Shown here: piece after piece, positions 1 to 41,471 of the stretch | Numbering within the stretch: the stretch's first letter is position 1 | Layout of the letters: every line of letters begins with the position of its first letter | Origin: Eubacterium sp. | GTDB lineage: Bacteria; Bacillota; Clostridia; Lachnospirales; Lachnospiraceae | Assembly: GCA_022769325.1 (NCBI GenBank) | Contig: JALEKC010000042.1 | Location: forward strand, 1 to 41,471 | Direction: 5' to 3' | DNA length: 41,471 bases | The notes under the pieces: generated by a model | Databases searched by the model: none | Seen by the model: the letters and a program-made list of their open reading frames with translations, nothing else | What the model was told of the DNA's origin: nothing | Position numbers and translations under genes: made by a program

Positions 1-1294
1 ACTGCCCGTAAACTTCATACGTCGTCGCATCTTCAAGCGGCAGCCGGATCTCATACCCGCGCACGCGCATCATTTCTTCCCCAAAAATCACTGCCTTTCG
101 AAACTGTGCCGGCTTGGAAGTAACCGGAAAACTCTCGCCCCAGTCATTTTCCACTGTGATCGTGAGATCATCGGCAAACGGACACCAGATTCTTCCGGCA
201 AGTTCCAGACAATCTTCGTGGATATTCAGCACATCGACAGAAAACAGCGATTTTGCCTGCAGACTATACATTTTAATATGATCGAAATACAAGGCGCCCC
301 GCCGGTATACCAGTTCTTTGCGGATGTCTCTGCCATATTTGAGTGAGAGCGCATACAATTTGTACTCCACAAACATTTTATCCAGATGACAGATTAAGTC
401 ATCATCCATATATTGTAGCATTTTCCGGAGCCACTCTTTGTACCAGCTTTGTTCTTCATCTGTTAAAACACCATTTAAGTCATCCCGGAGACGCCATTGG
501 AAATCATATAAAATTAAATATTGAATATACAAAATCACAGTGTCATATTGCTCCAATGACTGCTGAATCAATTCCAAATAATAATGCTCCGGCGTGTCCA
601 GATACCATTCTTTAGAAGTCCCTTTATTTTGAATGGCAGAAGATGCATTTACCCGCTTCCGGTAAAGATGAAGAGCATCTGCAACAACTCCGTATTTCAA
701 TTTGTCAAGAATGATAGAATTGACAAATTTAGAATCTTCCGCAAATTTCAAATTTTCATCAAAGGTATGTTTTTTTAAAACCTCCGCTTTCACAAAAGAT
801 GCGGTAACGTGCATCTGCACATAGGTATATTTTTCAAGAACATCGATAATCCGGCTTCCCTGTTCATATTTAAAGAAAAGCCAATGATAATCCTCCCTTG
901 CCTCAAAAAATTTCTGAGGGCAGGATACTAAATCGATTTTATTTTGATGCTTCTCAAAAAAATCATAGACCGCCTGAAAACTTCCCGCCGTCCACTTATC
1001 ATCGGAATCGAGAAAGTTCACATACTTGCCTTGGACGTATTGCATTCCATAATTTCTGGCTGCGCTGACTCCTTTATTTTCCTGTTTTAAATAAACAATA
1101 TTATCCGGGTAGCGATGGGCATATCTCTCACAGATTTCCTCACTATGGTCCGGACTTCCATCATTTACCAATATAATCTGAATGTTTTTCTCAAAACCAA
1201 TGGTTTGATGAATCACTGATTCCAAGGTTTCTTCCAGATACCATTCTACATTATAAACCGGAATCACCACAGAAAATTTGTATCTATACTCCAC
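1..1294 (-). CDS. GT2 family glycosyltransferase, C-terminus cut by the window edge
   Basis: An open frame runs from a GTG at 1294 to the window edge without a stop, giving about 431 residues. The GTG is preceded by a strong GGAGGA seven bases upstream. The N-terminal half is a GT-A fold of family 2: it begins FSVVIPVYN, has LVNDGSPD for nucleotide binding and FLDSDDKW as the metal-binding DxD region. A helical middle and a beta-rich C-terminal part (from about residue 340) follow, as in wall and capsule transferases with an added domain. Family 2 enzymes transfer sugars from nucleotide donors on the cytoplasmic face. It follows the phosphohexomutase gene across a hairpin at 1319-1349, so it may be partly separate from the upstream operon. 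Acceptor and donor cannot be told from sequence. Confidence 0.85.
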   Translation of the reverse strand, partial: MEYRYKFSVVIPVYNVEWYLEETLESVIHQTIGFEKNIQIILVNDGSPDHSEEICERYAHRYPDNIVYLKQENKGVSAARNYGMQYVQGKYVNFLDSDDKWTAGSFQAVYDFFEKHQNKIDLVSCPQKFFEAREDYHWLFFKYEQGSRIIDVLEKYTYVQMHVTASFVKAEVLKKHTFDENLKFAEDSKFVNSIILDKLKYGVVADALHLYRKRVNASSAIQNKGTSKEWYLDTPEHYYLELIQQSLEQYDTVILYIQYLILYDFQWRLRDDLNGVLTDEEQSWYKEWLRKMLQYMDDDLICHLDKMFVEYKLYALSLKYGRDIRKELVYRRGALYFDHIKMYSLQAKSLFSVDVLNIHEDCLELAGRIWCPFADDLTITVENDWGESFPVTSKPAQFRKAVIFGEEMMRVRGYEIRLPLEDATTYEVYGQ

Positions 1295-1318
1295 GTCTTT
1301 TCCTCCTACAAGACAAGA

Positions 1319-1349
1319 GGCACCAATTGAAAAGGTTCAAATTGGTGCC
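1319..1349 (-). terminator. Hairpin between phosphohexomutase and GT2 genes
   Basis: A ten-base perfect stem (1319-1328 with 1340-1349) extends by three more pairs past a one-base bulge around a short loop. On the minus strand it is followed by CTCTTGTCTTG, which is U-rich but not a pure U tract. It lies just after the pgm stop, so it is probably an intrinsic terminator or attenuator. Partial read-through into the GT2 gene is possible. Confidence 0.6.
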
Positions 1350-1371
1350 GCATACTTTCTTTCCACTTAAT

Positions 1372-3045
1372 TTATTTACAAACGTCAGTAAAGTAGTCCT
1401 CCAATGCAGACACAATCTTTGCTCCTGCTTCTTCGCTGCTTCCCTTTACAAGATAATACATCTTGATTTTTGGCTCGGTACCGGATGGACGAACCAATAC
1501 ATTGATGTCATCTTCCATATTGAACTCCAACACATTGGATTTTGGCAAATTGCCAATTCCTGCTTTGTAATCCTTGACATCTATAACTTTAAATCCGGCA
1601 ATTTCCTTTGGTGCATTGGTGCGAAGGCTTTCCATCAAATCTGCCATTTTCTTTGCACCACTTGCTCCTTCAAAGGTAATGGACTGAAGAGCTTCTTTGA
1701 AATAACCATATTTCTCGTACAACTGATTTAACATTTGCACAAGAGAAATTCCCATTGCCTTATAATGGGCAAACATCTCACAAATCAATAAAGAGGCATT
1801 GACACCATCTTTATCCCGTACATGTCCGCCACTGAGATATCCATAACTTTCTTCAAAACCGAAAATATAGCGGTCTACTTCGCCATCTGCTTCCAAAAAT
1901 CCAATCTGCTCTCCGATAAATTTGAATCCGGTGAGCACACGTCTTACTTCTACACCATAATCCGCTGCAATCTTATCAATCATCTTGGTTGAGACAATCG
2001 TGGTTACCACCACCGGATTTTTCGGCATAGTGCCATTGGCTTTGTATGTTTTGCAAATGTAATCAAATAACAAAATCCCCATCTGGTTACCGGAAATCAG
2101 CTGATATTCGTCGCCCTCTCTCACAGCAACACCCACGCGGTCACAATCTGGATCTGTAGCAAGCAATAAGTCACTTCCCACTTCTTTTGCTTTCTTCAAT
2201 CCTACTTCCAAAGCTTCCCGAATTTCCGGATTTGGATAAGGACATGTGGTAAAATTACCATCCGGCATTTCCTGTTCCTTCGGAATGGTAATCTGAGTAT
2301 ATCCATTTTCTTTTAAGCATCTTGTCACACAATAACGCCCGGTTCCATTAAGAGGTGTATAAACAATAGATACATTTTTATCTATTTCTTTTGGATTGAG
2401 AGCTCGCTCCGACACGGCATCGATAAATCCGGTAATCACATCCTCTTCAATATACTGGATGGTTCCTGCGGCAAGACCAGCCTCAAAATCCATTTTCTTC
2501 ACATCATCAAATACATCAACCGCTTCAATTTCTTTTAAAATAGCATCTGCAACTTCCAATGTAATCTGACATCCGTCTGCCCCATATACTTTATATCCGT
2601 TATATTTGGCCGGATTGTGACTGGCTGTCACCACGATACCACCATCACAGTGCAAGGCACGTACAGCATAGGACAAAGACGGTGTAGGCATCAGTTCTTT
2701 ATAAATATGAACTTGAATCCCATTGGCAGCAAATACTCCGGCAGCTGTCTTTGCAAAGACATCCGACTTAATACGGCTGTCATAGGCAATGGAAACCGAT
2801 GGTTCCTTTACTGCCTGATTAAGATAATTGCTATATCCCTGTGTTGCTCTGGCTACGGTATGCTCATTCATGCGATACGTTCCAGCGCCAATTACACCAC
2901 GAAGTCCACCGGTTCCAAACTCCAAATCCCGGTAAAAACGATCGTTGATTTCTTCCTCTTTTCCATCAATGGCTTTTAATTCGGAAAGCAAATCTTCTTC
3001 TGTCACTTTCCCCAGCCATCTCTTATAGTTTTCCATAATATCCAT
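1372..3045 (-). CDS. pgm: Phosphohexomutase (phosphoglucomutase/phosphomannomutase)
   Basis: This 557-residue protein has all marks of the alpha-D-phosphohexomutase family: the phosphoserine loop TASHNP, the metal loop DPDCDR, the sugar-specificity loop GFEESYGY and the C-terminal phosphate-binding RPSGTEPK. The enzyme interconverts hexose 6-phosphates and 1-phosphates in the cytosol. Here it could supply glucose-1-P to RfbF (CDP-glucose) and mannose-1-P to ManC (GDP-mannose), since no other mutase lies in the locus. Length and motifs match the Firmicute PgcA type. The ATG at 3045 has AAGGAGG seven bases upstream. It starts 12 bases after the rmd stop, so the two are co-transcribed. Glucose versus mannose preference is inference. 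Confidence 0.93.
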   Translation of the reverse strand: MDIMENYKRWLGKVTEEDLLSELKAIDGKEEEINDRFYRDLEFGTGGLRGVIGAGTYRMNEHTVARATQGYSNYLNQAVKEPSVSIAYDSRIKSDVFAKTAAGVFAANGIQVHIYKELMPTPSLSYAVRALHCDGGIVVTASHNPAKYNGYKVYGADGCQITLEVADAILKEIEAVDVFDDVKKMDFEAGLAAGTIQYIEEDVITGFIDAVSERALNPKEIDKNVSIVYTPLNGTGRYCVTRCLKENGYTQITIPKEQEMPDGNFTTCPYPNPEIREALEVGLKKAKEVGSDLLLATDPDCDRVGVAVREGDEYQLISGNQMGILLFDYICKTYKANGTMPKNPVVVTTIVSTKMIDKIAADYGVEVRRVLTGFKFIGEQIGFLEADGEVDRYIFGFEESYGYLSGGHVRDKDGVNASLLICEMFAHYKAMGISLVQMLNQLYEKYGYFKEALQSITFEGASGAKKMADLMESLRTNAPKEIAGFKVIDVKDYKAGIGNLPKSNVLEFNMEDDINVLVRPSGTEPKIKMYYLVKGSSEEAGAKIVSALEDYFTDVCK

Positions 3046-3057
3046 CTTGAATCCTCC

Positions 3058-4023
3058 TTATCCTTTCACATTTTCACGCCAATAATCTAAGGTATCTTTT
3101 AACGTCTGTTCCAGACTTATCTTTCGCTTCCAATCTGTCTGCTCTAAAATTTTCGATATATCAGCTTCGATAATTGGTACATCGATGGGACGCAATCTCG
3201 CCTGCTCCACTTCAACCCGAATCTCTCTTCCCGAAAGCCGGATGATGTTATCTAAAATTTCCTGAATCTCATATGCCTTTCCGGAACCCACATTATATGT
3301 CTCTCCGCTTTTTCCCTGTCGAATCAGACATTCATAGGCAGCAATAACATCACGAACATCGGTAAAATCCCGTTTTGCTTTTAAATTCCCCACATGAATA
3401 ACCGGTTCCCGAAGTCCTTTTTCCACTTCAACCACCTGTTTACAAAAATCCGATACCACAAATTGGGGAGACTGCCTTGGCCCCACATGAGTAAAGGCAC
3501 GAACCATAACCAACTGAAGCTGATAAGCTTGGGCATAAATCGTACCAAGCATATTTTGACAACTCTTTGTGGCGGCATATATATTTCCCGGACGAAGTAC
3601 GGTATCTTCCGTAATCGGAACCTGATCCGGCTCAATTCTTCCATATTCTTCTCCTGAGCCTATCAACAATACTCGCCCCTTATATTCCATTTCTTTCAGT
3701 ACATCCAACAAATTTAATGCACCTTTAATATTTACATCAACTGTTAATTGTGGATTCGACCAGGATACTGCAACAGAACTCTGGGCAGCCAGATGAAAAA
3801 TATAATCTGGCTTAAATGCATCGATTACATCTACAATTTCCTGCTTTTGCAAAAGGTTCATATCCACAACATCATAACCTTCTGGCTCTAGTTCTTCCTG
3901 TTTCATCTTTGTGGAGCGCACCTGATAACTGCACTCCTGACTCAAATATTCTGCCAGATATTTTCCTACAAATCCGGCACCACCAATAATTAATGCTTTT
4001 TTCATTCCTTCATTCACTTTCAT
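3058..4023 (-). CDS. rmd: GDP-6-deoxy-D-mannose (GDP-4-keto-6-deoxy-mannose) reductase
   Basis: This extended short-chain dehydrogenase of 321 residues has the Rossmann motif GGAGFVGKYL near residue 14, the catalytic YAATK (YxxxK) near residue 150, and VRAFTHVGPRQ. That combination is typical of Rmd, which reduces the Gmd product to GDP-D-rhamnose. Its place directly after gmd in the operon supports this over other 4-ketosugar reductases. The start is uncertain: the ATG at 4023 has no clear ribosome site, and an in-frame Met six codons in (MKKALIIGG) fits the usual N-terminus. The 70 bases before it carry two overlapping hairpins (separate entry). GDP-fucose synthase is less likely because of the adjacent Rmd-type motifs. 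Confidence 0.85.
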   Translation of the reverse strand: MKVNEGMKKALIIGGAGFVGKYLAEYLSQECSYQVRSTKMKQEELEPEGYDVVDMNLLQKQEIVDVIDAFKPDYIFHLAAQSSVAVSWSNPQLTVDVNIKGALNLLDVLKEMEYKGRVLLIGSGEEYGRIEPDQVPITEDTVLRPGNIYAATKSCQNMLGTIYAQAYQLQLVMVRAFTHVGPRQSPQFVVSDFCKQVVEVEKGLREPVIHVGNLKAKRDFTDVRDVIAAYECLIRQGKSGETYNVGSGKAYEIQEILDNIIRLSGREIRVEVEQARLRPIDVPIIEADISKILEQTDWKRKISLEQTLKDTLDYWRENVKG

Positions 4024-4029
4024 TTAAAA

Positions 4030-4084
4030 TGTGGGAAACGGCGCTGGCATCGCCCACATATGCGGTAAATCCCGGCGCCGTTTC
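4030..4084 (-). promoter_or_regulatory. Two mutually exclusive hairpins in the gmd-rmd gap
   Basis: A perfect ten-base stem pairs 4035-4044 with 4075-4084 around a 30-base loop. A second six-base stem pairs 4030-4035 with 4053-4058. In the transcript it ends in CCCACAUUUU just before the rmd start. Position 4035 is used by both, and the second stem uses the loop of the first, so only one can form. The arrangement is seen directly. Its role (RNA processing, attenuation or start-site masking) is inference. Confidence 0.45.
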
Positions 4085-4096
4085 ACTATAGATTTA

Positions 4097-5173
<1,077 letters not shown>

Positions 5174-5183
5174 TTACCAAATC

Positions 5184-6254
5184 TTAGATATACTCATTGC
5201 GGTTGCAAATTCTAAGATTTTCAAGTACTTTCTTAATATCTCCGGCATGTCCTTTATCACAGATCAAAAGAGCATCGTCGGTATCTACAACGATAATATC
5301 TTCCAGACCTACCGCTGCAATCAACTTGTCCGAACCTTCAATAATGGAATTTTTGGTTTCCACCGTAATGACATTTCCCTGAACGGCATTGCCAAATTCA
5401 TTGGTAGAACGGATACGTCCCACAGCCAGCCAAGAACCCACATCATCCCATCCGAAGGTGCCGGGAAGGACAAAAATGTTATCTGCCTTTTCCATGATAC
5501 CATAATCGATGGACTCAGACTCCATTTTTTCAAATTCTGCCTCCAAAACACTTTCCTGATCTTCCGTGCCGATAGCATCTTGAATTTTCACAAGACCTTC
5601 GTAAGTTTCAGGCATGAATTCTTTCATATTATTTAAAATGGTAGAAATCTTCCATACAAACATACCACTATTCCAAAGATAAGACTCATCTGCCAGATAC
5701 TCTTTGGCTTTCTTAAGATTCGGTTTTTCCACAAAACATTCTACACCATAGGCCCGTCCTTCACTCTGGTCCGGATCAAATTTAATATATCCATAACCGG
5801 TTTCCGGATAATTTGGTGTAATACCGATGGTTGTCAAATTACTTCCTTTTTCTGCCACCTGGCAGGCATCTTTCAATACATCCACAAACATGGAATTATA
5901 CTTAATTAAATGATCCGATGGAAGAACAATCATCAATGCATCTTCATACTTTTTGTTGATATGCATGGCCGCCAGTCCAACACATGGTGCCGTATTTCTT
6001 CCCACCGGTTCGCAGAGAATATTCTCCTCCGGCAAATCCGGCAACTGCTCTTTTGCCAAACCTTTATAATCCCGATTGGTTACGATATAAATATCCTCCA
6101 TGTCAACCAAAGGTAAGATACGATTTACCGTATGCTGAATCATAGTAATTCCATCATCCGTCAGACTCAAAAACTGTTTTGGCAGACTTTTACGGCTTTT
6201 TGGCCAAAATCTTTCGCCACGCCCACCTGCCATAATCATTGCTGTAACTTTCAT
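5184..6254 (-). CDS. manC: Mannose-1-phosphate guanylyltransferase
   Basis: This 356-residue nucleotidyltransferase has the N-terminal pyrophosphorylase signature MIMAGGRGERFWPKSR, the GTP/sugar-binding LPSDHLI, and CFVEKP in the central sheet. It makes GDP-mannose from mannose-1-P and GTP. It is the short form: the C-terminal cupin isomerase domain of fused ManC/AlgA proteins is absent, which agrees with a separate manA gene directly upstream (18-base gap). The ribosome site AAAGGAAA lies before the ATG. It feeds Gmd and possibly the polyprenyl-phosphate-mannose type transferase at 7262. Confidence 0.94.
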   Translation of the reverse strand: MKVTAMIMAGGRGERFWPKSRKSLPKQFLSLTDDGITMIQHTVNRILPLVDMEDIYIVTNRDYKGLAKEQLPDLPEENILCEPVGRNTAPCVGLAAMHINKKYEDALMIVLPSDHLIKYNSMFVDVLKDACQVAEKGSNLTTIGITPNYPETGYGYIKFDPDQSEGRAYGVECFVEKPNLKKAKEYLADESYLWNSGMFVWKISTILNNMKEFMPETYEGLVKIQDAIGTEDQESVLEAEFEKMESESIDYGIMEKADNIFVLPGTFGWDDVGSWLAVGRIRSTNEFGNAVQGNVITVETKNSIIEGSDKLIAAVGLEDIIVVDTDDALLICDKGHAGDIKKVLENLRICNRNEYI

Positions 6255-6272
6255 AACATTTCCTTTCTTTTA

Positions 6273-7235
6273 TTATAATTTTGACATTAAAATTTCATTG
6301 GTTCCATGGATATAATATTCGCCAAATCCCGCCGGCACAAAAATACTATCTCCTGCTTTGAAATCATACCGGCGACCTTTATATTCGAGATAGCCATCTC
6401 CCTTTACAACAAGCAGTGACTGAAACGATGTCTTATCACACCAAAATTTGATTTTTCCACCAGAACAATCAATCTTGTTGACACAGAAATAATCACATTC
6501 AAATAGGCGACGAATTCTTCCATGAGGCAATCGCACTTCATTGTTGTCAAACACCTGTGAAGGAACAATAGGCGTCCGATCAATGACTTCCACTCCACGT
6601 TCAATATGAAGCTGTCTGTAATTTCCATTTTTATCTTTCCGAAGGTAATCATATACTCGAAATGTGGTATTGGAATTTTGTTGAATCTCCGCTATAACCA
6701 CACCGGCACCAATGGCATGAATGGTACCCGGATGGATAAAAAACACATCGCCTTCATTCACTTCTACTTTATTTAATATTTCAGGAATCGAACCATCCCG
6801 CATCTTTTCTTCCAATTTTTCTTTCGATACTTCCTGATTCAAACCATAGTAGAGAAAAGCATGGGGCTTTGCTGCCAAAACATACCACATTTCCGCTTTT
6901 CCTTCTTCTCCCAGTTCACTTTTTGCCGTGTCATCCGATGGGTGAACCTGAATCGAAAGATTTTCCTTGGCATCAATAAATTTTATCAAAATTGGAAATT
7001 TATCGTCTGGTTGAAATCGCTGGGAAACGTACTCTGGAAACTCATCCAGAACCTCTTCCAAAGATTTCCCTTTAAATGCTCCATTGCGAACGATACTCTT
7101 TCCATCCGGATGGCAACTCAATTCCCAACTCTCTGCTGTACAATCGCCATCTCCACATTTTCCAAATAAATGCTCAAGTTCATGTCCGCCCCACAAATAA
7201 TCTTTGTATGCCGGAGCCAATTTCATCGGATACAT
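6273..7235 (-). CDS. manA: Mannose-6-phosphate isomerase, class I
   Basis: This 320-residue cupin-type isomerase shows the zinc-site motifs QVHPSDD and HPGTIHAIG, plus the N-terminal PAYKDYLWGG of the short Firmicute class I enzymes. It converts fructose-6-P to mannose-6-P, the entry point to GDP-mannose. A GAGGGG stretch before the ATG at 7235 serves as ribosome site. It lies between the DPM1-like gene and manC in the same operon, so fructose-6-P can be carried to GDP-rhamnose by enzymes all encoded here. No unusual residues were noted. Confidence 0.94.
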   Translation of the reverse strand: MYPMKLAPAYKDYLWGGHELEHLFGKCGDGDCTAESWELSCHPDGKSIVRNGAFKGKSLEEVLDEFPEYVSQRFQPDDKFPILIKFIDAKENLSIQVHPSDDTAKSELGEEGKAEMWYVLAAKPHAFLYYGLNQEVSKEKLEEKMRDGSIPEILNKVEVNEGDVFFIHPGTIHAIGAGVVIAEIQQNSNTTFRVYDYLRKDKNGNYRQLHIERGVEVIDRTPIVPSQVFDNNEVRLPHGRIRRLFECDYFCVNKIDCSGGKIKFWCDKTSFQSLLVVKGDGYLEYKGRRYDFKAGDSIFVPAGFGEYYIHGTNEILMSKL

Positions 7236-7261
7236 AAGCGCCCCTCTTCGTCCTTATTGTA

Positions 7262-7969
7262 CTATTTGCCGGCGATACGTGTCACCGTCAACTTAAATAA
7301 TGTCTTAATATAACTCATGATAAATGGTATTAAACGTCTCTTGGATTCCCCATAAATTCTCTTATTGAATTCAATCGGAATTTCTCCAATTTTCAATTTT
7401 TTATTCGATTTATTCAGTCGGAGACGCAAAAGCACTTCCTGAAGCACATCGTAATTGTGACAGGTAAGTTTCACTCTCTTTAACTGCGCAGTCTCATACA
7501 TACGATAATCCGTGGAAATATCTTTTGCCTTGATTCCAAGGAAAAAGCGGAACATTCCATTTAATATGTGAGACATGATGATGGATGATTTGGCATCGTT
7601 GGTCTTTCCACCCTCCACATAACGGGATCCGATGACAACATCGCATTGCTCTTCTGTAAATTTTTTATAGATATCCGGAATATACTTAGGGTTATGAGAT
7701 CCATCGCTGTCCAAAATCAGGAACTTGTCCTTCTCGGCATACTTGATTCCGGTTTTAAACGCTCCGGCAAAGGCGGGCTCTTCCTGATTGATATAACGAG
7801 CACCAAACTCTTCGCATACGCCTTTTGTATTATCCAATGGTTCTGCGGTATCCACAACCAAAATCTCGTACTCTTCTCCGGTTTTCTCAACATTTTCAAT
7901 AATTTGCGGCAATAAGACTCTTAAATTATCTTCTTCTTTATATGCCAGCAAAACTACGCTGATTCCCAT
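7262..7969 (-). CDS. DPM1-like GT2 glycosyltransferase (polyprenyl-phosphate sugar synthase)
   Basis: This 235-residue protein is a compact GT-A domain with no membrane segment. It starts ISVVLLAYKEEDNL and has DSDGSHNPKYIP (DxD-like) near residue 90 and VIGSRYVEGG, motifs typical of dolichyl/polyprenyl-phosphate mannose synthases. Such enzymes load a sugar onto a polyprenyl phosphate for use by GT-C transferases outside the membrane. The next genes upstream encode a GtrA-like protein and two large membrane proteins, and the next downstream make GDP-mannose and GDP-rhamnose, so a GDP-sugar donor is likely. GGAGGAAGAGAC precedes the ATG. The exact sugar is inference. Confidence 0.85.
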   Translation of the reverse strand: MGISVVLLAYKEEDNLRVLLPQIIENVEKTGEEYEILVVDTAEPLDNTKGVCEEFGARYINQEEPAFAGAFKTGIKYAEKDKFLILDSDGSHNPKYIPDIYKKFTEEQCDVVIGSRYVEGGKTNDAKSSIIMSHILNGMFRFFLGIKAKDISTDYRMYETAQLKRVKLTCHNYDVLQEVLLRLRLNKSNKKLKIGEIPIEFNKRIYGESKRRLIPFIMSYIKTLFKLTVTRIAGK

Positions 7970-8012
7970 GTCTCTTCCTCCATCATTCTAGTTATTCATT
8001 CTTCAACAATTT

Positions 8013-8041
8013 ATTTTACCATACAAAAAGGCATTTGAAAA
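8013..8041 (-). promoter_or_regulatory. Possible weak promoter before the DPM1-like gene
   Basis: On the minus strand TTTTCA (8036-8041), a 17-base spacer and TAAAAT (8013-8018) occur in the 79-base gap after the GtrA-like gene. The match to the vegetative consensus is partial, so it could be an internal booster promoter for the mannose branch or chance in AT-rich DNA. Confidence 0.3.
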
Positions 8042-8048
8042 GGGGTTT

Positions 8049-8603
8049 TTATGATTCTTCTGCCTTAAATGCCCATAATTTATTCATTAAAAAGTTAATT
8101 GGAATGGCAATCACAAGGCTAATCAATGGGGCAATGCGGTCAGAGATATGACAAACGCTTACCCATACGGTATTTAAAACCGGATTTAAGACAATTCCAG
8201 TCACACCATAGGAGAGATAGGTCTTAAATAATGCCTTTCCAAAACTTCTTGTTTTTCCTTCTTCCAATTTAAATACAAAGCGGTTGTTGAGCAAAAAGGA
8301 TACAAAGACACTAATTAAAAATCCAATGGCTGTTGCAATCCATACTGCTACCGGTGCATTTTCAAATCCAAAAACCGTCATCTTGTCCACACCGGCACTC
8401 TGCAACCCGATGAGGCTCAATAAATAAATGACATAATTAAATACAGTATTCCAGACTCCTACCAGCCCAAATTTTACAAACTGAAACAAAGCCTCCCACT
8501 GTTCTTCCGTGAACTCTTTATGCACCAATTTCAGTAAAAGGCCAAAAATGGTACGCACCATCGACTCAATTATATTCCATAATACTTCACCAATTTTATT
8601 CAT
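8049..8603 (-). CDS. GtrA-like membrane protein
   Basis: This small protein of 184 residues has four predicted membrane helices. It has the FxKFGLVGVWNTVFNYVIY start of the GtrA domain near residue 40, followed by FLLNNRFVF and a final helix ending NFLMNKLWAF, the family's usual closing motif. GtrA-type proteins are thought to move or present polyprenyl-linked sugars across the membrane. It sits between a large membrane transferase gene and the DPM1-like gene, the classic pairing of a polyprenyl-P-sugar synthase with GtrA. Its N-terminal extension of about 35 residues is amphipathic and unremarkable. GGAGACAATATC precedes the ATG. Confidence 0.88.
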   Translation of the reverse strand: MNKIGEVLWNIIESMVRTIFGLLLKLVHKEFTEEQWEALFQFVKFGLVGVWNTVFNYVIYLLSLIGLQSAGVDKMTVFGFENAPVAVWIATAIGFLISVFVSFLLNNRFVFKLEEGKTRSFGKALFKTYLSYGVTGIVLNPVLNTVWVSVCHISDRIAPLISLVIAIPINFLMNKLWAFKAEES

Positions 8604-8645
8604 GATATTGTCTCCTGTCCTTTTATCTTCTTTCGTTCTATCTTA

Positions 8646-10103
8646 TCAAGAGATAAAACAATTTGCAAATGAATATAGCATAAATAGTATCATCGGCAGG
8701 CTTCGCAGCAATACAGGACCACGTTCAAACGCAGTCATTTCCTCGTTTGGGGTCACACCTCGCCAATGGCGATATAAATCCATCACCGTTGCCGCCATCC
8801 ATCCAACAAGAGCAGCCGTGAGCAATGAGATATAAAGATCTACCGGAATTCCAGCCATCTTTTGAACTAAAATCGGATAAATGGTTCCAAAATCTCCACC
8901 ATCGGTATGCAATCCGGCCAATTGAGAAATCACGCCTCCATTAATCAAGTCATTGTCATAATTAAAGAGCCAGCCCAGGGCACAGACTGCCAGCCAAAAG
9001 ATGGAAAAAAAGCACTCAATCAAGCAAAACAATTTTTTCCGGTAACTGAATCCCAGCATAATAACCGCAAAGGGAACCATATATACCAGCCAGTTTGGAT
9101 GCCATTGCACAAATAGAATAAACGCCAGCCAGGATAACATTGGTAATCCAAATGCAAGGGGCATGGTTACTTTTTTTATGCTATATGCCACAATGCAAAT
9201 CAGTACAAATAATAAGATGAAATAACTGCTATTGGCAGTATAAACATTTCTGGTTGTGGGAATTCCCGCATTAAATAGTCGTTCCCAGAAACTATACAAT
9301 CCACTCATATATTTTTGTACCCTTTGATATCCCGGATCGGAACCATAAAAAATCTGTTGTAGTAAAAGACCGGCTACCGACACTAGGCAGTCCCGCAAAA
9401 TATAGATAATTCTTTTTTCACGAAGTAAAAACAAGGGAACCAGACCAATTAGAACAAGGGGTTTGTAAAAAGCAGCTATGGCATAAAAAGCCAATTCCCA
9501 CTTTTTCTTTCCCTGAAGCCAGGCACGCAACCCCAGTACCATGAAAAACAAAGCAAAAATATCCATCTGGGATATCATCAACAAACCATACCATAAAATC
9601 GGTGATGTTAAAAAGCAAAAGGAAACCCATTTTGTGGTCTCTGCTTTCATGGAAACTTCTTTACATATATCTGCCAGTACTTTGGTAAGATAAAATACAG
9701 CCGCAGTAAATAACAATTTTAACAGCAATTCATATACAAGAAAAGGAATCGCAACATGCAATACTTTTCCGATGATATAAACCGGGAGACAAATAACGCC
9801 CAAGGTAGCATAATTGATGATGGAATAATTCGCACCAGCGCTGAGATTTTTTCCCCAAACCGAGTCATAATATCCGGATAAAGCCTGTTTGTTCACAATG
9901 GTATAAAAGTCTTTTAACCGTCCATTTAAGAGACAGGAATCAAAGGTCAAAGACTGGGTCACTGTCAATTTAAAGTCTTTCAAAAAGCAGAAAAAGAATG
10001 TCATAATTGCAACAAAAACAAAAACTGCAATCCAGTCTCCTTTTCGCGGGCCCCCGGTTCCATCATTCCATATATTTACCCTCTTACGAAATTTCTCCAT
10101 CAT
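8646..10103 (-). CDS. Polytopic membrane protein, probable GT-C glycosyltransferase
   Basis: This 485-residue protein begins with a cytoplasmic basic tail followed by about ten or more hydrophobic segments. The first outside loop carries acidic residues (SLTFDSCLLNGRLKDFY), as expected of GT-C transferases that use polyprenyl-phosphate sugars. WHPNWLVYMVPF in the later half resembles mannosyltransferases of the GT87/PIG-M-like groups. The family cannot be named firmly by eye. Its place beside GtrA-like and DPM1-like genes suggests that it uses the lipid-linked sugar they provide. The ATG at 10103 has GGAGGAATCAA before it; a second ATG follows directly. Confidence 0.7.
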   Translation of the reverse strand: MMEKFRKRVNIWNDGTGGPRKGDWIAVFVFVAIMTFFFCFLKDFKLTVTQSLTFDSCLLNGRLKDFYTIVNKQALSGYYDSVWGKNLSAGANYSIINYATLGVICLPVYIIGKVLHVAIPFLVYELLLKLLFTAAVFYLTKVLADICKEVSMKAETTKWVSFCFLTSPILWYGLLMISQMDIFALFFMVLGLRAWLQGKKKWELAFYAIAAFYKPLVLIGLVPLFLLREKRIIYILRDCLVSVAGLLLQQIFYGSDPGYQRVQKYMSGLYSFWERLFNAGIPTTRNVYTANSSYFILLFVLICIVAYSIKKVTMPLAFGLPMLSWLAFILFVQWHPNWLVYMVPFAVIMLGFSYRKKLFCLIECFFSIFWLAVCALGWLFNYDNDLINGGVISQLAGLHTDGGDFGTIYPILVQKMAGIPVDLYISLLTAALVGWMAATVMDLYRHWRGVTPNEEMTAFERGPVLLRSLPMILFMLYSFANCFIS

Positions 10104-10121
10104 TTGATTCCTCCTATGCTC

Positions 10122-12308
10122 CTACTCCAAAAAAGTCACCGTAATTTTCTTCACATAGATACCGCATGTGATATCATCATCATTATGTTTTGATTTGAAT
10201 ACATCATCCGTATTAAAGAAGAGCCAGTTTACACCTTCGCCTTTGTGCTCATTGGTGGTAGTTTTCAAATTCGTATCAAATTCCACAACACCGGACTCCT
10301 GATTCTCTAATTTTGCCTTTTCTTTGCCATTTACTTTAATCTTGGTAACACCTTTTTTCTTGCCGCCTTCGTATTCAACCATAATATGCGCCTTTTTTGC
10401 ACCACCGGACAAAATCCGAACCACACTTTGACCGGAAGTCCAGGTTCCGTCATCGCCGAAATCAGTCTCATTCCATCCACTGTGGGCAAATTTCTTTCCA
10501 AGACCCTGATCAGAAAAATCAAGTTCCACATAAGGACTTTCTGCGCTCAAATAAACATCTCGATAAGGCTGAACCCCCTCGATTGGTTTCTTGGATGCCA
10601 GAATCTTATTATCTACTTCATAGAAATTTGCCACTCCTTTATATTTATGAGCACTTCGATAGTCCACAATATAAAGGGTATTCTCATCTAAGGTGCCATT
10701 TAGAAATTGCTTTTTAATTTCTTTATTCTCTTTCTCTACCAGACTATACTTGATAAATCGGGACATGTAAAAATAATTGACATCCATTCCTTCCACCATG
10801 GATGCTTTAGTTCCCACCTGCATCATCTGGTACAAACCATATCCTACCACCGGATAGTAAACAATATGCTTATAATTTTTAAGTTGGGTATCCCAAAACG
10901 GATTCTGAACCATGCTATTTTCTTCTACCGGCTCAGATGTATATTGTTTATGAATCTGAGAAATTGGTTTTGCCAGATCCATCAATTGCAAACAAAGGCA
11001 CAATGCCACCACAATAGTACAAACCTTTTTATTGCGAATCATACGGGCTGTCATATACAAGCCGAAAATCATTGCCATATACATAATAACCCAGATAAAA
11101 CGGCCGGAGGAACGAACTATGGCAAGTAAATCATAGCAAAATTGTGGCAGATAAACCTGAATAATTATATGTTTTCCCACGTAGACCCAAGTTGTAACAG
11201 CAAGACAGCCAAACACGGTAACTACGATAAACAAAGAGATAAGACCGGCCGCATGATTTTTCGCAAATTGCTTCAAGCGAATCCAACATTTATGCTCTTT
11301 ATGCATTTGAACCATACGACGAATCAATAGGATAATGCCAATGAGACACAATACAATCATTCCCAGTCCAAGATAAGCAAATCCTTCGTATTGACCACTT
11401 CTCATTCCCATTCCGGAAAAGAAAGAGGAATATTCATAAGGATTAATCAAAGCATTCAGATTGGCTGAGTACAAACCAAATCCATTGCTTCCGGAATCCA
11501 GCACGTCCGTAAATCCACCCACAACAAAAAATGCTGCTACAAAGGATAGGGCAAAGCTTCCAAAAACGATAAATACACGTTTCCATTTACGCTCTTCCAA
11601 AAGAGTATGAAGGAGATATCCGCACATCAATCCTCCAACAATAAAAATAATATACATTTGAATCAATACACAAAGCACTCCCAGGATGGAAAATGCAAGG
11701 GCAGCTTTCCATATCTTTTGGAAACGTTCCCGGTACATCCAAATGGCAATAGGTGCCAGAATCAAAAAATGGGCTGCCAACGATGTATGACGTGAATTCT
11801 GTGTCAGAAGACCAAACATACGCTGTAAAACCGGCGTTGACAAAATAAAGAATACACTTCCTAAAGCAGCATACACTTTATTTTTTCTTATCTTTGCCAC
11901 AATCAGTGCTGCGAAACCACCATTGAGCATATAACACATCAATCCAAATAAACCAAAATATTGGAAAGTCTCCGGCAAAATTGGTGATAACAGTTTAAAG
12001 AAAATAGCAAAAAGTGGGATGGAGTCCGTATATAGTACACTTACCATATAAGGATGGGTCAAGCCGTCATGGCAACCAATCGGAAAAGTCCAGGCAGCAT
12101 CCCGATAATATTTCCATCCAATATAATGTTGTTGCAAATCTTTTCCCGTAAGGAGCCATGCATCATTTGTCACATTTAATACACCAAATCCATAAATTGC
12201 CACAAATAATACAGCACCAATCAAAGCACCAATTAAAAAGTACCATTTCAAGCTGTCCGGATTTTTCACCTTGACTTTCATTTCTTTCATTTGTCTCTCT
12301 TTCTTCAT
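10122..12308 (-). CDS. Large membrane protein resembling the DUF6311 group, with C-terminal outside domain
   Basis: This 728-residue protein has many membrane helices from about residue 22 to 438, then about 290 soluble residues presumably outside the cell. The first outer loop DLQQHYIGWKYYRD...WTFPIG...YTDSIPLFAIFFK resembles what I recall of DUF6311 membrane proteins, a group of presumed GT-C transferases. The last 120 residues look like a beta-sandwich (YVELDFSDQG, then HSGWNETDFGDDGTWTSG), a type often fused to such transferases. It starts only three bases after the GtrB-like stop, so it is translationally linked to that gene. The start may lie a few codons further in, because several Met codons cluster there. 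Confidence 0.75.
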   Translation of the reverse strand: MKKERQMKEMKVKVKNPDSLKWYFLIGALIGAVLFVAIYGFGVLNVTNDAWLLTGKDLQQHYIGWKYYRDAAWTFPIGCHDGLTHPYMVSVLYTDSIPLFAIFFKLLSPILPETFQYFGLFGLMCYMLNGGFAALIVAKIRKNKVYAALGSVFFILSTPVLQRMFGLLTQNSRHTSLAAHFLILAPIAIWMYRERFQKIWKAALAFSILGVLCVLIQMYIIFIVGGLMCGYLLHTLLEERKWKRVFIVFGSFALSFVAAFFVVGGFTDVLDSGSNGFGLYSANLNALINPYEYSSFFSGMGMRSGQYEGFAYLGLGMIVLCLIGIILLIRRMVQMHKEHKCWIRLKQFAKNHAAGLISLFIVVTVFGCLAVTTWVYVGKHIIIQVYLPQFCYDLLAIVRSSGRFIWVIMYMAMIFGLYMTARMIRNKKVCTIVVALCLCLQLMDLAKPISQIHKQYTSEPVEENSMVQNPFWDTQLKNYKHIVYYPVVGYGLYQMMQVGTKASMVEGMDVNYFYMSRFIKYSLVEKENKEIKKQFLNGTLDENTLYIVDYRSAHKYKGVANFYEVDNKILASKKPIEGVQPYRDVYLSAESPYVELDFSDQGLGKKFAHSGWNETDFGDDGTWTSGQSVVRILSGGAKKAHIMVEYEGGKKKGVTKIKVNGKEKAKLENQESGVVEFDTNLKTTTNEHKGEGVNWLFFNTDDVFKSKHNDDDITCGIYVKKITVTFLE

Positions 12309-12311
12309 ACC

Positions 12312-13274
12312 TTATTCACTATCTCCTACTTCTTTGTCATCAAAATTTAACCGTTCTTCTTCAATTACAAGAGGGCGGTGAGTCACACGTGAATTAATAT
12401 TCATAATATACTCTCCCAATAATCCAATAAAGAATAATTGAATGGACCCAAATATAAATATTCCCAAAAGAATAGGTGTCATACCTGCCACAAACCGATC
12501 CCAAAATATCAGTTTCATAATCAAATACACCAATGCCACTACAACACTGATTCCAGATAAAATAAATCCGGCTATGGTGGCAATACGCATACCTACTTTG
12601 GTATAAGAGGTGAACCCGAGCATGGCAGCATCATACAAACTATACCAGTTGTTGTGTGTTTTACCGGCGCGTCTTTTTTCCTGTTGATACTCAATATCTT
12701 TTCTTTTATATCCAAGTTCTGCCACAATTCCACGCAGGAAAGGAGTAGGATCATCTAATCCTTTCAAAACTTCGATAAATCCTCTGTCATACAATCCAAA
12801 TCCTGTAAAGTGCTCGATTTGTTCCACACTTGACATTTTCTTGATGAGTTTGTAATAACAACTTCTCAAGAAATACATAATTTTATTTTCTTTACTCTTG
12901 GATTTTATACCAATTACAATTTTGTTGCCGGCTTCCCACTCAGCCACAAACTTCGGAATCATATTGATTGGATCCTGAAAATCTGCACACATTAAAATCA
13001 CGCATTCCCCGGTTGTCTGCATCAAGCCATAATAAGGGGAATTGAATTGTCCAAAATTCTTTGCATTAAAAATTGCCTTAATCTGCGAATCTTTTTTACA
13101 TAACATACGAATCTTGTCTCTTGTAGTATCTGTAGAATCGTTGTCTATAAAAACAATCTCATACTCATATTGAGGAAGGCTTTTCTCAAACTCCGCAACA
13201 ATTGCTTCACTTAATGGCACAACATTTTCTTCCTCATTATAAGTCGGTATCAATACACTAATTCGTTTTTTCAT
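12312..13274 (-). CDS. GtrB-like GT2 glycosyltransferase with two C-terminal membrane helices
   Basis: This 320-residue protein has an N-terminal GT-A domain (ISVLIPTYNEEENV; VFIDNDSTDTT; MCADFQDP as the DxD region) and two hydrophobic helices near residues 228-285. This is the architecture of GtrB/ArnC/DPM-type polyprenyl-phosphate glycosyltransferases. The start was placed at 13274: GGAG lies six bases upstream, and the resulting ATGA overlaps the SDR stop by four bases, whereas the earlier in-frame ATG lacks a good site. The tight coupling to the SDR gene suggests that its donor is the CDP-sugar made by the upstream pathway. That link is inference. Confidence 0.88.
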   Translation of the reverse strand: MKKRISVLIPTYNEEENVVPLSEAIVAEFEKSLPQYEYEIVFIDNDSTDTTRDKIRMLCKKDSQIKAIFNAKNFGQFNSPYYGLMQTTGECVILMCADFQDPINMIPKFVAEWEAGNKIVIGIKSKSKENKIMYFLRSCYYKLIKKMSSVEQIEHFTGFGLYDRGFIEVLKGLDDPTPFLRGIVAELGYKRKDIEYQQEKRRAGKTHNNWYSLYDAAMLGFTSYTKVGMRIATIAGFILSGISVVVALVYLIMKLIFWDRFVAGMTPILLGIFIFGSIQLFFIGLLGEYIMNINSRVTHRPLVIEEERLNFDDKEVGDSE

Positions 13275-14191
13275 GATTTTCTCCATTTCTTTTCAAGAAT
13301 TTCCCGGATTCCATCGGCAAATTCTGTCTTCGCTTGCCATTCCAGCTGTGTCTGTATTTTTGTTACATCCGGCCGCAAATGAACCGGACCTGCACTTCCA
13401 TAAGGGACTGCCCCAAAGGCAATTTCTGAATCGGAATGTAAAATTTCTTTCATTTCCAGCACAAAATCTTTCAATGGTCGAATTTTCCCGGATGCCACAT
13501 TATAAATGCCCTCCTCTGCCTTTGCCAGAGAAAATTTTGCCAGGGCCTCTGCCACATCCCGGATATAGATGTAATCCCAATCCTGACTACACTCTGTCAA
13601 TGCCAGTTTTTCATTCTTTCGCATTTTCGCCAGAGAAGACATAATCAAAGTACCCTCATAGTCTTCCGGACCAAAGACACTGAAAATTCGAACCCAGTAT
13701 AATTTCACAGGGGTGCCACGAAAATATTCTTTCAATGCTTCATAAGTCTGCTTTTTCATTCTGCCATAAGCTGTGTTGGGCTTGGCTTCATCCGATTCCG
13801 ACACCGTATCACTTACAAACCCATATTCTGCCTGCGAACCACTTCCCAAAAACATCTTGGCATGCATCTCTTGGGCTGCTTTTGCTGCCTGCAGGGACGC
13901 CTCATAATTTTCCCGCTGTTTGTTTTCATCGTCGCGAGAATCTCCTCTGGTACCATTCCAGGCAAGATGATAAAAACCATCCACGTCACAACCAATCAAA
14001 GAAGGTAATTTGTCCACTTCTGCCATATCAAGTTCTACGATTTTAACCCGCGCATCCTCGGGCACGCGATTTCGATTTGCAGAATGTGGTCGTATGACGG
14101 CATATATTTCTGTCTCTTTATCTTCCAATAATTTTTGTATCAAATAGGTTCCGATAAAACTCGAAGCACCGGTTACAACAATCCGCTTCAT
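13271..14191 (-). CDS. Extended SDR: NAD-dependent epimerase/reductase for a CDP-ketosugar
   Basis: This 306-residue extended SDR has TGASSFIGTYLIQKL at the N-terminus, GSGSQAEYG as the catalytic Ser region and AYGRMKK (YxxxK). DWDYIYIRDVAEA is typical of NDP-sugar reductases. It resembles the CDP-abequose/paratose synthase group and YerF-like reductases, which reduce ketones on CDP-3,6-dideoxy sugars. It is coupled by four-base ATGA overlaps to the transketolase C-half upstream and the GtrB-like gene downstream. Reduction of C-4, or of a ketone on a newly added two-carbon branch, are both possible. The product stereochemistry cannot be read from sequence. Confidence 0.83.
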   Translation of the reverse strand: MKRIVVTGASSFIGTYLIQKLLEDKETEIYAVIRPHSANRNRVPEDARVKIVELDMAEVDKLPSLIGCDVDGFYHLAWNGTRGDSRDDENKQRENYEASLQAAKAAQEMHAKMFLGSGSQAEYGFVSDTVSESDEAKPNTAYGRMKKQTYEALKEYFRGTPVKLYWVRIFSVFGPEDYEGTLIMSSLAKMRKNEKLALTECSQDWDYIYIRDVAEALAKFSLAKAEEGIYNVASGKIRPLKDFVLEMKEILHSDSEIAFGAVPYGSAGPVHLRPDVTKIQTQLEWQAKTEFADGIREILEKKWRKS

Positions 14192-15108
14192 CCCACTATC
14201 TCCCTTACTTTTTTAACAATGTCTTCTGCCACCATATGATAGTATTCACGCAAAAATCTCTGGCTTCCCACAATGGTTGTATATTCATCCTGCAGTCCCA
14301 TGCGGTATACACTGGCTCTCTCTCCTGACAGAGATGCCACAACTTCTGAAATTGCTCCGCCAAAGCCACCGACTACAGTATGCTCCTCAATTGTGACAAT
14401 CACTTGGTATTTTTTTGCAATTTCTTTTACTTTTTCTTCTGCCAAAGGTTTGATGCTGACAAAATCATACAATCCTACCTGAATTCCCTCTTCATTCAAT
14501 TGCTCACAGGCGATTTTGGCTTCTTCCAAAAGAGAGCCGGTGGCCAGCAATGCCACGTTTTCTCCCTCCTGCAAAGATATCACAGGCTGAAATCCCTGGA
14601 TTTTCTCATGATCATATAATTCATTTTCTCCCCCTTTTCCCAAGCGAATATACCCAGGTCCCTCGGTGGCATACGCTTCGCGAATTACCTCTACGGCTTC
14701 CATAGGATCCGATGGTGAGTATACTGTCATATTGGGCAGAGAGCGCATAATCGAAAGGTCTTCCGTGGCATGATGGCTCATTCCCAGCTGTCCGTAGGCA
14801 AAACCGCCTCCTACCACGATAATTTTTACATTGGCATTATGATAGCAAATATCATTTCTTACCTGCTCTAAGCAACGGATTCCCGGGAAATTTCCAATGG
14901 AATAAACATATACTTTTTTCCCTTCCAAAGCAAGTCCCGCTGCCACACTTGCCATATTTTGCTCGCAAATTCCGGCATTTATAAACTGATCCGGCAAGGT
15001 CTCCATAAACTCATTGAGCACACCAAACCCCAAATCTCCGGCAATCAACATAATATCCTTATCTTTTTTTGCCAGAGCCGTCAATTCATTGATTAAATGA
15101 TTTCTCAC
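14188..15108 (-). CDS. Transketolase-like protein, C-terminal (pyrimidine-binding) subunit
   Basis: This 306-residue protein holds the pyrimidine-binding and C-terminal domains of a split transketolase. GICEQNM near residue 49 supplies the conserved Glu that activates thiamine diphosphate, and a transketolase C-terminal domain follows from about residue 185. It forms a pair with the gene just upstream (four-base overlap), and together they make one full enzyme. Split transketolases in central metabolism lie with pentose-phosphate genes; this pair lies between rfbH and an SDR in a sugar-nucleotide operon. That suggests two-carbon transfer onto the CDP-ketosugar. The substrate is inference. Confidence 0.88.
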   Translation of the reverse strand: MRNHLINELTALAKKDKDIMLIAGDLGFGVLNEFMETLPDQFINAGICEQNMASVAAGLALEGKKVYVYSIGNFPGIRCLEQVRNDICYHNANVKIIVVGGGFAYGQLGMSHHATEDLSIMRSLPNMTVYSPSDPMEAVEVIREAYATEGPGYIRLGKGGENELYDHEKIQGFQPVISLQEGENVALLATGSLLEEAKIACEQLNEEGIQVGLYDFVSIKPLAEEKVKEIAKKYQVIVTIEEHTVVGGFGGAISEVVASLSGERASVYRMGLQDEYTTIVGSQRFLREYYHMVAEDIVKKVREIVG

Positions 15109-15914
15109 AGAGACTCACCTCCCAACTCTTCCATTGCCTGCTCATAAGCTTCTCCCTGTGGGTCTCGGTAATGCCACAAAAGAGTGTCTTCCATAAAGGA
15201 AACACCTTTCCCCTTTACGGTATTGGCAATAATCACATTTGGTCTGTCGGTTGACAATCTCGAAAAAGCATCCCTTAACTGGTCATGGTCATTTCCGTCT
15301 TTTACATCTATCACATTCCAGCCAAAGGCTTCCCAGCGTCTTGGCAAGTCCGTAAAGGCAATAACATCTTCACACCGTCCAAGAGCCTGCCATTTGTTAT
15401 GATCAATAATAACTGTAAAATTACCCAATTTTTGCTTGTTTGCCAAAAGGGCCATCTCCCAGATTTCTCCTTCTTCACATTCTCCGTCTCCGATAATGGC
15501 AAAAACACGGCTTGGGCTTTGACTGCGCTGCAACGCAATTGCCATACCGCATGCCATACCGGCACCATGTCCCAGACTTCCGGTGGAAACTTCAACCCCC
15601 GGCACTCCTTTACTGGAGACGTGGCCGGAATATACACTGCCATCGGTATAATATTTTTTCAACTCGGAACGGTCGAAGAAACCACATTCTGCAAGCGCTG
15701 TATAGATTGCAACTCCTGCATGTCCTTTACTCAGAATCAAACGGTCTCTCGTTTCCATTTTCGGATTTTTACAATCATAATTCATCACATCATGATAAAG
15801 CACTGCTACAATGTCAATAACAGACAATACGGCACCGATGTGTGCCGCATGACTGTTATGAATCATCTGAACAGTGTCTTTTCGCATTGCCAAAGCAAGT
15901 TCTTCACTGGTCAT
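15105..15914 (-). CDS. Transketolase-like protein, N-terminal (diphosphate-binding) subunit
   Basis: This 269-residue subunit carries the thiamine-diphosphate motif from GDGECEEGE (residues 142-150) to DHN (171-173), plus His residues of the transketolase N-terminal domain (SHAAHIG near 25, SKGHAG near 65, GSLGHG near 116). It lacks the pyrimidine domain, which is encoded by the next gene with an ATGA overlap. AAGGAAGAAG precedes the ATG. It follows rfbH by 16 bases. Full transketolases are over 600 residues; the two halves here sum to 575, a normal size for the split form. The partner and cofactor follow from the family; the role in surface sugar synthesis comes from position. Confidence 0.88.
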   Translation of the reverse strand: MTSEELALAMRKDTVQMIHNSHAAHIGAVLSVIDIVAVLYHDVMNYDCKNPKMETRDRLILSKGHAGVAIYTALAECGFFDRSELKKYYTDGSVYSGHVSSKGVPGVEVSTGSLGHGAGMACGMAIALQRSQSPSRVFAIIGDGECEEGEIWEMALLANKQKLGNFTVIIDHNKWQALGRCEDVIAFTDLPRRWEAFGWNVIDVKDGNDHDQLRDAFSRLSTDRPNVIIANTVKGKGVSFMEDTLLWHYRDPQGEAYEQAMEELGGESL

Positions 15915-15930
15915 ATGCTTCTTCCTTCCT

Positions 15931-17268
15931 TTATTTTACAGCTTCTTTAATAACTTTTGCCATGTAATCAATTTTTTCATCGGTCATACCCGGATATACA
16001 CCAAGCCAGAATGTATCTTTCATGATACGGTCTGTCACAGCCAGGTCACCTACCACACGATATCCCTTTCCGGAAGCTCGCATTTCATCAAAACATGGCT
16101 GTTTCACAATATTTCCGGCAAAGAGCATACGTGTCTGTACACCATGGTCTTCAATATATTGAACCACTTTATTTTTGTCCACTCCTTCACGACATGTCAG
16201 CAAGAATCCAAACCAGCTTGGTTTTGAATTTGGACATGGCTCCGGAAGAATCAACTTATCTTCCACTTCTTCCAAAGCAGCACGAAGACGATCAAAATTA
16301 TGTCTTCTCTTTTCCACAAATGTAGGGAATTTTGCCAACTGTGCACATCCTACAGCAGCCTGCATGTCTGTAGCTTTCAAATTGTATCCAAAATGGGAGT
16401 AAACATATTTGTGGTCATATCCCAATGGAAGTTCTCCATATTGTTTATCAAAACGATGTCCGCACATATTGTCTCTTCCGGATGGGCAGACACAATCTCT
16501 TCCCCAGTCACGCAGGGAACGAACGGCTTTATGAATCAACGGATTGTCGGTATAAACAGCTCCTCCTTCACCCATTGTCATATGATGTGGCGGATAGAAA
16601 CTGGAGGTTCCTACATCTCCGATGGTTCCCGTAAATTTTTCTTCTCCATTGATGGTATATTTTGAACCAAGAGCATCACAGTTATCCTCTACAAGCCATA
16701 AATTGTGCTTGTCACAGAATTCTTTGATGGTGCCAAGATCCCATGGATTTCCCAAAGTATGGGCAATCATAACTGCTTTTGTCTTTTCAGAAAGTGCTTC
16801 TTCCAACATGGACGCATCCATATTATACTGTGGGATTGTCATATCTACAAATACCGGTACTGCTCCATATTGAATAATAGGAGCAATGGTGGTAGGGAAT
16901 CCTGCTGCCACTGTGATTACTTCATCTCCCGGAAGAATTCTGCGCTCTCCCATAAGTGGGGATGTCAATGCCATAAATGCCAGCAGATTCGCAGAAGAAC
17001 CGGAATTCACAAGGGAACAATGTTTGATTCCAAGATATTCTGCAAATTCTTTTTCAAATTGATCCGTATAACGACCGGATGTCAACCAGAATTCCAACGA
17101 ACTGTCCACCAAGTTTACCATTTCCTCGTGTCCATAATAACGGGATGCATATGGGATACGATCTCCCTCTTCAAATGGTTTTTCCTGATTATGATATTTA
17201 TCACAATACTCTTTTACCATTTCCAAAATACTTTCTCTTGCCTGCTGCTCATTTTGATTTTCAAACAT
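15931..17268 (-). CDS. rfbH: CDP-4-keto-6-deoxy-D-glucose 3-dehydrase (E1)
   Basis: This 445-residue aminotransferase-fold enzyme replaces the PLP-binding Lys with His (FYPPHHMTMGEGG, His 228-229), the hallmark of the PMP-dependent dehydrase E1 (RfbH/DdhC/AscC). The cysteines needed for its iron-sulfur cluster are present: Cys197, then Cys259, Cys261 and Cys269 spaced C-x-C-x7-C. It removes the C-3 hydroxyl of CDP-4-keto-6-deoxyglucose, using an E3-type reductase that is not encoded in this window. It follows rfbG in the operon. A ribosome site AAAGGACG precedes the ATG. The product, a CDP-4-keto-3,6-dideoxyhexose, is the likely substrate of the next genes. Confidence 0.95.
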   Translation of the reverse strand: MFENQNEQQARESILEMVKEYCDKYHNQEKPFEEGDRIPYASRYYGHEEMVNLVDSSLEFWLTSGRYTDQFEKEFAEYLGIKHCSLVNSGSSANLLAFMALTSPLMGERRILPGDEVITVAAGFPTTIAPIIQYGAVPVFVDMTIPQYNMDASMLEEALSEKTKAVMIAHTLGNPWDLGTIKEFCDKHNLWLVEDNCDALGSKYTINGEEKFTGTIGDVGTSSFYPPHHMTMGEGGAVYTDNPLIHKAVRSLRDWGRDCVCPSGRDNMCGHRFDKQYGELPLGYDHKYVYSHFGYNLKATDMQAAVGCAQLAKFPTFVEKRRHNFDRLRAALEEVEDKLILPEPCPNSKPSWFGFLLTCREGVDKNKVVQYIEDHGVQTRMLFAGNIVKQPCFDEMRASGKGYRVVGDLAVTDRIMKDTFWLGVYPGMTDEKIDYMAKVIKEAVK

Positions 17269-17294
17269 AACTTTCGTCCTTTCTCGCTTATCTT

Positions 17295-18347
17295 TTATTC
17301 ACTTAAAAATTCCTGAATCTGCTGATTCATCACTTCTGCCACATTTTCACCGGCAAAATATGCCTTTGTCCACTCCACGGTCTTGTCAAGAGCCTCTGAA
17401 ACCGTCCAACGTGGCTTCCAACCAAAGGTTGTTTTCAATTTAGAGCAATCCAGTTTTAAGAAATTGGCCTCATGAGGACCACCATCATACTGATTGACCC
17501 ATTTCATTCCTTCGCCCCATTTGGCAACAAATAAATCCACCAAATCTCCGGTTGTGACACAATCGGTCTCATCCGGTCCCACATTGTAATACCCCTGGTA
17601 TTTTGCATCCTCATATTGCTCTTTGGCAATCATCAAATATGCCATTACCGGTTCAAGTACATGCTGATATGGTCTTGTGGAAAATGGGTTACGAATGATA
17701 ATATCCTTTTTCTCCTTTGCTGCGCGAACACAATCCGGGATAATACGGTCATTGGCAAAATCTCCTCCACCAATAACATTTCCGGCACGGGCTGTGGATA
17801 CTGCAACTCCCATTTCATTGAAAAAGGAATTTTTATAACTATGAGTTACCAATTCGGAACAGGATTTACTATTGGAATACGGATCATAGCCGTCCAATGG
17901 CTCATTTTCACGATATCCCCATTCCCATTCTTTATTTTCATAAACTTTATCTGTGGTAACATTCAAAAAACTCTTCACACAAGGATTTTTTCTGACGCAT
18001 TCACAGATGTTTACCGTTCCCATAACATTTGTCTCGTAAGTGTATACCGGGTCTTTATAGGAATCTCTGACAATAGGCTGTGCTGCCAAATGAAATACAA
18101 TTTCCGGCTGTACTTCTTCAAATACTTTCGCCAGTTTTTCCAAATCCCGGATGTCACCGATTACGGAATTCATCTTATCTTCCACCTCTGCCATGGAAAA
18201 TAAATTCGGATTGGTAGGTGCTTCCAGAGAATATCCGGTAACCTGTGCCCCTGCCTGTACCAGTGTGCGGCACATCCAGCTTCCTTTGAATCCGGTATGA
18301 CCGGTAATCAGCACTTTTTTCCCTTTATAAAATGTCAAATCTTTCAT
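17295..18347 (-). CDS. rfbG: CDP-glucose 4,6-dehydratase
   Basis: This 350-residue extended SDR begins GKKVLITGHTGFKGSW, the N-terminus of CDP-glucose 4,6-dehydratases. It has VTTDKVYEN for the catalytic Thr and acidic residues, and YSNSKSCSE for YxxxK. It makes CDP-4-keto-6-deoxy-D-glucose. Flanked by rfbF and rfbH in the standard order, its assignment is secure. GGAGGATAATC precedes the ATG at 18347. The gene sits 26 bases after rfbF. The length is as usual for the family. Confidence 0.96.
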   Translation of the reverse strand: MKDLTFYKGKKVLITGHTGFKGSWMCRTLVQAGAQVTGYSLEAPTNPNLFSMAEVEDKMNSVIGDIRDLEKLAKVFEEVQPEIVFHLAAQPIVRDSYKDPVYTYETNVMGTVNICECVRKNPCVKSFLNVTTDKVYENKEWEWGYRENEPLDGYDPYSNSKSCSELVTHSYKNSFFNEMGVAVSTARAGNVIGGGDFANDRIIPDCVRAAKEKKDIIIRNPFSTRPYQHVLEPVMAYLMIAKEQYEDAKYQGYYNVGPDETDCVTTGDLVDLFVAKWGEGMKWVNQYDGGPHEANFLKLDCSKLKTTFGWKPRWTVSEALDKTVEWTKAYFAGENVAEVMNQQIQEFLSE

Positions 18348-18373
18348 GATTATCCTCCATTTGTCTCATTTAC

Positions 18374-19153
18374 TCAATCTTCCCAAACTTTCCATGGAGC
18401 TTTTCCGGAAGCCCAAAGTTCTTCCAGTTTTTCCTTCTCACGTTTGGTATCCATGCATTGCCAGAAACCATCATGTTTATAAGCTTTTAACTCGCCCATC
18501 TTTGCCACTTTTTCCAATGGTTCTTTTTCAAATACCGTAGTGTCCCCTTCAATCAAGTCAAAGATACCCGGCTCCAAAACCATATATCCGGCATTGATAC
18601 GGCTTCCATCCATTTTATTTTTTTCACGGAAATTCTCGATGAAACCTTCTTCATTGATATCCAACACGCCAAAACGCTGTTCCACATTAATGGCCGTCAA
18701 TGTCGCCATCTTTCCATGGTCTTTATGGAATTTCAACAGTTCTGCAATATTAACATCGGACACACCATCACCATACGTAAGCATGAACGTCTCATCGCCT
18801 ACATATTTCTGAACTCGTTTTACACGTCCTCCGGTCATGGTATCCAACCCGGTATCTACCAAAGTTACTTTCCAAGGCTCTGCCACATTGTTATGAACCG
18901 TCATCTTATTTCCATCGGTAAAATCAAACGTAATATCACTATTGTGCAAATAATAATCATTAAAATATTCTTTGATTACATGCTGTTTATAACCACAGCA
19001 GATTACAAATTCATTAATTCCATAATGAGAATATTCTTTCATAATATGCCACAAGATTGGTTTTTCTCCGATGGCAATCATCGGTTTGGGCTTCAAGTGG
19101 CTTTCCTCACTAATTCTCGTTCCGTATCCTCCTGCTAGAATAACTGCTTTCAT
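18374..19153 (-). CDS. rfbF: Glucose-1-phosphate cytidylyltransferase
   Basis: This 259-residue nucleotidyltransferase starts MKAVILAGGYGTRISEES, followed by KPKPMIAIGEKPILWHIM, and carries LTYGDGVSDVN as the metal-binding aspartate region. All are typical of RfbF/DdhA, which makes CDP-glucose from CTP and glucose-1-P. It is the first enzyme of the CDP-dideoxyhexose branch and is followed by rfbG and rfbH. AAAAGGAGAGAAAT precedes the ATG. The glucose-1-P could come from the mutase at the end of the same operon. Confidence 0.96.
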   Translation of the reverse strand: MKAVILAGGYGTRISEESHLKPKPMIAIGEKPILWHIMKEYSHYGINEFVICCGYKQHVIKEYFNDYYLHNSDITFDFTDGNKMTVHNNVAEPWKVTLVDTGLDTMTGGRVKRVQKYVGDETFMLTYGDGVSDVNIAELLKFHKDHGKMATLTAINVEQRFGVLDINEEGFIENFREKNKMDGSRINAGYMVLEPGIFDLIEGDTTVFEKEPLEKVAKMGELKAYKHDGFWQCMDTKREKEKLEELWASGKAPWKVWED

Positions 19154-19188
19154 ATTTCTCTCCTTTTCCGCGCAAGCTCACGCATGTA

Positions 19189-20949
19189 TTAAAATTTATA
19201 AAAATACAAATTTCCATTTTTGCTATGAATCGGCTCACAGCCAACTACCCGCTTTAATGACGCATCTAAATCTGCGAATCCGATATCATCATAAGCACGC
19301 TTGTCCACATAAACTCCGGCAAAATCTTTGGCCCGCAATTCTTCTACCATCTGTTCTACCGGCTTTCCTGCCGTCTGCTGATACCACAAATCGCCTTCTC
19401 TTCCTTTACTTCCACCATAACTCCATTTTAAATCCTTGGAATACATAAATCCCACAAATAAATGATAATCCTGCATTTGATTGACAGGACCACCCTCAGG
19501 ATAAGGATGATATGGCAATTGGAAAATCATCGAGCCTTTGGGAACGCTATCCTCAATCCGCTTTACGAACTGACTATCTGAGTTTTTCTCTTCCTGTAAC
19601 TGTGTCGCAGCTCCTGTTACACTTACCGGAATCTGGTCATATAAACTAAAGATTGCCAAAGCACAAAACAAACCCCCACAAATTGGCTTCCAAACCTTCC
19701 AGGCCCGGCCTTTTTTCTGCATCAGCCGAGTCATCAAAATACCAATGGTGGAAAGAGCCATAAATGCCATAAATATGGAAATACGATTGGTTCCTCGTAT
19801 CAGACTTGTCACAAAATTTGCAAAAATTCCACCAAAACCACCCATAGTAGCAAATAAAACCGCAAAAATATTTAATTCCACAAACAAAGCCAGGGGTTCC
19901 CGCTGCTTGACCATATTTTCTCTTCGACGCATCAACCCAAAAATCAAAACCAAAAAACCAAGACTGGCCATGGTTCCAAGATACGACGTAATGGACTCCG
20001 TCAACGCAAAGGTCTGATAATATTCCTGATTATATTCCTGCAATTTCTGTATCCCATAATCCTTATATGGGATTAACAATTGTACAATTTTTAATGCGTA
20101 TAATTCTGAGTCCGCTAAGGACCGTTGTGTCAGATTGGCGCCATTTTGAATCTGATATACAATGCAGGGAACCAGTGCCAATATCATAAATAAAACATTG
20201 GACACCACCATGCGAATCATCTGAAATACCGCTTTCCCACTGCGTTGTTTTACGGCCTTGGAAATGCCCGTAATCACGAGAAACATACAGGTAAAAAAGG
20301 TATAATATCCGATTCCATTATTGGCAATAAAAAAGAAAAACAATAATACCAGATAATTCTTTTTATATTTCCAAAAATCTTTTCCCATTGCGAATAACCG
20401 GTCATCTTTCCAAAGCCAGATGCATAGCAATATGGACAATGGCACAAATTCATAGGAACTAAGACAAAAATGACTGACCAATCGCATAAAATGGTAATAC
20501 ATAAAATCAAACAAAAGCGACCCTACCACTGCAAAGTCCTGTCGTATCCCCAATTGTCGCATAACAAAATAAGAAATAAGCGCAATGAGAAAAAACAAAA
20601 AAACAATGGTTAGATTGACCACTGTAACCGGATCCTCGGAAAACAATCCAAAAAAGCGAAGAAATAATACATCTGCATTCATAAGGGAGTCCGGCATAAA
20701 GTCATAATATTCCGCTCCATATGGCGCCCCTAGCCTGTCTGATTCATAAATCCACTTACTTCCACTGTCCGAAACCACTTTCGCATGTTTGTATGCAGTG
20801 CCAAAGTCATCACCGCCCTGGTAGGCAATCGGCATGGTAATGTCAAAATTTTTAAAATCAAGAGAAATCGCCAATGTCGCATATACCAACAGCATCAGTA
20901 CCGCGACTGCCACGAATTCCCACTTGTACTTTTTCAGTACCCTCTTCAT
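19189..20949 (-). CDS. Polytopic membrane protein, probable GT-C-like transferase
   Basis: This 586-residue protein has one N-terminal helix, an outside loop with GGDDFG and DRLGAPYGAEYYDF, then about ten further helices to residue 440, and a soluble C-terminal part of about 140 residues ending GNLYFYKF. The loop with paired acidic residues after the first helix and the multi-helix body fit GT-C transferases that use polyprenyl-linked sugars outside the membrane, but no named family was recognised with certainty. It is the first gene behind the strong promoter at 21002-21030 and precedes rfbF by 35 bases. It may transfer the dideoxy or branched sugar made by the following genes; this is inference. 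Confidence 0.7.
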   Translation of the reverse strand: MKRVLKKYKWEFVAVAVLMLLVYATLAISLDFKNFDITMPIAYQGGDDFGTAYKHAKVVSDSGSKWIYESDRLGAPYGAEYYDFMPDSLMNADVLFLRFFGLFSEDPVTVVNLTIVFLFFLIALISYFVMRQLGIRQDFAVVGSLLFDFMYYHFMRLVSHFCLSSYEFVPLSILLCIWLWKDDRLFAMGKDFWKYKKNYLVLLFFFFIANNGIGYYTFFTCMFLVITGISKAVKQRSGKAVFQMIRMVVSNVLFMILALVPCIVYQIQNGANLTQRSLADSELYALKIVQLLIPYKDYGIQKLQEYNQEYYQTFALTESITSYLGTMASLGFLVLIFGLMRRRENMVKQREPLALFVELNIFAVLFATMGGFGGIFANFVTSLIRGTNRISIFMAFMALSTIGILMTRLMQKKGRAWKVWKPICGGLFCALAIFSLYDQIPVSVTGAATQLQEEKNSDSQFVKRIEDSVPKGSMIFQLPYHPYPEGGPVNQMQDYHLFVGFMYSKDLKWSYGGSKGREGDLWYQQTAGKPVEQMVEELRAKDFAGVYVDKRAYDDIGFADLDASLKRVVGCEPIHSKNGNLYFYKF

Positions 20950-20975
20950 CCTGAGGTACCACCTTTCCCTTTTAC

Positions 20976-20990
20976 TGCCTTAAAAAGGCA
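20976..20990 (-). other. Small hairpin in the 5' leader of the membrane protein gene
   Basis: TGCCTT and AAGGCA form a six-base stem around a three-base loop, about ten bases after the expected transcription start and about 25 bases before the start codon. It could stabilise the mRNA end. It has no U tract and is not a terminator. Confidence 0.3.
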
Positions 20991-21001
20991 TATCTTATAT
21001 A

Positions 21002-21030
21002 AGTATAAAGCACTTCCCCCTCCTTGTCAA
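21002..21030 (-). promoter_or_regulatory. Vegetative promoter for the main polysaccharide operon
   Basis: On the minus strand TTGACA (21025-21030), a 17-base spacer and TATACT (21002-21007) form a near-consensus housekeeping promoter. The -35 box overlaps the TGA stop of the upstream gene at 21027-21029. It would drive the membrane protein gene and the roughly 20 kb of genes after it. Confidence 0.8.
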
Positions 21031-23105
21031 CCTCTATAAATAATGTCCACAAGGGCCTGATATCCTTTTTCATAAAAGCCCTTTTCATAATGAACCATAA
21101 ATGCACCCGATACGCATAAATCATCTGCTTCAAAATCTTTGGCATAATCGATCACGTGGCAATCCAGTTGCGTTTCAAAATAATCCTGCCACTTCTTCAA
21201 AAATGCTTTCTTTTTCTTTAATGTGGCCTGTTTATAGCCTCGAATTGCTTTTTTCTGACGTTGATAGTCTAAAAATTTTAATTTGACATCGGCTTTTATG
21301 AAAATAATCTGTTTTCCATAACGCTTTTTGATAAATTGAATAAAGGGTTCAAATCTTGCTTTGATTTTCTCCTCATCCAAAACATCTTCCACCGTAGTCA
21401 ATTCACACTCTTCTTTGATTTCCTTATAAAATCCAAGACCTCGCACTTCACTATCTGCCGTGAGATACCCCCCTTGATATTTTACCACATCGCAAATGAT
21501 ATCATAAAAATCAAGAAGCAGCCACTTCGAATCCGTCTTCTCCAGCTGAGCCGGCAAATCCTTGTGAAAGGCACTTTTGATATACCCAACCCGCCACTTG
21601 CTATTTTCAAATAAGGCTAAGTTTTCAAATTTACGATCCTCATAAGGAATGGGCTCATCAAAGGCAAATAAAAAGCAATTCCGGTATGCATATTTTCCGA
21701 TGGAAAAACGCCCCGTGTCCTCATTTAAAATTTCTCGTGTAATACAGGAGCCCCATAAATCCACCTGAACCGGCTGATAAAATGCATTCAAACTGCGTAT
21801 TGCTGCAAGTTCCTTTCTCTCTCCCCGACAACTGTCATGATAAAGGGCTTTTATCTTTGCCCTTTCAAAATCCTCTTCTGCCACATCAAACAAAATTTTC
21901 TTTGCCTTCTTTGTATTTCCGGCATCCAGCGCCCGCATCATGGCATCAAAATATCCGGCATGATGAGAATTGATATAAATCGGTCCTTCCAGCCATGCAC
22001 GTTTCTCTATTTCAGCTTTTACCAGTTCTGTATAAGCTGATACAATTTTCATATCACACTGATAAATGACTTCATAATCTACATCTTTCCGGTATAAATC
22101 GCCTTCTTCCACCGCTTGTACCACTTTTAAACATGTTCTTAACCCTTCTGAAAAATGAAAATCATAATGATCCAAAATATCCTGTATATTCTGATATCCT
22201 GTCTTCTCAAATTGCACAATATCATATTCGTATTCTTTCAAAACCGGACGCCCCAACTGTAAAATCAAATGATCGATAAATTGAGTGTCATCCATCAATA
22301 ATGCCGTATTATTTTTGGCAAAGAGATTGTCATAATATTTGATAAAACGTCCAAAACGAATATAAAATTCATCCTCTCCCAACACTCTTTGCTCCGGCTG
22401 ATAACGCATAATATAAGAAATCAAACGTCTGGCATGATGATAAAAAGGCTTCTCATAAGAAGACATGGTATAACCCTTCTTATGATTAAAATCCAAAAAG
22501 TAGTGAGAATAAATGTCAACTACATAAGGATTCACGTTCTCAATAAAGTAATCTTCTAATTCTTTGATTCGTTTATTATAAGCACCACTGCTTTTTTTCT
22601 GCACCTTCCGCACATGAGTATGGGTGGCAAACCACTTTGGGCAACGGGATTTTACCAAAATAATATGATTGGCATCAAAATAATTTGAAATCAACCGAAT
22701 GTAACGATCCATGTAGGGTTTCCAATCAAATTCACGATCCCGCATCACATCGATTTCTCCCATCTCATCCTGATGTTCTTCATAAAATTTGCTCTCTTCA
22801 AATTTGGGATTTTTGGTAAAAACCTGCCCTTTCCATACGCATAAACGATGTCCGGCAGTATAGCACATATCCACAATTAAAAAATCAGCCGGCTCCTCTT
22901 CCAATACCACTTTCAACCGCTTTTCCAAATCCATGGTAAGTAGCGGCGAAACCGGTTCATCCGGTGTAACAGTCGCCCCCTCCGGATTCCCAACCAGGGA
23001 CAAAAGTGAAATCCAGCAACTGTCATTATAAACCTTATATCGTTCTTTCAACTCCATATCATTGATAAAGGATGAACCATTTAAACGTAAAATTGGGTTT
23101 TCCAT
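21027..23105 (-). CDS. Two-copy GSC/SGNH-like (DUF6270-type) domain protein
   Basis: The protein has 692 residues from the Met at 23105, chosen because GGAG lies six bases upstream; an in-frame ATG four codons earlier has a poorer site. Numbering from that earlier Met, the C-terminal part (about 450-696) looks like DUF6270, with VDLWGSCITRE, a LLLDFYDI strand, and a closing HYEKGFYEKGY. Residues 10-235 show the same order in diverged form: NGSSFIND, FLIVDMCY, a helical KxIxxLxDYF region and SYEKPFYHHA. The middle (about 250-445) is helical. Such proteins are thought to be SGNH-hydrolase-like and often lie in surface polysaccharide loci, but their activity is not established. No signal peptide is seen. 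Confidence 0.72.
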   Translation of the reverse strand: MENPILRLNGSSFINDMELKERYKVYNDSCWISLLSLVGNPEGATVTPDEPVSPLLTMDLEKRLKVVLEEEPADFLIVDMCYTAGHRLCVWKGQVFTKNPKFEESKFYEEHQDEMGEIDVMRDREFDWKPYMDRYIRLISNYFDANHIILVKSRCPKWFATHTHVRKVQKKSSGAYNKRIKELEDYFIENVNPYVVDIYSHYFLDFNHKKGYTMSSYEKPFYHHARRLISYIMRYQPEQRVLGEDEFYIRFGRFIKYYDNLFAKNNTALLMDDTQFIDHLILQLGRPVLKEYEYDIVQFEKTGYQNIQDILDHYDFHFSEGLRTCLKVVQAVEEGDLYRKDVDYEVIYQCDMKIVSAYTELVKAEIEKRAWLEGPIYINSHHAGYFDAMMRALDAGNTKKAKKILFDVAEEDFERAKIKALYHDSCRGERKELAAIRSLNAFYQPVQVDLWGSCITREILNEDTGRFSIGKYAYRNCFLFAFDEPIPYEDRKFENLALFENSKWRVGYIKSAFHKDLPAQLEKTDSKWLLLDFYDIICDVVKYQGGYLTADSEVRGLGFYKEIKEECELTTVEDVLDEEKIKARFEPFIQFIKKRYGKQIIFIKADVKLKFLDYQRQKKAIRGYKQATLKKKKAFLKKWQDYFETQLDCHVIDYAKDFEADDLCVSGAFMVHYEKGFYEKGYQALVDIIYRG

Positions 23106-23142
23106 AATATTCTCCATTCTCTTTCAAGGTATAACTGACATA

Positions 23143-23171
23143 ATTATAACACATTTTCCTCCCGCTGTAAA
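23143..23171 (-). promoter_or_regulatory. Vegetative promoter for the two-domain protein gene
   Basis: TTTACA (23166-23171), a 17-base spacer and a perfect TATAAT (23143-23148) lie on the minus strand about 40 bases before the start codon. This is the leftward promoter of a divergent intergenic region shared with the subtilase gene. Confidence 0.8.
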
Positions 23172-23176
23172 CAGTA

Positions 23177-23204
23177 ACCCCCCGCCTGTCCCTCCCATAT
23201 GTTA
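23177..23204 (+). promoter_or_regulatory. Possible SigE/SigK-type sporulation promoter before the small subtilase
   Basis: CATATGTTA (23196-23204) matches the -10 pattern CATAnnnTA known for mother-cell sigma factors, and AC (23177-23178) lies 17 bases upstream as in SigK promoters. A start near 23211 would give a leader of about 21 bases with a good ribosome site. The motif is short, so this is suggestive only. A SigK-like gene lies 3.3 kb away. Confidence 0.35.
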
Positions 23205-23231
23205 ACAACAAAACGGAAAAAGGGGATTAAC

Positions 23232-24104
23232 ATGAACCGTGTCCGTGAAATCGTAAATGCATCTTATGCACACAACAGGGGCATCTATGGAAAGGGAAGC
23301 TGCATTGCCATTCTCGACAGTGGAATTTCCATGCACCCGGATTTTGACACCCGAATCATCGGATGGGTTGATATTCTTTCCCAAAAGCAGACCCCTTATG
23401 ATGATTACGGTCACGGAACACATGTGGCCGGCATCGCAGCGGGAAGTGGAATGGTCAGTCACGGTTTTTTCTGCGGAATCGCCCCTATGGCCAATCTGGT
23501 CATCGTCAAAGTTTTGAACAGCCAAGGCGAGGGCACTGTGTCCGATATTTGCAACGGCATCAACTGGGTACTTAAAAATCGATATAAATATGGTATCAAC
23601 ATCGTCAACATCTCCGCCGGAACAGCAAAAGAAAATGAATTCGATGAATTCTCCCCTTTGGTCCGAAAAGTGGAAGAGTTATGGAATGCGGGTCTTGTGG
23701 TAGTTGTGTCCGCCGGCAACCGAGGTCCTGCTGCCCAGACCATCAGTGCACCGGGCAACAGTCGAAAAGTCATCACCGTTGGCTATTATGGGAAAGAGGG
23801 CAATTCCGGCACCGGTCCCACCATTCATTGCATAAAAAAGCCCGATGTCATCACACCGGGAAGTCATATTGTCAGTTGTCATCATACCAATATAAACCAG
23901 ATTCCGTATACGAAAAAAAGTGGAACCTCCATGGCAACTCCCGTTGTCAGCGGAGGTATCTCACTTCTTCTCAGTATGCCCCATTATCAAAATTTAGAAC
24001 CCAAGGAAGTTAAAATCCGGCTAAAAAATAGCTGTACCGACCTTGGGCTCCCACATAACAAACAAGGTTGGGGACTTTTCAACATCAAGCAGCTTTTACT
24101 CTGA
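23232..24104 (+). CDS. Small subtilisin-like serine protease (S8), probably intracellular
   Basis: This 290-residue protease has an intact triad: Asp29 in AILDSGI, His61 in [12 protein letters not shown] and Ser233 in [12 protein letters not shown], with oxyanion Asn in SAGNRGP. It has no signal peptide and almost no propeptide, so it resembles intracellular subtilases more than secreted ones. The start was set at 23232 because AAAAGGGG lies a few bases upstream; an in-frame ATG 11 codons earlier has none. It is divergent from the polysaccharide operon and ends nine bases inside the end of glgP, tail to tail. A nearby second S8 protease and SigK-like gene suggest a sporulation or germination role, but that is inference. 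Confidence 0.9.
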
Positions 24105-26354
24105 TGGAAGATGCCAAATCTCCTCGTTGTACTGCCGGATGGTACGATCTGATGAGAAAAATCCTGCATTTGCAATATTTACAAGCATTTTCTTGGCCCA
24201 TTCCTGACGATGATTGTATGCCGCATATGCTCGCTCTTTTGCCTCGACATAATCGTCAAAATCCGGAAAGGTCATAAACCAGTCTTTATTCAGAAGTTCG
24301 TTATACAAACGCTGCAACGACTTTTTCTTTCCCACTTTCAGCATTTTCGGACTCACGATAAAATCCACTGCCGCCTTTAAGGCATCATTTTCCTTATAGT
24401 AGTCTTTGGAACAATAATCTCCTCTTTCATAGCGGGCAATTACCGTATCACTGTCCTCCCCAAATATGAAAATGTTGTCATCTCCAACCAGCTCATGGAT
24501 TTCCACATTGGCTCCATCTTCCGTGCCCAGTGTCACCGCACCATTTAACATAAATTTCATATTGCCGGTACCACTTGCCTCTTTGGATGCCAGGGAAATC
24601 TGCTCCGAAATATCACATGCCGGAATCAATTTCTCTGCCAATGTCACATTATAATTTTCTACCATCACAAGATTGAGATACGGATTCACATCTTTATCTT
24701 TGTTAATAATTTTTTGCAAGCACAAAATCAAATGGATGATGTCTTTGGCAATCACATAGGCCGGCGCGGCTTTGGCACCAAAAATCAAAGTAATCGGGTG
24801 ATCCGGAATTTTTCCGGATTTGATTTCCAGATACTTGTGAATGGCATATAAAGCATTTAATTGCTGCCTTTTGTACTCATGAAGACGCTTAATCTGAATA
24901 TCAAAAATAGAATCTTCATTGAGTTTCAATCCCTGGGTCTGTTTTAAATATTTCACAAGCTGATGCTTATTTTTCTTTTTGATTTCCAACAAAGACTCCA
25001 GCACCGCCTCATCCTCTTGATAAGCAAGAAGTTTCTTTAGTTCCATGGCATCCTCTTTAAACCCATCTCCAATGTATTTTTCCAAAAATGAAGTCAGGCG
25101 CGGATTGCAATGGAGCAGCCAGCGGCGAAATGTAATTCCATTGGTTTTGTTGTTGAATTTCTCCGGATAAATCCGATAAAAAGCATTCAATTCGTTATTT
25201 TTCAATATTTCCGTATGAAGATAAGCAACTCCATTTACACTGTGACTATAATGGATGTCCATATGAGCCATATGCACAATTTCATCCTCGTCAATAATAA
25301 AAAGAGTTTCCTCATCATACTTATCTTTGACACACAAATCCAATTCATGAATAATTGGCACAATCTGCGGTGCCACTTTTTCAATAAAGGAAAGCGGCCA
25401 TTTTTCCAGTGCTTCCGCCAATATGGTGTGGTTGGTATAGGCACAAGTATTGGTTGCTATCTCTATGGCCTCATCCATATCAATGCCTTTTTCCAACAAA
25501 AGACGAATCAACTCCGGAATTATCATAGACGGATGAGTATCATTGATTTGGATTGCCACATAATCTGCCAAATCATGATAGTTCGAACCTCTTTCTTTCG
25601 CTTCCTCCAAAATCAACTGCGCTGCATTACTGACCATGAAATATTGCTGGTATACCCGCAACAGACGTCCTTCTTCATCGCTATCGTCAGGATACAAAAA
25701 TAAGGTAAGATTCTTTTGTATGTCTTTTTTATCAAAATCAATGCCCTTATCTACAATCCTTTCATCTACAGAATTGATGTCGAACAAATGAAGAACATTG
25801 GTCCGATTGTTATAACCTGTCACAAGAATATCATACAACGTGGATACAACATTGTATTTTCCTAATGACACCGTGTATTTTCGTTCACTCTGAATCAGCC
25901 ATCCATCTTCTTCCATCCATGGGTTTGGCAATTCATTCTGCATCCGCTTTTTAAAGACCTGACGGAACAATCCCAGATGATAGTTCAAACCAATTCCATC
26001 TCCCGGAAGCCCCAGCGTCGCCATAGAATCCAAAAAGCAGGCAGCCAGGCGGCCCAGACCTCCATTTCCAAGGGAAGGTTCCGGTTCCATTTCCTCTAAA
26101 TCACTTAATTTCTTTCCTGCTCCTTTGAGTTCCTGACGCACCTGGTCATAAATTCCCAGATTAATCAAGTTATTACTCAAAAGCTTTCCAATCAGAAATT
26201 CTGCCGAAATATAATAAAGTTTCTTTTTTCCTTCATTTTTCTCCTTCTTCTCTGCCATTTCATTGACCATATGCAACAAAGCTACATATAACTGTTTATC
26301 CGAACAACGTTCTATCTCTTTTCCATATTTTTGTTTTACAAATTCTGCAAACAT
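24096..26354 (-). CDS. glgP: Glycogen/maltodextrin phosphorylase
   Basis: This 752-residue GT35 enzyme shows [18 protein letters not shown] in the N-terminal half and the PLP site [14 protein letters not shown] with the PLP Lys at about residue 600. It cleaves alpha-1,4-glucans with phosphate to release glucose-1-P. The start was set at the ATG at 26354 because GGAGG lies just inside the longer GTG-initiated frame. A good housekeeping promoter precedes it at 26402-26430. It is slightly shorter at the N-terminus than the E. coli type, as in many Firmicutes. It overlaps the subtilase end by nine bases. Together with glgA at 34648 it supports glycogen storage in this organism. Confidence 0.96.
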
Positions 26355-26401
26355 CTTTTTTTCCTCCACATATATAAGTTCGGTTTTCTACTAACATACT
26401 C

Positions 26402-26430
26402 ATCATAGCATACAAGTGACGGCATGTCAA
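26402..26430 (-). promoter_or_regulatory. Vegetative promoter of glgP
   Basis: TTGACA (26425-26430), a 17-base spacer and TATGAT (26402-26407) lie on the minus strand about 50 bases before the glgP start, in the divergent gap with the sigma factor gene. Confidence 0.78.
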
Positions 26431-26470
26431 AGGAATCGGGAAATGTGATTTTATTAAACGAAACACTATC

Positions 26471-27241
26471 ATGACAAAATTCGAAAAAGTGAAAACTGCC
26501 AGTACAATATTTTTCAGTCAGGCACTATTTTCCCCTTTTTTTCATAAACTAACATTAACGTATTCTTCTGAGGTGTCGCCTTTGCAATCTTTTCCTACCC
26601 CCCTGTCCGCTAAAGAAGAAGAATATTATCTCCGCCTTCACGAAAAGGGAGACAAGGACGCAAGACGGATTCTTATTGAGCGAAATCTGCGTCTGGTGGC
26701 ATATCTGGTAAAAAAATACAGTTCCAGCGATTTCCCCCAAGAAGACTTGATTTCCATCGGCACCATCGGTTTGATAAAGGCCGTGGATAGCTACCAAAGT
26801 GGGAAAGGTGTTCGTCTTGCCACCTATGCCTCCCGCTGTATCGACAATGAACTTCTTATGACTTTTCGAAGTGCCAAAAAACAAGCAAAGGAAGTCTATC
26901 TCTATGAGCCAATCAACGGGGAAGATAGCGATGGAAACTCTCTCCAATTGCTGGATTTGTTGGAAACCAACGACGAAGATGTGGCTGAGCGCCTTGAATT
27001 TGAAGAAAACGCAAAAAAAATATATCGATATCTGGATACGGTTTTAACCCAAAGAGAGCGGGAAATTATTCGAATGCGATACGGGCTTCCCAGAGAATAT
27101 CAGAGTCAGGAAAAAGTTGAACTTACCCAGCGGGAAATTGCCAAACAGTATGGAATCAGTCGCAGCTATGTCAGTCGTATTGAAAAGAAAGCATTAGAAA
27201 AACTTCGAGAGGCCTATAAAAATGACAAATCAAAAGCTTGA
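26471..27241 (+). CDS. sigK: SigK-like RNA polymerase sigma factor
   Basis: This 256-residue sigma-70 family protein has region 2 (NLRLVAYLVKKY, EDLISIGTIGLIKAVDSY, RLATYASRCIDNELL) and region 4 (REREIIRMRYGL, TQREIAKQYGISRSYVSRIEKKALEKLR). The segments FPTPLSAKEEEYYL and GDKDARRILIERN, plus SYQSGKGVRLATYA, match sporulation SigK more than SigE, SigF or SigG. The first 40 residues are hydrophobic and could be a pro-sequence like that removed from pro-SigK. No clear ribosome site precedes the ATG at 26471, so the start is uncertain. It overlaps the following Csp-like protease gene by 20 bases. Loss of region 3 is normal for SigK. Confidence 0.85.
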   Translation: MTKFEKVKTASTIFFSQALFSPFFHKLTLTYSSEVSPLQSFPTPLSAKEEEYYLRLHEKGDKDARRILIERNLRLVAYLVKKYSSSDFPQEDLISIGTIGLIKAVDSYQSGKGVRLATYASRCIDNELLMTFRSAKKQAKEVYLYEPINGEDSDGNSLQLLDLLETNDEDVAERLEFEENAKKIYRYLDTVLTQREREIIRMRYGLPREYQSQEKVELTQREIAKQYGISRSYVSRIEKKALEKLREAYKNDKSKA

Positions 27242-28904
27242 AACCTCATTGGAACTTGCCCTTTCTGTTCCTTCTTCCGTACGAAGTCAAAGTCCGGCAT
27301 TGGAAACCGGATATTCTCCGGAAACAGGGATTTGGGAACTTATCATACGATACTCCGGAGAACTTTCTCTCCCGGAGGATGTTACCCTTGTTTCCCTTTT
27401 GGGTGGATATGGCATTATATATCTTCCGGAAAATCGCATCGAAGAAATTTCAGCATTACCGCAAATTGAGTATATTGAAAAGCCCAAACGTCTTACCTTC
27501 TCCCTTGCCAAAGCCCGTGCCGCCGCCTGTATTACCCCCGTGACAAACCCACCCCGAAATCTGGACGGTGAAGGTATACTCGTTGGTATTATTGACAGTG
27601 GCATTGACATCTATCATCCGGACTTTCGCAACGAGGATGGAACCACCCGCATTGTCAATCTGTGGGATCAGACATTGGGGCAGGTTTTTTCCGAGGAAGA
27701 TATCAATGAGGCCCTTTTGGCAAATGATAACCGTTTTCCCAGTCGAGATTTCTCCGGTCACGGCACCCATGTTGCCGGTATCGCAGCAGGTAATGGACGG
27801 GCCAGTGACGGCCTTTATGCCGGAGTCGCTGCCAAAAGCAAACTTCTCATTGTCAAACTCGGAAATCTCTTGCCGGAAGCCTTTCCCCGTACCACTGAAC
27901 TAATGACCGCTTTAGACTATTGTATCCGTCGTTCTCTGGAACTAGCCATGCCACTTGCTCTCAACTTAAGTTTTGGCAACAACTATGGAAGTCATACCGG
28001 TTTTTCTCTGTTGGAAACCTATCTGGACACTGTGGCCACTATAGGACGCACCACCATCGCTGTGGGCACCGGAAACGAGGGAAATCTCGGTCGTCATGCT
28101 TCCGGCATTCTCACAGAAGGCACCCCACAGACGTTAGAGTTGTCCCTTTCTCCCGGCGAAACATCTCTTAGTATCCAGCTTTGGAAAGACTATTCCGATG
28201 AATTTCAAATCCGACTCACCTCTCCCTCCGGCGAATCTCTTTTATTAAACGAAAAAACCATCGGTTCCTATCAGGCCCGCCTTGGCAATACAGAGTTATA
28301 TTGGTATTTGGGAGAACCTTCCCCTTATCAGATCTTTCAGGAAATATATGTGGAAATGCTTCCTGCTTCCGGGCAACAGACTCTGGCGGAAGGGCTTTGG
28401 ACCTGGCAATTAACTCCCATTCATCTCAAAAATGGACGGTATGATTTTTGGCTTCCCTCCTCCTCCAGCATCAGTTCCGCCACCCGCTTTTTGATTGCAG
28501 ATCCTCAAACAACTCTTACCATTCCATCCACTGCTTTTCGCCCCATCAGTGTGGCAGCCTATGACAGCAATGCCAACCAGCTTGCCCCCTTTTCCGGACA
28601 GGGATTTACCACCTTATCCCAAACCAAACCTGATTTGGCTGCTCCCGGTGTTGATATCATCAGCACCGCACCCGGTGGCGGATATTCCGTCCGTTCCGGA
28701 ACTTCCATGGCAACTCCCTTTGTTACAGGAAGCACTGCTCTTCTCATGCAATATGGCATTATCAAAGGAAATGATCCCTATCTGTATGGGCAAAAAATAA
28801 AGGCCTGGCTCATTCGTGGAGCCAGACCTCTTCCTGCAATAAAAGAATACCCTTCTCCGGAAATCGGATGGGGTGTCCTTTGTCTGAAGGATTCTATTTT
28901 TTAG
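27222..28904 (+). CDS. Large S8 serine protease, Csp-like (clostridial germination protease type)
   Basis: This 560-residue subtilase has an intact triad: Asp125 in GIIDSGIDIYH, His180 in [13 protein letters not shown] and Ser495 in GTSMATPFVTG. The first roughly 100 residues look like a prodomain. A jelly-roll-like insertion of about 130 residues (around 300-430) sits between the catalytic segments, as in the Csp proteases that activate cortex hydrolase in Clostridium spores. No signal peptide is present. It starts 20 bases before the SigK-like stop and is probably translated by coupling. CspB-type is the best fit because all three catalytic residues are kept; CspA and CspC have lost some. 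It overlaps folA by 11 bases, tail to tail. Confidence 0.86.
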   Translation: MTNQKLETSLELALSVPSSVRSQSPALETGYSPETGIWELIIRYSGELSLPEDVTLVSLLGGYGIIYLPENRIEEISALPQIEYIEKPKRLTFSLAKARAAACITPVTNPPRNLDGEGILVGIIDSGIDIYHPDFRNEDGTTRIVNLWDQTLGQVFSEEDINEALLANDNRFPSRDFSGHGTHVAGIAAGNGRASDGLYAGVAAKSKLLIVKLGNLLPEAFPRTTELMTALDYCIRRSLELAMPLALNLSFGNNYGSHTGFSLLETYLDTVATIGRTTIAVGTGNEGNLGRHASGILTEGTPQTLELSLSPGETSLSIQLWKDYSDEFQIRLTSPSGESLLLNEKTIGSYQARLGNTELYWYLGEPSPYQIFQEIYVEMLPASGQQTLAEGLWTWQLTPIHLKNGRYDFWLPSSSSISSATRFLIADPQTTLTIPSTAFRPISVAAYDSNANQLAPFSGQGFTTLSQTKPDLAAPGVDIISTAPGGGYSVRSGTSMATPFVTGSTALLMQYGIIKGNDPYLYGQKIKAWLIRGARPLPAIKEYPSPEIGWGVLCLKDSIF

Positions 28905-29394
28905 TATAAATCACAAAACGAAAAGACAAATTCCCCTCTCGCTTCCAAGGACCTACTTTCTCAGCAGTCCATCGCTCATCCTTTCGAACATCCGGAAAAT
29001 AGGCATCTGCCGTTGAAATTTCTGAAATCTCTGTCAGATATACTTTGGAAGCAAGAGGAAGAAACTGCCGATAAATTTCCTCCCCGCCAATGACAAAAAC
29101 TTTGCCAGGTATCCGGGAAACAACCTGCAATGCCTCTTCCACCGATGAGACCCAGATTAGATTGTCTCTGCTTTCTCTTTTCTTCCGGCTCAAAACCACA
29201 TTGGTGCGCTCTGGCAAGGGTTTCCCCTCCGGAAAGCTTTCCAGGGTCTTGCGCCCCATCAATACCACATTATGCAATGTATTTTTACGGAACCATGCCA
29301 TGTCTTCTTTCAGATGAAATAACAGTTCCCCTTTATTGCCAATACCACCATCGGAAGCCATCGCTGCGATAATATAGATTTCTTTTGTCTCCAT
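28894..29394 (-). CDS. folA: Dihydrofolate reductase
   Basis: This 166-residue enzyme has DGGIGNKGELLFHLKEDM, holding the catalytic acidic residue of the HL-x-ED segment, and VLMGRKTLESFP and FVIGGEEIYRQF of the NADPH-binding strands. It reduces dihydrofolate for thymidylate and purine synthesis. It starts four bases after the hflX stop, with only a weak ribosome site, which suggests translational coupling. No thymidylate synthase lies next to it, unlike in many Firmicutes. Its 3' end overlaps the protease gene by 11 bases. Confidence 0.95.
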   Translation of the reverse strand: METKEIYIIAAMASDGGIGNKGELLFHLKEDMAWFRKNTLHNVVLMGRKTLESFPEGKPLPERTNVVLSRKKRESRDNLIWVSSVEEALQVVSRIPGKVFVIGGEEIYRQFLPLASKVYLTEISEISTADAYFPDVRKDERWTAEKVGPWKREGNLSFRFVIYTKK

Positions 29395-29398
29395 GCCA

Positions 29399-30673
29399 TC
29401 ACCCCATTACTTTGCCAACATATTCCGTCGGAACAGCGGCTTCCACATAAATTCCATCTTCCCGATATTCTTCGGTATCCAATCGCCCATATTGCCGAAT
29501 CAGTTGAATTTTTCCTGCTTCTTCATAAGAAAAAGTCTTCTCTATGCGCACAAAATCTTCATTCAAAATCTTCTCCGTTTTTTGAAGTAATTCTTCAAAC
29601 CCCAGTCTCTGTTTTGCCGATATTTTTACCGTATCCTTACTTCGACAATCTTTTAAAATATTATCTGAAGTCGTTGTATCCCGCAGGCGGTCGATCTTAT
29701 TAAACACAGTAAGAACCGGTTTATCTTTCACATCCAAATGCTTCAAGGTATCATAAACAACATCCATATGGATTTCATAATTTTCATCCGAACAATCCAC
29801 CACATGTAAAATCATATCGGCATATTTGGCTTCTTCCAACGTACTCCGAAATGCCTGAATGAGATGATGTGGTAGTTTATTAATAAAGCCAACCGTATCC
29901 GTAAAGAGTATTTTTTGCCCATTTTCCATCTCATAACTGCGAGTGGTGGGATCCAGGGTGGCAAACAGCATGTCCTCTTCCAGCACATCCGAATGAGTCA
30001 ATGCATTTAAAAGCGTGGATTTTCCGGCATTGGTATACCCCACAATGGCAACCACTTTCGTGCCATTATTCAAACGTTGCTTACGCATAGTTTCCCGGGT
30101 AGCAACCACATTTTTTAATTGACGGTTGAGTATGGATATTCGTTCCCGTATCAATCGCCTGTCCATCTCCAGTTTCTTTTCTCCCGGACCTCTGGTTCCA
30201 ATCCCGCCACTGCTTCCTGCCGCACTTCCTCCAATTCGCGAAAGGGACTTTCCAAGCCCTGTCAACCGGGAAGCACGATACCGAAGTTGTGCCAGTTCCA
30301 CCTGCAATTTACCCTCACTGGTACTGGCATGTGCCGCAAAAATATCCAAAATAAGAACCGTTCGGTCAATCACTTTACAATCCAGCGCTTCCTGCAAATT
30401 TCCAATCTGTGCCGGAGATAATTCATCATCACAGATAACCGTATCTGCCTCTGTCTGCCAAACCAGTTCCTTTAATTCCTGTATTTTTCCCTTTCCAATA
30501 TACGTAGCGGCATGAATTGCTTCCCGGTTCTGAATCAGCCTGCCAACGGTATCAGCTCCCGCCGTATCCGCCAATTCCGCCAATTCATCCAGAGAAGAGG
30601 CCACATCGGTACCATCCTCTAAATCCACAGCAACTAAAAGAACTTTTTCTCTCTGTTCCTTTGTCTCTATCAT
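29399..30673 (-). CDS. hflX: GTPase HflX
   Basis: This 424-residue protein has the HflX N-terminal domain (TYIGKGKIQEL, VICDDELSPAQIGNLQ), the Gly-rich GIGTRGPGEKKLE linker helix start, and a GTPase domain from about residue 205 with VGYTNAGKST (G1), DTVGFI (G3) and FNKIDRL (G4). HflX binds ribosomes and splits stalled 70S complexes under stress. AAAGAGGAAAG precedes the ATG. The gene seems to share a transcript with folA. No unusual features were seen. Confidence 0.96.
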   Translation of the reverse strand: MIETKEQREKVLLVAVDLEDGTDVASSLDELAELADTAGADTVGRLIQNREAIHAATYIGKGKIQELKELVWQTEADTVICDDELSPAQIGNLQEALDCKVIDRTVLILDIFAAHASTSEGKLQVELAQLRYRASRLTGLGKSLSRIGGSAAGSSGGIGTRGPGEKKLEMDRRLIRERISILNRQLKNVVATRETMRKQRLNNGTKVVAIVGYTNAGKSTLLNALTHSDVLEEDMLFATLDPTTRSYEMENGQKILFTDTVGFINKLPHHLIQAFRSTLEEAKYADMILHVVDCSDENYEIHMDVVYDTLKHLDVKDKPVLTVFNKIDRLRDTTTSDNILKDCRSKDTVKISAKQRLGFEELLQKTEKILNEDFVRIEKTFSYEEAGKIQLIRQYGRLDTEEYREDGIYVEAAVPTEYVGKVMG

Positions 30674-30719
30674 AAATCTTTCCTCTTTTCTGCCATAAAT
30701 GAATTTCTATTTTCTATTG

Positions 30720-30748
30720 ATTGTGCCTTTTTTCTATTAAAATGTCAA
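30720..30748 (-). promoter_or_regulatory. Possible hflX promoter
   Basis: A perfect TTGACA (30743-30748) is followed after 17 bases by CACAAT (30720-30725), a weak -10 box, about 45 bases before the hflX ATG. The 113-base gap to zupT holds no clear terminator. Confidence 0.4.
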
Positions 30749-30786
30749 GACAAATATCATTTCTTGCAAGCCCGATGGTACTTGCG

Positions 30787-31587
30787 CTACAAAAATAGCA
30801 ACAAACTAATGGCCATAACCCCCATCCCGGAAATCAAACCATACAAAGACAAATGGTGCTCGCCATATTCTCTGGCTGCCGGAAGCAGTTCATCAAAAGA
30901 TATAAACACCATAATTCCAGCCACTCCGGCGAAAATGATACCATAAACCATATCACTCATTATCGGCAAGAGAATCAACCATCCAATCAAGGCACCAAAT
31001 GGCTCTGCCAATCCGGACAAAAAAGAATATCGAAACGCTTTTATCTTTGACCCTGTGGCCTGATAAATCGGTACGGATACCGCAATTCCTTCCGGAATAT
31101 TGTGAATGGCAATAGCTGCTACAATAGGTAATGCCACGCTTGGTTCCTGCATGGCCGATACAAAGGTGGCAAGCCCCTCTGGGAAGTTATGGATAGCAAT
31201 GGCCAATGCGGTAAATACTCCCATTCGCATCAATTTATCTGTCTTCCTTATTTCTTTCTCTTCATCCTCTACACATTTTACTTCATGGGGATTCTCCTCC
31301 GAGGGAATCATTTTGTCGATAATTGCAATCAGAAGCATACCTGCAAAAAAAGCAAAAATAACCACCCAGTTTCCAGCCCGCTCTCCCATTTCTGCCACTA
31401 GAGAAACCTTAGCTTTGGCAAGAATTTCCACCAGAGAGACATATATCATAACTCCCGCAGAAAAGCCCAGGCTGACAGATAAAAACTTTTTATTGGTCTG
31501 CTTGGCTAAAAAAGCAATACAACTTCCTATTCCGGTACTGAGACCGGCAATTGCCGTAAGAATAAATGCCATTAAAACAGAATTCAT
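30787..31587 (-). CDS. zupT: ZIP family metal transporter (ZupT-like)
   Basis: This 266-residue protein has about eight membrane helices and both hallmark ZIP motifs: HNFPEGLATFVS in helix IV and HNIPEGIAVSV in helix V, whose His and Glu residues bind metal. A cytoplasmic loop between helices III and IV (about residues 95-120) is acidic. ZIP proteins import divalent metals, mainly zinc, iron or manganese. It follows copA by 60 bases with its own probable promoter, so it may be expressed apart from the copper operon. GGAGGGATTCC precedes the ATG. Confidence 0.93.
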   Translation of the reverse strand: MNSVLMAFILTAIAGLSTGIGSCIAFLAKQTNKKFLSVSLGFSAGVMIYVSLVEILAKAKVSLVAEMGERAGNWVVIFAFFAGMLLIAIIDKMIPSEENPHEVKCVEDEEKEIRKTDKLMRMGVFTALAIAIHNFPEGLATFVSAMQEPSVALPIVAAIAIHNIPEGIAVSVPIYQATGSKIKAFRYSFLSGLAEPFGALIGWLILLPIMSDMVYGIIFAGVAGIMVFISFDELLPAAREYGEHHLSLYGLISGMGVMAISLLLFL

Positions 31588-31609
31588 GGAATCCCTCCTC
31601 TCCTCTTCT

Positions 31610-31638
31610 ATTTTATGAGTTCACTTCAGGAAATGCAA
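31610..31638 (-). promoter_or_regulatory. Probable zupT promoter
   Basis: TTGCAT (31633-31638), a 17-base spacer and TAAAAT (31610-31615) lie on the minus strand between the copA stop and zupT, a reasonable vegetative promoter. Confidence 0.5.
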
Positions 31639-31647
31639 CACTTTTCC

Positions 31648-33906
31648 TTATTTAATTATGCGATTCAGCCGCAGGGCGTTGGATACAACACAAAAGCTAC
31701 TAAGACTCATGGCAGCCGCACCAAACATGGGATTCAAGGTAAGTCCAAATGGGATAAAAAGTCCGGCTGCCAAAGGAATTCCGATGGTATTGTAGAAAAA
31801 TGCCCAAAAGAGATTTTGATGAATATTTTTCAATGTCTTTTTGCTGATTCGAATTGCCTGAGGCACATCGGAAAGACGACTTTTCATCAATACAATATCC
31901 GCTGCATCCATAGCTACATCGGTTCCGGCACCGATGGCAATGCCGATATTTGCCCGGGTAAGGGCCGGTGCGTCATTGATACCATCTCCTACCATAGCCA
32001 CTTCTCCTTTTTTACGCAACTTGCGGACAACGGCTTCTTTTCCCTCCGGCAACACACCGGCAATCACTTCATCCACTCCGGCTTGATTTCCAATGGCCTT
32101 TGCCGTAGCTTCATTATCTCCCGTCAGCATGACCACATAAATTCCCATATCTTTTAATTCTTTGATGGCCAGAGCGCTATCTTCTTTCATGACATCTGCC
32201 ACTGCAATCATTCCCTGAATCTTACCATTTTGGGCAAAGAACAAAGGAGTTTTCCCCTCTTTTGCCATACTTTCCGCCTTCTTTTTCATTTCTGTTTCCA
32301 TCTTTGTCAAAGAAGAAAGATAAGATAGACTTCCCCCCATCAGTTTTGCGCCATCCAAAACGCGAACGGCCTCCAGACCATTCCCTGGAAGTGCTCGAAA
32401 TTCTTTCACTTCATCTGCTTTTATCTTTTCCTTTTGTGCCCTTTCCAAAATAGCTTTTGCCAGAGGATGCTCGCTGCCTTTTTCCAGAGAAAAAGCCAAT
32501 TGAAGTAATTCCTCTTCTGTCACACCTGATACCGGACAAATATCCGTTACTACCGGTTCTCCTTCTGTAATAGTTCCCGTTTTATCACATGCCACAATTC
32601 GTATTTTCCCTGCCTCTTCCAAAGAAGTTGCATTTTTAAATAGAATTCCTTTTTTTGCAGCACGTCCATTTCCAACCATAATCGCCACCGGTGTAGCAAG
32701 ACCTAAAGCACATGGACAACTAATAACCAAAACAGAGATGCCCCTTGCGATAGCAAAGCCAAATTCTCTGCCAAGAAGCAGCCACACCACCGTTGTAACA
32801 ATAGCAATCGCAATGACTACGGGTACAAAAACACCAGAAACTTTATCTGCAATTTTTGCAATGGGCGCCTTGGTAGCTGCCGTGTCGCTTACCATTTGGA
32901 TAATCTGCTGCAAAGTGGTATCTTCTCCCACACGAATCGCTTCACAGCGGAGAATCCCTGACTGGTTTATGGTTGCTGCAAAGACTCCATCCCCCTTCTC
33001 TTTATCCACAGGAATACTTTCACCCGTAAGGGCTGACTCATTGACCGCACTATTTCCCTCCAGAACCACTCCATCTGTAGGAATGCTCTCCCCGGGACGA
33101 ACCAGAAAAATATCCCCTTTTTTTACCTGTTCCACCGGAATTTCCATTTCTTTCCCCTCCCGGATAACCGTAGCCTTTTGGGGTGCCAGGCGCATCAGAC
33201 TTTTCAACGCATCTGTAGTTTTTCCTTTGGAATGTGACTCCAGCATTTTCCCAAGCGTAATCAAAGTTAAAATCATGGCCGCCGACTCGAAATATAATTC
33301 CATCATATATTTCATAACTTCACCATCATTTCCGGCAACCTGGGCCGCTGTCATTTGAAACAAGGCAAATGTACTATACAGAAATGCCGCAGAGGAACCA
33401 AGAGCAACCAGAGAATCCATATTGGGAGCCCCGTGAAATAAACTTTTAAAACCCGAAATAAAAAAGTGCTGGTTAATTACCATAATAATAACCGTCAACA
33501 ACAATTGCGTAAGTCCCATGGCTACATGATTGTTCTCATAAAAATGTGGCAATGGCCATCCCCACATCATATGTCCCATGGAGAAGTACATTAATACAAT
33601 GAGAAAAACCAGAGAAATATACAATCTCTTTTTCAAAAGGAGCGTTTCCGAATCCTCAAACCCGTTCTCAGCAGATGACCTGTTGCCATCTGCCGTACCT
33701 TTTTCTCCATTTTTTGCCGAAGCTCCATATCCGGCTTTTTTTACCGCTTCAATAATCACATCATCGGACGCCTGCCCCTCCACATTCATGGAATTGGTTA
33801 GTAAACTCACGGAACAGGATGTAACCCCTTCCAATCCGGAAACTGCTTTCTCCACTCGACTACTACAAGCAGCGCAATTCATGCCTGTCACATTAAAATG
33901 ACGCAT
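31648..33906 (-). CDS. copA: Copper-exporting P1B-type ATPase
   Basis: This 752-residue P-type ATPase has one N-terminal heavy-metal domain with GMNCAAC (Cys11, Cys14), a variable linker to residue 90, eight predicted helices, CPC at 397-399 in helix 6, the phosphorylated Asp441 in DKTGTIT, the HP motif in the nucleotide domain (SEHPLA) and GDGINDAP near the end. The CPC motif plus the N-x6-YN and M-x2-S-type final helices mark the Cu(I) group. It pumps Cu(I) out of the cytosol. It follows the HMA chaperone gene by 11 bases, behind a promoter with a CsoR-like operator, so copper induction is likely. Confidence 0.96.
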   Translation of the reverse strand: MRHFNVTGMNCAACSSRVEKAVSGLEGVTSCSVSLLTNSMNVEGQASDDVIIEAVKKAGYGASAKNGEKGTADGNRSSAENGFEDSETLLLKKRLYISLVFLIVLMYFSMGHMMWGWPLPHFYENNHVAMGLTQLLLTVIIMVINQHFFISGFKSLFHGAPNMDSLVALGSSAAFLYSTFALFQMTAAQVAGNDGEVMKYMMELYFESAAMILTLITLGKMLESHSKGKTTDALKSLMRLAPQKATVIREGKEMEIPVEQVKKGDIFLVRPGESIPTDGVVLEGNSAVNESALTGESIPVDKEKGDGVFAATINQSGILRCEAIRVGEDTTLQQIIQMVSDTAATKAPIAKIADKVSGVFVPVVIAIAIVTTVVWLLLGREFGFAIARGISVLVISCPCALGLATPVAIMVGNGRAAKKGILFKNATSLEEAGKIRIVACDKTGTITEGEPVVTDICPVSGVTEEELLQLAFSLEKGSEHPLAKAILERAQKEKIKADEVKEFRALPGNGLEAVRVLDGAKLMGGSLSYLSSLTKMETEMKKKAESMAKEGKTPLFFAQNGKIQGMIAVADVMKEDSALAIKELKDMGIYVVMLTGDNEATAKAIGNQAGVDEVIAGVLPEGKEAVVRKLRKKGEVAMVGDGINDAPALTRANIGIAIGAGTDVAMDAADIVLMKSRLSDVPQAIRISKKTLKNIHQNLFWAFFYNTIGIPLAAGLFIPFGLTLNPMFGAAAMSLSSFCVVSNALRLNRIIK

Positions 33907-33917
33907 CTCTTAACCTC

Positions 33918-34172
33918 CTATTTGTGAAACAGAGAGAATTTTTTCTTTTCATAGGGTTCTACCTGAATCTCAATCACTTGATATCCAATCTCTGCTATTT
34001 CTGCTTTCAATTTTTCCTCATCCAGCTTTTCTTCTGAAATAATCTCTGTCACAGCTTTTTTATGAGAGGAAGTCACTCCTTTGACATCAAATTTGGCCTC
34101 AATCCTCTCATTCATATGTTTCTCACAATTTTCACACATCATACCTTCCACATCTACAATTGTTTTATACAT
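33918..34172 (-). CDS. HMA-domain copper chaperone
   Basis: This 84-residue protein is a single heavy-metal-associated domain with MMCENC (Cys13, Cys16) at the metal loop and a charged Lys-rich tail of about 15 residues. Such proteins pass Cu(I) to CopA. It is the first gene of the copper operon, 58 bases after its promoter, with GGAGGATTTTGCT before the ATG. The first Met of the loop is doubled and a His follows the second Cys by three residues, both common in the family. Confidence 0.92.
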   Translation of the reverse strand: MYKTIVDVEGMMCENCEKHMNERIEAKFDVKGVTSSHKKAVTEIISEEKLDEEKLKAEIAEIGYQVIEIQVEPYEKKKFSLFHK

Positions 34173-34229
34173 AGCAAAATCCTCCTAGAAAATAGTTTTT
34201 GAGATAGTATTCTCACTTCCTTGCTTTTT

Positions 34230-34258
34230 ATACTATACCCCTATGGGGTATATGTCAA
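34230..34258 (-). promoter_or_regulatory. Copper operon promoter with CsoR operator in its spacer
   Basis: TTGACA (34253-34258) and TAGTAT (34230-34235) are 17 bases apart on the minus strand. The spacer is filled by a palindrome, TATACCCC-3-GGGGTATA (34234-34252), whose C/G-rich arms resemble known CsoR sites. CsoR bound here would block RNA polymerase from the chaperone-copA genes. The palindrome and boxes are seen; the binding is inference. Confidence 0.82.
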
Positions 34259-34287
34259 GAAAAAAATACTCTTTCTGATAATTTTTC

Positions 34288-34316
34288 TTTACGAATGCAT
34301 GAAAACTCTTTATAAT
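34288..34316 (+). promoter_or_regulatory. csoR promoter
   Basis: TTTACG (34288-34293), a 17-base spacer and TATAAT (34311-34316) precede csoR on the plus strand. The box is separate from the palindrome, whose nearest edge is 36 bases upstream, so csoR itself may be only weakly self-controlled. Confidence 0.7.
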
Positions 34317-34346
34317 GAAGTTTATAAATACCATAGGAGGGCTGTT

Positions 34347-34646
34347 ATGTCTGAAAAAAAATGCTGTCATCAAAAGAAATATCGTTCTGAAGAGGAGAAA
34401 AAGAAGCTCATCCACCGTTTGAATCGCATCGAAGGGCAGATTCGCGGTCTGCGGGGTATGCTTGAAGAGGATACCTATTGTATGGATATCCTGATGCAAT
34501 CCTCCGCTGCATCTGCTGCACTTACCGCCTTTAACCGCGAACTCTTATGCTCCCATATCGAAAGTTGTGTCGTGGACGGCATCCGTCAAGGCGACAACGA
34601 AAAAGTAGATGAACTTCTTTCTATAATACAAAAAATGATTAAGTGA
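34347..34646 (+). CDS. csoR: Copper-sensing repressor CsoR
   Basis: This 99-residue all-helical repressor has Cys45, His70 and Cys74, the Cys-x-His-x3-Cys set that binds Cu(I) in CsoR proteins, and RLNRIEGQIRGLRGMLEED at the start of the fold. Binding of Cu(I) releases DNA. The start was set at the ATG at 34347, because GGAGG precedes it and the longer frame adds an N-terminus unlike the family. Two Cys and a His near residues 6-8 are extra. It is divergent from the copper operon, and its stop is one base from the end of glgA. A nickel- or formaldehyde-sensing relative is less likely given the copA neighbour. Confidence 0.93.
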   Translation: MSEKKCCHQKKYRSEEEKKKLIHRLNRIEGQIRGLRGMLEEDTYCMDILMQSSAASAALTAFNRELLCSHIESCVVDGIRQGDNEKVDELLSIIQKMIK

Positions 34647-34647
34647 T

Positions 34648-36084
34648 TTACATCCTGTTATACAAATCCTCATATTTCTTTGCCGAATTCGACCAGGAGA
34701 AATCCATCGCCATACCACGATCAATAATTTTATTCCAGTCACGTTTCCGATTGAAATAAATATGCTTTGCATAGCGAATGGTATTAAGCATCTCATGAGC
34801 ATTATAATTGGCAAAAGAGAATCCCGTTCCTTTGTTTTCATATTCATTGTAGGCTTCTACTGTATCTTTCAAGCCACCGGTTTCACGAACAATTGGAACC
34901 GTTCCATAGCGAAGACTCATCAGCTGGCTGAGACCACATGGTTCAAACAGGGATGGCATCAAAAAGGCATCACAAGATGCATAAATTTTATGAGAACGCT
35001 CATTGGAATAGAAAATATTAGCAGATACCCTCTCCGGATATTTCCATGCAAAATGGCGGAACAAATGCTCATATTTTTCCTCTCCTGTTCCCAAGACTAC
35101 CAATTGGGTATCTTCCGCACAAATTTCCTCGATGACATAATCAATTAAGTCAAATCCTTTTTGATCTGTCAAACGGGATACAATTCCAATCATAAATTTC
35201 TTGTCATCCTGAGCAAGACCAAGTTCTTTCTGCAAGGCACGCTTATTCTTTATCTTTTCTTTACGAAAAGTTCTCGCATCATAATTGAACTCAATCATCG
35301 GGTCGGTAGCCGGATTGTATTCATCATAATCCAATCCATTTACAATTCCTGTCAGACATGAGGATCTGGCATTCATCAAACCATCCAATTTTTCTCCATA
35401 AAACGGAGTCTTGATTTCTTCTGCATAGGTATCACTTACAGTGGTAATCTGATCGGCATATACCAATCCACCTTTTAAATAATTTGCGTCCCCATATGCT
35501 TCCAATTTATCCGGACTAAAATAATAAGCATCCAGTCCGGTGGTATCCATGACCGTCTTTTTGTCCCAGATACCCTGAAATTTCAGATTGTGTATGGTCA
35601 TAATGGATTTGATTCCACGGAAAAACTCGCCTTGCTGGAAAGAATCCTTCAAATATACCGGAATCAAGCCCGTTTGCCAGTCATGACAATGAATGATATC
35701 CGGACGGAACCCAATCACCGGAAGAGCAGATAATGCTGCCTTACTAAAGAAAGCAAATTTCTCAATATCTTGATAAATTTCTCCATATGGTTTATTTCCG
35801 CTAAAATAGAATTCGTTATCAAGGAAATAGAAAATTACTCCTTGATATTCCATTTCGAAAATACCCACATATTGCTTTCTCCAAGCAAGTTCCAGATAAA
35901 AATGAGTCAGAAATTTCATTTGATTTTTATATTCATCCGGTATCGCAATATACTTCGGTATCATTACTCGGACATCAAATTGATTTTTATCAAAATATTT
36001 GGGCAGGGAACCAACTACATCTGCCAAACCTCCTGTTTTGATAAAAGGCACACTTTCCGATGCCACAAACAAAACTTTTTTCAT
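34648..36084 (-). CDS. glgA: Glycogen synthase (ADP-glucose type)
   Basis: This 478-residue GT5 enzyme begins MKKVLFVASESVPFIKTGGLADVVGSLPK, with the KTGGL glucosyl-nucleotide site. It has the catalytic C-terminal EPCGLSQLMSLRYGTVPIVRETGGLKDTV with both conserved Glu. It extends alpha-1,4-glucan from ADP-glucose in the cytosol. The start at 36084 was chosen over an ATG four codons upstream because GGAGG lies between them. It follows a sulfhydrylase gene, an unusual neighbour; the rest of a glg operon (glgC, glgD, glgB) is not seen. Confidence 0.96.
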   Translation of the reverse strand: MKKVLFVASESVPFIKTGGLADVVGSLPKYFDKNQFDVRVMIPKYIAIPDEYKNQMKFLTHFYLELAWRKQYVGIFEMEYQGVIFYFLDNEFYFSGNKPYGEIYQDIEKFAFFSKAALSALPVIGFRPDIIHCHDWQTGLIPVYLKDSFQQGEFFRGIKSIMTIHNLKFQGIWDKKTVMDTTGLDAYYFSPDKLEAYGDANYLKGGLVYADQITTVSDTYAEEIKTPFYGEKLDGLMNARSSCLTGIVNGLDYDEYNPATDPMIEFNYDARTFRKEKIKNKRALQKELGLAQDDKKFMIGIVSRLTDQKGFDLIDYVIEEICAEDTQLVVLGTGEEKYEHLFRHFAWKYPERVSANIFYSNERSHKIYASCDAFLMPSLFEPCGLSQLMSLRYGTVPIVRETGGLKDTVEAYNEYENKGTGFSFANYNAHEMLNTIRYAKHIYFNRKRDWNKIIDRGMAMDFSWSNSAKKYEDLYNRM

Positions 36085-36111
36085 ACATACCTCCATTCCG
36101 AAGCGTTACCC

Positions 36112-37383
36112 TTAGCCCTCAAGCGCCTGCTTCAAATCTGCAATAATATCTTCTACATTTTCTATTCCAACAGAGAGGCGAACCAAATCCGGTGCAACCC
36201 CTGCTGCCAGTAACTCTTCATCATTCATCTGCCGATGTGTGGCAGATGCCGGATGCAAAATACAAGTATGTGCATCCGCTACATGCGTTGCTATCATTGC
36301 GACTTTTAATTTTGCCATAAATTTTTCCGCTGCCGCACGACCGCCCTTCACACCAAAGGATACTACACCACAAGTTCCATTTGGCATGTATTTCTTTGCT
36401 CTTTCATAATATTTATTTCCCGGCAGTCCCGGGAAATTTACCCAGGATACATTTTCATGGGCTTCCAAAAATTCTGCAACCTTCTGTGCATTTTCACAAT
36501 GTCTTGGCATACGAACATGCAAAGATTCCAATCCAAGGTTCAGTAAATATGCATTCATCGGTGCCTGAATCGAACCCAAATCACGCATTAACTGAGCTGT
36601 CGCTTTCGTTATGAAAGCACCACCTAAACCAAACTTTTCCGCATAGGTAATTCCATGATAGGACTCGTCCGGTGTGGTAAGTCCCGGATATTTATCCGCG
36701 TGGGCAAACCAGTCAAAATTTCCGGAATCTACGATACATCCACCGACTGTAGCATCATGTCCATCCATATATTTTGTGGTAGAATGAGTCACAATATCTG
36801 CTCCCCATTCAAAAGGACGACAATTAATCGGTGTGGCAAAAGTATTGTCCACAATCAATGGAACTCCATGCGCATGTGCTGCCTTCGCAAATCTCTCGAT
36901 ATCAAATACAATCAATGCCGGATTGGCAATGGTCTCACCAAACACTGCTTTGGTATTGGGCTGGAATGCCGCTTCCAGCTCCTCATCAGAGCAATCCGGA
37001 TCCACAAATGTAAAATCAATGCCCATACGCTTCATCGTCACGGCAAATAAATTGTAAGTTCCTCCATAAATCGTAGAGGAGGATACCACATGATCTCCGG
37101 CGCTGCAAATATTAAAAATGGAATAAAAGGATGCCGCCTGTCCTGAGGAGGTCAACATCGCTGCCGTTCCTCCCTCTAGCGCACAGATTTTGGCTGCCAC
37201 ATTGTCATTGGTAGGATTTTGCAATCGGGAGTAAAAATATCCCTCATCCTCCAAATCAAACAGGCGTCCCATCGCCTCACTGGTGTCGTACTTAAATGTG
37301 GTACTTTGTACAATGGGAATCATGCGTGACTCCCCATTTTTAGGTTCGTATCCCGCCTGGATACACATTGTCTCTCGCTTCAT
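36112..37383 (-). CDS. metY: O-acetylhomoserine sulfhydrylase (first of two)
   Basis: This 423-residue PLP enzyme of the Cys/Met metabolism family has HSTTKYMDGHDATVGG with the PLP Lys, [13 protein letters not shown] as the phosphate loop, and VIDPA-like closing segments around ILHPASATHRQM. It is expected to make homocysteine from O-acetylhomoserine and sulfide; a methionine gamma-lyase or O-succinyl variant cannot be ruled out. GGAGAAGGAAA precedes the ATG at 37383. It starts 11 bases after araD, so the two are probably on one transcript. A second family member lies at 39595. Confidence 0.88.
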   Translation of the reverse strand: MKRETMCIQAGYEPKNGESRMIPIVQSTTFKYDTSEAMGRLFDLEDEGYFYSRLQNPTNDNVAAKICALEGGTAAMLTSSGQAASFYSIFNICSAGDHVVSSSTIYGGTYNLFAVTMKRMGIDFTFVDPDCSDEELEAAFQPNTKAVFGETIANPALIVFDIERFAKAAHAHGVPLIVDNTFATPINCRPFEWGADIVTHSTTKYMDGHDATVGGCIVDSGNFDWFAHADKYPGLTTPDESYHGITYAEKFGLGGAFITKATAQLMRDLGSIQAPMNAYLLNLGLESLHVRMPRHCENAQKVAEFLEAHENVSWVNFPGLPGNKYYERAKKYMPNGTCGVVSFGVKGGRAAAEKFMAKLKVAMIATHVADAHTCILHPASATHRQMNDEELLAAGVAPDLVRLSVGIENVEDIIADLKQALEG

Positions 37384-37394
37384 TTTCCTTCTCC

Positions 37395-38090
37395 TTACTC
37401 CGTTGTCTGTCCGTAATATGCATTGTCTCCATGCTTTCTAAAGTAATGCTTATCCAGCAAATACTGTGGTGCCGGACTCACCTGTGGATTTAATGTCATG
37501 GTATGATGGGCCATCTCTGCCACCTTATCCAAAACTACGGCATTATAAACCGCATTGGCCGGAGAAGTTCCCCAGGCAAATGGACCATGATTTTTAACTA
37601 CAATTCCCGGCACTTCCATGGCATCTCTGTCCCCAATGGTCTCCACGATTACAACACCGGTATTTTTCTCATAATCCATATTGATTTCTGCTGCTGTCAA
37701 ATCTCTTGTACATGGAATTTCTCCATAAAAATAATCCGCGTGTGTCGTTCCAAGTGCCGGAATTGCCATGCCGGCTTGAGCAAATGTAACAGCCCATGTG
37801 GAATGAGTATGTACCACACCACCAAGATTGTCAAATGCCTTATACAATTCGATATGTGTGGCTGTATCAGAAGATGGACGATACCGACCTTCAACTACAT
37901 TCTGTTCAAAGTCAACTACTACCATATCTTCTGGTGAAAGTTCATCATATTCCACTCCACTTGGTTTAATCACAACCAGATTGTTTTCCCTGTCGATTCC
38001 ACTTACATTTCCCCACGTATAAATGACAAGTCCTTTTTCCTGCAACTCCATATTGGCTTCATAAACTTCTTTTTTCAACTGTTCTAACAT
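37395..38090 (-). CDS. araD: L-ribulose-5-phosphate 4-epimerase
   Basis: This 231-residue class II aldolase-fold enzyme shows WGNVSG and [19 protein letters not shown] near the N-terminus, VVHTHSTWA with zinc-binding His residues and, near the end, a third His in [12 protein letters not shown]. It converts L-ribulose-5-P to D-xylulose-5-P. The start at 38090 was chosen because GGAGGG lies seven bases upstream; the frame extends a few codons further without an ATG. No araA or araB is close. Its promoter carries an operator-like inverted repeat, and metY follows directly. UlaF/SgbE-type relatives are possible. Confidence 0.9.
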
Positions 38091-38112
38091 GTTGTTTCCC
38101 TCCAAAAAAAAA

Positions 38113-38169
38113 TGTTATGTACAACAAGTCTATAAACTATATTATAAACTAGTTGTACATAACAGTCAA
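38113..38169 (-). promoter_or_regulatory. araD promoter with paired operator-like inverted repeat
   Basis: TTGACT (38164-38169), a 17-base spacer and TATAAT (38141-38146) form a strong minus-strand promoter. A perfect 13-base inverted repeat, TGTTATGTACAAC at 38113-38125 and its complement at 38152-38164, has one arm inside the spacer and the other just after the start point. The TTGTAC core resembles AraR-type operators of Bacillus. Repression by looping or dimer binding is inference. Confidence 0.75.
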
Positions 38170-38199
38170 TGAAAGTTTGAAAGGAAATTCGTCCTGTAA

Positions 38200-39132
38200 T
38201 TACTCGACAAACAATGGAGTTGAGTAATATCTGTCTCCACTGTCCGGCAAAAGAACAACTATGGTTTTCCCTTTATTTTCCGGTTTTTTAGCTTCCTCAA
38301 TGCCTGCCCATAAAGCAGCACCGGAAGAGATTCCTACCAAAATGCCTTCTTCTTTGGCGATCAACTTGCCAGTTTCAAAAGCGGCCTCATTTTCAACCGT
38401 AATAACCTTGTCATAAATCTTTGTATTCAACACATCAGGTACAAATCCGGCACCAATTCCCTGAATCTTATGCGCTCCGGATTTTCCTTCCGAGAGAACC
38501 GGAGAAGAAGCAGGTTCCACGGCAAATGCCTGCACCGATGGCTTTTTGTCTTTCAAATACTCGCCCACACCGGTAATGGTTCCACCAGTACCGACACCTG
38601 CAATAAAGATATCCACTTCACCATCGGTATCCTCCCAAATTTCCGGTCCTGTGGTCTTTTTATGTGCCGCTGGATTCGCTGGATTTACAAATTGCCCTGC
38701 AATGATACTTCCCGGTGTTTCCTCCTGCAATTCTTTGGCTTTTGCAATGGCTCCACTCATTCCTTTGCTTCCATCTGTCAATACAATTTCCGCTCCGTAT
38801 GCCTTAATAATATTTCGACGTTCAACACTCATGGTCTCTGGCATTACAATGACGGTACGATAACCTTTTGCCGTTGCAATAGCAGCCAGGCCAATACCTG
38901 TATTTCCGGAAGTCGGCTCGATGATCGTGGATCCCTCTTTTAAGCGTCCACTTTTTTCTGCTTCTTCAATCATCTCAAGAGCAATACGGTCTTTTACGCT
39001 TCCAGCGGGATTGAAATATTCCAATTTTGCCAGAACTCTTGCCTCTAAGCCCAGTTCCTTTTCAATGTTTGTAAACTCTACAAGTGGTGTTTTTCCGATT
39101 AATTCGGTAGCATTTTTGTAAATTTTTCCCAT
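38200..39132 (-). CDS. cysK: Cysteine synthase A (O-acetylserine sulfhydrylase)
   Basis: This 310-residue PLP enzyme has NPAGSVKDR with the PLP Lys47, TSGNTG for substrate binding, and GTGGTITGVGEYL for the phosphate loop. It makes L-cysteine from O-acetylserine and sulfide in the cytosol. It follows the Rrf2 regulator gene by 24 bases, with AAGGAAGCG before the ATG. No clear terminator follows before the araD promoter. No cysE is seen in the window. Confidence 0.96.
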   Translation of the reverse strand: MGKIYKNATELIGKTPLVEFTNIEKELGLEARVLAKLEYFNPAGSVKDRIALEMIEEAEKSGRLKEGSTIIEPTSGNTGIGLAAIATAKGYRTVIVMPETMSVERRNIIKAYGAEIVLTDGSKGMSGAIAKAKELQEETPGSIIAGQFVNPANPAAHKKTTGPEIWEDTDGEVDIFIAGVGTGGTITGVGEYLKDKKPSVQAFAVEPASSPVLSEGKSGAHKIQGIGAGFVPDVLNTKIYDKVITVENEAAFETGKLIAKEEGILVGISSGAALWAGIEEAKKPENKGKTIVVLLPDSGDRYYSTPLFVE

Positions 39133-39156
39133 GCCAACTCGCTTCCTTTCTATTTA

Positions 39157-39591
39157 TTATATGATATAATTGTCTGTTTTTTCCATTTGCCACTCCACCA
39201 ACTGTGCCAGCGTAATGCCATCTACCACACCATCTATGGCATCTTTCAGTCGCTTCCAAAGTTCTAGAGTAGCACAGGTATCCTGACGCTCACATGTATT
39301 TTCCTCATACTCAAGACAGCTAACCGGTGCAAGATTCCCCTCCGTCAGCCGCAAAATCATACCTGCCGTATATTCTTCCGGAGGCTTTACCAATTGATAG
39401 CCGCCCTGTGGTCCACGGATTGCCCGCACATAACCGGCTTTATTCAGAATCGACACAATCTGCTCTAAATATTTTATGGAAATTCCCTGTCGTGCAGAGA
39501 TATCTTTTATCCGCACCGGTGTTCCATTGTCATAAATCGCCAAATCTAACATCAAGCGAAGTGCGTATCTCCCTTTTGTTGAAATCTTCAT
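39157..39591 (-). CDS. Rrf2 family regulator, IscR/CymR-like
   Basis: This 144-residue winged-helix protein begins MKISTKGRYALRLMLDLA and has RGPQGGYQL in the wing, the signature of Rrf2 regulators. Three Cys follow (SCLEYEENTCERQDTC, spaced C-x7-C-x5-C), close to the iron-sulfur ligands of IscR, so it may sense iron-sulfur status and not only cysteine as CymR does. It lies between metY and cysK, only three bases after metY, with a weak ribosome site and probable coupling. Control of these sulfur genes is likely but inferred. Confidence 0.9.
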   Translation of the reverse strand: MKISTKGRYALRLMLDLAIYDNGTPVRIKDISARQGISIKYLEQIVSILNKAGYVRAIRGPQGGYQLVKPPEEYTAGMILRLTEGNLAPVSCLEYEENTCERQDTCATLELWKRLKDAIDGVVDGITLAQLVEWQMEKTDNYII

Positions 39592-39594
39592 ATC

Positions 39595-40896
39595 TTACAC
39601 CAAAGCCTTGAATGCTTCTTCAAGGTCATAGATAATGTCATCCGCATTTTCGGTACCGATGGAGAGGCGGATTGTATTTGGCTTGATGCCCTGGTCTGCC
39701 AATTCCTCCCGGCTCAGCTGCGAATGTGTTGTGGATGCCGGATGGATTACCAAAGATTTTACATCTGCAACATTTGCCAACAGGGAGAATAATTGTAAAT
39801 GATCGATGAATTTCTTTGCTTCGGCATCACTTCCCTTAATCTCAAAGGTAAAGATGGAACCTCCACCATTTGGGAAGTATTTTTTATATAATTCCTGCTG
39901 CTTTGGATCCTTGGATACAGAAGGATGATTTACCTTTTCTACCAATGGATGATTTTCCAGGTAGTTAACTACTTTTAAAGCATTCTCAACATGTCTTTCA
40001 ACACGAAGTGACAATGTCTCAAGTCCCTGTAGGAAAAGAAATGCATGAAATGGTGAAAGTGTGGCTCCGGTATCACGGAGAAGAATGGCACGAATTTTCG
40101 TGACAAATGCAGCCGGTCCCACTGCTTTTGTAAAGCTGATTCCATGGTAACTTGGATTCGGTGCTGTCAGGGATTCAAATTTTCCACTTGCTTCCCAATC
40201 AAATTTACCACTATCTACAATCACTCCACCAATGGCCGTTCCGTGACCTCCGATAAATTTCGTTGCAGAGTGTACCACAATATCCGCACCATACTCAATC
40301 GGACGAACAAGGTAAGGAGTTGCGAATGTGTTATCAATCACCAATGGAATTTTATTTTCATGTGCAATCTTTGCAATGGATTCAATATCTACCACATCGG
40401 AATTTGGATTTCCCAATGTCTCGATAAAAACAGCTTTTGTATTTTCCTGAATGGCTCCTTTTATTTCTTCAAAATTTTCCGGATCCACGAAAGTTGCACT
40501 AATACCATAATCGGTAAGTGTGTGAGCAAGAAGATTATAGGTTCCACCATAAATATTCTTTGCTGCTACGATGTGATCCCCACTGTGAGCAAGATTCTGA
40601 ATGGTATAAGAAATAGCTGCTGCTCCGGATGCCACTGCCAGTGCCGCAACTCCACCCTCCAATGCTGCGATACGCTGTTCAAACACATCCTCTGTTGGAT
40701 TTGTCAATCGTCCATAAATATTACCTGCATCGCTCAATCCAAATCTTGCTGCCGCATGCTCACAATTGCGAAATACATAAGATGAGGTCTGATAAATCGG
40801 AACTGCTCTTGCATCCGTAGCTGGATCCGGAGACTCTTGTCCAACATGAAGTTGTAGTGTTTCAAATTTGTACTCTCTTTTCTGTGTATCTGCCAT
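39595..40896 (-). CDS. metY: O-acetylhomoserine sulfhydrylase (second of two)
   Basis: This 433-residue PLP enzyme has [16 protein letters not shown] with the PLP Lys, [14 protein letters not shown], and the closing [12 protein letters not shown] of the family. It is a distinct paralogue of the gene at 36112 and, judging by its usual start ([12 protein letters not shown]), closer to classical MetY. It makes homocysteine from O-acetylhomoserine and sulfide. It is the first gene behind its own promoter at 40960-40988, with AGGAGAATATT before the ATG, and is followed by the Rrf2 regulator and cysK. Confidence 0.93.
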
Positions 40897-40959
40897 AATA
40901 TTCTCCTCGCTTTCTTCTTTCTTATATTTTTTAATTATGTACTTTCTTTTGATGTTATT

Positions 40960-40988
40960 ACTATAACCCCTTTTTCCTACTTTGTCAA
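40960..40988 (-). promoter_or_regulatory. Promoter of the metY-rrf2-cysK operon
   Basis: TTGACA (40983-40988), a 17-base spacer and TATAGT (40960-40965) lie on the minus strand, about 65 bases before metY. The AT-rich leader of about 55 bases could hold a regulator site, but no clear repeat is seen. Confidence 0.78.
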
Positions 40989-41015
40989 TAGGAAAACTAA
41001 CATTTTTTTATTTTT

Positions 41016-41212
41016 TGTTACTATTCACAGCGATACAGAATTAGAAACGAATGTGTCGTGTTTACACGTAAGCACACGTTTCTAATTCTGTATCAGGACT
41101 GCGAAGCAGTCACTCCACCCTTATAAGCATTCTTAGCTCCGCAAGGAGCGGGACTGAAGCCGCGTAGCGGCGACGAATGCGCATATGGGTGGAGCGGCTG
41201 TGAATAGTAACA
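41016..41212. repeat. 197-base structured inverted-repeat element (MITE-like or structured RNA)
   Basis: The element is bounded by a perfect 16-base inverted repeat (41016-41031 and 41197-41212). Inside lie an 18-base perfect stem (41032-41049 with 41077-41094) capped by a small hairpin, a six-base stem GACTGC-GAA-GCAGTC (41097-41111), and an arm closed by CTCCACCC/GGGTGGAG (41113-41120, 41187-41194) and GCATTC/GAATGC (41127-41132, 41175-41180). That arm holds two more hairpins: CTCC-GCAA-GGAG and GCCGC-GTA-GCGGC. It therefore folds into a branched cruciform or RNA. No coding frame and no target duplication are obvious. Whether it is a mobile miniature repeat or an RNA is open. Confidence 0.8.
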
Positions 41213-41263
41213 GTTTTCTTGTCAAAGCCCCAAATGCCTATTTCCCGTTATTTTTGAAAAAAA

Positions 41264-41318
41264 AATTGTGCCAGGCAATCGTTTTTAAAAACCTTGTCAA
41301 CGAATACCTGACACAATT
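41264..41318 (-). terminator. Intrinsic terminator of the gene at the right edge
   Basis: A 12-base stem with one mismatch pairs 41264-41275 with 41307-41318. On the minus strand it is followed directly by a run of U residues. It lies 62 bases after the stop of the edge gene and is oriented to end its transcript. Confidence 0.8.
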
Positions 41319-41380
41319 CATTCCTTATATAGGACTGTTTTTTGCTACAGTCTCTTGCATTTTCTTATTGGATATAAAAA

Positions 41381-41471
41381 TTATTTATACAATTCAACCA
41401 ATTTCTGCAAGTGCTCAAAACGTGCCTTTGCAGCTTCCTCAGATTCTTTGAACAGTCTTTCTGCTCTTTCT
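41381..41471 (-). CDS. C-terminal end of a gene cut by the right edge
   Basis: An open frame enters from the right edge and ends with a stop at 41381-41383. Its last residues, ERAERLFKESEEAAKARFEH then LQKLVELYK, are a charged amphipathic helix. The pattern recalls the C-terminal helix of pyruvate:ferredoxin oxidoreductases, but 29 residues are too few to decide. A strong intrinsic terminator downstream supports it as a real gene end. Confidence 0.6.
   Translation of the reverse strand, partial: ERAERLFKESEEAAKARFEHLQKLVELYK

Follow-up and report, generated by a model that had tools for sequence, protein, structure and literature searches.

Textbook transketolases use aldehyde acceptors, and a ketone-type precedent is provided by the apulose-4-phosphate transketolases. 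Among the pathways for branched sugars, the yersiniose A pathway of Yersinia pseudotuberculosis comprises RfbFGH, YerE and an SDR. YerE is reported to take activated acetaldehyde from pyruvate and transfer it to CDP-4-keto-3,6-dideoxyglucose (PMC12247030, PMC4753412). For the miharamycin and amipurimycin clusters of Streptomyces, a split-gene transketolase was proposed to transfer a hydroxyacetyl group to a keto sugar, and the 13 transketolases listed by Krug et al. were all from Streptomycetes, with none characterised in vitro, according to a review (PMC12247030). Additionally, the AviB1/AviB2-type two-subunit enzymes of octose antibiotics, assigned to the alpha-keto acid dehydrogenase 2 group, were proposed in the same two sources to carry out C2 branching of sugars with pyruvate as the donor (PMC4753412, PMC12247030). 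As far as could be found, a transketolase as the branching enzyme of a sugar ketone has been proposed in antibiotic producers, with no demonstration found, and the open-licence literature yielded neither a paper, relevant by its title, joining transketolase with rfbH, dideoxyhexose or branched-chain octose, nor anything under split-gene transketolase.

The locus described here lies in a 41,471-nucleotide stretch of DNA from Eubacterium sp. (the window). As proposed from its genes, it resembles the yersiniose A pathway in its acceptor, CDP-4-keto-3,6-dideoxyglucose, in the use of a ThDP carboligase and in the reduction that would follow. YerE, however, is a TPP_enzyme_N/M/C protein of the acetolactate-synthase fold, whereas the window encodes a two-gene transketolase, and the branch of yersiniose A is 1-hydroxyethyl, whereas 1,2-dihydroxyethyl would be expected here. 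Since the ThDP enzyme of the window is a transketolase and not of the YerE type, the locus was regarded as a variant of the yersiniose-type pathway and not as a strict member. The miharamycin and amipurimycin enzymes, to which the pair is likened by description, belong to clusters for nucleoside antibiotics, whereas the window pair belongs to a CDP-sugar cluster of the surface-polysaccharide type. With AviB1/AviB2 the pair shares the character of a two-gene ThDP enzyme proposed for a C2 branch on a sugar, but it matched transketolase (PF00456, 142.6 bits) far better than E1_dh (PF00676, 24.2 bits).

Family matches and coordinates confirmed the gene order given in a preliminary description of this DNA (Table 1). 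On the minus strand, rfbF-rfbG-rfbH is followed by the N and C halves of the transketolase, then by an extended SDR and finally by a GtrB-like transferase, and rfbF, rfbG and rfbH all score above their NCBIfam cut-offs. The same description had the two transketolase halves and the SDR all joined by ATGA overlaps, with the GtrB-like gene coupled behind them; ATGA was found to be correct for the C half and the SDR and, provided that the GtrB-like gene begins at its second ATG, the likely start, for the SDR and this gene, but not for the two transketolase halves, which overlap by GTGA. The remaining genes are separated by 26 bp (rfbF/rfbG), 26 bp (rfbG/rfbH) and 16 bp (rfbH/N half). No near DNA relatives of the cluster were found among plasmid sequences.

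Table 1. Features of the cluster, with positions in the window and the family matches or other grounds for each assignment.
Feature	Position	Strand	Basis
rfbF, glucose-1-phosphate cytidylyltransferase	18374..19153	-	TIGR02623, 403.9 bits, cut-off 300.25
rfbG, CDP-glucose 4,6-dehydratase	17295..18347	-	TIGR02622, 458.6 bits, cut-off 278.45
rfbH, CDP-4-keto-6-deoxyglucose 3-dehydrase	15931..17268	-	NF011936, 718.5 bits, cut-off 423
Split transketolase N-terminal subunit (ThDP-binding domain)	15105..15914	-	PF00456, 142.6 bits
Split transketolase C-terminal subunit (pyrimidine-binding and C-terminal domains)	14188..15108	-	PF02779, 104.5 bits; PF02780, 81.3 bits; GTG start
Extended SDR, proposed branch-ketone reductase	13271..14191	-	PF01370; YxxxK kept
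GtrB-like family 2 glycosyltransferase, proposed sugar loading onto undecaprenyl phosphate	12312..13286	-	PF00535; PgfS-like NF047588 below cut-off
DUF6311 membrane protein, candidate GT-C-type transferase (putative role)	10122..12308	-	PF19830
Multi-pass membrane protein, candidate GT-C-type transferase	8646..10103	-	No family match; putative role from sequence and place
GtrA-like membrane protein, candidate flippase partner of GtrB	8049..8603	-	PF04138

The favoured reading, to which a probability of about two-thirds was given, is a yersiniose-like pathway for a branched sugar, with a dedicated split transketolase in the position of the YerE-type enzyme; the reaction, donor and product are predicted from sequence. 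From their family membership, RfbF, RfbG and RfbH would yield CDP-4-keto-3,6-dideoxyglucose. A ketose phosphate or a similar donor would provide the split transketolase with a two-carbon ketol (hydroxyacetyl) unit to add to the C4 ketone, giving a tertiary alcohol; reduction of the ketone in the new side chain by the SDR would leave 1,2-dihydroxyethyl as the branch; and the GtrB-like enzyme may load the CDP-octose onto undecaprenyl phosphate, from which the sugar would pass to a surface polysaccharide. The wider claim, towards which the balance tips only slightly, is that the split transketolases of rfb clusters, which form two deep clades and were perhaps separately recruited, are ketol transferases acting on CDP-4-keto-(di)deoxyhexoses, and that the resulting tertiary alcohol would lead to a 4-C-(1,2-dihydroxyethyl) octose (8-hydroxy-yersiniose or, without RfbH as at the locus L197, its 3-hydroxy form) in polysaccharides on the surface of gut and rumen bacteria. 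To our knowledge, the predicted surface sugar is not known from any source. If the claim is true, these bacteria build an eight-carbon branched surface sugar with a transketolase in the place of a pyruvate-type enzyme.

A survey of the adjacency of rfbH and the split transketolase, suggested in the preliminary description, found the split transketolase within an rfb cluster in 17 genomes besides that of the window, and this recurrence argues that the arrangement is more than chance. The SDR directly follows the transketolase at 15 of the 17 other loci (16/18 with the window). The 18 loci are mostly from Clostridia and include Selenomonas ruminis mPRGC5 and Sarcina sp. DSM 11001. Against the favoured reading, the arrangement is rare within the family draw, the transketolase adjoining rfbH at 2 of 104 rfbH places. 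At L197 the transketolase overlaps the end of rfbG, and a search of that genome for rfbH found none.

In sister clusters, an acetolactate-synthase/YerE-type ThDP enzyme occupies the transketolase slot, between rfbH and an SDR 42–49% identical to that of the window, which bears out the comparison with YerE and YerF made in the preliminary description. The 49 SDR loci with rfbH in reach carried a transketolase (14), a YerE-type enzyme (30) or neither (5), and directly upstream of the 13 SDRs at least 42% identical to the window SDR were found a transketolase (9), a YerE-type gene (3) or the contig end (1). On the SDR tree the two enzymes swap repeatedly, with 10 changes of the transketolase label, at least seven of them forced by starred branches. 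At one locus (L131) a TPP_enzyme_N/M/C protein fills the slot beside an SDR and a GtrB 49% and 69% identical, respectively, to those of the window; against the favoured reading, another (L267) carries both the transketolase pair and a YerE-type gene. Copies of GtrB, mostly 57–72% identical, lie beside clusters of both kinds. Across the 18 loci, gene order, the exchange with the YerE type and changes in the active site all point to transketolase C2 transfer onto a sugar ketone.

The transketolase N, pyrimidine and C domains are all present in the window pair, and the ThDP and catalytic residues are kept. In TktA numbering, the N half keeps H26, H66, H100, D155, N185 and the WH motif (H261), and the C half keeps E411 and H473; the acceptor residues of housekeeping transketolases are lacking, with H461 changed to G, D469 to L and R520 to K. 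The catalytic and ketol residues were kept in all 18 transketolases of rfb clusters, including H100 and H473, which contact the ketol. H461 and D469 were lost in 18/18 but kept in 22/31 and 23/31, respectively, of the other transketolases, and R520 was changed in 16/18 versus 1/31. By sequence, the closest solved relative of either half was the Carboxydothermus hydrogenoformans split transketolase (its N chain, 6yak, for the N half; 6yaj for the C half); in the alignment this enzyme keeps the THAG and GEDG motifs at the positions of H461 and D469, whereas the window pair has lost both. The loss of H461 and D469 was also considered as a mark of CDP-ketosugar use, an idea weakened by the same losses in transketolases of non-rfb clusters (L006/L035, L007, the L009 group and, by eye, L271), so the losses do not specify the proposed reaction.

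The pair might act on the CDP-4-keto sugar with another donor, the branch then being other than hydroxyacetyl, for example acetyl from pyruvate by DXS- or YerE-like chemistry. The C half scored nearly as well with the DXS model (150.2 bits) as with that for transketolase (166.7 bits), one clade of the rfb-cluster transketolases is very diverged, and the GtrB and SDR types are common to the transketolase and YerE-type clusters; nevertheless, this is judged unlikely, as the N half is clearly a transketolase (PF00456, 142.6 bits, versus DXP_synthase_N, 30.4 bits), both halves have a split transketolase as their nearest solved relative, and H100 and H473, the ketol contacts, are kept in all 18. 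Slightly less likely still is the supply by the transketolase of a sugar phosphate (e.g., sedoheptulose-7-P) for another polysaccharide component. The SDR could then be an ordinary C4-ketoreductase giving an unbranched 3,6-dideoxyhexose, since distant homologues adjoin rfbH with no ThDP gene in reach at 11 of 25 SDR loci (at least 90 bits), and a related split transketolase (L036) is clustered with genes that by eye look HldE- and GmhA-like. Against this stand the match to heptose-type genes at only 1/18 loci (L192), the loss of the canonical acceptor residues, the exchange of the slot with a YerE-type enzyme, which supplies no sugar phosphate, and the presence of a further transketolase in 16 of the 17 other genomes (17/18 with the window genome).

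That a housekeeping transketolase came to lie in a polysaccharide cluster by chance is very improbable. Split transketolases are common in the family, an N-half match at E 1e-60 being found in 127/200 genomes, but the 17 other genomes with the arrangement and the altered active site argue otherwise. Moreover, the same genome has another split transketolase, beside a transaldolase, in which H461, D469 and R520 are present. The pair is thus not the cell's only transketolase, a finding that would have refuted the proposal of the preliminary description had it been the reverse; this outcome and the recurrence of the split transketolase with rfbH, the two genomic checks named there, both favour that proposal.

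Of the two clades of rfb-cluster transketolases, clade B is strongly diverged (branch 1.38). A first test rejected a single clade (p = 0.00027), but it included L006, a non-rfb transketolase, inside clade A; with L006 left out a single clade was not rejected (p = 0.354). The claim of two separate recruitments was therefore withdrawn, and the confidence in the favoured reading was lowered slightly on that account. The rfb-cluster enzymes are potential catalysts for branched hydroxy-ketones and make the question of transketolase action on ketones directly testable.

Genes of 279–285 aa behind rfbH in many Lachnospiraceae were considered as alternative C4-reductases and rejected, six being LicD-like by eye and the one scanned belonging to the LicD family. 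Similarly, the assignment of the non-rfb L009 group, with S/L at H461/D469, as apulose-4-phosphate transketolases was dropped: nothing tying L009-type enzymes to apulose-4-phosphate was found in the open-licence literature, and the one cluster scanned (L040) was without apiose-named genes and carries a GlpK kinase and a LacI-type regulator.

The cluster in the window, read on the minus strand, consists of rfbF, rfbG, rfbH, the two subunit genes of a split transketolase (TK-N and TK-C), an extended short-chain reductase (SDR) and a GtrB-like transferase. RfbF, RfbG and RfbH passed curated NCBIfam cut-offs, the domains Transketolase_N, Transket_pyr and Transketolase_C were present across the two TK halves, and the two chains of the Carboxydothermus hydrogenoformans split transketolase were the best solved relatives of these halves by sequence. 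The genes from rfbF to TK-N are separated by gaps of 26, 26 and 16 bp and overlap from TK-N onward; the preliminary description gave all joins there as ATGA, which holds for TK-C/SDR and, if the second ATG of GtrB is the start, for SDR/GtrB, but not for TK-N/TK-C, where the overlap is GTGA. Past GtrB are genes for a DUF6311 protein, a second membrane protein and a GtrA-like protein, as well as a GDP-mannose/Gmd set. Taken together, the genes resemble a surface polysaccharide locus whose decorating sugar is lipid-linked. Two subtilase genes flank a carbohydrate phosphorylase gene in the same window, the second bearing a CspB prodomain.

Coordinates of features in the window and of split transketolases at loci in other genomes (L-numbers)
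Feature	Sequence	Position	Strand
SDR	Window	13271-14191	-
GtrB-like family 2 glycosyltransferase	Window	12312-13286	-
Subtilase (PF00082), first	Window	23199-24104	+
Subtilase (PF00082), second	Window	27222-28904	+
Split TK, clade A-like	L035	9001-10955	
Split TK, clade A-like	L271	8769-10606	
Split TK	L036	7821-9562	
Region with split TK, third group	L040	5694-12541	

The family draw of 299 genomes contained 99 with RfbH, and the phylum draw of 398 contained 23. All 104 family rfbH places were inspected: the window itself, 29 loci flanked by 1.5 kb and 74 flanked by up to ~4 kb. A TK was beside rfbH at two of them, the window and L183; the adjacency for which a survey had been proposed does recur, though rarely in the family. 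A same-strand YerE-type gene, that is, a ThDP gene of acetolactate-synthase fold (TPP_enzyme_N/M/C), was present in 23 of the 74 loci, so that TK clusters are rare in the family and YerE-type clusters common. The two YerE-type proteins scanned matched acetolactate-synthase models below cut-off, and the label implies no orthology to YerE. L099/L184, from the phylum draw, has its TK between an SDR and rfbG. Many Lachnospiraceae (L060, L061, L066, L067, L117, L124 and others) carry a 279-285-aa gene behind rfbH, LicD-like by eye in six and matching PF04991 in the one scanned, often followed by a distant GT2 gene; SDR and ThDP matches are absent there.

The exchange of the two enzyme types ahead of the SDR is illustrated by L131, with the order rfbF-rfbH-[TPP_enzyme_N/M/C protein]-SDR (49%)-GtrB (69%)-rfbG. 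The genomes of 84,980 species were scanned with a three-SDR alignment (window, L131 and L183), and the best 80 of 200 loci were used. Among these 80, the 13 SDRs at least 42% identical to that of the window had a TK pair directly upstream in nine cases and a YerE-type gene in three, the remaining one starting 35 bases from a contig end; the 67 below 42% had TK in 6, YerE type in 44 and neither in 17 (same strand, 7 kb). The 49 of the 80 loci also showing rfbH gave 14, 30 and 5, respectively. L267, the single locus with both, was tallied under YerE, its TK-N lying outside the 7-kb limit. In the 74 rfbH loci, which were not SDR-selected, a ThDP gene accompanied 13 of 19 loci with the SDR at 130 bits versus 11 of 55 without (Fisher p 0.0003); SDR loci without a ThDP gene in reach numbered 3, 6 and 11 at 160, 130 and 90 bits, respectively. 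A quick SDR tree of 83 rows was built without bootstrap, with the L267 label hand-set and L202 lost to the length filter. On it the TK label needed 10 changes, of which starred branches force 7. Sister SDRs differ in their partner (L260 with YerE and L261 with TK; L220 with YerE and L267 with TK), and the TKs of sister SDRs L232 and L248 belong to different clades. L228 and L246 come from records titled as methanogens (Methanosphaera and Methanobacteriaceae). They carry rfbF-rfbG-rfbH together with the SDR and a YerE-type ThDP gene, so archaea may also have the branched-sugar module.

In a 50-row tree the 18 rfb-linked TK pairs separated into two starred clades. Clade A comprised the window, L197, L202, L232, L261, L267 and L269, with the non-rfb L006 nested inside and L184 joining with weak support; clade B comprised ten loci. 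A single grouping of all 18 was rejected with L006 in the set (p-AU 0.00027) but not with L006 left out (p-AU 0.354), where starred branches still forced two changes; TK may therefore have been recruited once or twice. The reading that the pair is the cell's only transketolase was contradicted by the window's genome (2.28 Mb, 87% complete), in which a second split TK lies on another contig directly behind a transaldolase gene (PF00923). Third and fourth matches there were weak and fell in one 650-aa frame, taken for a putative DXS. Of the 17 further genomes in which a TK is rfb-linked, 16 had an additional TK match, the sole exception being that of L197, a 1.0-Mb MAG that may be incomplete. 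At L197 the TK pair directly follows rfbG, its start codon 8 bases inside the rfbG frame, with SDR and GtrB of the window types. RfbH was not found in that genome, in a search without a positive control there; if the absence is real, the TK substrate would be CDP-4-keto-6-deoxyglucose, in agreement with a C4-ketone acceptor.

The rfb-TK gene arrangement is real and recurrent, and a TK variant of the yersiniose-type pathway is a well-supported hypothesis, to which we assign a probability of roughly two in three, with its chemistry predicted from sequence. RfbF, RfbG and RfbH, by family membership, would perform the precursor steps; gene order, the YerE-type exchange and residues suggest that the split TK would transfer a C2 unit, the SDR would carry out the reduction and GtrB would load the sugar. 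The unit would be hydroxyacetyl, the least certain step, as suggested by TK family membership and the retained H100 and H473. TK hydroxyacetyl transfer to keto sugars was proposed for miharamycin and amipurimycin, according to a 2025 review (PMC12247030), which credits Krug et al. with 13 such split TKs, all from Streptomycetes and none characterised in vitro. PMC4753412 describes the yersiniose ketoreduction step as uncharacterised at its date. Searches of open-licence literature listed no account of a TK within an rfb/CDP-sugar pathway, which is not proof of absence.

Active-site residues were compared between the 18 rfb-linked and 31 other TKs, numbered by E. coli TktA. H26, H66, H100, D155, N185, E411, H473 and the WH motif (H261) were retained in all 18. 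H461 was lost in all 18 (G 7, Y 10, A 1), as was D469 (S 10, L 4, A 3, M 1), and R520 was replaced in 16 (K 6, V 5, I 4, T 1); the other TKs retained them in 22, 23 and 30 cases, respectively. From the TktA and yeast literature, we take these three to contact the hydroxyl and phosphate groups of canonical acceptors. H461, D469 or both were also lost in nine of the 31 TKs without adjoining rfb genes (R520 retained in eight), which argues against a simple reading of the residue loss; the L271 TK has the same pattern by eye. The split TKs of L035 and L271, with R520 retained and without rfb genes, come shortly after a gene for a bacterial sugar transferase (PF02397) and may have a further role in polysaccharide loci. 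The L036 TK, without H461/D469, lies near two radical-SAM-like genes, an HldE-like kinase/cytidylyltransferase and NeuB/NeuC-like genes (by eye), and a third split-TK group has S/L at H461/D469, its example at L040 adjoining a LacI-type regulator and a GlpK kinase.
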